Positions 1 to 64,000 of a stretch of DNA of 64,000 bases are shown in pieces. The stretch comes from Diabrotica undecimpunctata. Taxonomy: Eukaryota > Arthropoda > Insecta > Coleoptera > Chrysomelidae. The notes under the pieces were generated by a model. It searched no databases and was not told the origin of the DNA. It saw nothing but the letters and a program-made list of their open reading frames with translations. The position numbers and the translations under genes were made by a program. The number at the start of each line of letters is the position of its first letter. The first letter of the stretch is position 1. Location of the stretch: positions 163,056,328-163,120,327 of the forward strand of contig NC_092806.1 of NCBI RefSeq assembly GCF_040954645.1, given 5' to 3'.

Positions 1-1750
1 CCATACTAAATACGATGACAAAAATGTCACCTAAAATAACGAAATATATATACATTTTTTTCTTTGTCTACGTTTTTAAGATGTTTTGAACGAAAAACTT
101 ATTGTAACTCTAAAATAATGAATAACTAGTTATATGGTTACGACAGTTTCGTAAGATTTATTCCATATAGAAGAACAGTCCCTTAATGAAAAACACGTAT
201 TAAAAACCTAGAACTTCTTGACTATGTTAGATTTTCTCCTATACCCTTCAGTTGGTATACAGGCATTCATAGATGGTCTACAAGATGTTTAAATGCAACA
301 AGCTCTCCAATCGCAAAAAGCTCAATGTAGCAGTAATCTCAGCCCAGGAGTACAAAGCGGTGAAAAGTATTTACAGATCTCGCTCAACATTAAAAGTCAT
401 AAGATTTCGAGAAAATCGAGGAAGTCACTATCGCAGATAGCCAACAATATATTTTATCCCAAATGTTATGCATACTGCAAAGTCTTCGAAAGAGTTTTTG
501 AATAGGTCTGTCATTCAGTTAAAGTTGCTATCAAATACTATTGCGTACGATTAATATTGTCTGCTGTTTCAATAAAAGTAATTAAAAAGAAGTGTGACAA
601 TATGTTAATAAGTATAACTATTCTGCTTACAAGGTTTATAACAACGTCACTGTCTAATCTGATTTAATTGCAGCATTATTACTGACAAATCACATCGCGT
701 AACACAAACCACCAATCGTTTGCTCATAATTACTCGAAATTACATATTACAGTTGTCTACCTGATAATCACCTTTTAATTGTTCCGTTTTCAAAAAGGAA
801 TTTATTTTTTAAATAACGTTTATCTCATTAGTTAACATATAAAATAATATTGATTACAATTATTACTGTTTATAAATATATTATCTTAATCCAATTTGAT
901 TAGTTCAGAAATTCCTCTAGTAATGGTCAACAATAATCGAAAAGACAATTATTACATAAATAGATTTATTACTTTCGAAATTAGAATGGTCATCAATTTT
1001 ACTATAAAAAGTTAAACAAATAGAATCTGTAACAATAATTATAAATACGACTTGATTTCTCAATTACGTCAGAGAATCTATCGAGCATTTTAAAACCGTT
1101 TAAAAGATATAGGTACACCTTGGGAATATTAAATTTATTTTTTGGTGAGCGGAAAACGGCAAAAATGATTAAATGATAACTCCTGTTTGATATTTTTTCG
1201 CTCTGCGGCCAATACTCATAAAGATTTTGATTAAATTTCCGGTATCGAGTTTAGATCTTTAGCAAATACGTGAAAAGCGTGTAATTAGGAACGTTTCGAA
1301 GTTTCGCAAGGTTATTTTGGCTGTTTTAGATAGATATCTAAATTTAAAAATTTCTTATTTTATTAAATAAATACTTCGCTAAGTGTCAAGATAACATAAA
1401 GTAGGTAGACATAAACTGGCATCTTAATGTTTGACACTTTTCTTCCTTTCTTCTACGTCAATTTGCATACAGTTGATACAGTATAAATTCCGATGCACGT
1501 CATTATCTACGTCAGAGATCTAAGTTGATATTGTTGCTAAAAACAAAAAATTTCTGAATTCATTTAAATCAAACACATAATTATTGCAGAAGTAGATTAC
1601 ACAACAAAACAAATTAATAGTCTATGTAAATAAGTAAAAAAATTAGAAATAGAAAACAACAATTAAGTAATATTCTTACGTTAAAAACAATTTGAGCCAC
1701 TTGTGTAGTATAAAAAAGGAAAATAAAATAAAAAGCAACACTTTTTTCAT
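1..1750. other. AT-rich non-coding stretch
   Basis: No gene, RNA or recognisable element was found here. The sequence is AT-rich with only short chance frames (a 70-codon frame near 293-505 resembles nothing I know). It may be decayed repeat or intergenic DNA. Confidence 0.5.
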
Positions 1751-1857
1751 TACTTATTTACTTTGAAATACTTTGTTTTATTCGAATTACCGTGTCTCGA
1801 CATCTTTGGACATTGACACGGGAGCAAAGGTTTACAATAGCACCTAAAGAGTTATGA

Positions 1858-2052
1858 TACAGAGTTTCTTCTCTTCTCATGGCGCCGTCTCCTTTCGAAG
1901 GTTGGCGATCCAAATGGCAATTGTAGTTTTGGAAACTGCTGCGCGAAAGATTTCTGCGGATGAGCGGTCGAACCATCTCCTCAGATCTTTCAGCCACGAG
2001 TTCTGGCGTTTTCCTACTGATCTTTTCCCTGTACTTTTCTTTCCAGTATAAC
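1858..2052 (-). pseudogene. LINE 3' tail, family A (truncated)
   Basis: Read on the minus strand, one frame gives the basic tail of a LINE ORF: a GKRxxGKRQNSWLKDLRRWF stretch, then SSAEIFRAAV and IANLRKE before a stop. The same pattern recurs at 11968-12124, 30815-30985, 38437-38640 and 39660-39800, so it marks one LINE family, probably RTE-like. Only the last 65 codons remain, a 5' truncation typical of target-primed reverse transcription. Confidence 0.7.
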
Positions 2053-2199
2053 TTGAAATAATTCATATCTTTCGCCTCTCAACACATGAGAGTTATTGTC
2101 AACACATTATTGTAAACTCTCACACAGAGTTTACAATAGTAAAGAATAACAATATTATATAAATTATAGTGTGTTAAACAACTGTGTAGTTTTTAGGAA

Positions 2200-3914
2200 G
2201 ACTATGGAGAACATAAAATGATCGTGTGTCAAACGTGTGTGTCCTATCCTCAATCTTCGTATTGCTATCTTCTCTTTTCTGTTTAGAGATGCTAGAGATA
2301 AATAGCTGTTAACATTAGGTTGTATTTCTCTGAGCTTTGTGTCTTTGGTGATCCAAAGTTGCTGTCATTTGCCTTTGGCATCCAAATCCATCCAAAGTTA
2401 GTTGGATATAGATGCTTATTTTGCAGTGCTGTCAGCCATCTCATTTTCTTCGATGCTGATATGAGAAAGAACCCATATTATTGTTATTGAAGTCCCTCGG
2501 GAGGTATTAAGATGGATCGATTCTAGTATTTTTTGCACTAGGTGATGTTGATTAAAAATATTTTCTAACAAATGAACTGCGAATAAGGAATCGGTGCACA
2601 GAGCTATACTTTGATGATTGTCAAAAGGGAACTCAAGAGCTTTTGGAATACTAAAGTGAAAACACGCTACATTCGTTGGATATTCGGTATTGTCCTAATA
2701 CTGTATCAATTATAGTGACAGAACAGCCAACTCTATCTGCTTTTCAGGATGCATTGGTAAAAAGCACCTTATCATAGTGGGATGTATTTACAATATCCTT
2801 GAAAGCTTGTCGAAAAATAATATTATTTGTTTGTTGCTTATTAAATTTACAGAGAAAAGTCTTTGTAAAAGGAGATGTTATAGACCCTGGTGGGGATTCC
2901 AATTTTATAAATTCAAGTGTTTAAGATAATTTTTTGTCTTGGCACCAGGGTTGTAGGATCTGTGGAATTAAAAGTATACATCGCCCAGGTCTTCTCGAAA
3001 TCAGAAGATTAAATATAGGGTTAGTCAGATTCGATGAAATTCTGCTAGCATAAGATAGGAGTAGTTGCTGCCTCCAGAAGTTCATGAAATTTACAATAAA
3101 GACTTTCAGCGGAGCTGGATCGAAATGGTCCTAAGCATATTCGGAGAGCAGTGTTGTGAACAGAGTTTAACAATTGTAATCAATTATTGGATGCGGACAA
3201 GTAAACTATACAACCATAGTTTAACTTGGATCAGATTATAGCTCCATATATTTTGAGTGGTACACTTTCATCGGCACCCTATTTATGATGGGACAATGTC
3301 TATAACAAATTCATTCTGCTGAAACAGTTGCCTTTTATTTCATGGATATGACGACGCCAGGTGAGTTTGTTATCGACAGTTAGTTTTAAAATCTTGTTAT
3401 GATCAATTAACACTAAATTTACTCCGTTAAGTGTTATTTCTTCGCTGATATATCTCCTGGTGAATTTGATTAATTTGGATTTATTGGAAGAGAACCGGAA
3501 GCCAGTTTTTTCGGACCATATAGTAAGGGACTTGACAGAATTTTGTAATAAAGATGCTGTTGCAGCTGTGGATTTTCTTTAGGAGCATACAGTATAGTGG
3601 TCTGCATATAGGGCAAATTTAACGGGAGATTTTATATGAGAGCAAATATCATTGATGGCTAGTAGAAAGAGGGTAGAACTCAAAGTAGAACTTTGGGGTA
3701 CACCATTTTCAGTAACATAGTTGTCAGATAATACTCCGTTAACTGTGATTCTGAAATTTCTATTATTTAAAAAGTTGTTTATAAAGCATAATATGTTGCG
3801 CGTAAGATTATTTTCTAACAGTTTTTTAAGGATAACCGACTTACGTGTTGTATCAAAAGCACTTTCTATATCAAAAATATTGCGATTACGTTTTGCTTGG
3901 ATATAGCATTTGCT
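2200..3914 (-). pseudogene. I-type LINE: reverse transcriptase and RNase H remnant
   Basis: On the minus strand the region reads, through several frameshifts, as the second half of a non-LTR retrotransposon ORF2. From high to low coordinate it shows FDIESAFDTT (about 3870), the RT core GVPQSSTLSSTLFLLAIND (about 3700), a catalytic box YADH where YADD is expected (about 3600), and then RNase H pieces near 2440-2640, ALCTDSLFAVHLLE and ISIEENEMADS. RT followed by RNase H fits the I clade rather than true Jockey. The YADH substitution and frameshifts mean it is dead. The piece at 6400-7205 looks like the preceding part of the same family. Confidence 0.75.
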
Positions 3915-4189
3915 ATACAGATTGAACCAATTTAAAACGGAACATACAATTTAATATATGTCTGTTTGAACTGCATTTGAAATAGTGGACCAATATAAAA
4001 CTTGGACAAAAATAAATACATACCCGGTGATAGACATTGTATAAAATATCGTTCAACTATCTGTCTCCTTTAAAGGAAAGAGGAGTTTGCCTAATAGTCG
4101 GAGAGATAGAGCCGAAATTTTGAACTGATCAGTAATATGACATTTCTCTATTGGAATATATTCATTGTATCTGGGTTAAGACTTTGCCT

Positions 4190-4520
4190 TACAGGCGGAC
4201 GTCCCTCGTGGTACAGGGGGTGGCTATACAGGGATGAAGTTGAAATTTTTTTCGGAAAAATTAACGATCGATAATATGGCTGAAAATTTGCCCAGAGTAA
4301 GATCTTGGTATAACTAGACGAAATCCCAAAGGGCGGACGCGAGAGTGGATACATAAGGGGTGGCGGACAGGGGTGAAGTTGCAATTTTTTGGGGAAAAAT
4401 TAACGATAAGTAATATGTCCGCCATTTTCATGGCTTATTATTTAGCCCCTAAAAACTCTAAATCCAAAAGGGCGGACAGCTGGGTTGGTACAGAGAGCCA
4501 CAAAACGGGGTCAAATGTAC
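4190..4520. repeat. Diverged tandem repeat, about 138-bp period
   Basis: Three successive units begin with GGGCGGAC or ACAGGCGGAC near 4193, 4332 and 4470. The first two share GTGAAGTT or ATGAAGTTG and GGAAAAATTAACGAT at the same offset. The third is incomplete. The spacing is 138-139 bp and identity is moderate, so the array is old. The open frame at 4148-4384 merely runs through it. Confidence 0.7.
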
Positions 4521-4775
4521 CACTTGCCTGCGCATTTTAGGTCTCGGTAACAATTTTCAAACTGATTTTATTATGATATTTTTATACCGATTGATTTGAA
4601 AATTTGTATGCTCACTGCTGTTACTATTCTGAGAAGCGTCAAGTAGAGTTTTCCTCAAAATTTTCCAAAAAAATTTCCGTAAATGAAAATTTTCGTAATT
4701 TTTTGAGGTAAAATCTAATTTGTAGAATCCTTTCAATTTTCTGTAAGTTATACCATGATTTTTTTCCAAAAATTT

Positions 4776-5134
4776 TCAAACGATTTTTCCGATAAGAAAA
4801 AAAAAATTTAGAAAAACTTCGTCATTTTTCTCACTCTCATTGATGTTATCACATTCATAATCTTCGTCACTTTTACTTTCAATAATATCACATTCATTAT
4901 CTGCTTCATTTTCAATCACTACTTCTCGAACTGATTCTGGCATCTGAGGTCCACTAAACCATTTGAATTTATATGTTTCATCTTCAAACTCCCAACCATG
5001 TTCTTCAACAATCAATTCTGTTGGTACTTTTTTATGAGCATTTGTCCAAATATTTGAAATATAATGAGCTCGCAGTAGATGTTGGTGTAATTCATCTTGA
5101 CATGGTGGTAAGCTTGAAGCATCGAAATTTTTTA
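4776..5134 (-). pseudogene. Orphan coding fragment with LPPCQDELHQHLLRAHY-type domain
   Basis: A minus-strand frame of about 119 codons is open from near 5134 to 4776. It starts LPPCQDELHQHLLRAHYIS, continues with a Trp-rich part (SNIWTNAHKK, HGWEFEDE, FKWFSGPQMPESV), and ends in a very acidic Asp/Glu tail. From memory of arthropod uncharacterised proteins, the pattern LPPC..L..H..R..Y...W...GW is a recurring domain, often in repeat-associated proteins; its function is unknown to me. No start codon or splice sites could be assigned. It may be an exon fragment, a domesticated gene piece or transposon cargo. Confidence 0.45.
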
Positions 5135-5371
5135 GTTTTTTTTTAAGGCTCGTTCACATCATGCAACTTATACTGCCGGTTAAATAGTAAAAATCTGACA
5201 TCGTTTACTTTTCTTTTTGGAATTGTTCTCGTCAGTCCTGTTCTATATAAGTGACTAAGGTTTCAAAAACTTCATTACAATCGAAGTCAGTCAAATCGAA
5301 GTTGAATAAAAGCATCTTGATACTTATTACATTTAGCGCATGCGTCTAGAATTACTGATCTAAATGAACGC

Positions 5372-5411
5372 GCATCATTATTATTTTAATATTTTAAAAT
5401 AATAATGATGC
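5372..5411. repeat. Perfect 17-bp inverted repeat with 6-nt loop
   Basis: The arms GCATCATTATTATTTTA and its exact reverse complement flank a 6-nt spacer, giving a 40-bp perfect hairpin. It could be a collapsed MITE end or a cruciform-prone palindrome. Confidence 0.85.
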
Positions 5412-5532
5412 AAAATTAATGTCCAAACAGAATTTGTAAAATTATAATTAACTAATGAAAAAAAATTCAATCAACTTGAAAGTTAAAAAAAAATCGGTTG
5501 CCTGTAAAGTCGGTTTTACGGGCGAAGATTTT

Positions 5533-6031
5533 ACGTGACAACGTCTTTTTCTCGGTAGAATATTTATTGATATGAATATTATTAAATTGCACAATAGGAA
5601 CAAGGAATTGAATGAAAATAAGAATTGCACAAATTTTAACTATAGAAATATATTTTGTTTACTAAAACATTGTACATGTAAACTTAAACTTAACTAATTT
5701 CTATTTGAGTGATTTTGTTGAGGATACGACGATGATAGGAGAAATATGAAATGAAAGGAAGTGTTTCTGCTGTAATGTGTCTTGAACGCCAAGAACGCTC
5801 GAGAAAGACAGAGACACAAGCACGGAAGCACGCACCGATTCAACGCGCCTAATTCTCTAGTGCTGCGCGCGCAGCGGACCGATCATGTTTGAGTGGGAGA
5901 GAGACGCAAGGCATTCGCCGGTCCGGCGGGCCTCTCTCTCGTTCGGTGACTCACTGTAACAGACGTGAGCGGGCGTTACACTTTTTCATGAATGACTCCG
6001 AGCCACAACCTAATTTAAGACGTTGTCACGT
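5533..6031. mobile_element. Candidate non-autonomous DNA element, CpG-rich core, 15-bp inverted ends
   Basis: ACGTGACAACGTCTT at 5533-5547 is exactly reverse-complemented at 6017-6031, bounding 499 bp. The core at 5770-5980 is strikingly GC- and CpG-rich (GCGCGCGCAGCGGACC, GTCCGGCGGGCC) against a very AT-rich background. There is no coding frame. No target duplication was identified, so the true ends may lie further out. A MITE is the simplest reading; a gene promoter or CpG island is the alternative. Confidence 0.5.
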
Positions 6032-6399
6032 CAAAAAAATATTGAAAATATCTACAAAGTAAATTTCAAAACTTAAAAAATTGATAATTCCACTATTAAA
6101 TTGATTTTTATTAATAATTATTTATAAAATGTTAAAGGAATTCTACAATTTGAATTTTACCTATTGATAAATAGAAATAATATATTTTGTATTTGATTAT
6201 TAATGTAATAATAAATCAAATTTTTCTTATATCTGAACAATCATTATTTATGCAATGTAAATTTAAAAACCTTTTTATTGTAATAAAAAATAAGTAAAAT
6301 TACTATTTGTTATACCAAAAATATTTAATAGTTAACATTATAAATTCGGCCCTATCTCTTGGACTATAAGGAAGCGATAAGTGGATTGACAGCATAATA

Positions 6400-7205
6400 A
6401 CTGCTTTTTAAGTCTAGTTTTTCAGTGATTCTAGGCAACCTATTTGGGTGGAGTTTTGACTTGTTCTTGAATGAGTTCCGAATCCAGTAGCCCGCTGAAG
6501 TATTGGATTTTTATAATATAATTATTTGACAACCTTTTGTTGGCCAACCACCTAGAGCGGAGTTGAGCCGAAATACATTGATTTCGTATGTTCCGTTTTA
6601 AATTCGTTCAATCTGTATATGTTTGCAATATTACTAATTTATCAATGGTGCTTCGATTAGGTCTAAAAACCAATTGAGCAGGGTTAAGGACATTGTTCGT
6701 TTTTTCTAGACATGAGATTAATCAGTTGTTGATCAGTTTTTTCAATAATTTGCAAAGGGAATATGTTAAGGAGATTGGACTAAACAAGTTTGGAGACTTG
6801 AGAAGGGAGATGTTTCCTTTAATGGAAAATATAATGGATTTCCTCGATTTGGAACGAAATTCTTGTCGGGACCAGATTAGGTTGTACAATTAAAGCAATT
6901 TATAATTTCTTCATGGAGATGTTTGAGGAAATTTGAGGAGATGTCATCAGGGCCAGCAGCTGAGTTTTTTTGTAGTGGATAGGGCTAGTCAATTCTTTTT
7001 TAGAAAATGGTAGGTTTATTGGGTTGGAAATACCGTTAGTCTTACCACTTCGAATTTTAAAAGGGTGTAAAGGAGATTTATTTTGGTTTAGCGTTTTGAA
7101 GTGATAGTGATGCGCGAAAATTTTGGCGATAATTTGATTTTGAGTCACTATTTTGTTGTTATGAATTAAGGTGGGGATTTTGTGGGCGGCGAATTGACCT
7201 TTCAT
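6400..7205 (-). pseudogene. I-type LINE: N-terminal part of reverse transcriptase
   Basis: The 101-codon frame 7205-6900 reads IPTLIHNNKIVTQNQIIAKI, then FSKKELTSPIHY, typical of the linker before the RT domain in I/Jockey-group LINEs. Further left on the same strand, shifted frames give PISLTYSLCKLLKKLINN (an RT motif 1 region) near 6700. It is interrupted by stops. By order it would precede the RT-RNase H remnant at 2200-3914 and may once have been the same copy. Confidence 0.65.
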
Positions 7206-7377
7206 ATATTTAATTTTGTTCCTAACTTAGCTTGACGGTGTGCCGGAAGAAATAGAATGAATATAAAAATTCCATGCATTAAAATGTTTTGTTACTAGAT
7301 TTTCAAATCGATATATTACAATTGTGCGTATAATGGTTTTATATAATTTATGAACAATGCAAAAAAAAAGAATGGTA

Positions 7378-7445
7378 CAGTGAAACTTCTCCATAACGAA
7401 CACCAACGGGGGAACTAATTGTCCGTTGTGTGAAGTTAGCGCTTG
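7378..7445 (+). mobile_element. Pogo/Tigger-like terminal inverted repeat, one end
   Basis: Directly after a TA dinucleotide (7376-7377) the sequence begins CAGTGAAACTTCTCCATAAC followed by GAACACC, matching the familiar CAGT..AACCTCTCC..AACGGACACC ends of pogo/Tigger elements. The other end was not found, so this is a terminal fragment or a badly decayed MITE. Confidence 0.45.
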
Positions 7446-8419
7446 ATTGGTTGAAATAAAAAAGAGGTTTCTGCTCTCTTCACATCAATATGAAGCTGTT
7501 CCATGAGTCCTCGCCTTGGATCATATTTTAGCCATAACAAATAAAATATATATTGTAATATTGTTCGTTAAAAAACAAATATTGTAATAGATTATAGTGA
7601 TTTATGATGTAAGAGACTGTATTTAAATAACTCTAATGTGACTTACTGTATTTAACTTAAATGTAATACAACAAACGTTTTTGTAGCCGTGTCAATGGGC
7701 GTAGATGTCAAGACACGTTAATTTCAATAAAAGAAATCCCGGTTTTTATCCCACTTATATTGTTTTGAGCTTTATTTGGTGAGTGTATGAATAGTAATAA
7801 GTGCGTCATTGTGTAATAATATAAACTTGAAACTTTTTATAGAAAGACGTATAGTCGTATATAAATTCTTTATACAATCTTAAACGTATCTTAAATAATC
7901 AGCTGTTCCGTTTTTGTCGGATAATTTGGAATTTTACTTTTGATGATGGCATTCAGTGAGTTATTAAAAAGAAAATATTAGAGATTCTGACAAGCAGAAG
8001 ATTATTTTCCGGAAACGTTGTAATTACGCTTTTAAATTCCGCTTCCTTATACCCGTTACTTATCTTTAAGTGATTAAATAACAAGCACCGTTTTATTGAA
8101 ATATTTTCTTCAATATAAACCTGTATTTAAATGATTCATATCGGTTAAAAGTAACCCATCAAACTTACTTCGTAATCTTTTGATAGACGAGGTTTAGAAC
8201 GTCCTAGCTTTACTTTGACTTATTTTACAAATAATGCTTTAGTAGTTTCTTAGCGATATTATTATTAAAAAATAATAAGCAGTAAGCAAGATAGAAGTTT
8301 AGAAATTTATCCGCGAATTTATCAAATTAAGGGAAACTAAAGTAGAACATCAAAGATTGGTTTTGGTTGATGGTTTTATGAATGGTAAAATAGTACATAT
8401 ACTTCTTGATAGAGTACTT
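7446..8419. other. Non-coding stretch
   Basis: No gene recognised. Short AT-rich sequence of unknown origin, possibly the interior of the pogo-like element that begins at 7378. Confidence 0.4.
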
Positions 8420-8800
8420 TATAATATTTTGTATTAAATCGTACCTTAAAAATATTAATATTAATTATTAATTATATTATTATGTAACTAAAATTTTTTG
8501 TATTACTATTTAACGTATTGCTTCAAAGACAAAATATGATTGACTCATAGGTTGAAATGTCAGTAGTTCAGATTTCTTTATTCAGATGGCGTTAGGATTT
8601 TAAATCTAAACTAACATAAAGCTTTAAATTATTTTGTATTAAATTCTACCCTAAAAATATTATTAGAATTAATTAATAATTATATTAATATGTAATTAAT
8701 ACACTATTAATTATTAAACGTATCGTTTCAAGAACAAAATATGATTGAAATGTCAAATGTTGGTAGTTTATATTTTTTTCTAGATGGCGTCGTTACCTTA
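8420..8800. repeat. Two diverged tandem copies, period about 205 bp
   Basis: The two halves share TTTTGTATTAAAT, TAATTATATTA, AACGTAT.G.TTCAA..ACAAAATATGATTGA and AGATGGCGT in the same order, at an offset of about 205 bp (for example 8431 and 8636). Divergence is substantial, so the duplication is old. There are no coding signs. Confidence 0.75.
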
Positions 8801-10180
8801 CTGGACAAACGGTGTGATTTGTCATCATAGCCTTTTATATAGATATATTACAAAGGTAACTCCTGTGGGCGCTAATAATAGGAAATTAAGGGAGATTAAT
8901 GAGGGAATACAAGTTAATGTTAAAAACAATGACTATTAAAAGTAGCTGTATTTAAATTTAAATCAAATTACAATATCATCATAATATATATTATATAATA
9001 GTAGTACAGAAACTATTTCTTTTTCCAGAACATTAAAATAATGTGTTTGTTTATTACAAAACCCAATACATTCTGCTTTCGTATCCCTCTTGTGATTTAG
9101 GAATAGGCCAAGAGAGACTTACGTGTTCTATATTTAACAGGACGCTCTTAGCAAAAGCTGAAAAGCAGATCCTGAATAACAGAACGGTGTAGGAATGCGA
9201 GAATACTTCTGTTACCATTCTAATGAGAGCTTATGCACTAGAGTTACCCTCCGGGAACAAGTAGTAGCATACAAAAGCGGCCGGATAGAAAGGGACGTTG
9301 AAATTATATTTGTAGTTGGATTTAGAAGAAAATTAGAAAATATATGGAGTGAAAGGGATTTGGAATTTTCTGTAGTTGGTTAAACTAAATAATTTTGCTA
9401 ATTATTTATTATTATTGTTAACAATTTAATTAAAAACCTATTTCTTCTTGCGGTGGTTAAATGATGATAAGGCACCTTATAAATTATAGAAACAAATAAA
9501 TAAAGCATATAATAAAACAGAAAGGTATTTTTGAGGTATAAACAATTTATTTTCTATGCTACAATAGAACAATGATATAAATAACTAATTTAAAGTTTAC
9601 AATTTTATTAAGAATGCATGATTCACTTCTCTTCCTCTAAAGTCTTCTACAATAATGTAAAAGTTTAAATTATTTTAAATTAAAAATTGCAATTTAGATT
9701 AACTTAATTATGATTGCAATTATAAACCACTTTTTAAATTAATGGGGGAGACTTTATAGAAAGAAGAGTGATTTCATGCAGTCTTAACAAGTTAAGTGTC
9801 ATGAGAGGCCAACTCGGACTGGGCCGAAGAACTAAGGGTCGCATGATGCCGACTTGGATTCACGCGCTAGGTCGTCAGAAAATGCTGTTTAGCTCAACAG
9901 CTGTTTCTCGAACTCTGAGATGTCAACTAGGACTCACATGGCGTATAATATTTATAAGTAACAAATGTATGACAAAATGACCGCTCTAATCTAAGTACTG
10001 ACAAGAAAAAAGCAAGTCATGGTGACGGCGCTGTCACTTGTTAGGTTTGCTGACACGTTATCAACAGGAATAAACAAGTCAAGGCGTGATGCCACGTTGG
10101 ACTCTCTCTCTCATAGGCATTTTGTGATAAAAATCTTGTTGGTGACCGCGAAAATCATTTTGATACATGGACTCTCATTT
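8801..10180. other. Non-coding stretch with a less AT-rich block at 9780-10140
   Basis: No gene could be assigned. The block at 9780-10140 is noticeably richer in GC and CpG (GACTGGGCCGAAG, GGTGACGGCGCTGTCA) than its surroundings and carries TGACA/TGTCA words, suggesting an inserted non-autonomous element, but neither ends nor target duplication were found. Confidence 0.35.
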
Positions 10181-10534
10181 TAAAAAATGTAATTTTAACC
10201 AAAATTCGCAATCTAGAGTGTTAGATTTTGATTTGAAAATTAAAGAATAGAAATACTTAAAAAAAAGTGATCGGCCAATGTAGACATTAAAATTATCAAT
10301 ATGGTGGCACTTAACCTGTTAATAAACTTTATTCTACTATTTTAAATTCCATTACTGATTTACAACAATTATTGGTCAAACATTTGACAAGTTTTCTTCG
10401 TTGAAACAAGAAAAAATTTTCAATTCTTACTTAAAATTCTTACTATTCCTTGTAATCTTCATAAGTTCCTACAGTATGTTACTTGTGATTAGGGAATGAA
10501 GCACCCAACTCGAGAAAATATTACTTCCTCTTTT

Positions 10535-10573
10535 AGTGCCGTGCACCTATAGTGCGTTGGCGAATTATCTTAA
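10535..10573. repeat. Dispersed repeat motif shared with 35563-35599
   Basis: AGTGCCGTGCACCTATAGTG followed by CGTTGGCGAATTATCTTAA matches 35563-35599 (AGTGCCGTGAATATAGTG, CGCTAGCGAATTATCTTAA) with few differences. Both are preceded by pyrimidine-rich CTTCYTCTT-like sequence, which would be a (GAA)n tail on the other strand; this suggests the 3' end of a minus-strand LINE or SINE. Confidence 0.6.
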
Positions 10574-11082
10574 GGCCAGACGTCTGTCTTTTGCGGCATG
10601 CAAAAGATCGCCAGTGTTATTTATGCTGGTCAAGTTCTTTATATTATAAAGTTATATTATTTAAAAAAAATCTTTGAAAAATAACTCTTAGCAATTGTTA
10701 GCAGTCCTGTATTTGTATTTTTCTATATAAAAAATCTAAGCTATGTACAACCTTTTAAAATTTTCACCAGGTCTCGCGTTACGTAAAGTTTGCCGAAAGG
10801 ATAAAACTTTTTTATGAAAACTAAATGCTGCAAGGATACCATTCATCAAAAATTTATATTCCCATTTACCCAGGCTCTTTTGAAAGTTAACCCGATTCTT
10901 CGCGAACCCTTTCCCTAATCGCATTCAACGCTGAAGGTGGTCAAATGTTGACCTAAGCCGTTCAGGTAGTTTATAGGAAAAGGGATCTGTGCAGAAATTT
11001 ATTTTCTGATTCAAACAATTTTTTTTGCAAATTTGTAAATAAAGTCAAAATAACTTCAAAAGGATTTTACGAATATAAAATT

Positions 11083-11084
<2 letters not shown>

Positions 11085-11151
<67 letters not shown>
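11085..11151. repeat. (TA)n microsatellite, about 33 repeats
   Basis: An uninterrupted TA tract of about 66 bp is seen directly. Length is likely polymorphic and the tract may form a cruciform. Confidence 0.97.
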
Positions 11152-11154
<3 letters not shown>

Positions 11155-11214
11155 ATTTGTTGGTCCAACTTAGGAGATACGTTATTTTTCATCTCAATGA
11201 GCCCTTATTTTTTA

Positions 11215-11700
11215 ATTGTAAATTCAAAATGTTTTATACGACTTCACCTCTACAGTTTTAGTTCATTTGATCCGTTTGTTAAACTTCATTTTATATTTTA
11301 TAACTACATATAAAATATCATAATTTAATGAACGTCCTTTTACATTTTTATAACTTTTTTTATTATAAATCGAGGACGAATCGATTTGGCTTATTTTGGT
11401 TTTGAAATAATTATTTAAATTCCTAGGAAGGTCTAGTAGGTGAGAAAATATGATGAGGTTATAAAGAAAATAGTGGAAACAACAGTTTTATTTTCAAATA
11501 CAAACAATAACATTATACCGTTAGACAAAATGTTTTATTAAGACTCTACCTCTACTACAGTGGTAGTTCATTTGAACATAATGTAACGTTTAACAAACGT
11601 CATGTCTATTAATTTTCCTTTTCGTATAAACTCGAGAAAATATGATGAAATTGTTTAATATTATAAAAGCAGTTTTATTTTCCCATACACATTTATAATA
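11215..11700. repeat. Diverged direct duplication, period about 300 bp
   Basis: CAAAATGTTTTAT, GACTTCACCTCTAC or GACTCTACCTCTAC, and TAGTTCATTTGA recur near 11227 and 11527. GAGAAAATATGATGA and CAGTTTTATTTTC recur near 11441 and 11634. The order is conserved, so this is an old tandem duplication without coding content. Confidence 0.65.
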
Positions 11701-11967
11701 TACTGATCTATACCATATACCATCAGATATCAAGTTTAATTAGTTGTGTTTGAAGTGTTTTAAAAAATGTGATTTTTACTCACACAGAAAGTAAAATAAT
11801 ATTTTTATTTTTGATAGAATTAGGTATGATTAGAATTAAAATAATTTAAAAATATTCAACATTGTTAATAATAAAAAACAATGTTTCAACATTGTCTCTG
11901 TAATAAAGTTAAAAATATAAGTTTGTGCATTAATTCAATGCATTTTAATAATTATAAATTTAATGAA

Positions 11968-12124
11968 AGAATTCTTCTTCTTCAAGTGCCATCTTCGTTC
12001 CGAAGGTTGGCGATCATCAGGGCTATACGTATTTTCGAAACTGCTGACCGAAACAATTCGTTGCTGCTACAGCTATACCATTCCCGTAGATTCTTTAGCC
12101 AGGAGTTTTGTCTTTTTCCTATGG
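11968..12124 (-). pseudogene. LINE 3' tail, family A (truncated)
   Basis: On the minus strand: GKRQNSWLKNLREWYSCSSN, ELFRSAVSKIRIALMIANLR, a stop and then a (GAA)n-rich tail (TTCTTCTTCTTC on the plus strand at 11968). The order and wording are the same as the piece at 1858-2052. A 5'-truncated dead copy. Confidence 0.75.
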
Positions 12125-12304
12125 AAAGAATTCTAAACAAACTTAAATTTTAAAATATACTGGGAATGTTAAAAAATGGTAAAATCTAATCGAGTATACT
12201 AAATTCATAAAATTTTCCATATTAATTTTTATCTGAATTTTAATGTATTTAAATCTTAATTTATGATAATTTACCGTCGTTAAGTTGCTCCAAATGTAGT
12301 CAAC

Positions 12305-12640
12305 TTACAGTTGTTGATTGAGAAAATTGTTAGATGGTGGGCGAACAGCACATTCAGTACACAAGCTTTCATTAGACGTTCATAGCAAACCAAATGCAAT
12401 ATGTAACCTTAACAAAAAAAAGTGTAATGGTTGCAGTTATGCAAACTGGGATAAATGTACTAGGCTCATAAACATTCACTTGAGGCATTACACAGAAGTA
12501 TGCAAGATTTAAACGGAAACAGTGATGCTGTATTACTACTGTCTGGTGATTTCCGACAGACATTACCGGTTATTCCTCTCTTTACATATGCAGATAAGAT
12601 TATTGCATGTTTAACACAATCATTTTTATAGCAAAATGAC
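12305..12640 (+). pseudogene. Helitron Pif1-like helicase fragment
   Basis: Plus-strand frames read LLDGGRTAHSVHKLSLDVHS (12321-12380) and, after a frameshift, SGDFRQTLPVIPLFTYADKI (near 12543-12600). GGRTAHS.F/HK and GDFRQTLPVIP are signature strings of the Pif1-type helicase domain of Helitron Rep/Hel proteins (motif I/II region). Only about 110 codons remain, with stops, and it ends where the Gypsy fragment begins. Confidence 0.8.
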
Positions 12641-12654
12641 GTCATCACTCGTAA

Positions 12655-13620
12655 ATGGGAGAGTCCAGATGGAACATGAACAGTGCCCCAAGTTGTTCTT
12701 CCAAAATCATGTGTTAACAATGTGCTTGGAGAACTTTATGATAGCCGCTCCGGGGAGTATTTTGGATCAATAGGACTTTGGCCAAAGTTACTGAGAGGTA
12801 CTATTAGATTCAGTATAATTGTCGGCAAGATGTGGAAGAATGATGCAAACAATGTGATCTTTGTGAATCCAAAAAGGAACCCAAAATGAGTTGTACGGAA
12901 AAACTTTAAAAATACATCATTGGGACTCCATGGGAACGAGGTTCTGCTGTCGACATTTTGGGACTATTTCCAGTAACAACATCAGGAAAAAGTGTTTAAT
13001 TGGTTGCTGTGGACCATTTTTCATATCTCCTTTCTCGACATAAGGTTCCACTTCTGCTTCATTTTGACCAAGGGCCCAACTTCAAATCGGAAGTTTGTAA
13101 CGCCATAATAGCTTTAAAAAAAGACATAACTGGACCATCAACAAGTACCTGTCTCTGATTGTACATGAAAAGCAAAGACTAGGACAAACTGGTGCCTCTG
13201 TTTCTGCTAGTGTACCGAAGTTCCCAACACAAAGCAACTAGTTACACTCCAGCAATGTTATTGACTGGTCAAGAGATGAAGCTTCCAATCGATCTTCCAC
13301 ATAGCAATCTACCAGACAAAATACGGGCCAAAAGACACTCCCCGAAGAATAGGTTTGATCAGAAATTCATTCCTGTTATTTTCAAGGAAAGTGATGCAGT
13401 TAGGCTCTAACAACCAACCAGAAGGAAAGGTCTAAGTTTTAAGTCGTAACGGTCTTGGGAGGGACTGTACCTGGTTACTAAGAATATAAACAACCGTGCA
13501 ACTGACTCCACGAAGTAAGCCGAAAGTGGTCCACCTGGAGAGACTGTGTCCTTATGAAGAACAGAATCCACCGACCTGGTCCACTTATGTACTGTTCGCG
13601 GAGCGAACAGCCTGAGGGAA
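12655..13620 (+). pseudogene. Ty3/Gypsy polyprotein: integrase region remnant
   Basis: In order on the plus strand: SPDG then QVVLPKSCVNNVLGELYDS (integrase N-terminal zinc region lead-in), PWERGSAVDILGLFPVTTSG (catalytic core, first Asp), HFDQGPNFKSEV (second catalytic Asp), then a 72-codon open frame at 13192-13410 with PLFLLVYRSSQHKATSYTPA, and a C-terminal tail RSKPKVVHLERLCPY. Several frameshifts and stops break it. A purine-rich tract GAGGGAAGGGGGCGA at 13614-13628, directly before the LTR, is the likely polypurine tract. Confidence 0.85.
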
Positions 13621-13628
13621 GGGGGCGA

Positions 13629-13861
13629 TGTTATGAGTTACAACCTTTTTAACCCTTTTTTAAGCAAAGTTTAAGAACTCATTTTTCGGTATTTTCTGAA
13701 AACTAAGACGACTGAAATAGACGGTAAATGGACAAGTGTTTTTGTAAACGATACCCATAATATTTTAGGCTATAATTAGTGTATTTAGACTTCTTATTGA
13801 AATATTTGTTGTTTAAAGTACGTACTTCACTTAATTTCTGAACTCACAGAAACACGTAACA
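13629..13861 (+). mobile_element. 3' LTR of the Gypsy remnant
   Basis: Immediately after the purine tract, a segment of 233 bp begins TGTTATGAGTT and ends CACGTAACA, with short terminal inverted TGTTA/TAACA as expected for an LTR. No matching 5' LTR is present in the window, because the element is truncated on its left by the Helitron junction. Confidence 0.65.
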
Positions 13862-14640
13862 ATATTATCCTTATTTTTATCAGCAGTCTATAATTGTGAG
13901 ACGCATGAGAAAAAAGTTGGATAGTATATATAAGAAAATGTTTAATCACTTTTTAAGAGACGTCAATGAAAACCTAATAAAACACTTCAAAAATCCAATA
14001 AGAAAAATGCTGCGGTGACAGGAAGCAAAGGAAACAAATAGGGGAATTCTGGGTTGGAAGTATTTCTCAGGTTTAAAACTTCAGTAATATTAAACGAAGA
14101 GACATTGCGGGCATTTAGAAGTAGAAGTGCAGAGAGATCGTGACAGGCATTTCGATGACAATTTTATTGCTTGTTTTACAATTGTCTCACATTATTTACA
14201 ATTATCTTACATTTTTTTGTTGGTAAATGTTATAAAACAAAATTTAAAATGCATTAGCTCACGAATTATATAAATATCCTATTTAAACCATTCATTTTGA
14301 ACTTGGCTTAATTTTAAAACATCAATGTCACTTATAAAAGATTTTGTACAGAGCAATTAAATTTTTAACTTAAAAGAAATAAAATATTTTACTTGGTTAA
14401 AGTTTAAGAATTATTTCGTCTCAAAAAACTTCGTCAAACATTAACAGCTTCCCTCGAGTATGCACTATTCTTTTGTACTTGGAACTTTTACGTCAAAGTT
14501 TAAAAAGCAAAGTCTTGTATTTGGGAGATATTATTTTTAACAAACTTATGGTCAAGATGTTTTTCTAGAAGCATTTTATGTAGTGCTTTATGTAGAAAAC
14601 GTTTAATTCACATAACAATAAAATACTGAAAACTTTGTTT
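13862..14640. other. Non-coding stretch
   Basis: No gene recognised. A short minus-strand frame near 14000-14160 is slightly less AT-rich but matches nothing I can name. Confidence 0.35.
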
Positions 14641-15790
14641 TCAAAACTTCCACAAATTTTAACATATTTTATCACTACAGCCGTTTCGGCAGAGTGCCTT
14701 TTTCAAGTGATCTACTTTTGGATAAGATTGTAATTTATAGTCTTTACGAAATAAGTTGAGGAGGGGAGAATTGTGTGTCTCAAGTTGGTCGTTCAGAATT
14801 ATGTCTGTGTTTTTTAATTTGTTAATTTCCATTGATAGAGATAGCTTAAGGCCTTTATTTTGGATGTGAAGAATTTGAAATTCGTCATTAAAAGAATGAT
14901 TATGATCTAGAAGGTAAAGTGCGTTTGCAGAATATGTTTTCCTATTATTAAAAGCCCTTTTATGTTCTACTATACGTTTGTTAAAGTTTCTACCAGTTTG
15001 ACCGATGTAAGTTTTGGGCAGTCACCGCATTTAAGTTTGTATACACCACAGTGTAAGTGCTTTTTATTTTGGCTCTTGTTATTTTTAATATATTTGTCTA
15101 AGTTGTTGTTTATTTTAAAAGGTGGTGTTATTCATTTCTTTTGTATGTGTTTGGCAATTTTTGTTGTTATTTCGCCTATATATGTAATCGAACAAAAGTA
15201 CTGGGTTTTTTCTCTTACAGTGGAAATACTAACTTCAGGACTATCTTGTGTAATTTTTAATTTAAAATTTTATTAAATATTTGTTCGTTGTACCCATTAT
15301 TTACTGCTATTTGTTTAATGATAGTATGGAGGGACGGTGTGGACGAGGACGCAAGGAAAATCGGCGCGGCAAATTGGCAACGGTTGGCGATGAACAGAAA
15401 CGACTGACGAAATAGACTGGGGAAGGTCAAGGCTCAACTAGAGCTGTAGCACCACTGATGATGATGATGATGGATATGTTTATGAAATACGGAGAACCCA
15501 TGTTTATTTTAAAGTCTGATGATTTTTAAATCTAAAAAATTAATGGATTGATTTTGTTCTGTTTCGACTGTAAATTCAATATGACTATGGATTGAATTAA
15601 TATACGATAAAAATTGATCAAGTTGTCTGATAGTTCCTGTAAAACATACCAGTACGTCGCCTAAGTATCTCCACCAATATAAAAACTGTTTGAATATATA
15701 TGAATGAATATGAATATAAATGAATCACTTTCTTCTCACACACACGTCGAATTAAACGAAAACTTTGCCGGTATTTTTAAACTTTACGAA
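14641..15790 (-). pseudogene. Penelope-like element: RT end and GIY-YIG endonuclease, interrupted
   Basis: On the minus strand: WWRYLGDVLVCFTGTIRQLD (about 15680; YVDD expected at the active site, here YLGD), HIEFTVETEQNQSINFLDLK (about 15570), then after a nested LINE piece, HCGVYKLKCGDCPKTYIGQT (about 15050), GRNFNKRIVEHKRAF, and a long C-terminal part ending near 14700. RT followed by a GIY-YIG (Uri) nuclease is the hallmark of Penelope elements. Frameshifts and the altered RT box make it inactive. The 3' end carries a small hairpin at 14681-14712. Confidence 0.85.
15335..15476 (+). pseudogene. RTE-like LINE 3' tail with (GAT)n end, nested
   Basis: The plus strand reads RRWRDGVDEDARKIG-like wording, then GCTGTAGCACCACTGATGAT and a GATGATGATGATG tail. 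This is the usual terminus of RTE-like insect LINEs. It splits the minus-strand Penelope element, so it inserted later. No convincing target duplication was seen. Confidence 0.65.
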
Positions 15791-16084
15791 AACGAACTTT
15801 ACTACTCAGTGGTAGTAAAGTTCTTCTCCTATCCTCGAAATCCCGATGACTAGATTCGGACTTCCACAATGAAAGTGTCAGCCTCTTGCGGCGCACCATT
15901 ACGAAGTGACATCATCCTCAAAAATAATTCTCTGGCCCGCATCAGCGGAAAGATTTTTGTTTATTTGCTGCCTAAATATCTCGGCGGGACCAAGGACTCC
16001 AAAATGTGTTTAGATTATCAATTTCAGAGACGAAAAAAGATTAAGAATCTTTTTCGATATTCTATTATATACGGGGTAAAACAA

Positions 16085-16275
16085 TAATACTACAATATAT
16101 GGAGTGCAATTATGGGGCTGTGCCAAGCCGTCTAATACCAAAATAAGTCAGAGAATCCAATTCAAGACACCCAGAATGATTTTCAACGCACTGTAGTACG
16201 TTAGTAACAAAACATTGCATGACCACTCTAGTACACCGTTCATTGCAGAAAAAATCAGCAGACTAACAAGAACCT
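16085..16275 (+). pseudogene. Jockey-type LINE C-terminal fragment
   Basis: The plus strand gives GVQLWGCAKPSNTKISQRIQ-like wording (16107-16160), FKTPRMIFNA, then YVSNKTLHDHSSTPFIAEKI after a frameshift. This is the typical end of Jockey-clade ORF2 (GIQLWGCAK...SN..LH.DL.IP.V..EI). Only about 60 codons remain. Confidence 0.7.
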
Positions 16276-16724
16276 ATCTAGAACAGACTTCATTCTTTAA
16301 TTTTAGCTTTAATTCTAATTTGAATTTTAATATTGCTTTCAAATTTAATCCAACATTAATTAACTTTGTTAGTCCTGTTAACATGTTCTCCTCTCATGTA
16401 TCTACAACATTCAAATTTACTAATAGACTTCAATAACAGATTGTAAATTTGCAAATCTAATAAAAAAAAAATTAAAAATACTGAAAGTATTGGTCAAAAT
16501 CGTTTGGAGATAAATCTACACTAGGTCATTGCACAGTGAATCGTCATCAAAAGAGTTGAAGTGATAATCTAAACACGAAGAGGGTATGTTATCTAAAATT
16601 AAGAATGAGGATAATAAAGAAGAACGTAACAATAAATTCAAAAACAAACATCGTTTGGCCATAAAGAAAATATTATCTTTCAATCTATATACAAATATAG
16701 GATTCCAAAGACCAACATTTTTAT

Positions 16725-16911
16725 GTAATTACTATTATTAAATGGGAATAAGCCACAATTAAAGGTAGAATTACGTTTATTGACATTTCAATTTTCACTT
16801 CGAAAATCGTTCTCATAATACAAACATTAGTTTGTATTTTACTTATACTTTTACTACTTAAACGTACTTCTACCTTTAATTGTGGCTTATTCCCATTTAA
16901 ATAGTAATTAC
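16725..16911. mobile_element. Inverted-repeat element with 44-46-bp arms
   Basis: The arm at 16725-16770 (GTAATTACTATTATTAAATG, GGAATAAGCCACAATTAAAG...) is reverse-complemented at 16868-16911. Inside is a smaller hairpin, AATACAAAC-ATTA-GTTTGTATT (near 16818-16839). Related single arms occur at 20755-20800 and 62765-62830, so this is a dispersed family. It is probably a foldback MITE, or paired ends of a larger (Penelope-like) repeat. Confidence 0.75.
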
Positions 16912-16919
16912 TTTAAAAT

Positions 16920-18730
16920 GCCACAAGAAAATATTTGAATTCAGAACAATATCAACATTTTTATATTTGTAATTTATTTTTCCATGTGTGTTTATAATTG
17001 GCTTAATATTAGAGTAATTTTAGTTAATCGCCGATAAATGTGTTGATCAAACACAAGACGTTTTGTTTTTGGAGAACGCGACTTTTTTTGTCATACCACG
17101 TAGTTATCAAATAACTTACTACCTATTTACCTATTTATATACTTTGCTTCACATGCACGTAAATTTAAACCCGTCTATGGATAATGTGTTATAAAAAATG
17201 TACTATACCGAGCACAGCAACAGCTGTGAAACTCTAGCCAAGTATTTCAGTGGATATAACTCGAGCGAGAAATAGCATGCACCTGATGCTTCTTAAAATT
17301 ACTTTACCATTAAGCTTAGATTTGGAATACAGTTGAACTAGAATTTACTGAAATTTTCACATAAACTTATTAATGTATGGAAAGGAAACTCATTAATACC
17401 ATAAATATATTATTATGATACATAAGTTAATGATAAAAACTTTAGATAACATTATTGTTAATTTTAGAAAACTACAAATCTACCAATAAAGGCAATTCAT
17501 GGTTAACAATATAAGTTTCATTATAATATCTGTTCTACTTCAAAATTATTCTTTTTGCCTCTTTTTTTCAGAAAATTCAGCGTCTATTAGGTATACCACC
17601 TTTACATTGTTATCATTCTAAGATCTAACGCTCTGTCGTTTTAAGTTGGTAGAAATGAATTCACAAATAATTCTTTTGTTTCTGATAAGAATGTTTATAA
17701 CCTAAATTTTATATTATGACTACATGTTCTGTAATTGTTTTGTAACATAATTTTATTTAAATGTTTATTTATATGTTTTTAAGTATTTTTAAATATGTGT
17801 TATGTAAAACAACGTTTTTAAAATAATTATTTGGATAGTTTTCGGCATTATTTTGTAGAAGTCAGATTTTTTTGTCTAACATCTGTACGGTATTTGTATA
17901 CTGCTACCTGTTCACAAATGATCAATTATTAGTTATTTTCTGACCTAACTTAATAAACAGCAAATATTTAAATCTAAGTTCTTACCCAATGGCTTACTCT
18001 TATTTTATTTATCAACTAATGCACTACAACTAACATGCAATAACATCACAGCAATATACTCCGCTTTTTACACTAAACTGTTACACATTTACACTAACTC
18101 AAATGGTTTTGTCATGAAATTTGTGAACAAATTTCGAATTTCGGATAAATGCTGATTTTATTTTCATAGAACTATTTCTCATTCATAATCTAATGCCAAG
18201 ATATAAAATGTTTGTTTTCTTACTAAATGATTTTAAGTTTAGTTTCGATAAGCACTTCTCATTTGTAATTTAATACCTAAACAGACACTTTTATTTCTTT
18301 TCCGGGATGGTGCAATTCTCCTAGAATCTTTTAATAACTTTTTGTCTGTTACAAAATAATAAAGGTTGGCTTTGTTTTAAATTTTTCATTTTATGTCTTT
18401 GTCTGAGCTCGTTTCCTTACGGGGGTAAACTATTAAAGGATGATGCCCAATTCATTTTAATTTTAAAGGTAATACAAATAGGTTGTACTTATATGAATTT
18501 TAAAAGAACCACACCAATGTCTTACCGACACGAGCAAAAGGGCCTAGAATATTCATCTACATCAGTAAATAGTTTGCTTACGTTACACCCTTTCGAGCTA
18601 TATCACATAACGTTTTTGGAATGATTATTTCATCAGTAATGCTGATAGAAGATTCACATGTTTAGAAACACTAAATGTATGGGTAAAAAGCCTTCAAATA
18701 TTATTAAGTTGGATTTGTCTTACAATTTTT
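16920..18730. other. AT-rich non-coding stretch
   Basis: No gene or clear element was recognised over about 1.8 kb; there are only short frames and homopolymer-rich sequence. Confidence 0.45.
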
Positions 18731-18739
18731 GCTGCCAAT

Positions 18740-18801
18740 TTTATAGGATGTTAAAGGTTTAAACAGATTCATATCTAAAATTTTAACATCCTATAATATT
18801 A
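18740..18801. repeat. Imperfect hairpin, possible small MITE
   Basis: TATAGGATGTTAAA (near 18744) is answered by TTTTAACATCCTATA (near 18780). Outer sequences TTGGATTTGTCTTACAATT and AATCTAATCCAACAATT are also weakly complementary, suggesting a longer decayed foldback element. Confidence 0.5.
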
Positions 18802-19959
18802 ACAAAAACAATGTAATAATAATCTAATCCAACAATTCATTGTAAAAAAATATAACAAATTAAGATAACAGTATACGTTAAATGATAAAAGTAACCTTTA
18901 AAATTCTGTTTGCGTCTATAATAGGGTAAGAATTTTTTAATACAATTATATAACTTACTTCTAGATAAAAACATGTCTTATTTTCTCGGTAAAGAAATTG
19001 ATTAAGCTGTAGAAATTTGATTTTAAATACAACATGTCTATGCAATTGACAGTGACGTCAACTAAAATGAATTTTCATTAAAAGAAAATTCAAAACTTTT
19101 ATTTGCGTTTACTGCTATTGGAAATTGACTAAGAACTTTTCTGCCTGGCATACAAAATTAATTAAAATCCGAAGATGATTTGGAAACGAGTTTTCTTTTT
19201 AAACAAGAAATTTTACAAATATTATTTGGTAAACAGTAGAGATAAGTTTAAGCAAAGTATCAGATAAGTTGAGAGTTTTATATTACTCAAAAATGTACGT
19301 TCACCAAAGTTCATACCTTAATTATAATTTAATTTGGAGATTAGAAAGGGAATTTTAAATATCCGGCAAATATCAATTAATCGTGATAATTAATCATTTT
19401 TTGTTGAGCAAGACATTGTAAGTATTGTAGATTTGCTTTTCAATGTAATATCAAATTCTGATTTTGATTGTATTATTTTTAGTTTACGTTTAAATAAATT
19501 TAATATTCTTTTAAAACAAAACAGTATATAGATACTTTGGATAACCTCAATAAAAATAATGACATATTAACGAGAGTTGTCATTCTATCAAATAGACATT
19601 TAAATGCAACGGAGGGTTTAATAAAGGGTAAAGTACTCATCCATCTGTTCCAAAATAAGAGTTTGGTGTTTATTGAGAGTAAACCAAATGTTATACCAAA
19701 CACTTACCATGTCGGGATAGTGTTATAAGGTTTTTTTCACTAACAGGAGAATGCTACTGTCAACATGGCATGTAGTTGCCTTTTTAAAGACGAATCACAT
19801 GCTATGATTTTTCTGACAGATATTCTCAAGTTGATGTTTATTTCATGTAATCGAATGGACTATCTTACAATAAAGTCGTTTCAAGAACGCAACTCGGGAA
19901 TATTTACAATGTCATTTAAAGTCGTATACTTTGAGCGTTTAAGCGCAAAATACTAAGAA

Positions 19960-20672
19960 AGATATTTGGAGAAATCCAATGCAGCGATGGTTCGTGGAGA
20001 ATTAAAATGAACCACGAGCTGAATGAACTAATGCAGAGCGCAGACATTATAAGATTTGTAAAGTCACAAAGACTAAACTGACTTGGTCACCTAGAAAAAT
20101 GCCAGATAATCGAGCTGTAAAAGTAGTCCAGAGATGGAAGCCCCAAGGAAACAGAACAAGAGAAAGGCCCCGTAAAAGATGGATAGACGACGTAGAGAGG
20201 GATCTTAAATCCATGAACATCAGGCAGTGGTGAAGGAAAGTATCCGACAGGGCAGAATGGAAGAACATTGTTAAGTAGGTCAAGACTCACAAAGGGTTGT
20301 AGCGCCATTAGAAGAAGAAGAAGAAGACTTTAAAATGTATAATATATGTCTGAATTGTCAATATAAATGGGCAAGATAAAATTAAATTATTAGAAAAATT
20401 TTCACTAAGTAAACAGAACAAGAGAAAGGCCCCGTAAAAGATGGATAGACGACGTAGAGAGGGATCTTAAATCCATGAACATCAGGCAGTGGTGAAGGAA
20501 AGTATCCGACAGGGCAGAATGGAAGAACATTGTTAAGTAGGTCAAGACTCACAAAGGGTTGTAGCGCCATTAGAAGAAGAAGAAGAAGACTTTAAAATGT
20601 ATAATATATGTCTGAATTGTCAATATAAATGGGCAAGATAAAATTAAATTATTAGAAAAATTTTCACTAAGT
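19960..20672 (+). pseudogene. LINE 3' tail with exact 262-bp tandem duplication
   Basis: The plus strand gives the C-terminal tail of an RTE-like LINE: MNHELNELMQSADIIRFVKS, QRLN.LGHLEKC, then a basic stretch WKPQGNRTRERPRKRWIDDV and a (GAA)n tail. Bases 20149-20410, covering the end of this tail plus about 90 bp beyond it, are repeated directly at 20411-20672 with no difference visible by eye. The duplication breakpoints share a short AA microhomology. Confidence 0.85.
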
Positions 20673-20754
20673 AACAAAAAAGTTGTTTAATTTATTAGTG
20701 TTTTTCTTTTAAAAACGATTTCCAAACTGGAAATTAAGACATCAATAAACACAT

Positions 20755-20800
20755 TTTAAACTTCAATTGGGGCTTATTGCCATTAAAATAGTATTTATAT
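20755..20800 (-). repeat. Single arm of the 16725-16911 repeat family
   Basis: The reverse complement reads ATACTATTTTAATGGCAATA then AGCCCCAATTGAAG, a diverged copy of the family arm (ACTATTT.AATGGGAATAAGCCACAATTAAAGG). Confidence 0.6.
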
Positions 20801-20809
20801 CAATTAAAA

Positions 20810-21529
20810 ATTTTGTAAACTTTTCAACTCCAAATTTTATACAGCTCTTCTAATTCAAGTTTCTTTGTATAAATATCAAATATAGTGAAATGGAATCTTA
20901 TAGGTTATTCCTTGCACGTTAAATTTACTTATATATATTTAGAGAAAACGGGAGTTTTATACGGACACAATATTCTTAAAAATAATATACGCGTTCCCAA
21001 ACTGTTCCAATTTCTTTTTTGCACAGAAATGTTCCACTTTAACTGCCAAAATGACTACTGCTACTCATCTTTCGCTATAATTTTGTTTTGCCTTCGTCTT
21101 TTTCTCGGTCTAAGGCTTTATTATTTTGTAGTATTCATGAAATTGCAAATTTTTTATCGTATATCATTTGTTAAATATTTTTAACATAGACAGAAGCTCA
21201 AAATATAAATCTTTAAAAAGAATAGATTTATAGGAAAGATTATTTTGTGTTATGTTTTAACAATATTGTTATCCTCTATCTATGTATCTTTCTTTTTAAT
21301 CTATATGTCTAACACTCTATCTATTAATTTATTTACCGAGACTTCTCGTATATACTGTAGACCAAAATTAACTCATCTTTACTATATACAGTACACATCA
21401 ATATAATATACTAAGGATATGTTTACATGTAGCTGATAGATGACGGAACTGACGTCACATTACTAGCAACAATGTCCGACGCGATTTTGACAAGTGATTA
21501 ATTATTTTCAGATATCTTAATATTAGACA
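20810..21529. other. Non-coding stretch left of the retrozyme
   Basis: A 99-codon frame at 20885-21184 is open but has low-complexity, hydrophobic content and no family resemblance. No element was recognised. Confidence 0.35.
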
Positions 21530-21541
21530 AGTAACATTATG
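21530..21541. repeat. Left target-site duplication of retrozyme (12 bp)
   Basis: AGTAACATTATG lies immediately left of the first retrozyme base and is repeated exactly at 22597-22608. Confidence 0.85.
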
Positions 21542-21602
21542 AATTAAATGGCCAAATATATGGCCTAGGAGGACAAATTCGTTAAACTTCCCGTGCTCGA
21601 AT

Positions 21603-21670
21603 CGGTATCAATAAAGTGTTATGATCATTTCGGCCTAGCCCAGCCTCATCAGACACTTTGGGCTGATACA
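21603..21670 (-). ncRNA. Hammerhead ribozyme copy D (inverted, core intact)
   Basis: On the minus strand: helix I outer GTATCA, inner AAAGTGT, then CTGATGA, stem II GGCT/GGCC with a short loop, GAAA, a mini helix III ATGATCAT, cleavage triplet ATA, then ACACTTT and TGATAC closing helix I. All invariant core positions (CUGAUGA, GAA, A15.1-U16.1, H17=A) are present. Predicted cleavage falls between 21620 and 21619. Confidence 0.88.
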
Positions 21671-21787
21671 AATTCAAACTCGGAAAGTCCAACGAATGTC
21701 TCCCAAAACTTCACTACAACAGTAGTTAGCTACAAAGGCGCCACCTGCTTTGGCGGAGACATTCGTTGGACTTTCCGAGTTTGAATT

Positions 21788-21854
21788 TGTATCAGCCCAA
21801 AGTGTCTGATGAGGCTGGGCTAGGCCAAAATGATCATAACACTTTATTGATACC
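21788..21854 (+). ncRNA. Hammerhead ribozyme copy A (G12 mutated)
   Basis: Same architecture as the other copies, but the core reads CCAAAA where the others read CCGAAA. The changed base corresponds to the invariant G12, the general base in the hammerhead mechanism, so this copy should be catalytically dead. Helix I arms AAAGTGT and ACACTTT are intact. Confidence 0.85.
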
Positions 21855-22106
21855 GATTCGAGCACGGGAAGTTTAACGAATTTGTCCTCCTAGGCCATAT
21901 ATTTGGCCATTTAATTTAATAAAGCGATAGCGGCTTTCGCTAAAAGATTATATCTTTTACACATTTCGCATAGCGCAGAGGATACAGAAAACGATATTAT
22001 CATATCGTTTTCGTTCACGGCCGCCAAAGCAGGTGGCGCCTTTGTAGCTAACTACTGTTGTAGTGAAGTTTTGGGAGACATTCGTTGGACTTTCCGAGTT
22101 TGAATT

Positions 22107-22173
22107 TGTATCAGCCCAAAGTGTCTGATGAGGCTGGGCTAGGCCGAAATGATCAAAACACTTTATTGATACC
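22107..22173 (+). ncRNA. Hammerhead ribozyme copy B (cleavage-site U mutated)
   Basis: The core CTGATGA and GAAA are intact, but helix III/cleavage reads ATGATCAAAACAC where intact copies read ATGATCATAACAC. The missing T is U16.1, which pairs with A15.1 and precedes the cleaved base, so cleavage should be lost or strongly reduced. Confidence 0.83.
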
Positions 22174-22425
22174 GATTCGAGCACGGGAAGTTTAACGAAT
22201 TTGTCCTCCTATTCCATATATTTGGCCATTTAATTTAATAAAGCGATAGCGGCTTTCGCTAAAAGATTATATCTTTTACACATTTCGCATAGCGCAGAGG
22301 ATACAGAAAACGATATTATCATATCGTTTTCGTTCACGGCCGCCAAAGCAGGTGGCGCCTTTGTAGCTAACTACTGTTGTAGTGAAGTTTTGGGAGACAT
22401 TCGTTGGACTTTCCGAGTTTGAATT

Positions 22426-22492
22426 TGTATCAGCCCAAAGTGTCTGATGAGGCTGGGCTAGGCCGAAATGATCATAACACTTTATTGATACC
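22426..22492 (+). ncRNA. Hammerhead ribozyme copy C (core intact)
   Basis: Complete type I fold: GTATCA and AAAGTGT (helix I, 5' side), CTGATGA, stem II GGCT..GGCC, GAAA, ATGATCAT (very short, self-complementary helix III), triplet ATA, then ACACTTT and TGATAC. Predicted cleavage follows 22476. The tiny helix III implies action as a dimer or in tandem, as in other minimal type I hammerheads. Confidence 0.9.
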
Positions 22493-22596
22493 GATTCGAG
22501 CACGGGAAGTTTAACGAATTTGTCCTCCTAGGCCATATATTTGGCCATTTAATTTAATAAAGCGATAGCGGCTTTCGCTAAAAGATTATATCTTTT

Positions 22597-22608
22597 AGTA
22601 ACATTATG
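22597..22608. repeat. Right target-site duplication of retrozyme (12 bp)
   Basis: AGTAACATTATG, identical to 21530-21541, directly follows the last retrozyme base (...ATATCTTTT). Confidence 0.85.
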
Positions 22609-22941
22609 TGTTTAGTCAATCATGTAATGTATTGTTTTTGGTAAATTAATAAATTTGTTAAATTTTTAATGTTTTAGATCCAGTCACTTTAGTGACGAGC
22701 AATTAGCAACTACGTGATTATCAAATATATATGTTTTATATGTTTATGTTATAAAAATAATATTTTTAACGTTTTTATACTATCTTTAAGTATTTTACTA
22801 GTAATAACAGAGATACAACTAACTACCAAAGAAAATATTAATTCAGTGTATCTCAACACGCTCAAAATACTGTTTCTAATCTTTTAATAATGTTATTAAC
22901 AACCTATCAATACTTAGAAATCCTAAAAAGTTCAAACTTAC

Positions 22942-23136
22942 CTGTTAAAAATGATAACCTTCTCATGGCAGGAAACGGATGAAATCCCGAAGTATCCAAA
23001 ATGTCTAGTTGATATATTTCACCTCTAATTCTATATATTTTTCTATGAAAGTCTTCGATTGTTGGTGTGTAACCGTCCGTATACTTATGGCCTAAGAATC
23101 TTGCTACAAGGCAGGTCTTACCAACCCTGGATGAAC
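22942..23136 (-). CDS. RASD1: RASD1/RASD2-like small GTPase, internal exon
   Basis: This 195-nt exon encodes 64 whole codons and is bounded by a TTTCAG acceptor (right) and a CAG|GTAAGT donor (left). It continues the P-loop begun in the exon at 34125-34356: GSSRVGKT (G1, GxxxxGKT), then switch I YTPTIEDFHRK (effector Thr), IRGEIYQLDILDTSG (G3), and FHPFPAMRRLSFLTG. The block DFHRK.Y.IRGE.YQLDILDTSG.HPFPAMRRLS.LTG is nearly specific to the Dexras1/Rhes (RASD) family, Ras-like GTPases of G-protein and nitric-oxide signalling in mammals. The G4 (NKGD), G5 and C-terminal CAAX exon(s) should lie further left; I could not find them by eye down to position 1, so they are probably beyond the window. 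The exon is phase 1/phase 1. Confidence 0.93.
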
Positions 23137-23399
23137 CTGAAACAAAAAAATCTAAATTAATCTAAACGGTTAATACATCAAATTACATATTTCGGATTTC
23201 TAAGCGTACATGCTCCTTTTAGCAGATGCATTCAGATTTTGCACTGGTACATTAGCCTTTTTGTATTCTAAGCATAATATTTAGAACAGTATAATTAGAT
23301 TTTACATATCTTAGAACAAAATTTTCATTTTCTTTAAATACCTTAAAACATTTTTTAAGTGATTCCAATGATTGATACCAAATCAGTTTTGAAATTGAC

Positions 23400-24960
23400 T
23401 AAAATAAATTACTGTAAAACATAAATCTGGCCTTGTTCCTAACATAATGTACATAAGTAATCCAATAAGTTGTTTATAAGGCACATTAGGGAGATCATTC
23501 TTATTTTTAATTAAACTTAATTTTGGTTAAATAGGCAGATTCAAGGGTTAACAATAATTCATATTAAATTGGTTTAAAACTTTTAGAATTAAATTCTTCT
23601 GTGAAATTAATAAAAAATCACCTTCCTTTTCAATTTCAATACCCAGAAACACATTTTTATTTGAATTATTAGTTAAGACTTATTTCAAATTCGGATGATA
23701 ATTGCTGTATGTTATTTACATCAATGACATTATTAGATATTATCATCACATCATCTACCCAAATAAGCAAGTAAGTATTACATTTTATATATAAACAGGG
23801 ATCTACAGTAGATCTTCTGAAACTCTTATCAAGTAAAAATAAATGAAACTGATCATACCAACACTTCGGGCTTTGTTTTAATCCATATAAAGCTTTCCTG
23901 AGTTGACACACATAACCTTGCTTAACTTGCGAAAGTCCAGTAGGTGGTTGCATATAAACAGGATCCTTCAATTTTCCATTTAGAATTTTTGAATCTGTTT
24001 TAAGAGCTAATACCAATAGTGCTCTTAAAGTTATTATTCTGGTCACTGGAGTGTAAATACTTTCATTTGGATTAAATTCTTGTTTATAACCTCTTGCAAC
24101 TAGTTGAGCCTTTTTGAAAATTTTTCCATTTTATTTCTTTCTGTATAAATACTTATCTGAACTCTATTGTATTCACCTCATTTAGAGGAAACACCAACTT
24201 TCAAGTTTTAATTTTCTCTAGAACTTATTAACAATGAAGTCTAGGTCTTCTGGTCTTCCAACCACTTTTTATCTTTGGTTGCTTTTTCGTAATATTTGTA
24301 ACTTCAGATAGTAAAATTCCTGCTGAGAGTGCTGTCATGAAGCCATTCATATCCATATCATAGCCATTATATTTAATTGACATCTTTCGTTCTCTATTAC
24401 TTTTTCTTGTAGTCTCATCCTTTTTTTCTTCATTTTCATTTTTGAAATAATCTTTCTCTACATGTTTCCTTTTCTTCAGTAAAAGTTTCGGTTTGTTTCA
24501 CATATTGTTTATCAAATATCACACTTAGAGAAACTTCAATTTTATTATTTAATGGATGTCATAAACGATATCCATTATTACTGTATCCTACCAAATATTT
24601 TTTTGACTTTTTTCATCGAGCTTTCCTCTTACTTTTTAAGGAACGTGAGTCCAAGCCGTTTGATCCAAATATTCGTATCTTTTCTAGATCTATTTTTTTA
24701 TTAAACCAAATTTCTGCTGGAAGTTTACCACTTGGCACTGCAGTAGTTTTTAGTCGATTAATTAGATATATTAAAGCTTAAAATATCTTCAATTTTTTTA
24801 TATTGTAAAATATAAATAAGTTATTATCGAGAAAACTCCATTTAGGAATTGAATGATAACGTCCAATGACTTTAGTACTTGAATACTTATCCAGTAAAAC
24901 TACCGCATCCACTCTATTTGTTAAAGCACGGCCGCTCAAATTACGCTGTTATCGAGTTTT
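23400..24960 (-). pseudogene. Ty1/Copia polyprotein remnant (integrase end, RT)
   Basis: On the minus strand, from right to left: ALIYLINRLKTTAVPSGKLP and AEIWFNKKIDLEKIRIFGSN (integrase C-terminal side, 24640-24790), WHPLNNKIEVSLSVIFD (near 24540), then a 125-codon open frame 24046-23669 with the RT core: LNGKLKDPVYMQPPTGLS, GYVCQLRKALYGLKQSPKCW and LLIWVDDVMI. KALYGLKQSPRxW and the YVDD-like LIWVDDVMI box are diagnostic of Copia. The frame is broken in several places and no LTRs were found. It sits in the GTPase intron in the same orientation as the gene. Confidence 0.88.
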
Positions 24961-25282
24961 CGGCGTTCAAAGAGCATTGCTATTATAGTGAAAACATACC
25001 CTTTTAGCGAGACTATAGATAGATCTAATAAAATACTGCGGTTGTCTATTTTAAATTGGCCAAACGTTGTAAATTTTTGTGGCTTTTCGGAATGTAGCAC
25101 CGACATTGTTATCATTAGGCGTATTTAGCAAAGCATTTTTCTTCAAAATATTTAACATTCTAATGGAAATCAATAGCTCTTAACGTCTTCGACTTAGGAT
25201 ACTTTTAAGATTACTAATACAATCATTTCTTTTTCAATGCGAAAGTTTTCTAAGAAACATTTATAATTTATTAGGACGGAGG

Positions 25283-25435
25283 ACGGAAGGATTAAAAACA
25301 AGTGAGTCTGGGCAGCAAAAGAATATTCTGGATGAGAAATTTAAGAGAGTGGTTCAGTTGCACTATACACGAACGGTTTAGAACAGCTGTAAGTAAATTG
25401 AGAATATCCTTGAAGCATCAAAGATACCAATAAAA
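25283..25435 (+). pseudogene. LINE 3' tail fragment
   Basis: With shifts, the plus strand reads RVWAAKEYSWMRNLREWFSC and FRTAVSKLRI. This resembles the family A tail (SWLKNLREWF...ELFRAAVSK.RIA), so it is a decayed, truncated copy. Confidence 0.55.
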
Positions 25436-25679
25436 AATGAAATAAACTTGCAGCATGCATATTAAAAAGACAAAACTAGATAATTTAGAAAAGTTTCTTC
25501 CTCTTTTACATGACCACGGCAACAGAACATTATTTAAAGACTTGATAAAAAGCCAGATGACCATAGGACCTAAAGGTTTTGATAATACGGTCGACAACAC
25601 TGATAACAACAGTGGCTGTGAAGACTGAGTATGGTAGTAGTAAAGTTTTTAATATTTTAATGTTTTTCAGACCTAATAT

Positions 25680-25880
25680 TTAGTTTTTACTACTACTACT
25701 ACTACTACTTGTCGGTTTATAACGTTCTCCGCAGTTTTCCGACTTCCAATCGACACTTAGTCCGGTTGTTCCATAGGTCTTCTTCTATGGCCCTCTCAGT
25801 TCTTTATGTATTCCTTCGCTCCAACTTTTTGACGGTCTACCTCGTTTTCTCTTTCCTTCTGGTTGCCATTTTAATCTTTT
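25680..25880 (-). pseudogene. RTE-type LINE 3' tail, family B, with (GTA)n end
   Basis: On the minus strand: WQPEGKRKRGRPSKSWSEGI, then a stop-containing part and a (GTA)n tail (TACTACTAC on the plus strand at 25689-25710). The nucleotide sequence is close to the plus-strand LINE end at 49120-49285 (AAGGAAAGAGAAAACGAGGT, GGTCTTCTTCTATGGCCCTC in complement), so both are one family. Confidence 0.75.
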
Positions 25881-25939
25881 TTACTACAGTGCTAATAACT
25901 ACTTATCTTAATGGATTGTGCACCTATCGTACCTAACCT

Positions 25940-26940
25940 AAACTTCCATTACGATTTTGTGTGACCATTTTCACAATAAACTTCGGAAACTGTAGACGCA
26001 CACCTACCAACTACAATTAAATCGTGAATGCGCCTGCGGGCTCAGCCACCATTTATTTAACCGCATTCGCCATTTATTTAAGAGCAAAAGCATAAAAAAA
26101 TACAATTATTACTAGCATACATAGAACTAATTGCTGAAACTAGTAGTCATAGTAGTTCTGTGAGCTTTTTTTAGGAGAGTTCTATTCGTGGACTGTTACC
26201 CTTTCCCTTTTCCCGTTAATATACACTTTTTTGATTAGTAAGGCCTTTGCTTTTTATAACATGTAGAGCAATTTTTTTGTATACGAAAGTATCTGTACTA
26301 CATGGGCAAATTAAGCACGTCGAGTTATTAAAGTTTGAACTAAACTATTCTAAATTAAGTCAAATATTTTAGTCCCTCTGCTAAAACTTCATGCAGAACT
26401 TAATTTTGTTTCGTTGGAAGTATAACTCCACGGCAATATTTTCCTTATTTTTAAAATACATTTTATTATCATTCTTTTTTATATACTCATACGGGATTTT
26501 ATTGTCAATTATATTTCAAACTTCAACCTTTCTTTGTATTCATTCTCGTAAGTCTGGATTCAAGAAAAGCGTTTTAAGTATTTTTCGAAAATAAAGGTAA
26601 ACTGATTTACCAATACAGCCTTTTGTTAACAAATCGATTGGTAATGTCTCGAATGCTTTCTAAAGTTGACGAAATTTGTTAGCAAGTTATTCCTCTTGAG
26701 ACTACCGTAAATCGCCTTGTTATATAACTCGAATTTATTATAAGTGTACAGAGAAATCAATAAAAAACGTTCACTTTCGTATATAATATTGCGTTCTTTT
26801 ATTTTATTTACGTACGGTAGACATCCAATCCTATTTTTATTTCTTGAAATTTTACATTAAGATATTTTGATAGTCAATTCATTTTATAAAAACTAAGACA
26901 TTGGGTAATATCGGAATAAAAAAAATCAAAACTTATTTTA
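25940..26940. other. Non-coding stretch
   Basis: No gene or element identified; AT-rich with short frames only. Confidence 0.4.
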
Positions 26941-26949
26941 AGGTAGGAA

Positions 26950-27560
26950 AAGTATTTCCTGTAATATCGAAGGTATTTGAGACTCTCCTTCGAAAAGAAT
27001 GAAAACATTTAGTAAAACAAATTACATCATTCAGACCTATCAATTAGGCTTCAGAAATATCATCAAAAAATCATTAGAAGAAAAGAGGGTATATTCTACT
27101 ATATTTCTTTAAGTTGCTGAAGCCTTCGGTAAAGTATGGCATAAGGTTCGATATGTAAACTAAAAACATTCATGTCCAAGCAATATTCGCAAATTTAAGA
27201 GTCTTATATATCTGAAAGACACTTGAATTAAATAAGAAAATACATATGCAGGCATAAGAGAAATTATAGTAAGAGTTTCGCAAGGTAGAGTGCTGGGCCC
27301 GGTCCTTTATTTAGTAAACACGTGCGATATACCTGTATTAAAACAATACCATTGCCACCTTTGCCACCTTTGCTGACGATACTGTCTGCTGATGACACTA
27401 TCAAAGACGCAATAAACACATTACCAACAGCAATTAACAAAATATATTCCTGGACAAAAAACTCAAAAATTAGGCTGTACCGAACAAAAATCAGTCCATG
27501 TTAACTTTATCAACAAAAATATACAAAATATATCATATCTATCTTTATAAAAGGCTAGGG
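26950..27560 (+). pseudogene. Jockey-type LINE RT fragment
   Basis: Through frameshifts the plus strand reads VSQGRVLGPVLYLVNTCDIP (27275-27335; VPQGSVLGP expected), TFADDTV (RT catalytic FADD box, near 27368), then a linker matching NKIYSWTKNSKIRLYRTK (27440-27490) and SVHVNFINK. These are the successive landmarks of Jockey-clade ORF2. It runs directly into the R1-like piece at about 27590. Confidence 0.75.
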
Positions 27561-27589
27561 CGACAAGTTCCACTGTTTTTACGGTAGGG

Positions 27590-28420
27590 TAACTACTAGC
27601 GTCTCAGAAAACTGAGGTATTAGTTCTCAAAGGGACCCGGGAAAAATCCTCTCTTCGCTTTATAGTGGAAGGTGTGGAGGTTGCACCGGTTAAATCAATT
27701 AAGTATCTGGGAGTCTGGTTGTCGGAAGGACTAATGTTCGGAGTACACATCCAAAAGACAGTAGAGAAGGTAACTTGTAACCGAAATCTAAAGGCGTTGA
27801 TACGGCTGATGCCAAACATTTTAAACCCAGGTAGCACCAAAAGAAAGGTGCTAAATGGAGTTTTCCAGTCGGTGGTTACCTACGCTGCCCCCGTGTGGTG
27901 CAGTGTACTCAACACTGCGAAATACGCTAAGATGATGGAGACTTCGCAAAGGCGAATGCTTCTCAGGGTATCTAGCGCATATAGGACAGTTTCGAATGAG
28001 GCTCTATATGTCATTGGAGCGGCGATACCGATCGTTTTATTGTGCAAAGAGCGAGCGAGGATATATGCAAGGAGGATGGATGTAAATATCGATAAGAATG
28101 AGAGAGAAAGAACGATAGTAGAGTGGCAGAGAGAATGGGCGAATGATAGTGGAAAGACAAGGTGGACAAATGAGCTTATTCCCGATCTGAGACCGTGGTG
28201 GGAATGTAAGTTTAGCAAACTGGGCTACTTCCTGACGCAGTTTCTGACGGACATGGTAGTTTCGGCACTTTCACAAATAGAATAGGCAAATCTGCCTCGG
28301 CAGACTGTACTGTTTGTGGAGTACCGGACGCTCTCGCCCACATTTTTAACTGCCAGAGATGGGCAAATGAGAGGGGAGATTTTGTAATGATAGACACTGT
28401 TTTAAGAGGTTAAGATTAAG
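27590..28420 (+). pseudogene. R1-clade LINE ORF2 C-terminal part
   Basis: A 206-codon open frame (27665-28285) preceded in another frame by QKTEVLVLKGPGKN. It contains VAPVKSIKYLGVWLSEGLMF (after the RT core), VLNGVFQSVVTYAAPVWCSV, QRRMLLRVSSAYRTVSNEAL, and VLLCKERARIYARR. A frameshift near 28250 moves the C-terminal zinc-finger part to another frame: GHGSFGTFTNRIGK, CTVCGVPDALAHIFNCQRW (Cys-Cys-His-Cys). This is the classic R1 ending. R1 relatives normally target specific sites, but this copy is 5' truncated in an intron. Confidence 0.85.
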
Positions 28421-28454
28421 TAAACCGACAGTGATCCATATTATGAGAGAGAAT

Positions 28455-29330
28455 ATACAGGGTGATTGATTAGTGTGAGGAAGCTGAGTAGATCTGTTAT
28501 AGTAAAAATTACAAAAAAAAGTTATTGACAAAAATTGTAGGCAGCTTTAAACTACACATTTTAAAATTAGTTACAATCTTACAGGGTGTTCCATAAGATG
28601 GTGGCAGAACAAACTTATGTTTCTTTTAACAGAACATCCTGTATTTTATTTTAAATTTGAAATCTGCTTCACTTCCACATCACAACAATGTAAAGTTTTA
28701 TTATGTTATACCGATTATTTAAAAAGTTATAACCAATATTACCTGAAAATCGTATTAAGTTTAACTCCCTGTATAGGTAAAACGGAGTATAGGAACATTG
28801 ATCTATTGCAACCATAGTTTTTTAATAATTGTTAACAATTATAAAACATAATCGTTTTTATAATATTCGTTAAATCAAATAAAGGATAAGTCAAAATGCA
28901 AGTACATTATTTTTTTGATAATTTTAAATAGAACAAAGTATTAGTTTGGTAGATATATATTTTAACGTTTACCAATAATTATTGTGAGTTGGCCATGATT
29001 GACTTGTCAGAAACTGACAGTTTGACATTATTGTTTATTAATTCAGTATTGGGATACACCGTAAATTAGCAACAATTATTATTTAGTAATTCAGTAATTA
29101 ATTCAATTTAAATTAGCAATAGTGAATTTTACTACTGATGAAATGGTAAATATGATCTGGATATTGGGAGAATGCAATAAAAATTCATTACTATCAGCTA
29201 GAATTGATCAAGAACGGTTTCCAGATAGGCGGCAACCTAGACAAGATACATTTGAAATATTAAAAGATCGATTTAACCACACATTTGGCACCCAAGAAAA
29301 TTTACAATACCCATATTAAAAAAAAATAGG
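28455..29330 (+). pseudogene. DUF4817 / DDE-type transposon: 5' part and HTH domain
   Basis: A 66-codon frame (29122-29319) reads NFTTDEMVNMIWILGECNKN, SARIDQERFPDRRQPRQDTF, EILKDRF. This is the DUF4817 helix-turn-helix found at the N-terminus of many arthropod IS630-like (DDE_3) transposases. The expected initiator ATG is GTG here, and the DDE domain is absent. Upstream, TACAGGGTGATT (28458) and ACAGGGTGTTCC (28581) are typical end sequences of this element group. Confidence 0.65.
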
Positions 29331-30090
29331 TAAAATTTATAAAAATGAATAAAAATAAATAAAAAATATACGGATATAATAAATACGGAGGTGTCAGTCG
29401 ACCAAAAACCAATATTTTTTAATATTCAATTTTCAATTTACAGCTTCAAGTAAAAATTTTTTGTATTCAAAATCAATCAGTTAAAACAAATTACATTTAT
29501 TGGTCTTTTAATCAATTCGTCAAATACTCGGTTATAAAATTAAACGGATATGGTAGATAATACTATTAAGTTAAATCGAATTTATACGTTGTAGATACAC
29601 TGCAGCGAATTATAAATTATTGACAACAATTCGATGTTCGGTTCAATGTGTCTCTTCGATGCACGTATAGAAAACTATGTAAAATAAATAAAATATTCGC
29701 TTGGTTAAAAATTTATATCGCGTTTTCATAAAATTTACATTAAAATTTATTAAGACATATTCGGTGAAATATTATTTAAAATTCTGTTGACAAATTTATT
29801 GGTAGGTCAAATATAATGGTAATGAGTGGTCTCTCTATGAGTATATTTTTGAGAGTGCACCAAAATTAATGGATCTTATAATTTTATAGATATATAAAAA
29901 CTTTGTAAATGCTTGCTTTTTAACAACACAAACAAAAATTAAAACCAAGAGCATAATTGGTTGATATTTATATAACGATTGTCTAAATATTTCCGCAAAA
30001 TATAAATTTAAAGTCAGTTGCATCTCGATTGTTTTTTTTTCCCTATTTTCCTCTTCTTTTTTTCTTATATCTTTTTTTGTCCTCAGGCGT
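29331..30090. other. Non-coding stretch
   Basis: No recognisable feature; AT-rich. Confidence 0.4.
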
Positions 30091-30094
30091 CGGA

Positions 30095-30190
30095 TACAGA
30101 CAAATAAATCGTGCCCCAATGGGCTTTCCACTATCTCCAATAATTGCCAATATTTTTATGAAAACTTTCGATACCCGAGCACTATGCACA
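30095..30190 (+). pseudogene. Penelope-like RT motif fragment (plus strand)
   Basis: The plus strand reads INRAPMGFPLSPIIANIFMK, equivalent to the GAPMGSPLSP..AN.FM motif of Penelope reverse transcriptase. It is opposite in orientation to the larger copy at 30260-32290, so it is a separate fragment or an inverted 5' piece. Confidence 0.6.
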
Positions 30191-30259
30191 TCAATGTTCA
30201 AGAATATAATAGCAGTCGTTACTTGCATTCCAACTCTCATCATTTACCTTCACAAATTA

Positions 30260-32290
30260 ATAGTCATTAATACCCTTGTCTGCAGATCAATACGCCTTTG
30301 CGATGGTGCTAGTGGAACCTCTGAGCTCTTTAGTTTAAAACAAGCCCTTCTTCTTGGCACTTCCCCTACTTTCTCTGTTGTACCCTTTACATATGGTAGA
30401 ATTACTTTTGCAATCGGTTTTTCCTCTTCTGTTCGATCCTAAATTATTTTTTGAGCATCGTGTGCATTTTCAATGGTATATGCTGAAAAGCCGTTTTTTT
30501 AGTGCTGTTTTCACATTATGCGTTTCTTTATCTGTTAGTCTTTCGGATCGTGTCATCAGGGTTTTAATGACTAAATGTAATTGTGCAGGATGGTGATGTG
30601 AATCGGTATGTAAGAATCTGTCGGTAGGTGTGGATTTTCTGTATACTGTGTGTCCTATGTACTAGTCTTTCTTCTTTATTATTAACACATCTAAAAATGG
30701 CAGTTGTTCGTTTTCTTCCAGTTCCATAACAACTGGATTTTATGGTGTATATTATTGATTTACCTGTATATGTATACAGGATATTATGTGTATATTATGT
30801 ATTATGTGTATATTATGGATTTACCTCCAAGGGAAAGTAAATGGTAAGAGAGGACCGGGAAGAAGACGCATTTCCTGGCTTCAAAATTTGCGAAAGTGGT
30901 ATAACACGACTACCACTGAACTGTTCCGCGCTGCAATAAGCAAAGTGAAGATAGCCGTGATGATCGCCAACGTCCGGAACGGATAGGCACTTTAAGAAGA
31001 AGAAGATATTATTGATGTGTTCTAAAAATACCTTTAGTTTTTCTTCTCCATGTGTCCATATTATAAAAGTGTCATCCACGTACCTAAGCCAAAGTTTGGG
31101 TTTGCGTTCGGTTATTTCTATTGCTCGCTGTTATATTTCTTGCATAAATAGATTTGCTATTACCGGTGACAGTGGTGAACCCATAGGTGCTCCTTCAACT
31201 TGTTTATATCTTTGCTCCTTATAGATGAAATATGTGTTATTTCAGCAGTGCTTTGTAAGATTTAGAGTATCCTGTGGTATTGGATACTTTTTGCTTATAA
31301 CCTCTAATGATTCATCTATAGGAATATTCGTAAAAAGTGAAACCACATCGAAGCTGACTAATAAATGTCCCGGCACAAGAGCCACAACTTTTATACGTTC
31401 GATGAAGTGGCTTGCATTCTTGGGGTAAAAATCCGCTTCTTTTGCATATGGTTGTAGCTGTTCAGCCAAAAATTTTGCCAGTGTTTGTAGAAAAGATCCG
31501 ATAGACCTACCTATTGGTCGCAATGGTAATCCTGTCTTATATACCCTGGGTAGGCCGTAAAGTTTTGCACATCTTGACAACTTCTATTTAGATATAATAA
31601 GATGAAACTCATGTTCTTTCTTGATGTCTGAGGCTTTGATCTTGGCTTTTGTTACTTTTTCTAGATATTTTGTGGGGTCCGACGAGGTCCTTTGATATGT
31701 CGTATCGTTTAGGATATCGTTTATTTTCGCTTCGTAGTCTTGAATATTCATTACTACCGTGGCATTGCCTTTGTCAGCTGGGAGCACAAGATTTCTTTGT
31801 TGTTCTTCAAATTATGTAAGGCGTCTTTTTCTTCGTGGGTTAAATTTTTTTTTGATGGTTTGGCTGTTCTTAATATTTTTGATACATCTTGGCGTATGAT
31901 CTCCGCTGTTTCTGCTGGGAGATTAGTAATAGTAGTCTCAACCTTGGTAATAATATTTTCTACTGGAATTCGTGCAGGTGCAACAGCAAAATTGAAATCA
32001 TTTAAAAAAACACTATTTGTGGCTTCATCCAATCTCAGATAGTTTTTCTTCCTTCTTTGGCCGCTGTGTAGTAAAAAATTTTAAAACTTTTTAATTTGTA
32101 TTTTCTTAGTAAGGTCCAAGTCTACTTCTGCTCGGAAGTTTGTCAGTTTATCAAAAAAATTCCACAGTATTGGATGAATTATATTACTTAGCTTAAGGTG
32201 CAACTGTAATGACTCTAAATTCATTTTGTCGATGTCTCGTCTGATATCATAGATCACTATAAGTAAACGATCTGTTATCAATAAAATGTA
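30260..32290 (-). pseudogene. Penelope-like element, most of RT, interrupted by a LINE tail
   Basis: On the minus strand, in order: an N-terminal region (frames at 32281-32081 and 32032-31754), [20 protein letters not shown] (31787), YGLPRVYKTGLPLRPI (about 31550), LVSFDVVSLFTNIPIDESL (about 31360), EGAPMGSPLSP (about 31200), LRYVDDTFIIWTHGEEKL with the intact YVDD box (about 31090), then after an inserted LINE, MELEENEQLPFLDVL (about 30720), RYLHTDSHHHPAQ (about 30600) and LPYVKGTTEKVGKVP (about 30380). Several frameshifts break it. The GIY-YIG nuclease part is missing on the left. Confidence 0.88.
30760..31005 (+). mobile_element. LINE family A 3' tail inserted in Penelope element, 11-bp target duplication
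   Basis: A 246-bp insert ends in AAGAAGAAG and encodes GPGRRRISWLQNLRKWYNTT, ELFRAAISKVKIAVMIANVR before its stop. It splits the Penelope reading frame at EHINNI. ATATTATTGAT occurs on both sides (30749-30759 and 31006-31016), an 11-bp target duplication. It is 5' truncated, as usual for LINEs. Confidence 0.85.
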
Positions 32291-32734
32291 TTAATATAAA
32301 TATAGAATGAGAAATATGAAAACACGACAAAATATTGTGTACTTGAAAAGTTAGCAAAAAGATCCAGTGTTCTCTGACAATATCTTGGAATTAGTGACAA
32401 ACAACTTTTAACGATGTATATTGTACTCTGCTTTCAGCCGTGAGCTTTAACAGGTCGTAAAATTTCTTTTACAGATACTATAAAGGTGAAATATATTTTT
32501 TGTACAGTTAGAAATACAAGGTAAAGAAGGAAAATGTTTTATTTTATATATGATAATAATATTTGGTGTAAATTATGATAAAAATTACAAGTAAAAATAT
32601 TTTAATTACTAGATTATTTAATTCAAGCGGGAACCTGAAACAAGGAAAAGAAATTGGATCTATTAAACCGACTGGATTTTATAAATATTATAATGTAAAA
32701 AAATTATATAGAACTACATGATTATTATCACCCA

Positions 32735-32890
32735 GCTTACTGTGTCTAAAGTTGAAGATAGGCCTTCTTTAATTTCTTCCAGTTCTCTTGGTCTTGAGTT
32801 TCTTGCAGCCAATTTCCAGCGATTCTTTTGATATCGTCTGCCCATCGTGACGGTGGCCTACCTCTGCTTCTTCTGTCTGATTCAAAGTTT
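32735..32890 (-). pseudogene. RTE-like LINE 3' tail
   Basis: On the minus strand: SDRRSRGRPPSRWADDIKRI, AGNWLQETQDQENWKKLKKA, a stop. This is the conserved basic end RGRP..RW.DDI....W of RTE-like insect LINEs. Confidence 0.75.
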
Positions 32891-33350
32891 TTTCTAAAAC
32901 CTACCAGTTTTCTAGGTTTAAAAAAAAGCCAATTTTGTTTCCACTCTATTTGCTATGATTCTTGTAAATAACTTGTGGTTGAAGTGGTTGATGGGTAAGT
33001 CATTTTTAAGTATGTTAAATCGATCTTTCTGTGTAATAAAATGGTAAGTGCACCGTACCCCCTTATAGGTGTTTCACTTTCGTGCAGACAGAAGTTGAAC
33101 GATTCCTTTATATTCTATAAAAAATAATCTCCTCTAATCTTTGCAACTTTTATAACGATATTATTTTTTACTCAAGCTTTATTTCTTTACATTTGTTTCA
33201 GTGCGTTCCTTATTTCGTCTGTTGATATATCAGGCATTAATTCTGACATTTGGTTGATTGATTTTTTTCCTGATTTCTCCAACTTTTTTGTTTGCTACTT
33301 ATTATAACTTGATTGACTTCTGTATAATTCTGTATAGAAATCTACAATAC
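32891..33350 (-). pseudogene. RTE-like LINE RT fragment
   Basis: The minus strand contains KLFTRIIANRVETKLAF-like wording near 32950, typical of the RT N-terminal region (ILSHISKLFTKIIANRL). The rest is decayed. Support is weaker than for the neighbouring pieces. Confidence 0.45.
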
Positions 33351-33779
33351 CCTGTTAATAACGATATTTCTATCTGTATCCTTTAATTTTGCTATTTCAT
33401 TTTTGCCATTTGTTAATTTTTTCCTTAAAACTTTAAAGTTTTTGTTATCTTCAATCGTTTGTTGGAATTGTTCACTATTTTACTTTCGATTTTCCATTAT
33501 AATGGATTTTTGTAGTATTTTACTTATCTCTCATATGATGAACAAAATTTAGAATAAAAAATTAGACCAGTGACAGCGTGATTATGCAAAAGTTTAGCAA
33601 AATCATACAAAAAAAATCTATAGAAACTGTGCATAGTAACCACAACTATCTTAAACAAGAAATACTTGACACTTTTTTGTTTTCTCAAGATATCATCTGT
33701 TTTGTAGTGGTAGGACAATTTCTTTAGATACATATATGTATTAGACTTAAAATCTTATACTTATATGTAGAAATAAAAA

Positions 33780-34075
33780 TATCGGGAAAGACAGAATTTC
33801 CAAAACAGTCATCAGACAAATAATGATATACGCGGCAGAAACACAACCTAACACAAAGAGGACAAAAAGAATGTTAGAAACAGCAGAGATGAAAACACTT
33901 AGAAAAATTGATGGTAAGACACTATAGGACAGAGCAATAAAATCGACGTACAGATATACGACGTAGATGCAACTTGGAGAACATCAAGGGCTGGGTAAGA
34001 AATAGAAGAGTAGAATACAATGATTGTATAAGCCAAATGACAACGAATACAGTATTAAAGGCAGCAAAAGACAGT
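33780..34075 (+). pseudogene. RTE-like LINE C-terminal fragment
   Basis: The plus strand reads KTVIRQIMIYAAETQPNTKR, TKRMLETAEMKTLRKIDGKT, then decays. The pattern (Y.T.VRP..TYGAET...T..L..AEMK.LR.I.GKT) is the region after the RT core in RTE-like LINEs. It lies just downstream of the GTPase first coding exon, inside its intron. Confidence 0.75.
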
Positions 34076-34124
34076 TTCCCAATTTTTTTTATACATAGAT
34101 ATACCCATTGATTTATTTACTTAC

Positions 34125-34356
34125 CTAGTACGACTAATCTATAGCAGTTCTTGGATGGTGCTACTGCATCGTCTCCAGAACTGTTGTTGTTGGCAGAACT
34201 TGGTCCCGGATACGATACTACTATATTTTGGCACTCTTGAGACACCATTGGTTCTTCATTCGGTTGAGAATTGTGACAGAAGCAACTTCTACAAGCAGAC
34301 AGGTCCATTTCCTTCGTCCGAATTTAGTTTTAGGGACATAACGAATGTCGTTTCTT
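34125..34356 (-). CDS. RASD1: RASD1/RASD2-like small GTPase, first coding exon
   Basis: The exon runs from an acceptor TTTTTTTTCAG (first base 34356) to the donor G|GTAAGTAAA (last base 34125). Coding starts at ATG 34308-34306, the first in-frame ATG after an in-frame stop, and gives 61 codons plus one base. The N-terminal extension is rich in Cys, Asn and Ser (SACRSCFCHN, SSANNNSSGDD), then PSKNCYRLVVLG, which leads into the P-loop completed in the exon at 23136. RASD proteins also begin the G domain with KNCYRMVILG. A short out-of-frame upstream ATG (near 34337) precedes the start and could dampen translation. The acceptor implies at least one upstream untranslated exon; a CpG-rich candidate is at 52452-52700. 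Confidence 0.9.
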
Positions 34357-34359
34357 CTG

Positions 34360-35680
34360 AAAAAAAAACTTTAATTAGTCTACATTTTATAAATAGTATA
34401 TAATAGAGAGATAGAGAGAGAAAGTATGACATTAGATATATTTTTCATCAAACAACATCACCGGTGAGTAATTAACTAACAAAGTATTATTACTAAATTA
34501 TTATTACTATTTTAATACTACATTATATTTTCAACATCGCATAACAGACGAGAAAAATTTCCGATTCAATCACGATTCGCAACGATTGTATATTGTACAA
34601 AAAAATTACATCCCGACTTTTCAGGGCTGTATGCATTCCTGTATTTTTGTTCTCCCAATTATTGCGCTTAAAGGCACGTACAAGCAATTATTTCAAACAA
34701 GGTTCGATGTTTACAGGTGTTATAAAAGCGGGAATAAATGCATGCGATGTACTCCAACAATAGCAGCGAAATGAAAAAACAAACTAAACTGTTGAGTAAT
34801 GTAACTATTTTATTTTTTCATAATTTTTCATTAAAAACTTTTCTTAAAATAGGTAATAATATATTTAAATATATCATTGTTGTAAACCAAAATCTAAAAA
34901 TTGAGTGAAAACGTTTTTATTTTTGTTAAAATTTTAAAAATTTCGTGAATTGTTAAATAAAATCAATGAAGTGGATTACACGGAACTGTTTTAGAATGTT
35001 TATGGTATATTGTTACAAAATATGTTCCAATTTCATTGAAAAATGTTATTTTCAACTCACATGCACATTTTATCATTTGAAAATAGCGTAGAAGATGAAA
35101 AAATATAATACATTTTCAGAATAACAACATGTAATCTTTATTAAAAACTAACTAACGGATGGGGCGAACTTCGTATCGCCTTAGAATTAAATAATATGTT
35201 AAAGTTCAATACTAAAAATTAATAGAAAACCAAAAAAATACTCAAAAATACTACGTATAGAAAAAGTTAACTCAATTTAATGCTTTCTGATAAACAATAT
35301 TTTTCGTTCTTTTTTGAGGTTCGGAAACTTAGAGCAATGACGGTTTTCCGAAGCGCGACATCCAACCGTTCACTTTTTGATTTTTTTTAATCTCATTGCA
35401 AAATCTTAAGGAGAAATTTTAGATTCTTAAAATCAAATTGTAAATCCGTTGAAATCATCGGTATAAGCGGGATTAAGACATCTTCTCCTTTGTAATTTTC
35501 CTCATGATCGTTGTCTCAATATTCATATATTCCAGTCTCCGTCCAGTCTCGTTTCTTCTTATAGTGCCGTGAATATAGTGCGCTAGCGAATTATCTTAAC
35601 TATCTACATTTTTGTTTTTTCTATGAAAAAAATGCTGATCAGCCGTTGTACCGGAGCTCAATCAAGGAATAATTGTCATG
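34360..35680. other. Non-coding stretch upstream of the GTPase coding exon
   Basis: No gene recognised. It contains the dispersed motif at 35563-35599. If the first exon is at 52 kb, this is intron. Confidence 0.4.
35563..35599. repeat. Dispersed repeat motif shared with 10535-10573
   Basis: AGTGCCGTGAATATAGTG then CGCTAGCGAATTATCTTAA, preceded by TTTCTTCTT; the counterpart is at 10535. Confidence 0.6.
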
Positions 35681-35684
35681 CTAG

Positions 35685-36121
35685 TGTTACGATAAATATA
35701 TGATTCATATTTTACTGTAAACATTATATTTCTAATTCTATTCCATTCAAGTCTTTTCTAGATCATACACCAGCCGGCAGAAACCCCAGGTAATATCTGA
35801 CAAGTCTCTTACGATTCAAAGATTCCAGAAGCAGGTCGAATGAAAAACCAGTCCGGGTGACCTTCTCGTCTGTTCGAAGGGAATCGCCGGAATTCTAGTC
35901 TAAAGGTTGTTTAGTATAAATATAGAGGAACCTTTTATTTAAGGGACAGTTAGATTTGGATATCGAGTTTAAATTGTAAACCGGAAATAAATATAAATAA
36001 ATATTGTGAAATAAATTAGTTAATATCGTAATAAGACTTTAATAAACTTGTAAATGTTATCAATGTAGAACCTTTGATAATAAATAAAGACAATAAAAAT
36101 TAGATTAATAAAAATGCTACA
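35685..36121 (+). mobile_element. Solo LTR (Gypsy type) with 4-bp CTAG duplication
   Basis: A 437-bp segment begins TGTTACGATAAAT and ends AAAAATGCTACA, flanked by CTAG at 35681-35684 and 36122-36125. Inside there is a TATA-like GTATAAATATAG near 35914, an arthropod-style initiator region downstream, and several AATAAA signals from 35985 to 36085. A 4-bp duplication fits Ty3/Gypsy integration. No internal region is present, so it is a solo LTR from recombination. The orientation is set by TATA before polyadenylation signals. Confidence 0.8.
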
Positions 36122-36239
36122 CTAGTTTCTCTGCTACATAGGGTGTACCAAATAATATAAAGTATATCATTAATAGGTACATGACTTTAAATAATACAAA
36201 AATACTGCACAATAGTGCAATAAACAAACAAAAATTAAA

Positions 36240-36610
36240 AATAATAGTTCAAGCACTTTGATATGGTTTAAAACAATCCAAGCACAAAACCACTTTATAG
36301 TCTACATACTATAAATCACTGCCTTTCTGTAATCCCGTTTTTGAGCACTGCTGGCATCGTATTCGCGTGTTTTTTTTGCGGCAAATGACCAATATTTTGA
36401 ATATACTCCATGTTTAATGGCCTCCCAATTTTTTTTCTCGCAGAAAAATCTTTTATAAGACTGGTAGCCAATTTGGATTTATATTCAAGGTGAGATATTG
36501 CTTTTTTCTACTTTTACTTCGCCTAAGGGATTCTTTATAAACTATGTAAAAATTTACTATATATGCGTCAAAAAGAAATAAAATAGCTTCATCCACCATT
36601 GATAATCAAT
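36240..36610 (-). pseudogene. piggyBac-like transposase C-terminal fragment
   Basis: The minus strand in shifted frames gives AYIVNFYIVYKESLRRSKSR, SLIKDFLREKKIGRP, then a Cys-rich end (RCQQCSKTGLQKG, LCLDCFKPYQ). Helical IVNSxxLYK, LI.DFL..K...GRP, and a terminal Cys-rich zinc-binding region are the C-terminal hallmarks of piggyBac/PGBD transposases. It is heavily decayed. Confidence 0.55.
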
Positions 36611-37379
36611 AAAAAATACAAAGAAAAAGATGTCCTGATCCCGGATATAACGATGATTCCAACGGACTTAATATTTAATTTTAAACGTCTACAGTTTTTT
36701 ATGTGTTTGGAGTTACTGTATGTTCTTCAATATAATGAGACTAGGTACAACTCCTCTACATTCATTAATTTAAATAAAGTTTATTTGACAAATATCGATT
36801 AGTATCGTAATATCTATCAGACAACATTATTAGTGGTGTGTTAATTAAGCAGTTGCTTACGGCGTTCATCAACTAAAAAGTTAATCTCCTGCGCTATGTC
36901 CATCTATTAAGTTTCGATGAAAATTCATGTTGAACATAATACTGTGAACGAGATATTTCTCCAGGGGCTTCGTTAGTGAGATAATTGCGATTATATTCTT
37001 TATAAAATGCTTAAGATGTAATTTATTTTTGGCATGAAGTAGAAAAATTAGTTATTATTTGGTATTTTAATTAAAATCAATCAAAAAGAAACAATAAAAA
37101 ATATATAAATACAAGAAGAATCAGTGAAATTAACAATAAATATTGTAAAATGGCCATTAAAGATTTAAGAATTAAAATGCACCCTGAGAGGAAAATGGTA
37201 GAGCTGATAAAGACTTAATCTGCGAAGTTAACAAAAATAATAGCATAGTTTTGTAAAAAATGTATTATTTAAAAAAAAATCAGACGAATTAATAATTATT
37301 AGAATAAATAACATTTTTTACTTTAATTCATATAAAGGGAGATCCGATAATATATGATCTATAAGTGTATGATAAGAAG

Positions 37380-38435
37380 AAATCAGAGCATTCTATAAGA
37401 AAGTTAACATCAACAGAAAAAAAGAAGAAAACCTGGAAGACGAAAGAGATGAGATAAGGAGAACACACGAAAGGTACGAGGAACCACCAACGATTCTTGC
37501 AGTTAGAAATGCAGTTAAAAACTAGCTAGAAACAAATCACCCGCAATAGATAATCTCCCAGCTGAACTATATAAAGAAGGTGGACATGATACCATAATGG
37601 CATTACAGCAGCTTATAAAAGAAACATGGACACATAAATCCCTTTACAATGAATGGAATATTGGAATACTTTGCACCATACACAAAAAAGGAGATGTCTT
37701 TAAATGCTCTATCGACAGAGGAATTAGGCTTCTAAATGCAGCGTATAAAATCTTCTCCATAGTACTATGTCACCGTATGCCACCTATGCAGATCGGATAG
37801 TAGGAAAATACCAGGCTGATTTCAGAGGTAATAAATCGACAATTTATCAGATTGCAAAACTGAAACAAATTTAAAAAACACAGGAATATGGCATAGATAC
37901 TCATCACATATTTATATACTACAAAGCAGCCTACTGAATAGAGGAGAAATGTTTAAAGAAATGAAAGAGCTAGAAATACCAAATCAGTTGGTAAATTTAA
38001 CAAAACTAACTCTTTAAAAAGTTAAATGTAGAGTACGAATTCAGGGAAACTGTCTGAACCTTTTAAAACGCCAGGAAGACCATCTCGTCTGTATACTGTT
38101 CTAATGTTCTTCTACTTCTAATGTTCAATCTGGCTCTGAAAATATAAGGTTCAATATATAATAAATTAGTAGCAACAAGCACCAACAAAACAAAGTACAT
38201 GAAAATAAGCTCGCACAAATCATACGACCACTTGTTATAGAAAACAACGTCCTCCTTAACACTGAAAACAATACTACCGCAGAGATTAACCGCAGAATTT
38301 GAACGGCCAACAATCTCCTCCTTAAATCCTCAATGATATCGAGAAATACAAAAATAAAACTATAATAGACAATAATAATCCCAGACCTAACATACGGTTC
38401 AGGGACCTGTACTCTAAAAGTAATGAAAACATGTT
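37380..38435 (+). pseudogene. RTE-like LINE reverse transcriptase remnant
   Basis: The plus strand reads AIDNLPAELYKEGG (about 37545), an open 67-codon frame 37597-37800 with WTHKSLYNEWNIGILCTIHK, KGDVFKCS..RGIRLLNAAY, KIFSIVLCHRM; then YQADFRGNKSTIYQIAKLKQ. Later pieces at 38130-38420 match the post-RT region (NNTTAEINRRI, NNLLLKSSMISRNTKIKL, IIPDLTYGSGT). Many stops; the RT catalytic box was not found. Same clade as the copies at 46990 and 50350. Confidence 0.8.
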
Positions 38436-38436
38436 T

Positions 38437-38640
38437 TTCTTCTTCTTTGAGTGCCTCTCCTATCGTAGATTGGATATCATTAGGGCGATTCTAATTTTAT
38501 TTACTGCTGTTTTGAATAATTCGTTAGTGGTACAACCAAACCACTCTCTTAAATTTCTCATCCAGGACATTCTTCTACGGCCTGGATTTCTGCGTCCTTG
38601 GATTTTTCCTTGCATCCATTGCTCCTTTGCCCTGGAGCAT
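38437..38640 (-). pseudogene. LINE 3' tail, family A (truncated)
   Basis: On the minus strand: GRRNPGRRRMSWMRNLREWF-like wording, then GCTTNELFKTAVNKIRIALM and a (GAA)n tail (TTCTTCTTC at 38437). It lies tail to head against the plus-strand family A copy that starts near 38650. Confidence 0.72.
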
Positions 38641-38649
38641 AGAAATTAA

Positions 38650-39835
38650 CTCCGAAGACGGAAGAACTAAATAAGTCAACGGCATTGGGATGTGGAAAGC
38701 CAGGGGATGACTACCATATTAAAGATCCGTAAGGATATCCTTAGTAAAAATCATCATGGATCCACTAATGGATAATTTACTTAATGATCATGGAACTCGG
38801 AATCCAAGATCCGGCAGGGGAGGATCATCAGATTTAGACGACAGGGCCTCTCAGGTCGTCATCAAGGTAAATCCCTGTCAAGCAAATAAGAATAACTCTA
38901 TAGCCTTGAAAATCGGAACATGGAACGTAAGAAGTTTATACCAATCAGGCAAACTGGATAACGCTGTGTTGGAAATGTCCAGAATGAAAATTAACATACT
39001 GGGCCTTAGCGATATACAATGGTCTGAATCAGGAATAACTTACGTTTTGCAGACGATACAGTAATATTGACGGATAACAACAATGATTACAGAACGTAAT
39101 GCAACGCCTTAATGAACGCTGTCATGAGTACGGACTGAAGATAAATTTAAAAAAAAACTAAATGCATGATCATGACTAAATCTGCACATGCAAATATCCA
39201 ATTGACTATTGAAGATACTACAATTTGAGAGTGTTAATAACTATAAATACTTAGGAACGTGGATAACATCAGATGTAGACCAAACTAAAAAAATTAGGAC
39301 ACGCATTGAAATAGCATCATTTTTTAAACTTAAAAAGTTTCTTTGTTGTCGGTATATAAGGTTAGAACTACGCCTGAGAATGCTTCGATGTTACGTGTTC
39401 TCTACTCTTCTTTATGGCTTGGAAGCTTGGACACTAAAACAAGTCCATCTGAATAAGTTGGCCGTCTTTGAATTTTAATGTTACAGAAGAATCCTACGAA
39501 TATCATGGATTCAAAGGATGTCAAACGTGGAAGTAACTAGAATGATAGAAAATGGGGCGGAAATAATATTAACTATCAAAAGACGAAAACTTGAGTACTT
39601 AGGACATGTGATGAGAAGGCAAACATACGCATTATTACAACTTATTATGTAAGGCAAAATCCGAGGAAAGCGAAATGTGGGTAGACGAAGAATATCTTGG
39701 CTTAAGAACTTAAGGGAATGGTTTGAATGCAGTAGTGCAGAACTTTTTAGAGCGGCAGTCAACAGAGTCCGCATAGCCATGATGATTTCCAACCTTCGAT
39801 AGAAGGTGGAACTTGAAAAAGAAGAATATATTTTT
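38650..39835 (+). pseudogene. LINE family A copy with internal deletion (endonuclease start joined to RT end)
   Basis: The 102-codon frame 38756-39064 begins MDPLMDNLLNDHGTRNPRSG and reaches the AP-endonuclease start (ALKIGTWNVRSLYQSGKLDN, INILGLSDIQWSESG). At about 39045 it jumps straight to the RT catalytic region (FADDTVILTDNN in the adjacent frame), followed by INLKKTKCMIMTKSAH, YKYLGTWITSDVDQ (open frame 39209-39478), and the family tail KRNVGRRRISWLKNLREWFE, ELFRAAVNRVRIAMMISNLR, ending near 39800. Most of the endonuclease and RT core are gone. It gives both ends of the family in one short copy. Confidence 0.85.
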
Positions 39836-41190
39836 AAACTCATTGGTCATAGAAGAAGAGGAAGACCCAGAACAAGGCTCCTTGATAACATTTTTCAGAA
39901 AGTTAAAGTTTGTTGGTAAATAGGGGAAAAAGTATGATAAAGTAATAAAGGCGTTTGTATTGTAAAGGAGTATTGTAAGTCACTTTAGAGTGAAATGTAT
40001 GATATATTTTTTAAATAGGGTAAAGATGAAGAAATTGACAGGTCCTCTGAAAGGTTTTCTTTTTGAAACACGCTATCTTCACAGTCTAACTTGCACCGAA
40101 ATGTAAGTACTGCTTATATTATTTTTATCCTAATGTCATCATTACATTCAATAAAAAACCACCCCCTTCCTTAACTTTAACTAACATAAGTAATATTGGT
40201 ACCTGTTGTACCATACCTGATATAAGATTTAATTAAATTAGTAGTATTACAATATATAATTTTGTTAGCTTTGTATAGAGTATAGATTGTACTTTACCGG
40301 TTACCGGTACTAAATTAATAGATTGTAAGTCTGTCATTTATTTCTACTACTCAGTTTGAAATGGACTCACACGAGCAAACAATTTATTATTTTTAAATAA
40401 AAATAGACAAATTTCTCGCGAACGTGATTTTATTTTATCATTCTGAATGTGAATGATTATAATAGGTAAAATAAAAAATCGTATTGTTGGGTTACAAGGT
40501 CAATGAATGAACAAATAGGGTTGAAGTAGGTTCATAAAAAGTGGAAGGTGCATTTTTAAAGTCACGTTTATTGTTGTGCGATATCGCAATGCATTAATTT
40601 TTTCATATTTTTATCTGAGAGTGTGTATAATATAAGACTGTGTATAATAGCAATTGCTAAAAGGGTCAAATACATCACGATATTTTAAACTACCAGTTGA
40701 CACGAACACCATTTTCCCAGTTCACCCTCACATGCATTTGGTGTGTAAATTCTAATTAAATGTACACAATTAGTTTTTGTTTAATAATGCAATAGCAGGA
40801 TTCTAGCAGCGAAGTATAACTTTTAATGAGATTAACGGGAAATGCTTACAGATATTAACCTTGAACTTTTCCTAATAATTTAATTCTATGAAAGATGGGT
40901 ATATACTAAATGTATTAAATAAACGCTATGAATCCCGATGTATTCCCACTAGAAGTCTCAGATAATTTTCTATAAGACGGCGACGGATAATTATTAAAAA
41001 AGTCGAATTTAAGCTTGGTCAAAATGATGAACGACACAAGAAATATTTATCACGACCTTTGGACACATTTTAGCTGTAAGGATTGCACTAAAGAAGACAA
41101 AACAATTTTTTTAAGGCCGAGAAGCGAGCTTCAATATGCCCAAATATAAGAAACATATCATTAAAAAACTAATACCAATTATAAACCTAC
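39836..41190. other. Mostly non-coding stretch
   Basis: A short LINE tail-like stretch (GHRRRGRPRTRLLDNIFQKV, 39850-39910) starts it; after that nothing was recognised. Confidence 0.4.
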
Positions 41191-41204
41191 AATTAAGTCA
41201 TCAT

Positions 41205-41600
41205 ACAAAATTGTGGCATAATAAATAAATAATGCGGCCTAAAATAAAACAGCCCTATAAATGTAATAAAAAGCTGTTGTTTATTTTTAAACATGTTGAC
41301 ACTAGTTGCCGATATGGTGTCTTGATCCAAATTGTTCCAGATATTAAATATTCTGTTTGAAAAGAAGTTCACTATGGACCTTGCAGTAGTCTGTTCCCTC
41401 TTTAATTTGTAACGATGGCCTCTTAATTTTTCGTCTTGATTTAAAGTGAACATGTAGTTTAGGTTTCCAAAATTAAATTTAAAAATACGAAAGGACATCA
41501 ATAAGTCACCTCGAAGATGTCGGTACTCGAATGGTTTCACAATACACGTTAATTTTTCTACAAGAATTACTAAAACAACATCTACCATAACTGAATATAC
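41205..41600 (-). pseudogene. CR1-like LINE ORF2 C-terminus
   Basis: The minus-strand frame (41750-41193, only its second half meaningful) reads EYRHLRGDLLMSFRIFKFNF, GNLNYMFTLNQDEKLRGHRY, KLKREQTTARSIVNFFSNRI, FNIWNNL. The order RRxRGD, F.L......RGH.YKL, .R..FFS.R....WN.LP is the conserved end of CR1/L2-type LINEs. Confidence 0.8.
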
Positions 41601-41756
41601 TGTCCAAAATTTCTCACTTCTTAATGTACGCTTTACAATCTGAGAAGCTCTAAAAATCTTGTAAAAGAAACTTTGTCTATAATAAACGATCTTCGAAATA
41701 AAACTAACAAATCTAAATGGATACTTCATTAATGTGAGTAAAAATATCAACTATTT

Positions 41757-43290
41757 TGCCACAACAAGATACTATTTCCCATCTTCCCAATTCAAAAAAC
41801 TTCTCGAATTCATTTTTTATAAGATTAGTTGATAAATCTGAACTGATTCAAACAATCAGTAGTATCAAAAGCAAATCCTCCTGTATTACTGATGGACTAT
41901 TCATAAAATTTTTCTTAAATCTCCCAAAAATGTGTTGGAAGTCCTAGTCTCACTAATTAATGATTCCTTTGAAAAAGGGATATTTCCAGAGTGCTTAAAG
42001 ACTGCCATTATTAATCCTCTTCATAAGGGTGGTAAAAAATACTTACTATCGGTCGTATCCAAAAGTATTGAGAGACTTATAAAAGCCCGACTTTTGTCTT
42101 TTCTCGTTGAAAACAACAGTTTCACACAAAGTTAGTTCGGCTTTTTATCTAATAAATGTACCAAGAATGCTATGTTTTCTATACTACATAAGGTCTATCA
42201 AGCACTAAATACTAATGTTTACAGTGCCACAGTTTTTTACGACTATGCCAAAGGTTTTGATTGTGTAAATCACTACATTTTGATAACAAAAAAAAAACTA
42301 AATTTCGACGGAATTCGAGGTATTTCTTTGAATTGGTTCCAATCTTACTTGACGAATAGGAAATAACTAGTTAGAGCAAATGATACTGACTCTAGTCACA
42401 AAAGTATTGTGTGTGGAGTAACACAAGATTTAGTATTGGGTCCTCTACTTTTATCTTTATAAATGACATCACTAACTTAAAAATCGATGGAAAAATTTTT
42501 GCTGATGATATCTGTATCACCTGGAGGAACTCTAATATTACAACTCTATACGCAACTATAACTTCTGATCTACTTAAAATAAAAACCTGGTTCGACTCAT
42601 TTAACGAGGATAAGACAGAAACATTATCCTATAAAGGAACTCTTTAACCCTTGCTTCTTAATAAAGATCAGTATCGTTAATTTTGTAAAATTTCTTGGAT
42701 TTTTATAGACAGCAACCTTAAATGATCCCTTTATATTGATTTTTTAAGTAAGAAACAAGCCTCAGCCTGCTATGCAATAAGATCTGTTTCGAAGGAAATC
42801 AATTTAGCATCTTTCAAAATAACATATTTTCTTTGTTTGAATCTCATCTTCGAAATGGTCTTCCTTTTTGGGGTTCTAGTACAGCTGCCCAATCTGATGT
42901 TATTTTTAAATTATAAAAAAGAGCAATACTTTTAGGCCTCAGTAAAATAACACACTTCAAAAATCACAGGATTTTAACTCTTTCCTCTTTATATAATATA
43001 GAAAGTGTTTTTAGAAAGTTTTAATTCGTAAACACCTACATGTTTTTCCAGCAATACCTAATCATGACTACTCCACCAGAAATTCAACCTTTGATGTGTA
43101 TTTACCGGTCCCATCCACTGAGTTAGTAAAGAAAGCCATATTATATTCGGCAAAAAATTATACAACCATCTCCCTTTGCAACTTAAATCTGTAACTCATT
43201 TCCTTTAGTTTCGTAAAATGATAAAAGAAAGACCTATCTGAAAGACCATATTATTCAGTGGAAGAGTCTCTTAACGAATAACTAAGAAAT
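41757..43290 (+). pseudogene. CR1/Jockey-group LINE RT, long but frameshifted
   Basis: The plus strand retains almost the whole RT domain in pieces: LVSLINDSFEKGIFPECLKT, AIINPLHKGG, VVSKSIERLIKARLLSFLVE, GFLSNKCTKNAMFS, DYAKGFDCVNHYIL (motif A), ISLNWFQSYLTNRK, VCGVTQDLVLGPLLLS (VPQGSVLGPLL expected), FADDICITWRNS (motif C), then FVKFLGF and a C-terminal part to LSERPYYSVEESLNE. Stops and frameshifts in nearly every block show it is inactive. It is the most complete RT of this clade in the window. Confidence 0.85.
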
Positions 43291-43549
43291 TACAGTACAT
43301 TTATTTACAAGCAACTAAAGTATTTTTATAATATATTTGGGTATTACATGCAGCATCTTAAACTTATTAGTTCGTAAGGTTCTATTATGCAATTTGCAAT
43401 TTAGTTAAATGTTGCAAGGGATTGTATATTTTATTATCTTTTATTTTGTGATATAAACGACTTACTTAGTACATTTTAAATTGTTATTGTTATTTTTCTG
43501 ACTTTTTTTAAGCATATTTGTGAAATAACGCATATTTCTGTTCTATTCT

Positions 43550-45830
43550 AAGGTGAGCCATGGATAGTCAATTTCATAATTAGGTCTTACACGGCTATAT
43601 GCTAATCTTATGTCTGTACCCTGAAGATTTTCAAGTAGGATGTAGGATTTTATCGTGACTAAGATCTGGATTCCACACTGGCCCGGCAAAGTTAAGAATA
43701 GGTCTGACGTATATTAAGTAAAATTTACCAATAGAGGTTAGATATATAAGATCAAAAACAGTTTACACCTTGCACGTTTACACACTGACACTATGTGATC
43801 AAACCAATTTAAGTCACTATTAATTATTACTTCGAGATCATTGTGGTGTAGGAGGTTACCGAGTTTAATAATTGTCCATTAATAAAGTATGGTAGGGATG
43901 GGTTATTTTTGCCGATATGCAGAACAATGCATTTTTTTAATGTTACGCGAAATTAACCGTTCTGAAAATAATGCATCAACATCGTGTTGAAGAACATGTT
44001 GGTTAATAATTGGATTCATACATAATTTCGTATCATCACCGTAAATAGAAACCTTACTGGATACAATGAACGGAAGATTACTAGTGTAGGTACAAAAAAG
44101 TAGCGGTCCAATTATTGATCCTTGTGGGACTTCACTCTTGGCTGGCTTATCCAGTGAGTAGTTTTCCCAACACGAACCCTGAAGTATCTGTCGGATAGAA
44201 CATCTTGAATCCAAATGTTTAACTTTCTGCGGATACCATAGTGATCCAATTTAGCTAATAATCGACGTTTGGGAATACGTTTGAAAGATTTAGAGAAGTG
44301 TAAGTAGACTACGATTTCGAAATCGATCGAAATAGATGGAAAATTATGAGGGAGATCTATGTCCAGCAGTGCATAAGCGAAGATTGAATGATGAAGTAGA
44401 CTACATCAACGGAATGCCAATTGTTTAAAGATGATGACCAATCATTTACACAATGGAGTAAGTTTGTGACCTTTGATATAGCCGTGATGTTAGAGAGGGA
44501 TGACATTTTTTCACAGATACAGTACCCGAAATAAAGGATTCCATGATCTTGCCGACAATATAAACCAGACTGATTGGAAAATAATTATTAAAAGTAAGTT
44601 CATTTTCGTTTCTTGAATATAGGAGTAACCAAAGCCAATTTCCAGGACAAGGAGAGAGAACCTTGATTAAAAGAAGCAGGCTGGCTACAGATTCTACACA
44701 TTGAGGAAAAAGGAAAAAGGAAAAAGGTTTAATCCAGGTGACGAATTATTGCGTAGTTTCCATAAATGATGTTTAATTGCATAAGGTGTGAAAGAGATAT
44801 TGTCAAAAGTTTTAGAGAAATGTGAGTACATTTTTTAGGAATGGCGTCGTTAGGCTCATCTGTAAAAACCTAAGAAAAAAATAACGATAAACATTCCGAA
44901 GATTCGTTATGCGAAGAACATAAAGACCCGTTAGCTTTTTGAAGTAGTGGTATTGAGACTTTAGAAAATAAAGATGTGCAAATGTACCAATAAACTTTTT
45001 TACTATTACCAATTGCAATGGTAGATTCTTCAAGTTCAGTTCTTAACTTTAGCAATGATTGTTTGACTCGGTTAGAAAAAATACGGTGGGTGAAAAAATC
45101 ATCAAGGGAACCAGTAAGTTTATATGTTCGTCAAAAATTTGGCTTATGTAAAATGTAATAAATGTAATGGGTAGCTGAGAGGTTAATCCAAGGTTTAGTC
45201 GATTCCTGTATAGCTGCCGTTAGATTGTGTTATCAGAAATTGTTGTAATACCAGTATGAAGAAAAGAGTCCTTCATTGACGATGAATCAGAGTAATTAAG
45301 AAAAATAGATTGCCAGTTTAACTGTGATAAAAATGAATTTACATTAACGAAATCAGTAGTGGCATAGGTAATTTTTGCAAAGCAGTGTTAAACTAAACTG
45401 AATGTGAGCAGTAATAAGCAAGTGGTCAGAAAACCTAAGATAGGACACTTCAAGTGTAAAAATTAATTGATTGTCATTTGTGAAAAATAAGTCTAAAATT
45501 GAAGGACAATTGTTGGCTGTAAACCTTGTAGGTTCATGTCAGTTGTCATAAATTTGAGTTCACGATAAAGTTTTTAAACAAATTTTGGAAATTGTTAGTA
45601 TCAGTTTTGGAAATATCGGGCCAGCTAATCTCTGGAAAATTGAAATTTCCAACAACAATGAGAGTTTCAAGGGATGATGATAATTCCTCAAGTTTGTCAA
45701 TTAGTAGTGGCATACGTTACGAAATTCTTTTTTACCCTATGGGGAAATGTAAACTTTTGACATGTAGTCGGTTGTCATTTTTTGCTACAAATACCTTAAA
45801 TAAACTCAGTTTCAATTGCAACTAAATGAC
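43550..45830 (-). pseudogene. CR1-like LINE: endonuclease to RT remnant
   Basis: On the minus strand: FNFPEISWPDISKTDTNNFQ (45660-45590, AP-endonuclease core GDFNFP.I.W), SQLNWQSIF (about 45320), and in the 103-codon frame 44214-43903 the RT core VPQGSIIGPLLFCTYTSNLP, SKVSIYGDDTKLC (YADD expected, here YGDD). The end decays to 43550. A different clade copy from 41757 and in the opposite direction. An 80-bp LINE piece is inserted at 44314. Confidence 0.8.
44314..44393 (+). mobile_element. 80-bp LINE 3' end fragment with 11-bp target duplication
   Basis: The insert reads RNRWKIMREIYVQQC and ends AGATTGAATGATG, a common insect LINE terminus. AAGTAGACTAC flanks it on both sides (44303-44313 and 44394-44404). 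It interrupts the minus-strand CR1-like element. Confidence 0.8.
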
Positions 45831-46980
45831 CGTTAAAAGTTTAATAAAGTTCCAATTAACTAAAGAAAAAAAATAATTTTTTGTTTAACTGTATGAGCAT
45901 ATATTTCTTAGATGGTTCAAAATGCCCCACCCTCTCCTAAATCGCCCTTTTATCGTTTCTATATATTTTTTAACAAACTTAAGACACGGTTTGCCCTTCC
46001 TCTTTATATTGCAACGTTTTATTATATGAAAGTTTACATCTGTTTTAAAATAACTTTTATTCGGTTTTATCTCTTGTGTTTTATGGAATTGTGATTTTTG
46101 CTGACTTTTTTTATGCTCGTCAATTAAATAATATAGGTTTATCGTTGTATCTTATTGAACTAAATGTCTTGGATAAATAGAAGACTTTATTAAAAATAAA
46201 ATGTTTTTGTGGAATCGACCTTTTTTATGTTAAGCTACACAGTTATCAAATAGAATTGGCTACAGTTGAAAAGTATTAATTTTAATCCGTTCTGTAAATA
46301 ACTATATCATCACACCCTCGACATAATATAATTATTTTCTAAAAAATTTATGCCCTAGTCCGCCTACTGTAATTACATGTAATTTTATTCATCGTCGTAA
46401 ATAATTTTTGAAATTTAGGTCAGGTATTTTTTCTCTTTTTTATTCCAACAGCAGGTTGTTGACTGCTGCTAATGTTAATAATAAATCTTGCTTTGTTGTA
46501 TTTGAATGAACAATAAGTTTTTGTTAGCATTTGCTGTAATTTGGTCTTATTTAATATAATTCAAAATATATATTGATAAACTCGTGCGTACCTGTACATA
46601 TTCGAGAATCTGATTATTCCGGCACTAATATGTGAAAGGCGGTAATCACAATAAAGCTATGCGATTGGTATTTTATCTCGTCTCCTTTGTATAGTTTGGA
46701 TTAATTTATTTATTGAATAATTGGCTTTTGTAGTTTAAACAATAGTTTAATGGAATAAAGATCAATATTTATCCATTGGGTATAATATCAATACTTGTTT
46801 ATTTTATGGAGTTTAATAATAATCATATACACTAGGGACTTATTTTACTAACAATCTCGTTAGTTTCTGGTACTAAACGAGACTCTTTCTCTCTACTGAA
46901 TGAAAGCGGTACAATCATAAGATCAAATATGCAGCAAATGAAATATAAATGGTATGTCTAGAAGTCGAAGCTGCTAATAC
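45831..46980. other. AT-rich non-coding stretch
   Basis: No gene or element identified. Confidence 0.4.
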
Positions 46981-46989
46981 CAGTCCCAG

Positions 46990-49290
46990 TAATCTACTAA
47001 TAGGCGAAAAAACAACATACTTGGGGAAGCGGTACTACGAAGAAAAGACAATGAGCCGGTAGAAGAAACATCTAATAGAAATATGAACGTGGAACATCAA
47101 ATTATATAATTCTACAGATCAGAAATTTCTAAGAGAGCTAAATATTATCTTCAAATTTATTTTTACTCTAAGAGGACAATTCACTCATCCCAGAAACCTA
47201 CAGTATCAAAAGGATTGGGCTCCAATGGGACCCTTTCCATGTATAACAATCTGGACGTCGAAAGTAGAACAGCTTTGTGAGTGGTCTTACGAAGATTTTC
47301 ACTATGACCCAGCTGTTTTATGTTTTCTATTAGGTTTTCGGAATGACTCCAGTAGTAGAGATAATAATAGGTATCGTCTGTATACTTTACATTCTCCATT
47401 GAAAAGAGACCCACATGGATCAATATTTTTGATATCTTAGGTATCTAAGACGACTAAATGTCCACTTCTATTAAAGAGAATAGTTTCTACTTTAGGAAAT
47501 GAGATGTATTAAAACTAATTGCTAGAGAAGAAAATTTTTAATCGATCCAAGATCGAGAAACTTATTACAATTAGCTCTATGGAGAGCCAAGTTTTATGAC
47601 AGAAGTGAAAGAAACTATTGAGCGTTTCACGTTAAGAACGAAAGGACTAAGAGCGGATAGGGCTTATTCAAGAATATATTGGATTAGAAGCTACAAATTC
47701 CCGCCCCTAAGAATATCGACCAGTTATATGAACATATAAAAAACTGTTTACACGAAGCAGCCTTTGACGCAATGGGATACTCATAAAACCCAAGGTAAAC
47801 AAACCATACTAGTGAGATAACAAAATAGAGGAAGAAATAAAATATAAAAGACAACTATACCAACAATAATTAAACTCCAAATCATTACAAGACAAAATAA
47901 AATATAAAGAAAAACAAGCAGAAGTACGAAGGAAAATTTCTAAGAAGAAGAACGAGTCTTGGGAAAGAAACTGACAACGAATAAATAGTTATCTAGGAGA
48001 AACCAGAAGCACAGAAAGCTGGAAACTGTCTTAGACAACTATTTCAAGAATGCATAAACACAAGCAAAATCTCTACGGAAAATACTATAAACAAAAAGGG
48101 TGATAAAAATAATTATGAAAATTAGCGAGGAATAGCTGTAACCGGATCTATGAGTAGAATATACGAAAAGGTTTTAAAGATCCGAATCTAGAGAGAATAC
48201 TTAGATTATGAAGCAGAAGAACAAGCAAGATTTCGTACGGGTTAATCCACTATTGACCCCTTTTTTTACTTATTCTAGATAATAGGAAAAAAGATGGTAC
48301 GGAATAACAACGAACTAATAACAAAATAAAAGCAGAGACACAAATAACAACGGGATTTATAACATCAAAATAATTAAAGCAAGGATGTTGTCTGTCCCCC
48401 ACTTTATTTAAAATATACCTCGAAAGTGCTTTAAAGAGATGGAAACAAAAATGCAGGACAATGGGGATACCGCTCACCAACACTATGGTATGTACGCTCA
48501 ACTTTGCAGACGATCAAGTAATAATGGCTCAAGATTATGACGATTTAAACTATATGGCACGAAAATTAATTGGAGGTTATGGGAAGGGATATATGGGGTC
48601 TAGAAGTAAAGAAAACCGAATACCTGTACATTGGAGTAGAACAAAAAGATCTCATATTAGACGATAACACCACGATAAAGCACTGCTGTGACTACAAATA
48701 TCTAAGTACATCTAGCATTATTTCACAAGATGAAACATTAGACAAAGCTATAAGAGATAGAAATACGTTAGGGAGAGAAGCCATCACGATGTTAAACAGC
48801 ATTTTATGGGACCAATCCATCAGCAAAGAAAATAAAAAGAGGATATATAAGACTATAGTAAAAATTATCACTTTATACAGCTGTGAGGTATAGCCACTGA
48901 AATAAAGAACACTGGCAACGCTGAAAGCGACGGAAATCGATTTTTGGAGAAGAGCCGCAGCAAGATCTAGAAGAGAAAGGATTACCAACGAACGCAATAG
49001 AGAAATAACGGGAATCAATCGAACAATCACAGATGACCTAACAACAAAACAACTTATCTGGTTCGGACACATACAAAGAATGAATGAACAACGAATACCA
49101 AAAGAAATATTAGAATTGCAACCAAAAGGAAAGAGAAAACGAGGTAGACCGAAAAAAAGTTGGAGCAAGGAATAAATAAAGAACCGAGAGGGAGGGCCAT
49201 AGAAGAAGACCTATGAAACAACCGGACTAAGTGGGGATTGGAAGTCGGAAACGGCAGAGAATGTTATAAACCGACAAGTAGTAGCAGTAG
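46990..49290 (+). pseudogene. RTE-like LINE, family B, endonuclease-RT remnant with (GTA)n tail
   Basis: The plus strand begins with endonuclease wording (TWNIKLYNSTDQKFL, near 47090), has NCENYRGIAVTGSMSRIY-type RT motif (48110-48160), CCLSPTLFKIYLESALKRWK (48385-48440), LNFADDQVIMAQDYDDLNYM with intact FADD (48500), the 107-codon frame 48570-48893 (HCCDYKYLSTSS, AITMLNSILWDQSISKENKK), and a basic end KGKRKRGRPKKSWS. It finishes with GTAGTAGCAGTAGA near 49278. Frameshifts are frequent. A minus-strand piece with YTDD-like wording (47423-47181) may be another insert. Confidence 0.82.
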
Positions 49291-49399
49291 ATAAAATGCA
49301 AGATATTTTATTGTAGAAATCGATTGAAATGGGATAAAAGCAGGGCAGAAATAAAGTCAGTGGTATGGTAATGAGATCAAGATGTCAAAAAAACAGCAA

Positions 49400-50130
49400 A
49401 AATACAACGTATCAAAACACTCTTAAAGAAGGGTGCACACGAAAAAAAGAGTCTCAGTCTCAGAATAGACGCCTCAGAAGGTAGAAGAAGCATATCCATC
49501 GACATAAGAAACGGGAGTATAAACATAAAACGTTAAATGAGAGTTTATTTGATAAAAATGAAACAAGAAAATACTACAAATTCCAAAATAGTAGCCGTCA
49601 AGAATTTAAGCCAAGAATAAAAGCTGTAGATATTTGTACGATGAAATTTTACATCATACAAACTCAGCTCTTAATACATGGGCACAACATTTCAGCGATC
49701 ACCTCAATTTAGATTATGTTAAATAATGCGACAACATAGAAAACTAACTAAACGTAGGTATATCAACAACTACACATTGAAACACCAACAAGAGAGAAAG
49801 TATCAAATGCTATTTACAAACTTAAAAATAATAAAAATAAAGCCACAGGAATCGACAAAATCTGCTCTAAAATATATAAGAAAGGTGCTGACCATCTTTT
49901 TGCTATACCTTCCTTATACATGTGGCATCTTATGTTTTGGCATTTTATCCATACACTGATAGTATGACGACCGCTTAGAAGATCAATTAATGATGTGCAA
50001 GAAGACTTTACGATTCTAAAGATGGAGGGAAAAGTTGCTAGGAATCGACGGGAGTGGCGACTTCTCTGCCAAAATCTACAAAGGATTGTTAAGCCAATTA
50101 TGATAATAATGATGATGGCTCATAATAAAA
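49400..50130 (+). pseudogene. RTE-like LINE fragments (linker and 3' tail)
   Basis: The plus strand gives WAQHFSDHLNLDYV (49680), AIYKLKNNKATGIDKICSKI (49805-49870), KGADHL, then a separate tail NDVQEDFTILKMEGKVARNR, REWRLL and an ATGATAATAATGATGATGG end near 50120. At least two pieces are joined. Confidence 0.7.
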
Positions 50131-51150
50131 GAAGATTGAAGAAAAAAGAGACTATTAATGTAAGACTTTTAAGTATTTAGGGTCAATGATAAGTCGAGAT
50201 GGTACTTACATGAAAGATATAGAAATGAAAATAGCACGGTGAAAACAAACCACGAAAGCATTCCATGGAATTATATGGAACAACAATCTAGCCAAAGAAA
50301 ACAAAAAAAGGATCTTTCAGAGTATAGTGATGAATATTACCCTATATAGCAAAATGAGACCATACCCTCTGAATGGTCTAAAGGCTTAATATGCCCGTTA
50401 CATAAAAAAGGCGATCAGCTCCAGTGTGACAACTACAGAGGTATAACCCTGTTAACAACTGCTTACAAAATACTAGCAAATATTCTCTACGAAAGGCTAC
50501 AAGTTTAGGAAAATACCAGGCGGGATTTAGTCTAGAAAAATTAACAATTGCTAAATTCATTCAATAAGACAGATCCTCGAGAATACATTAGAATTTAACA
50601 TTGAAACCCAGAAAAACTTATCCAATTAACGAGAATAACAATGTGTAACTTAAAAGCCAGAGTTAGGATACGAGGAAAAATTTCTCGATCCTTTGAGATA
50701 AAGGATGGACTCAGACAAGGGGAGGTCCTGGGTTGCCTCATATTTAACATTGTCTTGGAAAAGGCAGTCTGAGACACACGAATTAGATACGGTGGTACTG
50801 TTTACAATAGATCGATACAAATCTTAGCATAGCCTAATGACATGGACATAATAGGTCGTAGCAAGCGAAATGCTGAGCAATATTTCCTAGAATTGAAAAC
50901 GGCGGCGAAACAGGTCGGTCCAGTCATCAACGACTACAAAAGCAAGTACATGTTGGTTACAAAAGATCCTATAACAAATGAGGAACGGGAGAAAGTATTT
51001 GGAAGTTATATCTTTGAACGTGTTGATAGCTTCACATACCTTGGCTCGCTAGTGAATACTACCATTAAAACAAGTGAAGAAATTAAAAGAAGAATACACC
51101 TTACAAATAGGGCGTACTATGAACTCCAAAAACAATTCCATGTACAAAAC
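50131..51150 (+). pseudogene. RTE-like LINE reverse transcriptase remnant
   Basis: A short post-RT piece (GSMISRDGTYMKDIEMKIAR, 50185-50240) is followed by RT: WSKGLICPLHKKGDQLQCDN, YRGITLLTTAYKILANILYE (50375-50480), VRDGLRQGEVLSCLIFNIVL-like wording (50700), then the frame from 50842 with MDIIGRSKRNAEQYFLELKT, VINDYKSKYMLVTKD, YLGSLVNTTIKTSEEIKRRI, HLTNRAYYELQKQF. It ends at about 51145, where Tc1 sequence begins without breaking the frame. Confidence 0.85.
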
Positions 51151-51463
51151 ACTACTGAGGCCGATCCATACATACGGGGTGGAAACATAGACTCTAACAT
51201 AAAAAGAAAAAAGACTTCTGAGACCATCCAAAGGGTAGTGGAACGTTTTATACGAACTGGAACAAACAAGCATAAAGCAGGAAGTGGCAGGAAGCGCAAA
51301 ACTAACGCTTTAGATGATCGTATTATACTAGTCAACGCTTTGCGGGATCGTCATTTAACAGCGGTGCAAACAAGAAATCAACTTCAAGAGGTTCGAGGCA
51401 ATAATGTAAGTATACTTACAGTTCGTCGAAGATTACATGAATTTGACAACATCAATACGAAAT
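51146..51463 (+). pseudogene. Tc1/mariner-like transposase DNA-binding domain, fused in frame to LINE RT
   Basis: Within the open frame 50842-51465 the second half reads ETIQRVVERFIRTGTNKHKA, GSGRKRKTNALDDRIILVNA, LRDRHLTAVQTRNQLQEVRG, NNVSILTVRRRLHE. This is the paired-like helix-turn-helix with GSGRKR linker of Tc1 transposases. The catalytic DDE part is absent. LINE sequence resumes after 51466, so it is probably a truncated DNA-transposon piece caught in the LINE. The joint gives an intact 207-residue frame. Confidence 0.85.
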
Positions 51464-51465
51464 AA

Positions 51466-51850
51466 AATAAGAACCTTTGAACTGTACTTTATGAGAAGAT
51501 GTCCACAAGTTACCAGAGCGGATAGAATAAGAACAGCGGAAATGTGAAATACAATGTATGTAAAATGCTCAATTACAAAAAAAGTTGGAAAAGAGATACC
51601 TACAGTGGTACGGGCATGTACAAAGAATGCCAGAACACAGGTGGTCGAAAAAAATTTTGAACTGGAACCCACTGGAAGAAGACCTGCTACAAGATAGAAA
51701 ACATACATAGGAAATGCTATGATAGATAGAGACCAAGAGACCTCAGAGAAGATGACCAGGAAAATAGAGAGCTATGGAGAACGAAAACAGCAAACTCATA
51801 ATGGGAAAAGCCGAAGAAAAATAGAAAAAGAAAAAAGAGAAACAAAGAAG
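51466..51850 (+). pseudogene. RTE-like LINE 3' tail (continuation)
   Basis: With shifts the plus strand reads RRCPQVTRADRIRTAEM, CSITKKVGKRYLQWYGHVQR, MPEHRWSKKILNWNPLEEDL and a purine-rich end. This is the usual LINE ending W.GH..RM...R..K....P. It may be the remainder of the copy interrupted at 51146. Confidence 0.7.
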
Positions 51851-52430
51851 AAAATATTCATTTTATAATGCGCAAACAATTTAAAAATATAAGAGGCTAG
51901 ATAAGCATGGATACCCATTCATTAATAACAACAGCACAAAAAAATAGCATTTTACCAAAATTATAACTATCCTTCATTAATGAAAAAGACGCTTTAGGAA
52001 AACTTTGCTCTTCGTTTTCTTATAATACTTCATTTTAAAAACAGCATTAGATCAGAAAGACAAACTACAGCACAACACATAATTAATTTGTGTTTAATTT
52101 CAAAAATATAATATAATTAAGAAATGATATGCTAAAACGAAACAACTGTATGAACTGCATAATGCATAATTATATATGGTCACCTGTTGGACTAGAAAAA
52201 TTAATACCCATAAAATACAAACAATTGAATGCAAGGCAACCTAATAATTTCTAGTTTGAATTCATTAGCAAGTATAAAATTTTAAAGAAAAAACAAAAAA
52301 AAGTTTAGATTAAACAGTTAACAACAAAAAAAACTAACAATTATTAAAATATTTAAGAATTTATTAAATGCTTCAGAAACGTCAATGATTTAAAACATCA
52401 AAAATATTATCCGGAAAGTATTATATTAGT
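51851..52430. other. AT-rich non-coding stretch
   Basis: Nothing recognised. Confidence 0.4.
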
Positions 52431-52451
52431 AGGGCATGCACAAAATCGTAC

Positions 52452-52700
52452 CTGCATTATACTAATCTGGCGAGCCCGTCGGAAACTACATACCGTACGT
52501 CCGGCTTCACAAACGGAATAGTTGTGTTTTGGATTCGCGCATATTTGCGGCTGTAAGAAGTACGCCAGGCGTCGGCGTCCTGCCCGTCCGATATACCCTC
52601 TCCCAACGAAGAGAGCCTTACTCGCTCTTTCATTCAATCTGTTGAACTGGCGACCGAATTTTAACATTTGTGTAGTGAGGCTCAATTTCTCTTTGTTCAC
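52452..52700 (-). promoter_or_regulatory. CpG-rich candidate promoter / untranslated first exon
   Basis: About 230 bp are dense in CpG (CCGTACGTCCGGC, GCGTCGGCGTCC, CCCGTCCG) in an otherwise AT-rich window. On the minus strand the segment ends at a consensus donor, ATGCAG|GTACGA (last exon base 52452). The acceptor in front of the GTPase coding exon (34356) has no other obvious partner, so this may be its first exon with an 18-kb intron. The 97-codon minus-strand frame across it stops eight codons after the predicted junction, arguing for untranslated sequence. It could instead serve COG5, 1.7 kb away on the other strand, or be a transposon. Confidence 0.4.
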
Positions 52701-54397
52701 TGATAATTTCTCGGAATCGATCAGGTTGTTGGTATCTAGGGGGTAATTTAGATTCAGGTTACTGCCCGTCTAACACAGCTGATTAATAGAGAGATGAATG
52801 AATATAGACTCTTGAAACTATATAGAGAGAGGCTCACTTTCCTGTGATTCTTTTCTATTTTTCTTTGTCAAATGTCTCTTCTTTTCCAATTTTTCATTCT
52901 TCTGTCTTTAACTTGATATTTCTTATTTGTTTTTTTCATTCGGTGTTTGTTTCCTATTAATTAAAAAAATTTTGACTCTTCCAGGTGGTTAACCTGTTGG
53001 CTCGTTTTGTATGATTAAATATTTGACAAATCTTTCCCTTGATCCTCTATGTTGTACACTACATACATAAGAATCTATATACATAATAAGATTTAAAATG
53101 TAAGAAGAAAACAAAAGGAAAATATTATAATAATAGAATAAGAATGAATAATAAATAATATCAGTGAAGAATAACGAAAAAATTGAATATCTAATAAAAT
53201 CTAAACAACAAAATTAAACTTAGGATCTTAAGTAACGATCTAAAGTATTAATTTAGGTTTACTTACCAATTTTCTAATAAAAAGTAACTTAAAATATTTA
53301 TCATCAAAATCTATTTTGAAATATTTTATACATTACACTTATAACTGCATTACTTGACACAGTTTCTAATAAAAAGTATAATGTATTATAAAAAATAATT
53401 GTGCATAACGATAAATTAAAAATTCGACAATAAAAAATATTTTATACATTTCATATAGTTGTTTTGTTAGAATTTATCCCACATCCCTTAAGATTTCCTA
53501 CCAATTATGCAACCATCAATACACATCATCTTTGACAATAAAAATTTAATACTGATTGGTTATTGATTAATAAAAGCAGAATAACTTTACATAATTTTAA
53601 CTGATTTGAAAAAATAAACGTTTTCTACACATTATACATCCTGTTAATTTTAAACCAACGTAGCAATGTATAGTTTAAATTTTGATGTGTTTTACAAGGA
53701 ACGATCAATGAAAATTTAAATACTAAATAGTATCATTTAAAATTACAATATTTATTCTATTTCATTATTAACAAAAGATATGGCCGAAAATAAATGTGTG
53801 TTTACTATTTATCAAAGAATATAGTAGTATTTTGCATATAAAAATGCGTGCACCTCACAATTTATATAAAGTAACGTCACTCATATTTAAAATTTCCAGA
53901 ACGTCAACGTTAGAGTTCAAATTTTCCTAACACAGCTATGAATAATACGAAACCTATGCGGAACTGCTCGATCTTTCATAGGCGTCAACATGGTATAATA
54001 ATCAGAAAAATGTAATCATCATTATATTGGGAATTTTAGAATATATTAATTAAATAACCAAAAACATTTGTTATTATTAATAATATAAATTTTGTGAAAT
54101 AACTCTTTAAGTCTAATATTCCACAACAATAATTTTAATCAAATATTTTAGACAATTGTACGCACTACGCAACTGGTATGAAAATACTTCAAATTTTTTG
54201 ACAGTTTGACAGTTTTGACAAGTATATGCGTCTACTATATTCTTTCTTGTTTAGTTGTCGATGTCAACCCCTCAATCCCACAAATGCCAACTCAAATTAT
54301 CAACGTAACCTCTAAGCTAACAATTATTATTATTTTATTGTTGCAAAATAGAACCGTATAAAGAACTATAAAGAGTCAAAAGTAAAGGCTTTTGACC
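52701..54397. other. Intergenic region upstream of COG5
   Basis: No gene. The last 200 bp before the COG5 start contain TTGACAGTTTGACAGTTTTG (near 54198), a TGACA-type repeat often seen next to insect housekeeping promoters, but no clear TATA box. The transcription start cannot be placed. Confidence 0.45.
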
Positions 54398-54443
54398 ATG
54401 GCAGAAAGTAAAAATGAACTTATAGGGCGTATAGAAACTGAAG
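54398..54443 (+). CDS. COG5: COG5 exon 1
   Basis: Starts MAESKNELIGRIETE. The ATG at 54398 has a CC.ATGG context (GACCATGG), the best start available. The donor is AAG|GTAATA, phase 1. Confidence 0.85.
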
Positions 54444-57400
54444 GTAATATTTTAAAAATAATTGTATTTTTATATCAATAAAATAATTAATATTTTGTAG
54501 AATTTTATGTAAATTTTTTGAATCCAAACTCCAATAATATATTAAATGAGTCTATTAGTATTAAAGAACAAGTAAAAAAATTAGCAGAGGGCATAGAACT
54601 AATAAATCAAGAACTTCACAGACAAATATTGGAAAAACATGAAGATTTGTTGCAACAAGCGAATAATGCCACAAAATTGGAAACTGTTTTAAATTCCATG
54701 AATATTCATGTAAAAACATTATTTATTGATGCGGAAAGACTTAAAACTCAGGTAGGTTATAATAAATATAGACTAACTTTAGTAGAAATGTGAGAATTTA
54801 TTTATTTACACTGATTCTTTTTGCTGACCATTTAGGACATCTATGGACCCAAAAGCTTATGAATTGGACCAAAACCAATATGCAACACAATTTGCAGAAG
54901 AATCTTGTTTAATAAGTGTCCACAAAGCATGCTTTCTGTAAGTTTTAAAGTACACAAACAGTTGTAAATTTTGTTTCAACATTTTCTTTTTTAATGATAA
55001 AATTATATTTCTCACAGTTCCTTGAGAAATAAGTGCAGAAAGTTATTTGTTATGGTGCACAACAACAATGGAATTTCATAAATCCTTAGATAAACATTTT
55101 CCACAAACCATTTTTTGACAAGTAATTAAATTAAATTACTCAACTAACATCATAAATTATTTCTTCAACACACGCTTTCCAACCACGCTTCACTAATATA
55201 ATTTCCAGAAAACAGAATACAAAAATATTTATCATTGATTGGGTGATGGTCCAATTAATTTTCGTCCTACATTACTTTTCTTTTTTGTCTATTTTATAAT
55301 TATTGTAGTTGATAAAAGTATTAGTGTTGATTAATTGGCTATATTAATTGGCTGTTAATATCAAATAGGCTTAATTGTATCTGTTTAATTTATATAGTTA
55401 AATAAATTCCAATTCAGAAAAATAAAGTTATGTTGCATATTGGCTTTGGTTCATGTCATATGAGTCCAGGCTAATATAACATTATATTTTTTTATTTAGT
55501 TAAGACTCTCAGATAAATTTTAATGGCCATAAGCTGTACAATTGCTGTATATTTTTTTAAAGTGCCAGAGAAGAATTTATAATAAAGTTGATATGTTCTC
55601 CATTTATATAGCACTTTAAGACAGTCGAGGGCTGAATTCAACAATATTCAGCTACAAATGTTATAAATTTATTCTATATATTTTACTGTGCTGTTTTAGA
55701 TAACAATACCCTATAATGAGTTAGAAAAACACACAAAGGTGCTAGGTCGGCTTCATTTGGCTAGTCATATCTTACGACAAGTTAACAGATTGCAACAATT
55801 GAGTAAAAGGCTAACAAATACCAATGATCCCGTTCAGAAAGCTATTCTTTTGCAGGAATTAGGTAGTTAATCATTTAATACTAGTTAGAAATCTATGTAA
55901 TAAGTAATTTTTTTCTTATTTCAGAACAATTAGCCTCTGATCCGGAACTAAAGGATATTGATAGTGTTACGAATGAACTGAGGAATATTAGGGTACACCA
56001 GCAAAAAGTTGTTCAATTGGCCACAGGTTCTTTGAATCAAGGAGCTAAAAACGAAAATATTACACAAACAACTACAGCTTTACAGGTGGGTTAAAAAATT
56101 AAAATAAAATAAATTAGAATGAAATAGAATAAAGAGAAGAGAATAGTTTATACAAATTTTCTAAAATTGAATCAACAGCAAAGGGTACCCAGAGATTTCT
56201 GTTACTTAACAGGCTTGAAAGAGGAGCTTATTCAACTTTGATGCATTATTTAATTTTAAGGCCATACGAAGTTCGGTGGGTCAGCTATTATGTAATAAAA
56301 ATAAGAAGACGACGCCATTGAACACAAACAAGCAACGTTTAGATGGGTAAGATAAAGGATGATCTTCAGTCAATACTCAAAGACCGTGGGAACAAGCGAT
56401 CATACAGAGAAAAAGGCAGTGGCCTCTGATCAGTACTCAGAGAACCGGAGGTAGAAGCTTTTACTAGATCAGTACACTGGTTCGAATTTGATTCTTTGTC
56501 ATTGTTTAAAGTGTTTTATACCTTTGGCTGGTGTTCCACCTCCAGGGTGCATCAATGTTAGTGGTAGGTTATAGAAAGAGGATGACTGTTTCATCGTTAG
56601 AATACACAACAGACTTGTACTAAATGGTATTTGATTTTCTAATAAAATCACAAATTAGGTATTGTAGGTTTTATAAGAATATATTAACCATTTAAATAAA
56701 AATCCTATGCTCAATTTCATATTTGTTGCATTTACATGATATTATTACAATGTATTATTTTTAGATATTCATAAATATTGGTACAATAGAATCAGTAGCA
56801 AATAATTTTGTGGACAACAATTTACATGAATGCCGAGAAAGTTTGAAATTAGCCCTCTCTGTCAGTTCATTTTCCTCTAGCAAGACCAAAGGTGGCCCAG
56901 GGCACATTAACCTCACATCTTCTCAAGGTTTTAGAACAAAAGTTTGGTCTGAAATAGAAAAAGTATTTGCTGAAGATATATTTTCAATATGTAAACAGGT
57001 CAGTTAGGTCCAAATTACTGTGCAAGTTTCAAATTTTCGTTAAAATGTCAACATTATTTAAAATTCTGTAATTGATTTTTTTTTCATAGGTGAAATTTTT
57101 ACACAACACTCTAAACAACTTATATTTGGTTCACAGTGACTTGAATATCGCCGAGAAGTTTTGGATAGGATTTGGAAAAGTTTTTCAGGAGGAAATCCAG
57201 AAATCTACTTCGGCTCTGAAACAAGCCCTAGAAGAGGATTTTCCAAAGTTATTAAAATGTTATTATGAAATGACAAACAAATTAAAATATGATTTATTTG
57301 CCTTCGAGTAAGTAACTTTTCCATGTTTTATCTAGTGATGTAGTATCTACCAGAATGATGAATTGAAATGATCATTCTGACAGACACTACTAAATATTTT

Positions 57401-60400
57401 TTTTAAATTACTTTCTGTAATACCTCAACAAATGTTTTAAGTTATTATATTAATGCAAGCTTATCCGCTGACTTTTAGTGTGGGATTTACAGAACGCTTA
57501 AACTGTAATCAGTTTTAGTATTTATACCATATTTTTATTCAGGTAAAAACTCTACATTATTGAGTATTTTAACCTCTATTTTATTAAGAAACACTGTAAA
57601 GTGAGCTTGCATTTGAATGAATGCAAATGCTCATCTGAAATATATTAGTTTTATAATCAAAAAAGTATATTCAATGGAAAAGTATGTTGTTTTATAAAAT
57701 ATGGAGAACTCATGTTTGTTTTTAAGTCTGATAATTTTTAAATCTAGAAAATTTATGGATTGATTCTGTTCTGTTTCTATTAGAAATTCAGTATGATTAT
57801 GGAGTGAATTAATATATAGTATTGTGCGAATTAGTCGAATCATTGTGACATTTTTCAATATTCACAGTTGGCAATACTCTTCACACATTTACAACTGACC
57901 AAGCATTGAAAACGTAATCTTACTTTTTTCTGCCTTTTATTTGGGGGTGTTTTAGGACATTTCCCACTAAGTTTGTATTGTTTTTTACTATTTTGTGTTG
58001 TTTTCGGTAATTAGTGAGTTTGTTTCGTTTAATTCCGTCATGGATATTACGCCTAGGAAGCGTTAAGTGAACACACATATCACAAAGAGAAATCGTAAGA
58101 ATGTGTGGAGTGAGTCAGGGGTTAGTAAGTAATATTTTGAAGCGTAAACGAGAAACGAGATAAATGGATGTGAAAAGGTTAGGAAAATGCGGAAGAGAAA
58201 AACACCACCAGCAGATGAAAGATTTTTACTTCGAAAGAGCAAATTGAGCTCCAATTGGACTGTAGACGACTGGAGAAAAGTCCTATTTACAGATAACACT
58301 CACTTTATAGGTCAGGGACGGCGGTCGAAATTCGTCAGGACGTCTGACATTGAAAACCTTATACCATCGTATGTTGACATCCAGTCAAAAAAATGTTTTT
58401 CATTATGTAGGTTGGATCTTTCATACCAATCGAAGGCATGGTGAACAGCGTTTGAACACAGAACTTCAAAAATGTCAGCCTTAAGTAGGAGCGATTCTTC
58501 AACAGACTCAGCTCCCTGTCACAAGTCAAAGCAAATGATGGAATTTTTTAAAAATAAGAAGACTAATGTTTTAGATTGGCCCAGTAATTCGCCAGACTTC
58601 AATCCCATTGAAAATGTATGGGCTATTTGCAAAGCTAGACTGCGCAAAATCAACTGTACTACAAAAATAAAAATGATGAAGCAGTCATTCAGGTTTGGTT
58701 TCGAGATGAAAGGATATCTGGGAACTGTCAGAAACTTGTAGAATATGCCAACACGGATAAAAGCAGTCATTTCAGCCAAAGGGAACATATTTCCTACTAA
58801 ATATAGTAAGTTTTGTCAAAATATAATTTTTTTCTAAATAAACTGTGTTTTCATTAAAACAGCCTATGATTTAATTAATTCGCACAGTACTGCTCGATAA
58901 GAATTGGTCAAGTTGCCTGTTAGTTCATGTAAACCATACCAGTATATCGTCTACGTATCTCCACCAATATAAAAACTGTTTAAATACATGAAAACAAGAT
59001 TTCAAAACATTTCGTATTACACACACTGTATTCTAATCGTCCGAGCGTTCACATTACTTTTCTTAAAACCTTACGAAGCCTTCTTTACTGGTAGGAGGTT
59101 CCTCTGTCTTCAGTACATCATGTACTAAAACTAGCTTTATTCTAATTCCTAATTTGAGAAAGAGCTTCCATCAAATGGTTTTACATAAAATAGATGCTAC
59201 TTGTTTACCATTTTTTCCATTGCCTACATTCCACAACCTTCCAAGAAAAGCGGATTGCATCAAAAACTTTATTTTCCCATTTCCACTTTCTCGGCGATCT
59301 TTCTAAATAATTTCTGGGCCTATAACCTGCTAAGTACTAAAGGTAGATAACTCACAATACGCCCTGACATTTGCATAAGTGGACAGAATATTTTACATGT
59401 AATTAATTTTTTTAGCAGAAGCATATTAAAAAATTTGGAGAATGCCTATTTATCCATATCCTTGACAAGAATGCTGGATCCAACTCAAGCGATGTTCACA
59501 GGTGAAAATACTTTACCATCTCAAGACCAAATCGATTCTTTGATTCGGATTATTACTAGGTACGAATAGATATAATAAATATTTATATCCACAAGGCTAA
59601 ATTCCCGTAGCTGACTGTATTTAAAAATTCCTTTATAAAAGGTGTATATTAAATCACCCTATCGGGCTACTTCGGAATTAATATTCCATCTTCATTGCTA
59701 TCTGGAGGTACATGTTTGGAGCCACTTGGGTAAAAACCCTTTAAATGTTGTTAAATTAAATTTAAGTTACAATATTTGATTTTATATAATAGGATGTTTA
59801 AGTTACAACAGGGATAGATAACATGGCAACGTAAGACTCCACTGGAGGTTGCTAGTCCTGAGACAAAGTGTCTATGAGGACTTGTTGATAGCACCTCCGG
59901 GTGTTTTAATATAAATAATTCCTTTTATAAAGGAATTTTTAAATAAATTTTTTGAAATATTTATATATTTTGCTAAGATCATGGGCCATTTTTGGATTTT
60001 ATTTTTAATTTTGGAACCTACTTTAAATAAAACAAAATAATAAAAAAATTGAAATAAAAATTATAAAATTATAACTCAAAAACACAAACTACAAAAAATT
60101 TGAATGTAACCAAAAATTTGAACCAATGTGGGGCGGGAATATTAAGTTTTAGGTAAGCTTATGGTCAAAATAAGTAGCTAGCTCAACGTAAAGGTATTTA
60201 ATATGGATTTTAAACAAATAAATATATAAACGCTATAATCAATTAAGCGTTTTTCGCATAAATGGTGAATTTGTTATCAAAATTGCCCTAGATCTCATTA
60301 TTTATTAATAAATGGGTTTATTGTAGTTTTCCCGGAACCGTGAGGAACAAATTTTGTTTTTATAATTGAATCACTTATTTGAGAAACCCCACAAGTCACA

Positions 60401-62285
60401 AAACTAAAACTTTCGGGAAATAAGAAAAAACTGTGTGAGGAAAACACGAAGATTTCTACATGTTAAAAACTGACCTAATTCCATTTATAACTGTTTCTTG
60501 AGTCTTTCACTCTAATATTTTTTGAAAAAAAGATTGAGAATAAGCTCTGTATACGCTCAAACTTGATTGACTTATGGGGTTTCTTAAATAAATTGTTCAG
60601 CGTCACCTGAAACTAAACTTCATAAGGAATTAAAATAAAACAAAATGCACATAGTACTGTAATTTATATTAAAAAGTGCAAAAAATATTATTACAACCAA
60701 AAAAACGAAAAGTGTCATCATTTATCTTCTTCAGGTATATTATTGGTCATTTTGGGCCAGTTGAACAATTTATTATAATAATCCTGGATATTTTCTACAT
60801 CCGGTATATAACTTAGTAGTTTTTGTATATCAACAATCTTCTTATAATTAATCGGAATCTTTCCACTAGGATATGCCAATGCTTCAGGCAATATTAGTGT
60901 ATTTTTTTATTGTTGGTAAGCCTGAAGGTGTGATTGGCTAATCCTTTAATAAAAGGGGGTGCAAGAACCAAGTTTGAGTTCTCGTAAGAGTGGTGAAAAT
61001 ACATGAACTTATGGTGTTTCTCTAATACATCGCAAAATCATACCGCTGTAGATAGGTTACGAATGCACCGACTGAAGGCGTTTCTTTATACAAATATGTA
61101 TTTACAGCTTAAAAGTATATTTTAGTGAAAAAACGATTTTGGTAAAATTATGACTTATTGGGGTTTCTCAAATTTTCCTTTGCACAAATTTTAGTGCTGC
61201 ATGGGGATCATTCATCAGTTTTAGAGTATCTGTTGTAATTTTGACTCCACAAATCTCCTGTGAAGGTGTAAAACTCTTTTATTTTTTGTTGTAGTGAACT
61301 AAGCGTGGCGTTAATCGAAGAAAATTTAAGTGAGCAGATTGGAAAAAATGTTTCGAAATGCATAAAAATGTTTGCTGTTAAGACTGAACAACAACTAGAA
61401 ACTGGACCGGAGGCAGCGCAAGTTATAGGTAAATATACAGAGTATGCCAAAAGAAGCGGAATGGTCTAATATTTCGCGAAATTTATATCGGATTGAAAAT
61501 GTGAAAACACATTTTCAACCCCCATCCCCTGGGGGCAACTTTGAAATGAATCGCTTATTTATGAAAGGATAAAGTCACTACTTTATGTAAATTGAGATTA
61601 TGACGAAAATTTGTTTTCAATACTTATATCTAACGTTTAGTCATAAAATAATTATAAGTCTTCAGTACTGTTGATAGGTAGACAGCTAACAGAATATTTC
61701 ATCTATTTATGAAACGATATGTCATTGACTTATACTGACTGACATATGACTACACAACAAGAGGTGGTTGTGGGAGGTCGTGTTAGGTGTCATTAGATCG
61801 GTTTTTGAAACATTTTGAACTCATGTTTTTTAGTTTTTTGTCCGATGTAAATTTTGCGAAGACGCTGGGGTGCGTCATTTTTATTTTGTCAATTTTATCA
61901 TTTCTTCATCTTACATGATTTGCAATCTTTCAGTGAGTATGCCATTATTTCTCATCATTATTCTCTTTGGTGTTCTAAATCGGTTATTCGCTGACCTATC
62001 TCATTTTAAAACTTTCCTTGTTTTATTCCGCGATAAATTTGACTGCGTGGAAAGTACAACTTCGGCGATATTTTTAAAACATTATTTATATTTTAGGAGG
62101 TACGCCTAATATGGGACAACAAAAAAACGTAAATCTCGCTAACTCTTTGTATTATTTTCAACTTCAAACTCAACGAATGTTATCAAACATGAAAGACAGC
62201 TTAACGGATCCATGTAAAAATATTATCAATGAGAGCTTGCAAAGTTTACATAATTTAGTAGCTGCCATCATACAACCTCTTGCAG
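54398..62285 (+). CDS. COG5: Conserved oligomeric Golgi complex subunit 5 (COG5), 5' two-thirds, nine exons
   Basis: Joining 54398-54443, 54501-54751, 55700-55862, 55925-56085, 56765-56998, 57090-57307, 59416-59559, 61295-61428 and 62097-62285 gives an uninterrupted 513-codon frame with GT-AG junctions in matching phase. Conserved landmarks: KLAEGIELINQELHRQI and HEDLL near residue 40-60, a KGGPGH motif near 255, FWIGFGKVFQEEI and KQALEEDFPKLLK near 315-345, LEN.YLS.SL.R..DP (about 370), AAQVIGGT (about 448) and NVNLANSLYYF (about 460). COG5 belongs to lobe B of the COG tether, which acts in retrograde traffic within the Golgi; the fly gene is four way stop. The family is usually 750-840 residues, so the C-terminal third lies beyond the window or past the LINE in intron 9. 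Confidence 0.95.
54501..54751 (+). CDS. COG5: COG5 exon 2
   Basis: Acceptor TTTGTAG, donor CAG|GTAGGT. Encodes FYVNFLNPNSNNILNES and the helical KLAEGIELINQELHRQI, HEDLLQQA, LETVLNSM region, the most conserved N-terminal part of the family. Ends in phase 0. Confidence 0.95.
54752..55699 (+). other. COG5 intron 2
   Basis: A 948-bp intron. Nothing recognisable inside. Confidence 0.85.
55700..55862 (+). CDS. COG5: COG5 exon 3
   Basis: Acceptor GTTTTAG. Encodes ITIPYNELEKHTKVLGRLHL, ASHILRQVNRLQQLSKRL and DPVQKAILLQEL, matching the PYN.I......LARL..A.D.LR.......L..RL pattern of COG5. Donor G|GTAGTT, phase 1. Confidence 0.93.
55925..56085 (+). CDS. COG5: COG5 exon 4
   Basis: Acceptor TTTCAG, donor CAG|GTGGGT. 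Encodes EQLASDPELKDIDSVTNELR, NIRVHQQKVVQLATGSLNQG and TQTTTALQ, equivalent to the ID.IE......AR..VE..A...L..GL block in other COG5 proteins. Confidence 0.92.
56086..56764 (+). other. COG5 intron 4
   Basis: A 679-bp intron. The middle (56270-56470) is less AT-rich and may be a decayed repeat; no family could be named. Confidence 0.6.
56765..56998 (+). CDS. COG5: COG5 exon 5
   Basis: Acceptor TTTTAG, donor CAG|GTCAGT, 78 codons, phase 0 at both ends. Encodes IFINIGTIESVANNFVDNNL, then KTKGGPGHINLTSSQGFRTK and VWSEIEKVFAEDIFSICKQ. The GGPG loop followed by a W..E.L....I...C.QV helix is a strong COG5 signature. Confidence 0.95.
57090..57307 (+). CDS. COG5: COG5 exon 6
   Basis: Acceptor TTTTTTTTCATAG, donor GA|GTAAGT, phase 2. 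Encodes VKFLHNTLNNLYLVHSDLNI, FWIGFGKVFQEEIQKST and LEEDFPKLLKCYYEM, matching F...W..V.......F..A......FLKQA.EGEYPKLLRLY in the family. Confidence 0.95.
57600..57817 (-). pseudogene. Penelope-like element, part 1 (left of Tc1 insertion)
   Basis: The minus strand reads LYINSLHNHTEFLIETEQNQ and SINFLDLKIIRLKNKHEFSI, the same Penelope family as 15480-15640. It lies in COG5 intron 6, antisense to the gene, and continues at 58892 across a Tc1 insertion. Confidence 0.8.
57818..58891 (+). mobile_element. Tc1/mariner-like element nested in the Penelope element
   Basis: Terminal inverted repeats AGTATTGTGCGAATTA (57818-57833) and TAATTCGCACAGTACT (58876-58891) enclose 1,074 bp. Plus-strand frames encode the transposase: WTVDDWRKVLFTDNTHFIGQ (58255-58310; second catalytic Asp region, D of FTDE-like), QGRRSKFVRTSDIE, then DSAPCHKSKQMMEFFKNKKT and VLDWPSNSPDFNPIENVWAI (58570-58625; D...H and the final catalytic D/E region), followed by VISAKG. 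The frames are offset and stop-containing, so it is inactive. It splits the Penelope reading frame. Confidence 0.9.
58892..58990 (-). pseudogene. Penelope-like element, part 2 (right of Tc1 insertion)
   Basis: The minus strand reads KQFLYWWRYVDDILVWFT, with the intact YVDD box, then NRQLDQFLS, directly preceding the sequence at 57817. Before the Tc1 insertion the two parts were continuous. Confidence 0.82.
59000..59415 (+). other. Rest of COG5 intron 6
   Basis: Intron sequence without recognisable features (intron 6 spans 57308-59415, about 2.1 kb). Confidence 0.7.
59416..59559 (+). CDS. COG5: COG5 exon 7
   Basis: Acceptor TTTTTTTAG at 59415; a second AG three bases later would bring an in-frame stop, so 59416 is chosen. 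Encodes SILKNLENAYLSISLTRMLD, PTQAMFTGENTLPSQDQID and LIRIIT; the family pattern is L...E.AYLS.SL.RL.DP...F.......PS.DE.D..I..I. Donor AG|GTACGA, phase 2. Confidence 0.93.
59619..59944. mobile_element. MITE, 326 bp, with perfect 24-bp terminal inverted repeats
   Basis: Bases 59619-59642 (ATTTAAAAATTCCTTTATAA...) are the exact reverse complement of 59921-59944. A second imperfect inverted layer, TATATTAAATCACCC and GGGTGTTTTAATATA, follows inside. The right part folds further: GGAGGTTGCTA with TAGCACCTCC, enclosing GTCC..AGGAC and AGACA-AAG-TGTCT. There is no protein. It is a foldback-type MITE in COG5 intron 7. Confidence 0.8.
59945..61294 (+). other. COG5 intron 7, right part, with a recurring GGGGTTTCT motif
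   Basis: Non-coding. The motif CTTATGGGGTTTCTYAAATA occurs at 60571-60590 and 61154-61173, degenerately at 61008-61027, and inverted at 60374-60395, suggesting several decayed copies of one small element. Confidence 0.55.
61295..61428 (+). CDS. COG5: COG5 exon 8
   Basis: Acceptor TTGTTGTAG, donor G|GTAAAT, phase 1. Encodes SELSVALIEENLSEQIGKNV, SKCIKMFAVKTEQQLETGPE, AAQVIG; the family has SEL.VA......L...V..NV.K.I.L...K.EQ.......A.QVIG. Confidence 0.95.
61429..62096 (+). other. COG5 intron 8
   Basis: A 668-bp intron without a recognised element. Confidence 0.8.
62097..62285 (+). CDS. COG5: COG5 exon 9 (last visible)
   Basis: Acceptor ATTTTAG, donor CAG|GTAAGT, phase 1. Encodes GTPNMGQQKNVNLANSLYYF, QLQTQRMLSNM, NIINESLQSLHNLVAAIIQP, LAG, matching G....GQ..N...VN.LY..H..........L...H.L...A.QPLL. 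No following exon was found up to 64000. Confidence 0.94.
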
Positions 62286-62454
62286 GTAAGTATTCATTTT
62301 GATCTATATAAAGTAGACAAGATTCCGTAATCGCGAGTTTTTGTTATTCACTTGTATTTAAATGTTCTGTATAATACAACGGAAATTTTCAATTATATCT
62401 GTAGTTATCCGACTAGTTATGCATGATATAATTTCATTCAAAGTATTGTGGATG

Positions 62455-62530
62455 CCAGTGGCGCACCCAGAATTTGCCTGAGAGGGGGGGGGGTTTTGAA
62501 TTTTTTTATGCTACAATATATGACTCCATG
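62455..62530 (+). mobile_element. Possible hAT-like/SINE-like element start
   Basis: CAGTGGCGCACCCAGAATTT then GCCTGAG and a G10 run. CAGTGGCG-type starts with a G-rich run are widespread ends of non-autonomous insect elements. No matching end was found. Confidence 0.35.
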
Positions 62531-62764
62531 TTGAGTCCCTAAAATTTGGGTTTTAGTTTAATTTAAAGTACTAAAAATAGCAGTGCCAAAAATTCAGGTA
62601 TCTATTATCCTGCCTACCAACTAATAACACCCTCTCTTACTTGTGCGCAGTTGACTGTCGCACGTATCGTACTCCGAAAGTGAAGTGGCCACTGTAAGGC
62701 TGACGACATTTTTGGAACACTCCCTTCTCTTATCTAGATCTTTTCTATTGTTCTGAAGCTATTT

Positions 62765-62835
62765 TCTTGTGGCATTTTAAAGTAATTACTATTTTATTGG
62801 GAATAAGCCACAATTGAAGGTTACAACAAGTTTAT
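62765..62835 (+). repeat. Arm of the 16725-16911 repeat family
   Basis: TTGTGGCATTTTAAAGTAAT, TACTATTTTATTGGGAATAA, GCCACAATTGAAGG and TTTATTGACGTTTGACATT match the right arm of the 16.7-kb element in reverse, extending the family consensus outward by TGTGGCATTTTAAA. Confidence 0.75.
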
Positions 62836-62839
62836 TGAC

Positions 62840-64000
62840 GTTTGACATTAATCCAACTTGTAAATACAGTACATTTTGGAGACGGCTATCGCCGTATTCA
62901 CGTTCTCCTCCGCCAATCCTCCCGGTCCAAGGCATGCTTCTCCTCCAAACCTGTCGATTCCATCGCTCTTCTAATTCTTTTATTCCATGAGCGTCGAGGT
63001 CTACCCCTTTTTCTTCTTTCAGGGGGCTTCCATTTGTGAAATTTTTGGGGTCAACATTCGTCAGGCTTTCTCATAGGTGTCCAAACCATTTTGAACCTCT
63101 TCTTTCTATTCTGTCAATGACCGTTTCTGTAGCATTCATGTTATTTCTTATAGATTCGTTGTTTTTCCTTTCCTGCCATGATGTTCTAGCACTTCTTCTC
63201 AAATAATCCATTTCATCTGCCAACAATCTTCTCTTCAGGTTTGCATTAATTGTCCATAGTTCAGAGCCATAACAAAGAACTGATGGAACCATGGTTTGCC
63301 CTATTCTTTTTTTGTTTCTTTTGGAAATGTTGCGATGTCACCATAAGTAGTTAAGACATCCTACAATTTTACGTCCCTGATTAATTCGGTGTTTAAATTT
63401 GGTTTCTCCCAAGCCGTTCTTAGCAATGAGTGCACCCAAATCTTTAAATTTTTTCACTTGTTTGATTTCCACGTCCTCTCGTCTTTCAACACTTCAAATC
63501 TTGCATCTGAATTGATAACTAAATATTCTGTTTTCTTCATGCTGACTTGTAACCTCTATTTTAAATATTCTCTGTATAGACGCTTTACCATAAATTCTAG
63601 ATCATAAGAATCTTGAGCTAGGACGACTTAGTCATCCGCAAAGTTCAGGGAGAACAGTACGTCATTTCCTATGGGGATTCCCATTCCCTGGCAGTGGTTT
63701 TTTCAATTTTGGAGGGCTGACTCAATATATAAATTAAACAATAAGGGTGACATACCTACTGCATCCCTGTTTTAGTTCTTTAGTTACTTTTATTGACTTT
63801 GATAGTCTATTATCGATTTTTAGGTAAGTAGTGTTATCCCTGTATACTTCTGTGATTATTCCTAAAAGGTATGGACTAATGTCGAGTTGTTGTAAAGCTT
63901 GGCACAATTTAAGTCTTGTAACTGTATCATACGCATTTTCTAGTTCGATAAAGGCTAGATGTACTTCGGTACCAACCGCTATTCTTTTTTCTATTAATTA
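62840..64000 (-). pseudogene. RTE-like LINE reverse transcriptase, runs off the window
   Basis: On the minus strand from right to left: AFIELENAYDTVTRLKLCQA (motif A, about 63950), NFADD-type box (about 63630), NRISKR-type wording, then the 73-codon frame 63292-63071: MVPSVLCYGSELWTINANLK, RRLLADEMDYLRRSARTSWQ, ETVIDRIERRGSKWFGHL, and the basic proline-rich tail near 63010 (KPPERRKR-like). Frameshifts interrupt it. It sits antisense in COG5 intron 9 and may explain why the next COG5 exon is not seen. Confidence 0.85.

Follow-up and report, generated by a model that had tools for sequence, protein, structure and literature searches.

Animal retrozymes that combine type I hammerhead ribozymes with tandem units and circular RNA have been described, also from insects (PMC7229834). 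As characterised in that work, these non-LTR elements carry a hammerhead with a 2-bp helix III closed by a tetraloop, form tandem units of 150-450 bp with no LTR, have a GC content below 45% and, when target-site duplications are present, show duplications above 4 bp; RNAmotif descriptors were used there, and recognition by Rfam is no defining feature. Plant LTR retrozymes (PMC4918200) are likewise non-autonomous and hammerhead-bearing with circular RNA. Penelope-like elements (PLEs) have been proposed as the mobilisers of animal retrozymes (PMC7229834, PMC7761336, PMC11722881), and Cervera and de la Pena (2020; PMC7229834) call them a strong candidate. The PLEs described in Anolis (Poseidon PAc, PMC11167929) and Adineta (Pen, PMC3846280) show inverted arms with a tail on one of them, short duplications, AT-rich targets and tandem units. 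In Adineta the inverted repeats are pLTRs and the duplications, where present, are of 8-10 bp (PMC3846280), and in Anolis both DNA strands are cut and extended, the start site of the purified protein is alike on top and bottom strands, and Frangieh et al. traced the tail to two internal start sites (PMC11167929).

The element analysed here lies at 21542-22596 of a 64,000-nucleotide stretch of the Diabrotica undecimpunctata genome (the window) and consists of two full and one partial direct unit plus one inverted partial unit. Sequence comparison placed the starts of the direct units at 21755, 22074 and 22393 (spacing 319 and 319 bp), and Tandem Repeats Finder returned a period of 319, 2.6 copies and 98% matches, which confirms the regular spacing noticed in the initial annotation. 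The inverted arm A (21542-21756, minus strand), likewise noticed there, is 100% complementary to 22340-22554 and in unit coordinates extends from 162 on its outer side (site 1) to 267 on its inner side. It meets the direct units head to head at 21755-21756, where the arms overlap by 2 bp, A ending at 21756 and B starting at 21755. On the plus strand follow unit B (21755-22073) and unit C (22074-22392), each of 319 bp, and the partial unit D (22393-22597), whose outer limit falls at 204-205 in unit coordinates (site 2). The initial annotation did not mention the exact 12-bp direct repeat AGTAACATTATG that brackets the element at 21530-21541 (left) and 22597-22608 (right), base 22597 being common to the end of unit D and the right copy; this bracketing identifies an insertion with a target-site duplication. 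The inverted unit, previously left unexplained, is one of the two arms of a Penelope-style insertion. Just upstream, a tandem-duplicated 262-bp block (20145-20674, 99% match) is coding-like by eye and resembles the end of a non-LTR reverse transcriptase, and about 340 bp past the insertion there is an exon of a Ras-family GTPase (22938-23140, minus strand; Pfam Ras, E 6.6e-14).

We believe, with a probability of roughly three in four, that the window element is an insertion of a non-autonomous animal (non-LTR) retrozyme, copied in Penelope style off a self-cleaved, probably circular RNA. It shares with the animal non-LTR retrozymes the type I hammerhead with a two-pair helix III and tetraloop, the tandem units of that size class with no LTR, a GC content of 0.417, a non-coding unit (longest ATG frame of 30 aa in three laps) and duplications above 4 bp, the window's being exact and of 12 bp; in contrast to what is found here, the main text of PMC7229834 makes no mention of inverted or head-to-head arrays. 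The plant retrozymes differ by their type III hammerhead, LTRs, 4-bp duplications and larger RNAs (according to PMC7229834). The hammerhead repeats of newt and axolotl, as described in PMC7229834, resemble it in their units of about 330 bp and in a weak palindromic helix III favouring dimers, but belong to vertebrates, and helix III of Amex1 has one pair against two here. PLEs, as described in the works cited above, encode a reverse transcriptase and an endonuclease, whereas the retrozyme unit has no coding frame and thus neither a reverse transcriptase nor a GIY-YIG endonuclease, and its end sequence differs. The window element is PLE-style inserted and itself no PLE.

Positions 35-99 of the unit match the layout of a type I hammerhead. 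Helix I has seven pairs (AAAGUGU/ACACUUU), an internal loop and six further pairs (GUAUCA/UGAUAC); the core comprises CUGAUGA, helix II and GAAA, and helix III has two pairs and a GAUC tetraloop. Helix I is the open-ended helix, so the layout is not that of type III. Its internal loop GCCC is complementary to the GGGC of loop II, as read from the sequence rather than computed. The motif CTGATGA occurs at 21806 (+), 22125 (+), 22444 (+) and 21652 (-). The initial annotation had assigned a hammerhead to every unit, and the type I layout is indeed present in all four, but only those of arm A (21605-21669, minus strand; predicted cut between 21620 and 21619) and unit D (22427-22491, plus strand; predicted cut after 22476) have an intact core, since AAAA replaces GAAA in unit B (G12 to A) and AA replaces the cut-site TA in unit C (U16.1 to A). 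Our independent placement of the two cut sites agrees with the earlier one. A descriptor of the core and helices I, II and III matched just A and D in the 64-kb window, and one motif in total in 150 dinucleotide shuffles of it. The Rfam check that had been proposed gave nothing: the hammerhead models had no match in 21400-22720 at gathering or even at E up to 10, and no family matched at gathering anywhere in the window. The four Rfam matches in 21400-22720 (mir-2831 twice, mir-876 and a snoRNA model) were all below the cut-off, and those to mir-2831 and mir-876 were rejected as products of the perfect inverted repeat.

With the hammerheads of B and C broken and that of A on the opposite strand, each strand has one intact ribozyme, and judging by these motifs the window locus alone should not release a 319-nt monomer. 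The initial reading as an insect retrozyme is supported; the accompanying claim that transcripts of this locus would yield 319-nt RNAs is unsupported. Energy models, which leave out tertiary contacts, gave -19.2 kcal/mol for an alternative fold versus -8.4 kcal/mol for the ribozyme fold, the preferred fold pairing UGAU of the core with AUCA of helix III, and on this basis cleavage by one motif alone may be inefficient. A dimeric ribozyme would be possible through the palindrome AUGAUCAU, by analogy with those published for hammerheads with a weak helix III (PMC7229834); the two-strand calculation for the dimer gave -48.6 for another fold versus -33.4 kcal/mol for the ribozyme. For the 319-nt circle the predicted fold was -118.7 versus -72.3 for 100 shuffles (z -8.5). 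The retrozyme RNA probably self-cuts into circles.

The unit is repeated across the genome of D. undecimpunctata (1.74 Gb, 2867 contigs), as the initial annotation had expected of a retrozyme: at least 226 matches came from the 40 of 1317 candidates that were scored, and at least 195 with a diverged unit as query (40 of 1420 candidates scored). The genome holds at least hundreds of matching units, the true copy number being higher, and the matches are dispersed as short arrays over many contigs. Exact pattern scans of viral contigs and of prokaryote contigs gave 0 matches each. In 171 unit segments from 31 loci the core was intact in 125 of the 131 copies fully covering the motif, and core changes numbered 6 in 1772 bases versus 253 in 32397 outside the ribozyme, these core counts including four loci (L032, L033, L034 and L048) that are copies of one insertion. 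That insertion, which also includes L031, has been carried on contig C11 to at least five places within a larger repeat, and the number of units varies among these loci with common flanks. Array change at the DNA level therefore happens, as would be expected of an ordinary satellite spread by unequal crossing-over and containing a functionless hammerhead-like sequence. However, a satellite is at odds with the dispersal of short arrays over many contigs, with the target-site duplications, with the fixed position of both outer ends (see below) and with a core intact in nearly all copies, and we regard it as a most improbable explanation.

A scan of the same genome with the Rfam model RF00163 gave 65 matches among 74 scored of 202998 candidates, 16 of them over the cut-off; in the control, weak matches appeared in 11 of 14 prokaryote genomes and none was over the cut-off. 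By eye, none of the 65 places coincided with the 40 loci from the unit search. Two of them belong to a different hammerhead repeat (C8:112368400-112370000, positions 500-668 and 886-1054 of that locus), over the Rfam cut-off and with a CTGACGA core. Its two 169-bp copies are 386 bp apart, each between inverted AT-rich ends, and it looks like a hammerhead within a small hairpin element.

We compared the insertion architecture in 50 loci plus the window, which gave 46 independent insertions once L032, L033, L034, L048 and L088, copies of one insertion in a larger repeat, had been dropped before counting. Set 1 comprised the best matches to unit C and set 2 the best matches to the diverged unit, so that neither is random; 9 of the 40 loci of the unit-C search and 4 of the 24 places newly found with the diverged unit remained outside the sample. 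Outer and inner end positions were compiled by hand, tolerating single mismatches near the ends. Two-armed head-to-head arrays, with the units directed away from a central junction, made up 33 of the 46 insertions, and 27 of these 33 bore the two-ended mark of PLE-type insertion, the outer end of one arm falling within unit positions 149-175 and that of the other within 199-211, the order of the two zones along the contig being either (11 and 16). When both ends of a two-armed insertion fell inside the zones, there was one end in each in 27 of 28 cases. The zones were defined after seeing the data and hold 73 of 79 outer ends in 12.5% of the unit. The rule was broken in 6 of the 33: L037, L085 (210/98), L089, L093, L102 and L103 (205/205). 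One-armed insertions amounted to 13 of 46, and 12 of them ended in one of the two zones. The inner ends behaved differently from the outer ones, in that the 44 from the 22 two-armed insertions of set 1 (the 11 of set 2 being omitted from the test) showed no departure from uniform (KS p 0.96). A clustering of inner ends around the ribozyme cut (84/85) was considered and discarded, as 84 (C11), 84 (L059) and 87 (L056) are too few among 44.

Exact duplications of 12-14 bp flanked 10 of the 46 insertions (the window, L031, L035, L036, L038, L044, L050, L053, L056 and L098) and shorter ones of 6-9 bp another 4 (L040, L052, L058 and L090). At 16 of the 46 the duplication was unreadable inside TA runs, and at a further 16 the duplication search was negative, about 10 bp being visible by eye in one of them (L100). 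A (TA)8+ run adjoins 28 of the 46 insertions. The window's own insertion has none; the sole (TA)8+ neighbourhood in the window is a (TA)33 run at 11085-11151.

Mobilisation by a LINE through twin priming likewise inverts the 5' part of an insertion and produces head-to-head order with duplications of about 12 bp, and so would fit both of these features here. Twin priming, however, leaves one fixed 3' end, and here both outer ends are fixed, about 45 nt apart; the window insertion ends without poly(A) or a simple 3' repeat, and all 18 resident PLE insertions picked for comparison follow this end rule too (see below). We therefore hold a LINE to be very improbable. Slightly less remote, and still highly unlikely, is that the inverted unit arose by self-priming of a copy, as a hairpin, with no second primer on the other strand. 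Self-priming on an antisense template has been proposed for the inverted repeats of rotifer PLEs (PMC3846280), and a fold-back would suit 2 of the 22 junctions, L043 (inner ends 181/181) and L045 (124/129). A hairpin turn, on the other hand, should give mirrored arms, and at most of the 22 junctions the two joined positions bear no relation to each other; moreover, the two arms of L056 and of L085 carry different variants.

The resident PLEs served for comparison with these insertions. The window contains a piece of a PLE reverse transcriptase at 31242-31583 (minus strand), and as a query it had at least 150 genome matches (150 of 150 scored, of 8018 candidates). Many family 1 matches form minus/plus pairs, some with a tandem spacing of about 2.6 kb. 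From family 1 we examined one insertion over its full length and another 11 at both ends, and from family 2 both ends of six insertions, found through an endonuclease-like piece at 14659-15021. In all 18 of these head-to-head insertions (12 of family 1 and 6 of family 2), which were chosen for being head-to-head and are no random sample, one arm is short and the other about 25-40 nt longer, forming a tail. In the family 1 locus L061, RVT_1 was detected with E 9.1e-13, GIY-YIG scored 9.6 bits, below the cut-off, a motif GVYK...YIGQT was read by eye, and the protein shares 46% identity over 89% with one from Anolis carolinensis. The PLE end in this locus (L061:540-1000) contains a hammerhead-like half, GGCAAGTGAGATCTTGCCGAAACGTCGTC, without the usual CTGATGA. 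A likeness of the retrozyme end region to either PLE tail was looked for by eye and was no better than chance. Runs of (TA)8+ are a common target of family 1 and of many retrozyme copies. With a search distance slightly unlike that used for the retrozyme, they neighboured 11 of 12 family 1 insertions versus 0 of 6 of family 2, and on this correlation family 1 is the better candidate helper for the retrozyme. By analogy, the retrozyme end pattern matches the two internal start sites published for PLE reverse transcriptase (PMC11167929); unlike the purified Anolis PLE described there, the genomic retrozyme copies use one start site per arm.

The arms also bear information about the template. Among 76 measured arms, 65 were longer than one unit, the longest reaching 1944 nt, that is, several laps. 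Variants diagnostic of subfamilies were uniform within insertions in 43/46, 45/46, 37/39 and 37/40 cases, the highest values in 1000 shuffles being 22, 24, 22 and 29. Private variants recurred in each covering unit of the long arm of L097, and in L093 and L098 rare variants occurred in every covering unit of both arms; we read these, from the distribution of the variants, as one monomer copied repeatedly. The long arms of L096 and L031 alternate two unit types, which would fit a dimer circle, and a later duplication of a 638-bp block would give the same. The different variants in the two arms of L056 and L085 look as if two RNA molecules had served. Private variants spanned by three units or more numbered 177, with five diagnostic columns and those adjoining the ends set aside; 159 of them were confined to a single unit, 13 were present in some units and 5 in every one, so the argument for circles draws on a few cases. 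The partly common variants outnumber the fixed ones, meaning that templates were not always a homogeneous circle or that arrays changed later. A test of identity was uninformative, its means being nearly equal (0.0115 within the same arm, 0.0115 with the other arm and 0.0122 between insertions), because most variants are singletons, and shared variants were used instead.

A PLE-type insertion could also start from an uncut linear multimer transcript of a genomic array, ribozyme and circles being irrelevant to movement. For the Anolis PLE, hammerhead mutants were without effect on insertion in vitro and unprocessed RNA was considered the main substrate (PMC11167929), and the 13 partly common variants together with a subfamily shift within L054 point the same way. 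Nevertheless, a multimer from a mutated array is expected to bring differing private variants in each unit, against which stand the rare variants in every covering unit of L097, L093 and L098, in the last two in both arms, and the alternation in L096. We consider the linear multimer an unlikely template, yet one that deserves some weight.

The preferred reading, a retrozyme copied in Penelope style from processed RNA, suggests the following cycle, of which cleavage, circles and the PLE as the enzyme are the parts that we infer. Genomic arrays would be transcribed, and type I hammerheads would cut the RNA to units of 319 nt, sometimes 638 nt, which would then be closed into circles. A PLE protein with reverse transcriptase and GIY-YIG endonuclease would cut the two strands of an AT-rich target with a stagger of about 12 bp, and reverse transcription would begin inside the RNA, near unit position 162 on one strand and near 206 on the other. 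Both copies would circle the template for up to several laps and halt at arbitrary points, and once joined they would form a head-to-head array flanked by duplications of some 12-14 bp. A PLE as the mobiliser is favoured by the matching end rule of the resident PLEs, by the published behaviour of these elements and by the similar targets. In more general terms, we lean towards the view that Penelope reverse transcriptases trans-mobilise animal retrozymes. Two RNPs, perhaps each loaded with a separate hammerhead-made RNA circle (monomer or dimer), would copy round from opposite strands of one staggered cut, one per fixed internal start, and the palindrome would be a fingerprint of circular-RNA insertion.

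The class of element was already known, and what is new is the evidence on its mobilisation. We found no report of the two-ended signature in retrozymes in the open-licence literature (supplements excluded), nor of this Diabrotica family in the open-licence literature on hammerheads in Coleoptera or Diabrotica. The enzyme that returns animal retrozymes to DNA has so far been a proposal in the literature, and here a single genome provides both a retrozyme and PLEs with the same two-ended mark and an overlapping target preference. The exact start sites (about 162 and 206) can be tested with purified PLE protein, and the architecture offers a handle with which to search for retrozyme insertions and their helpers in other animals.
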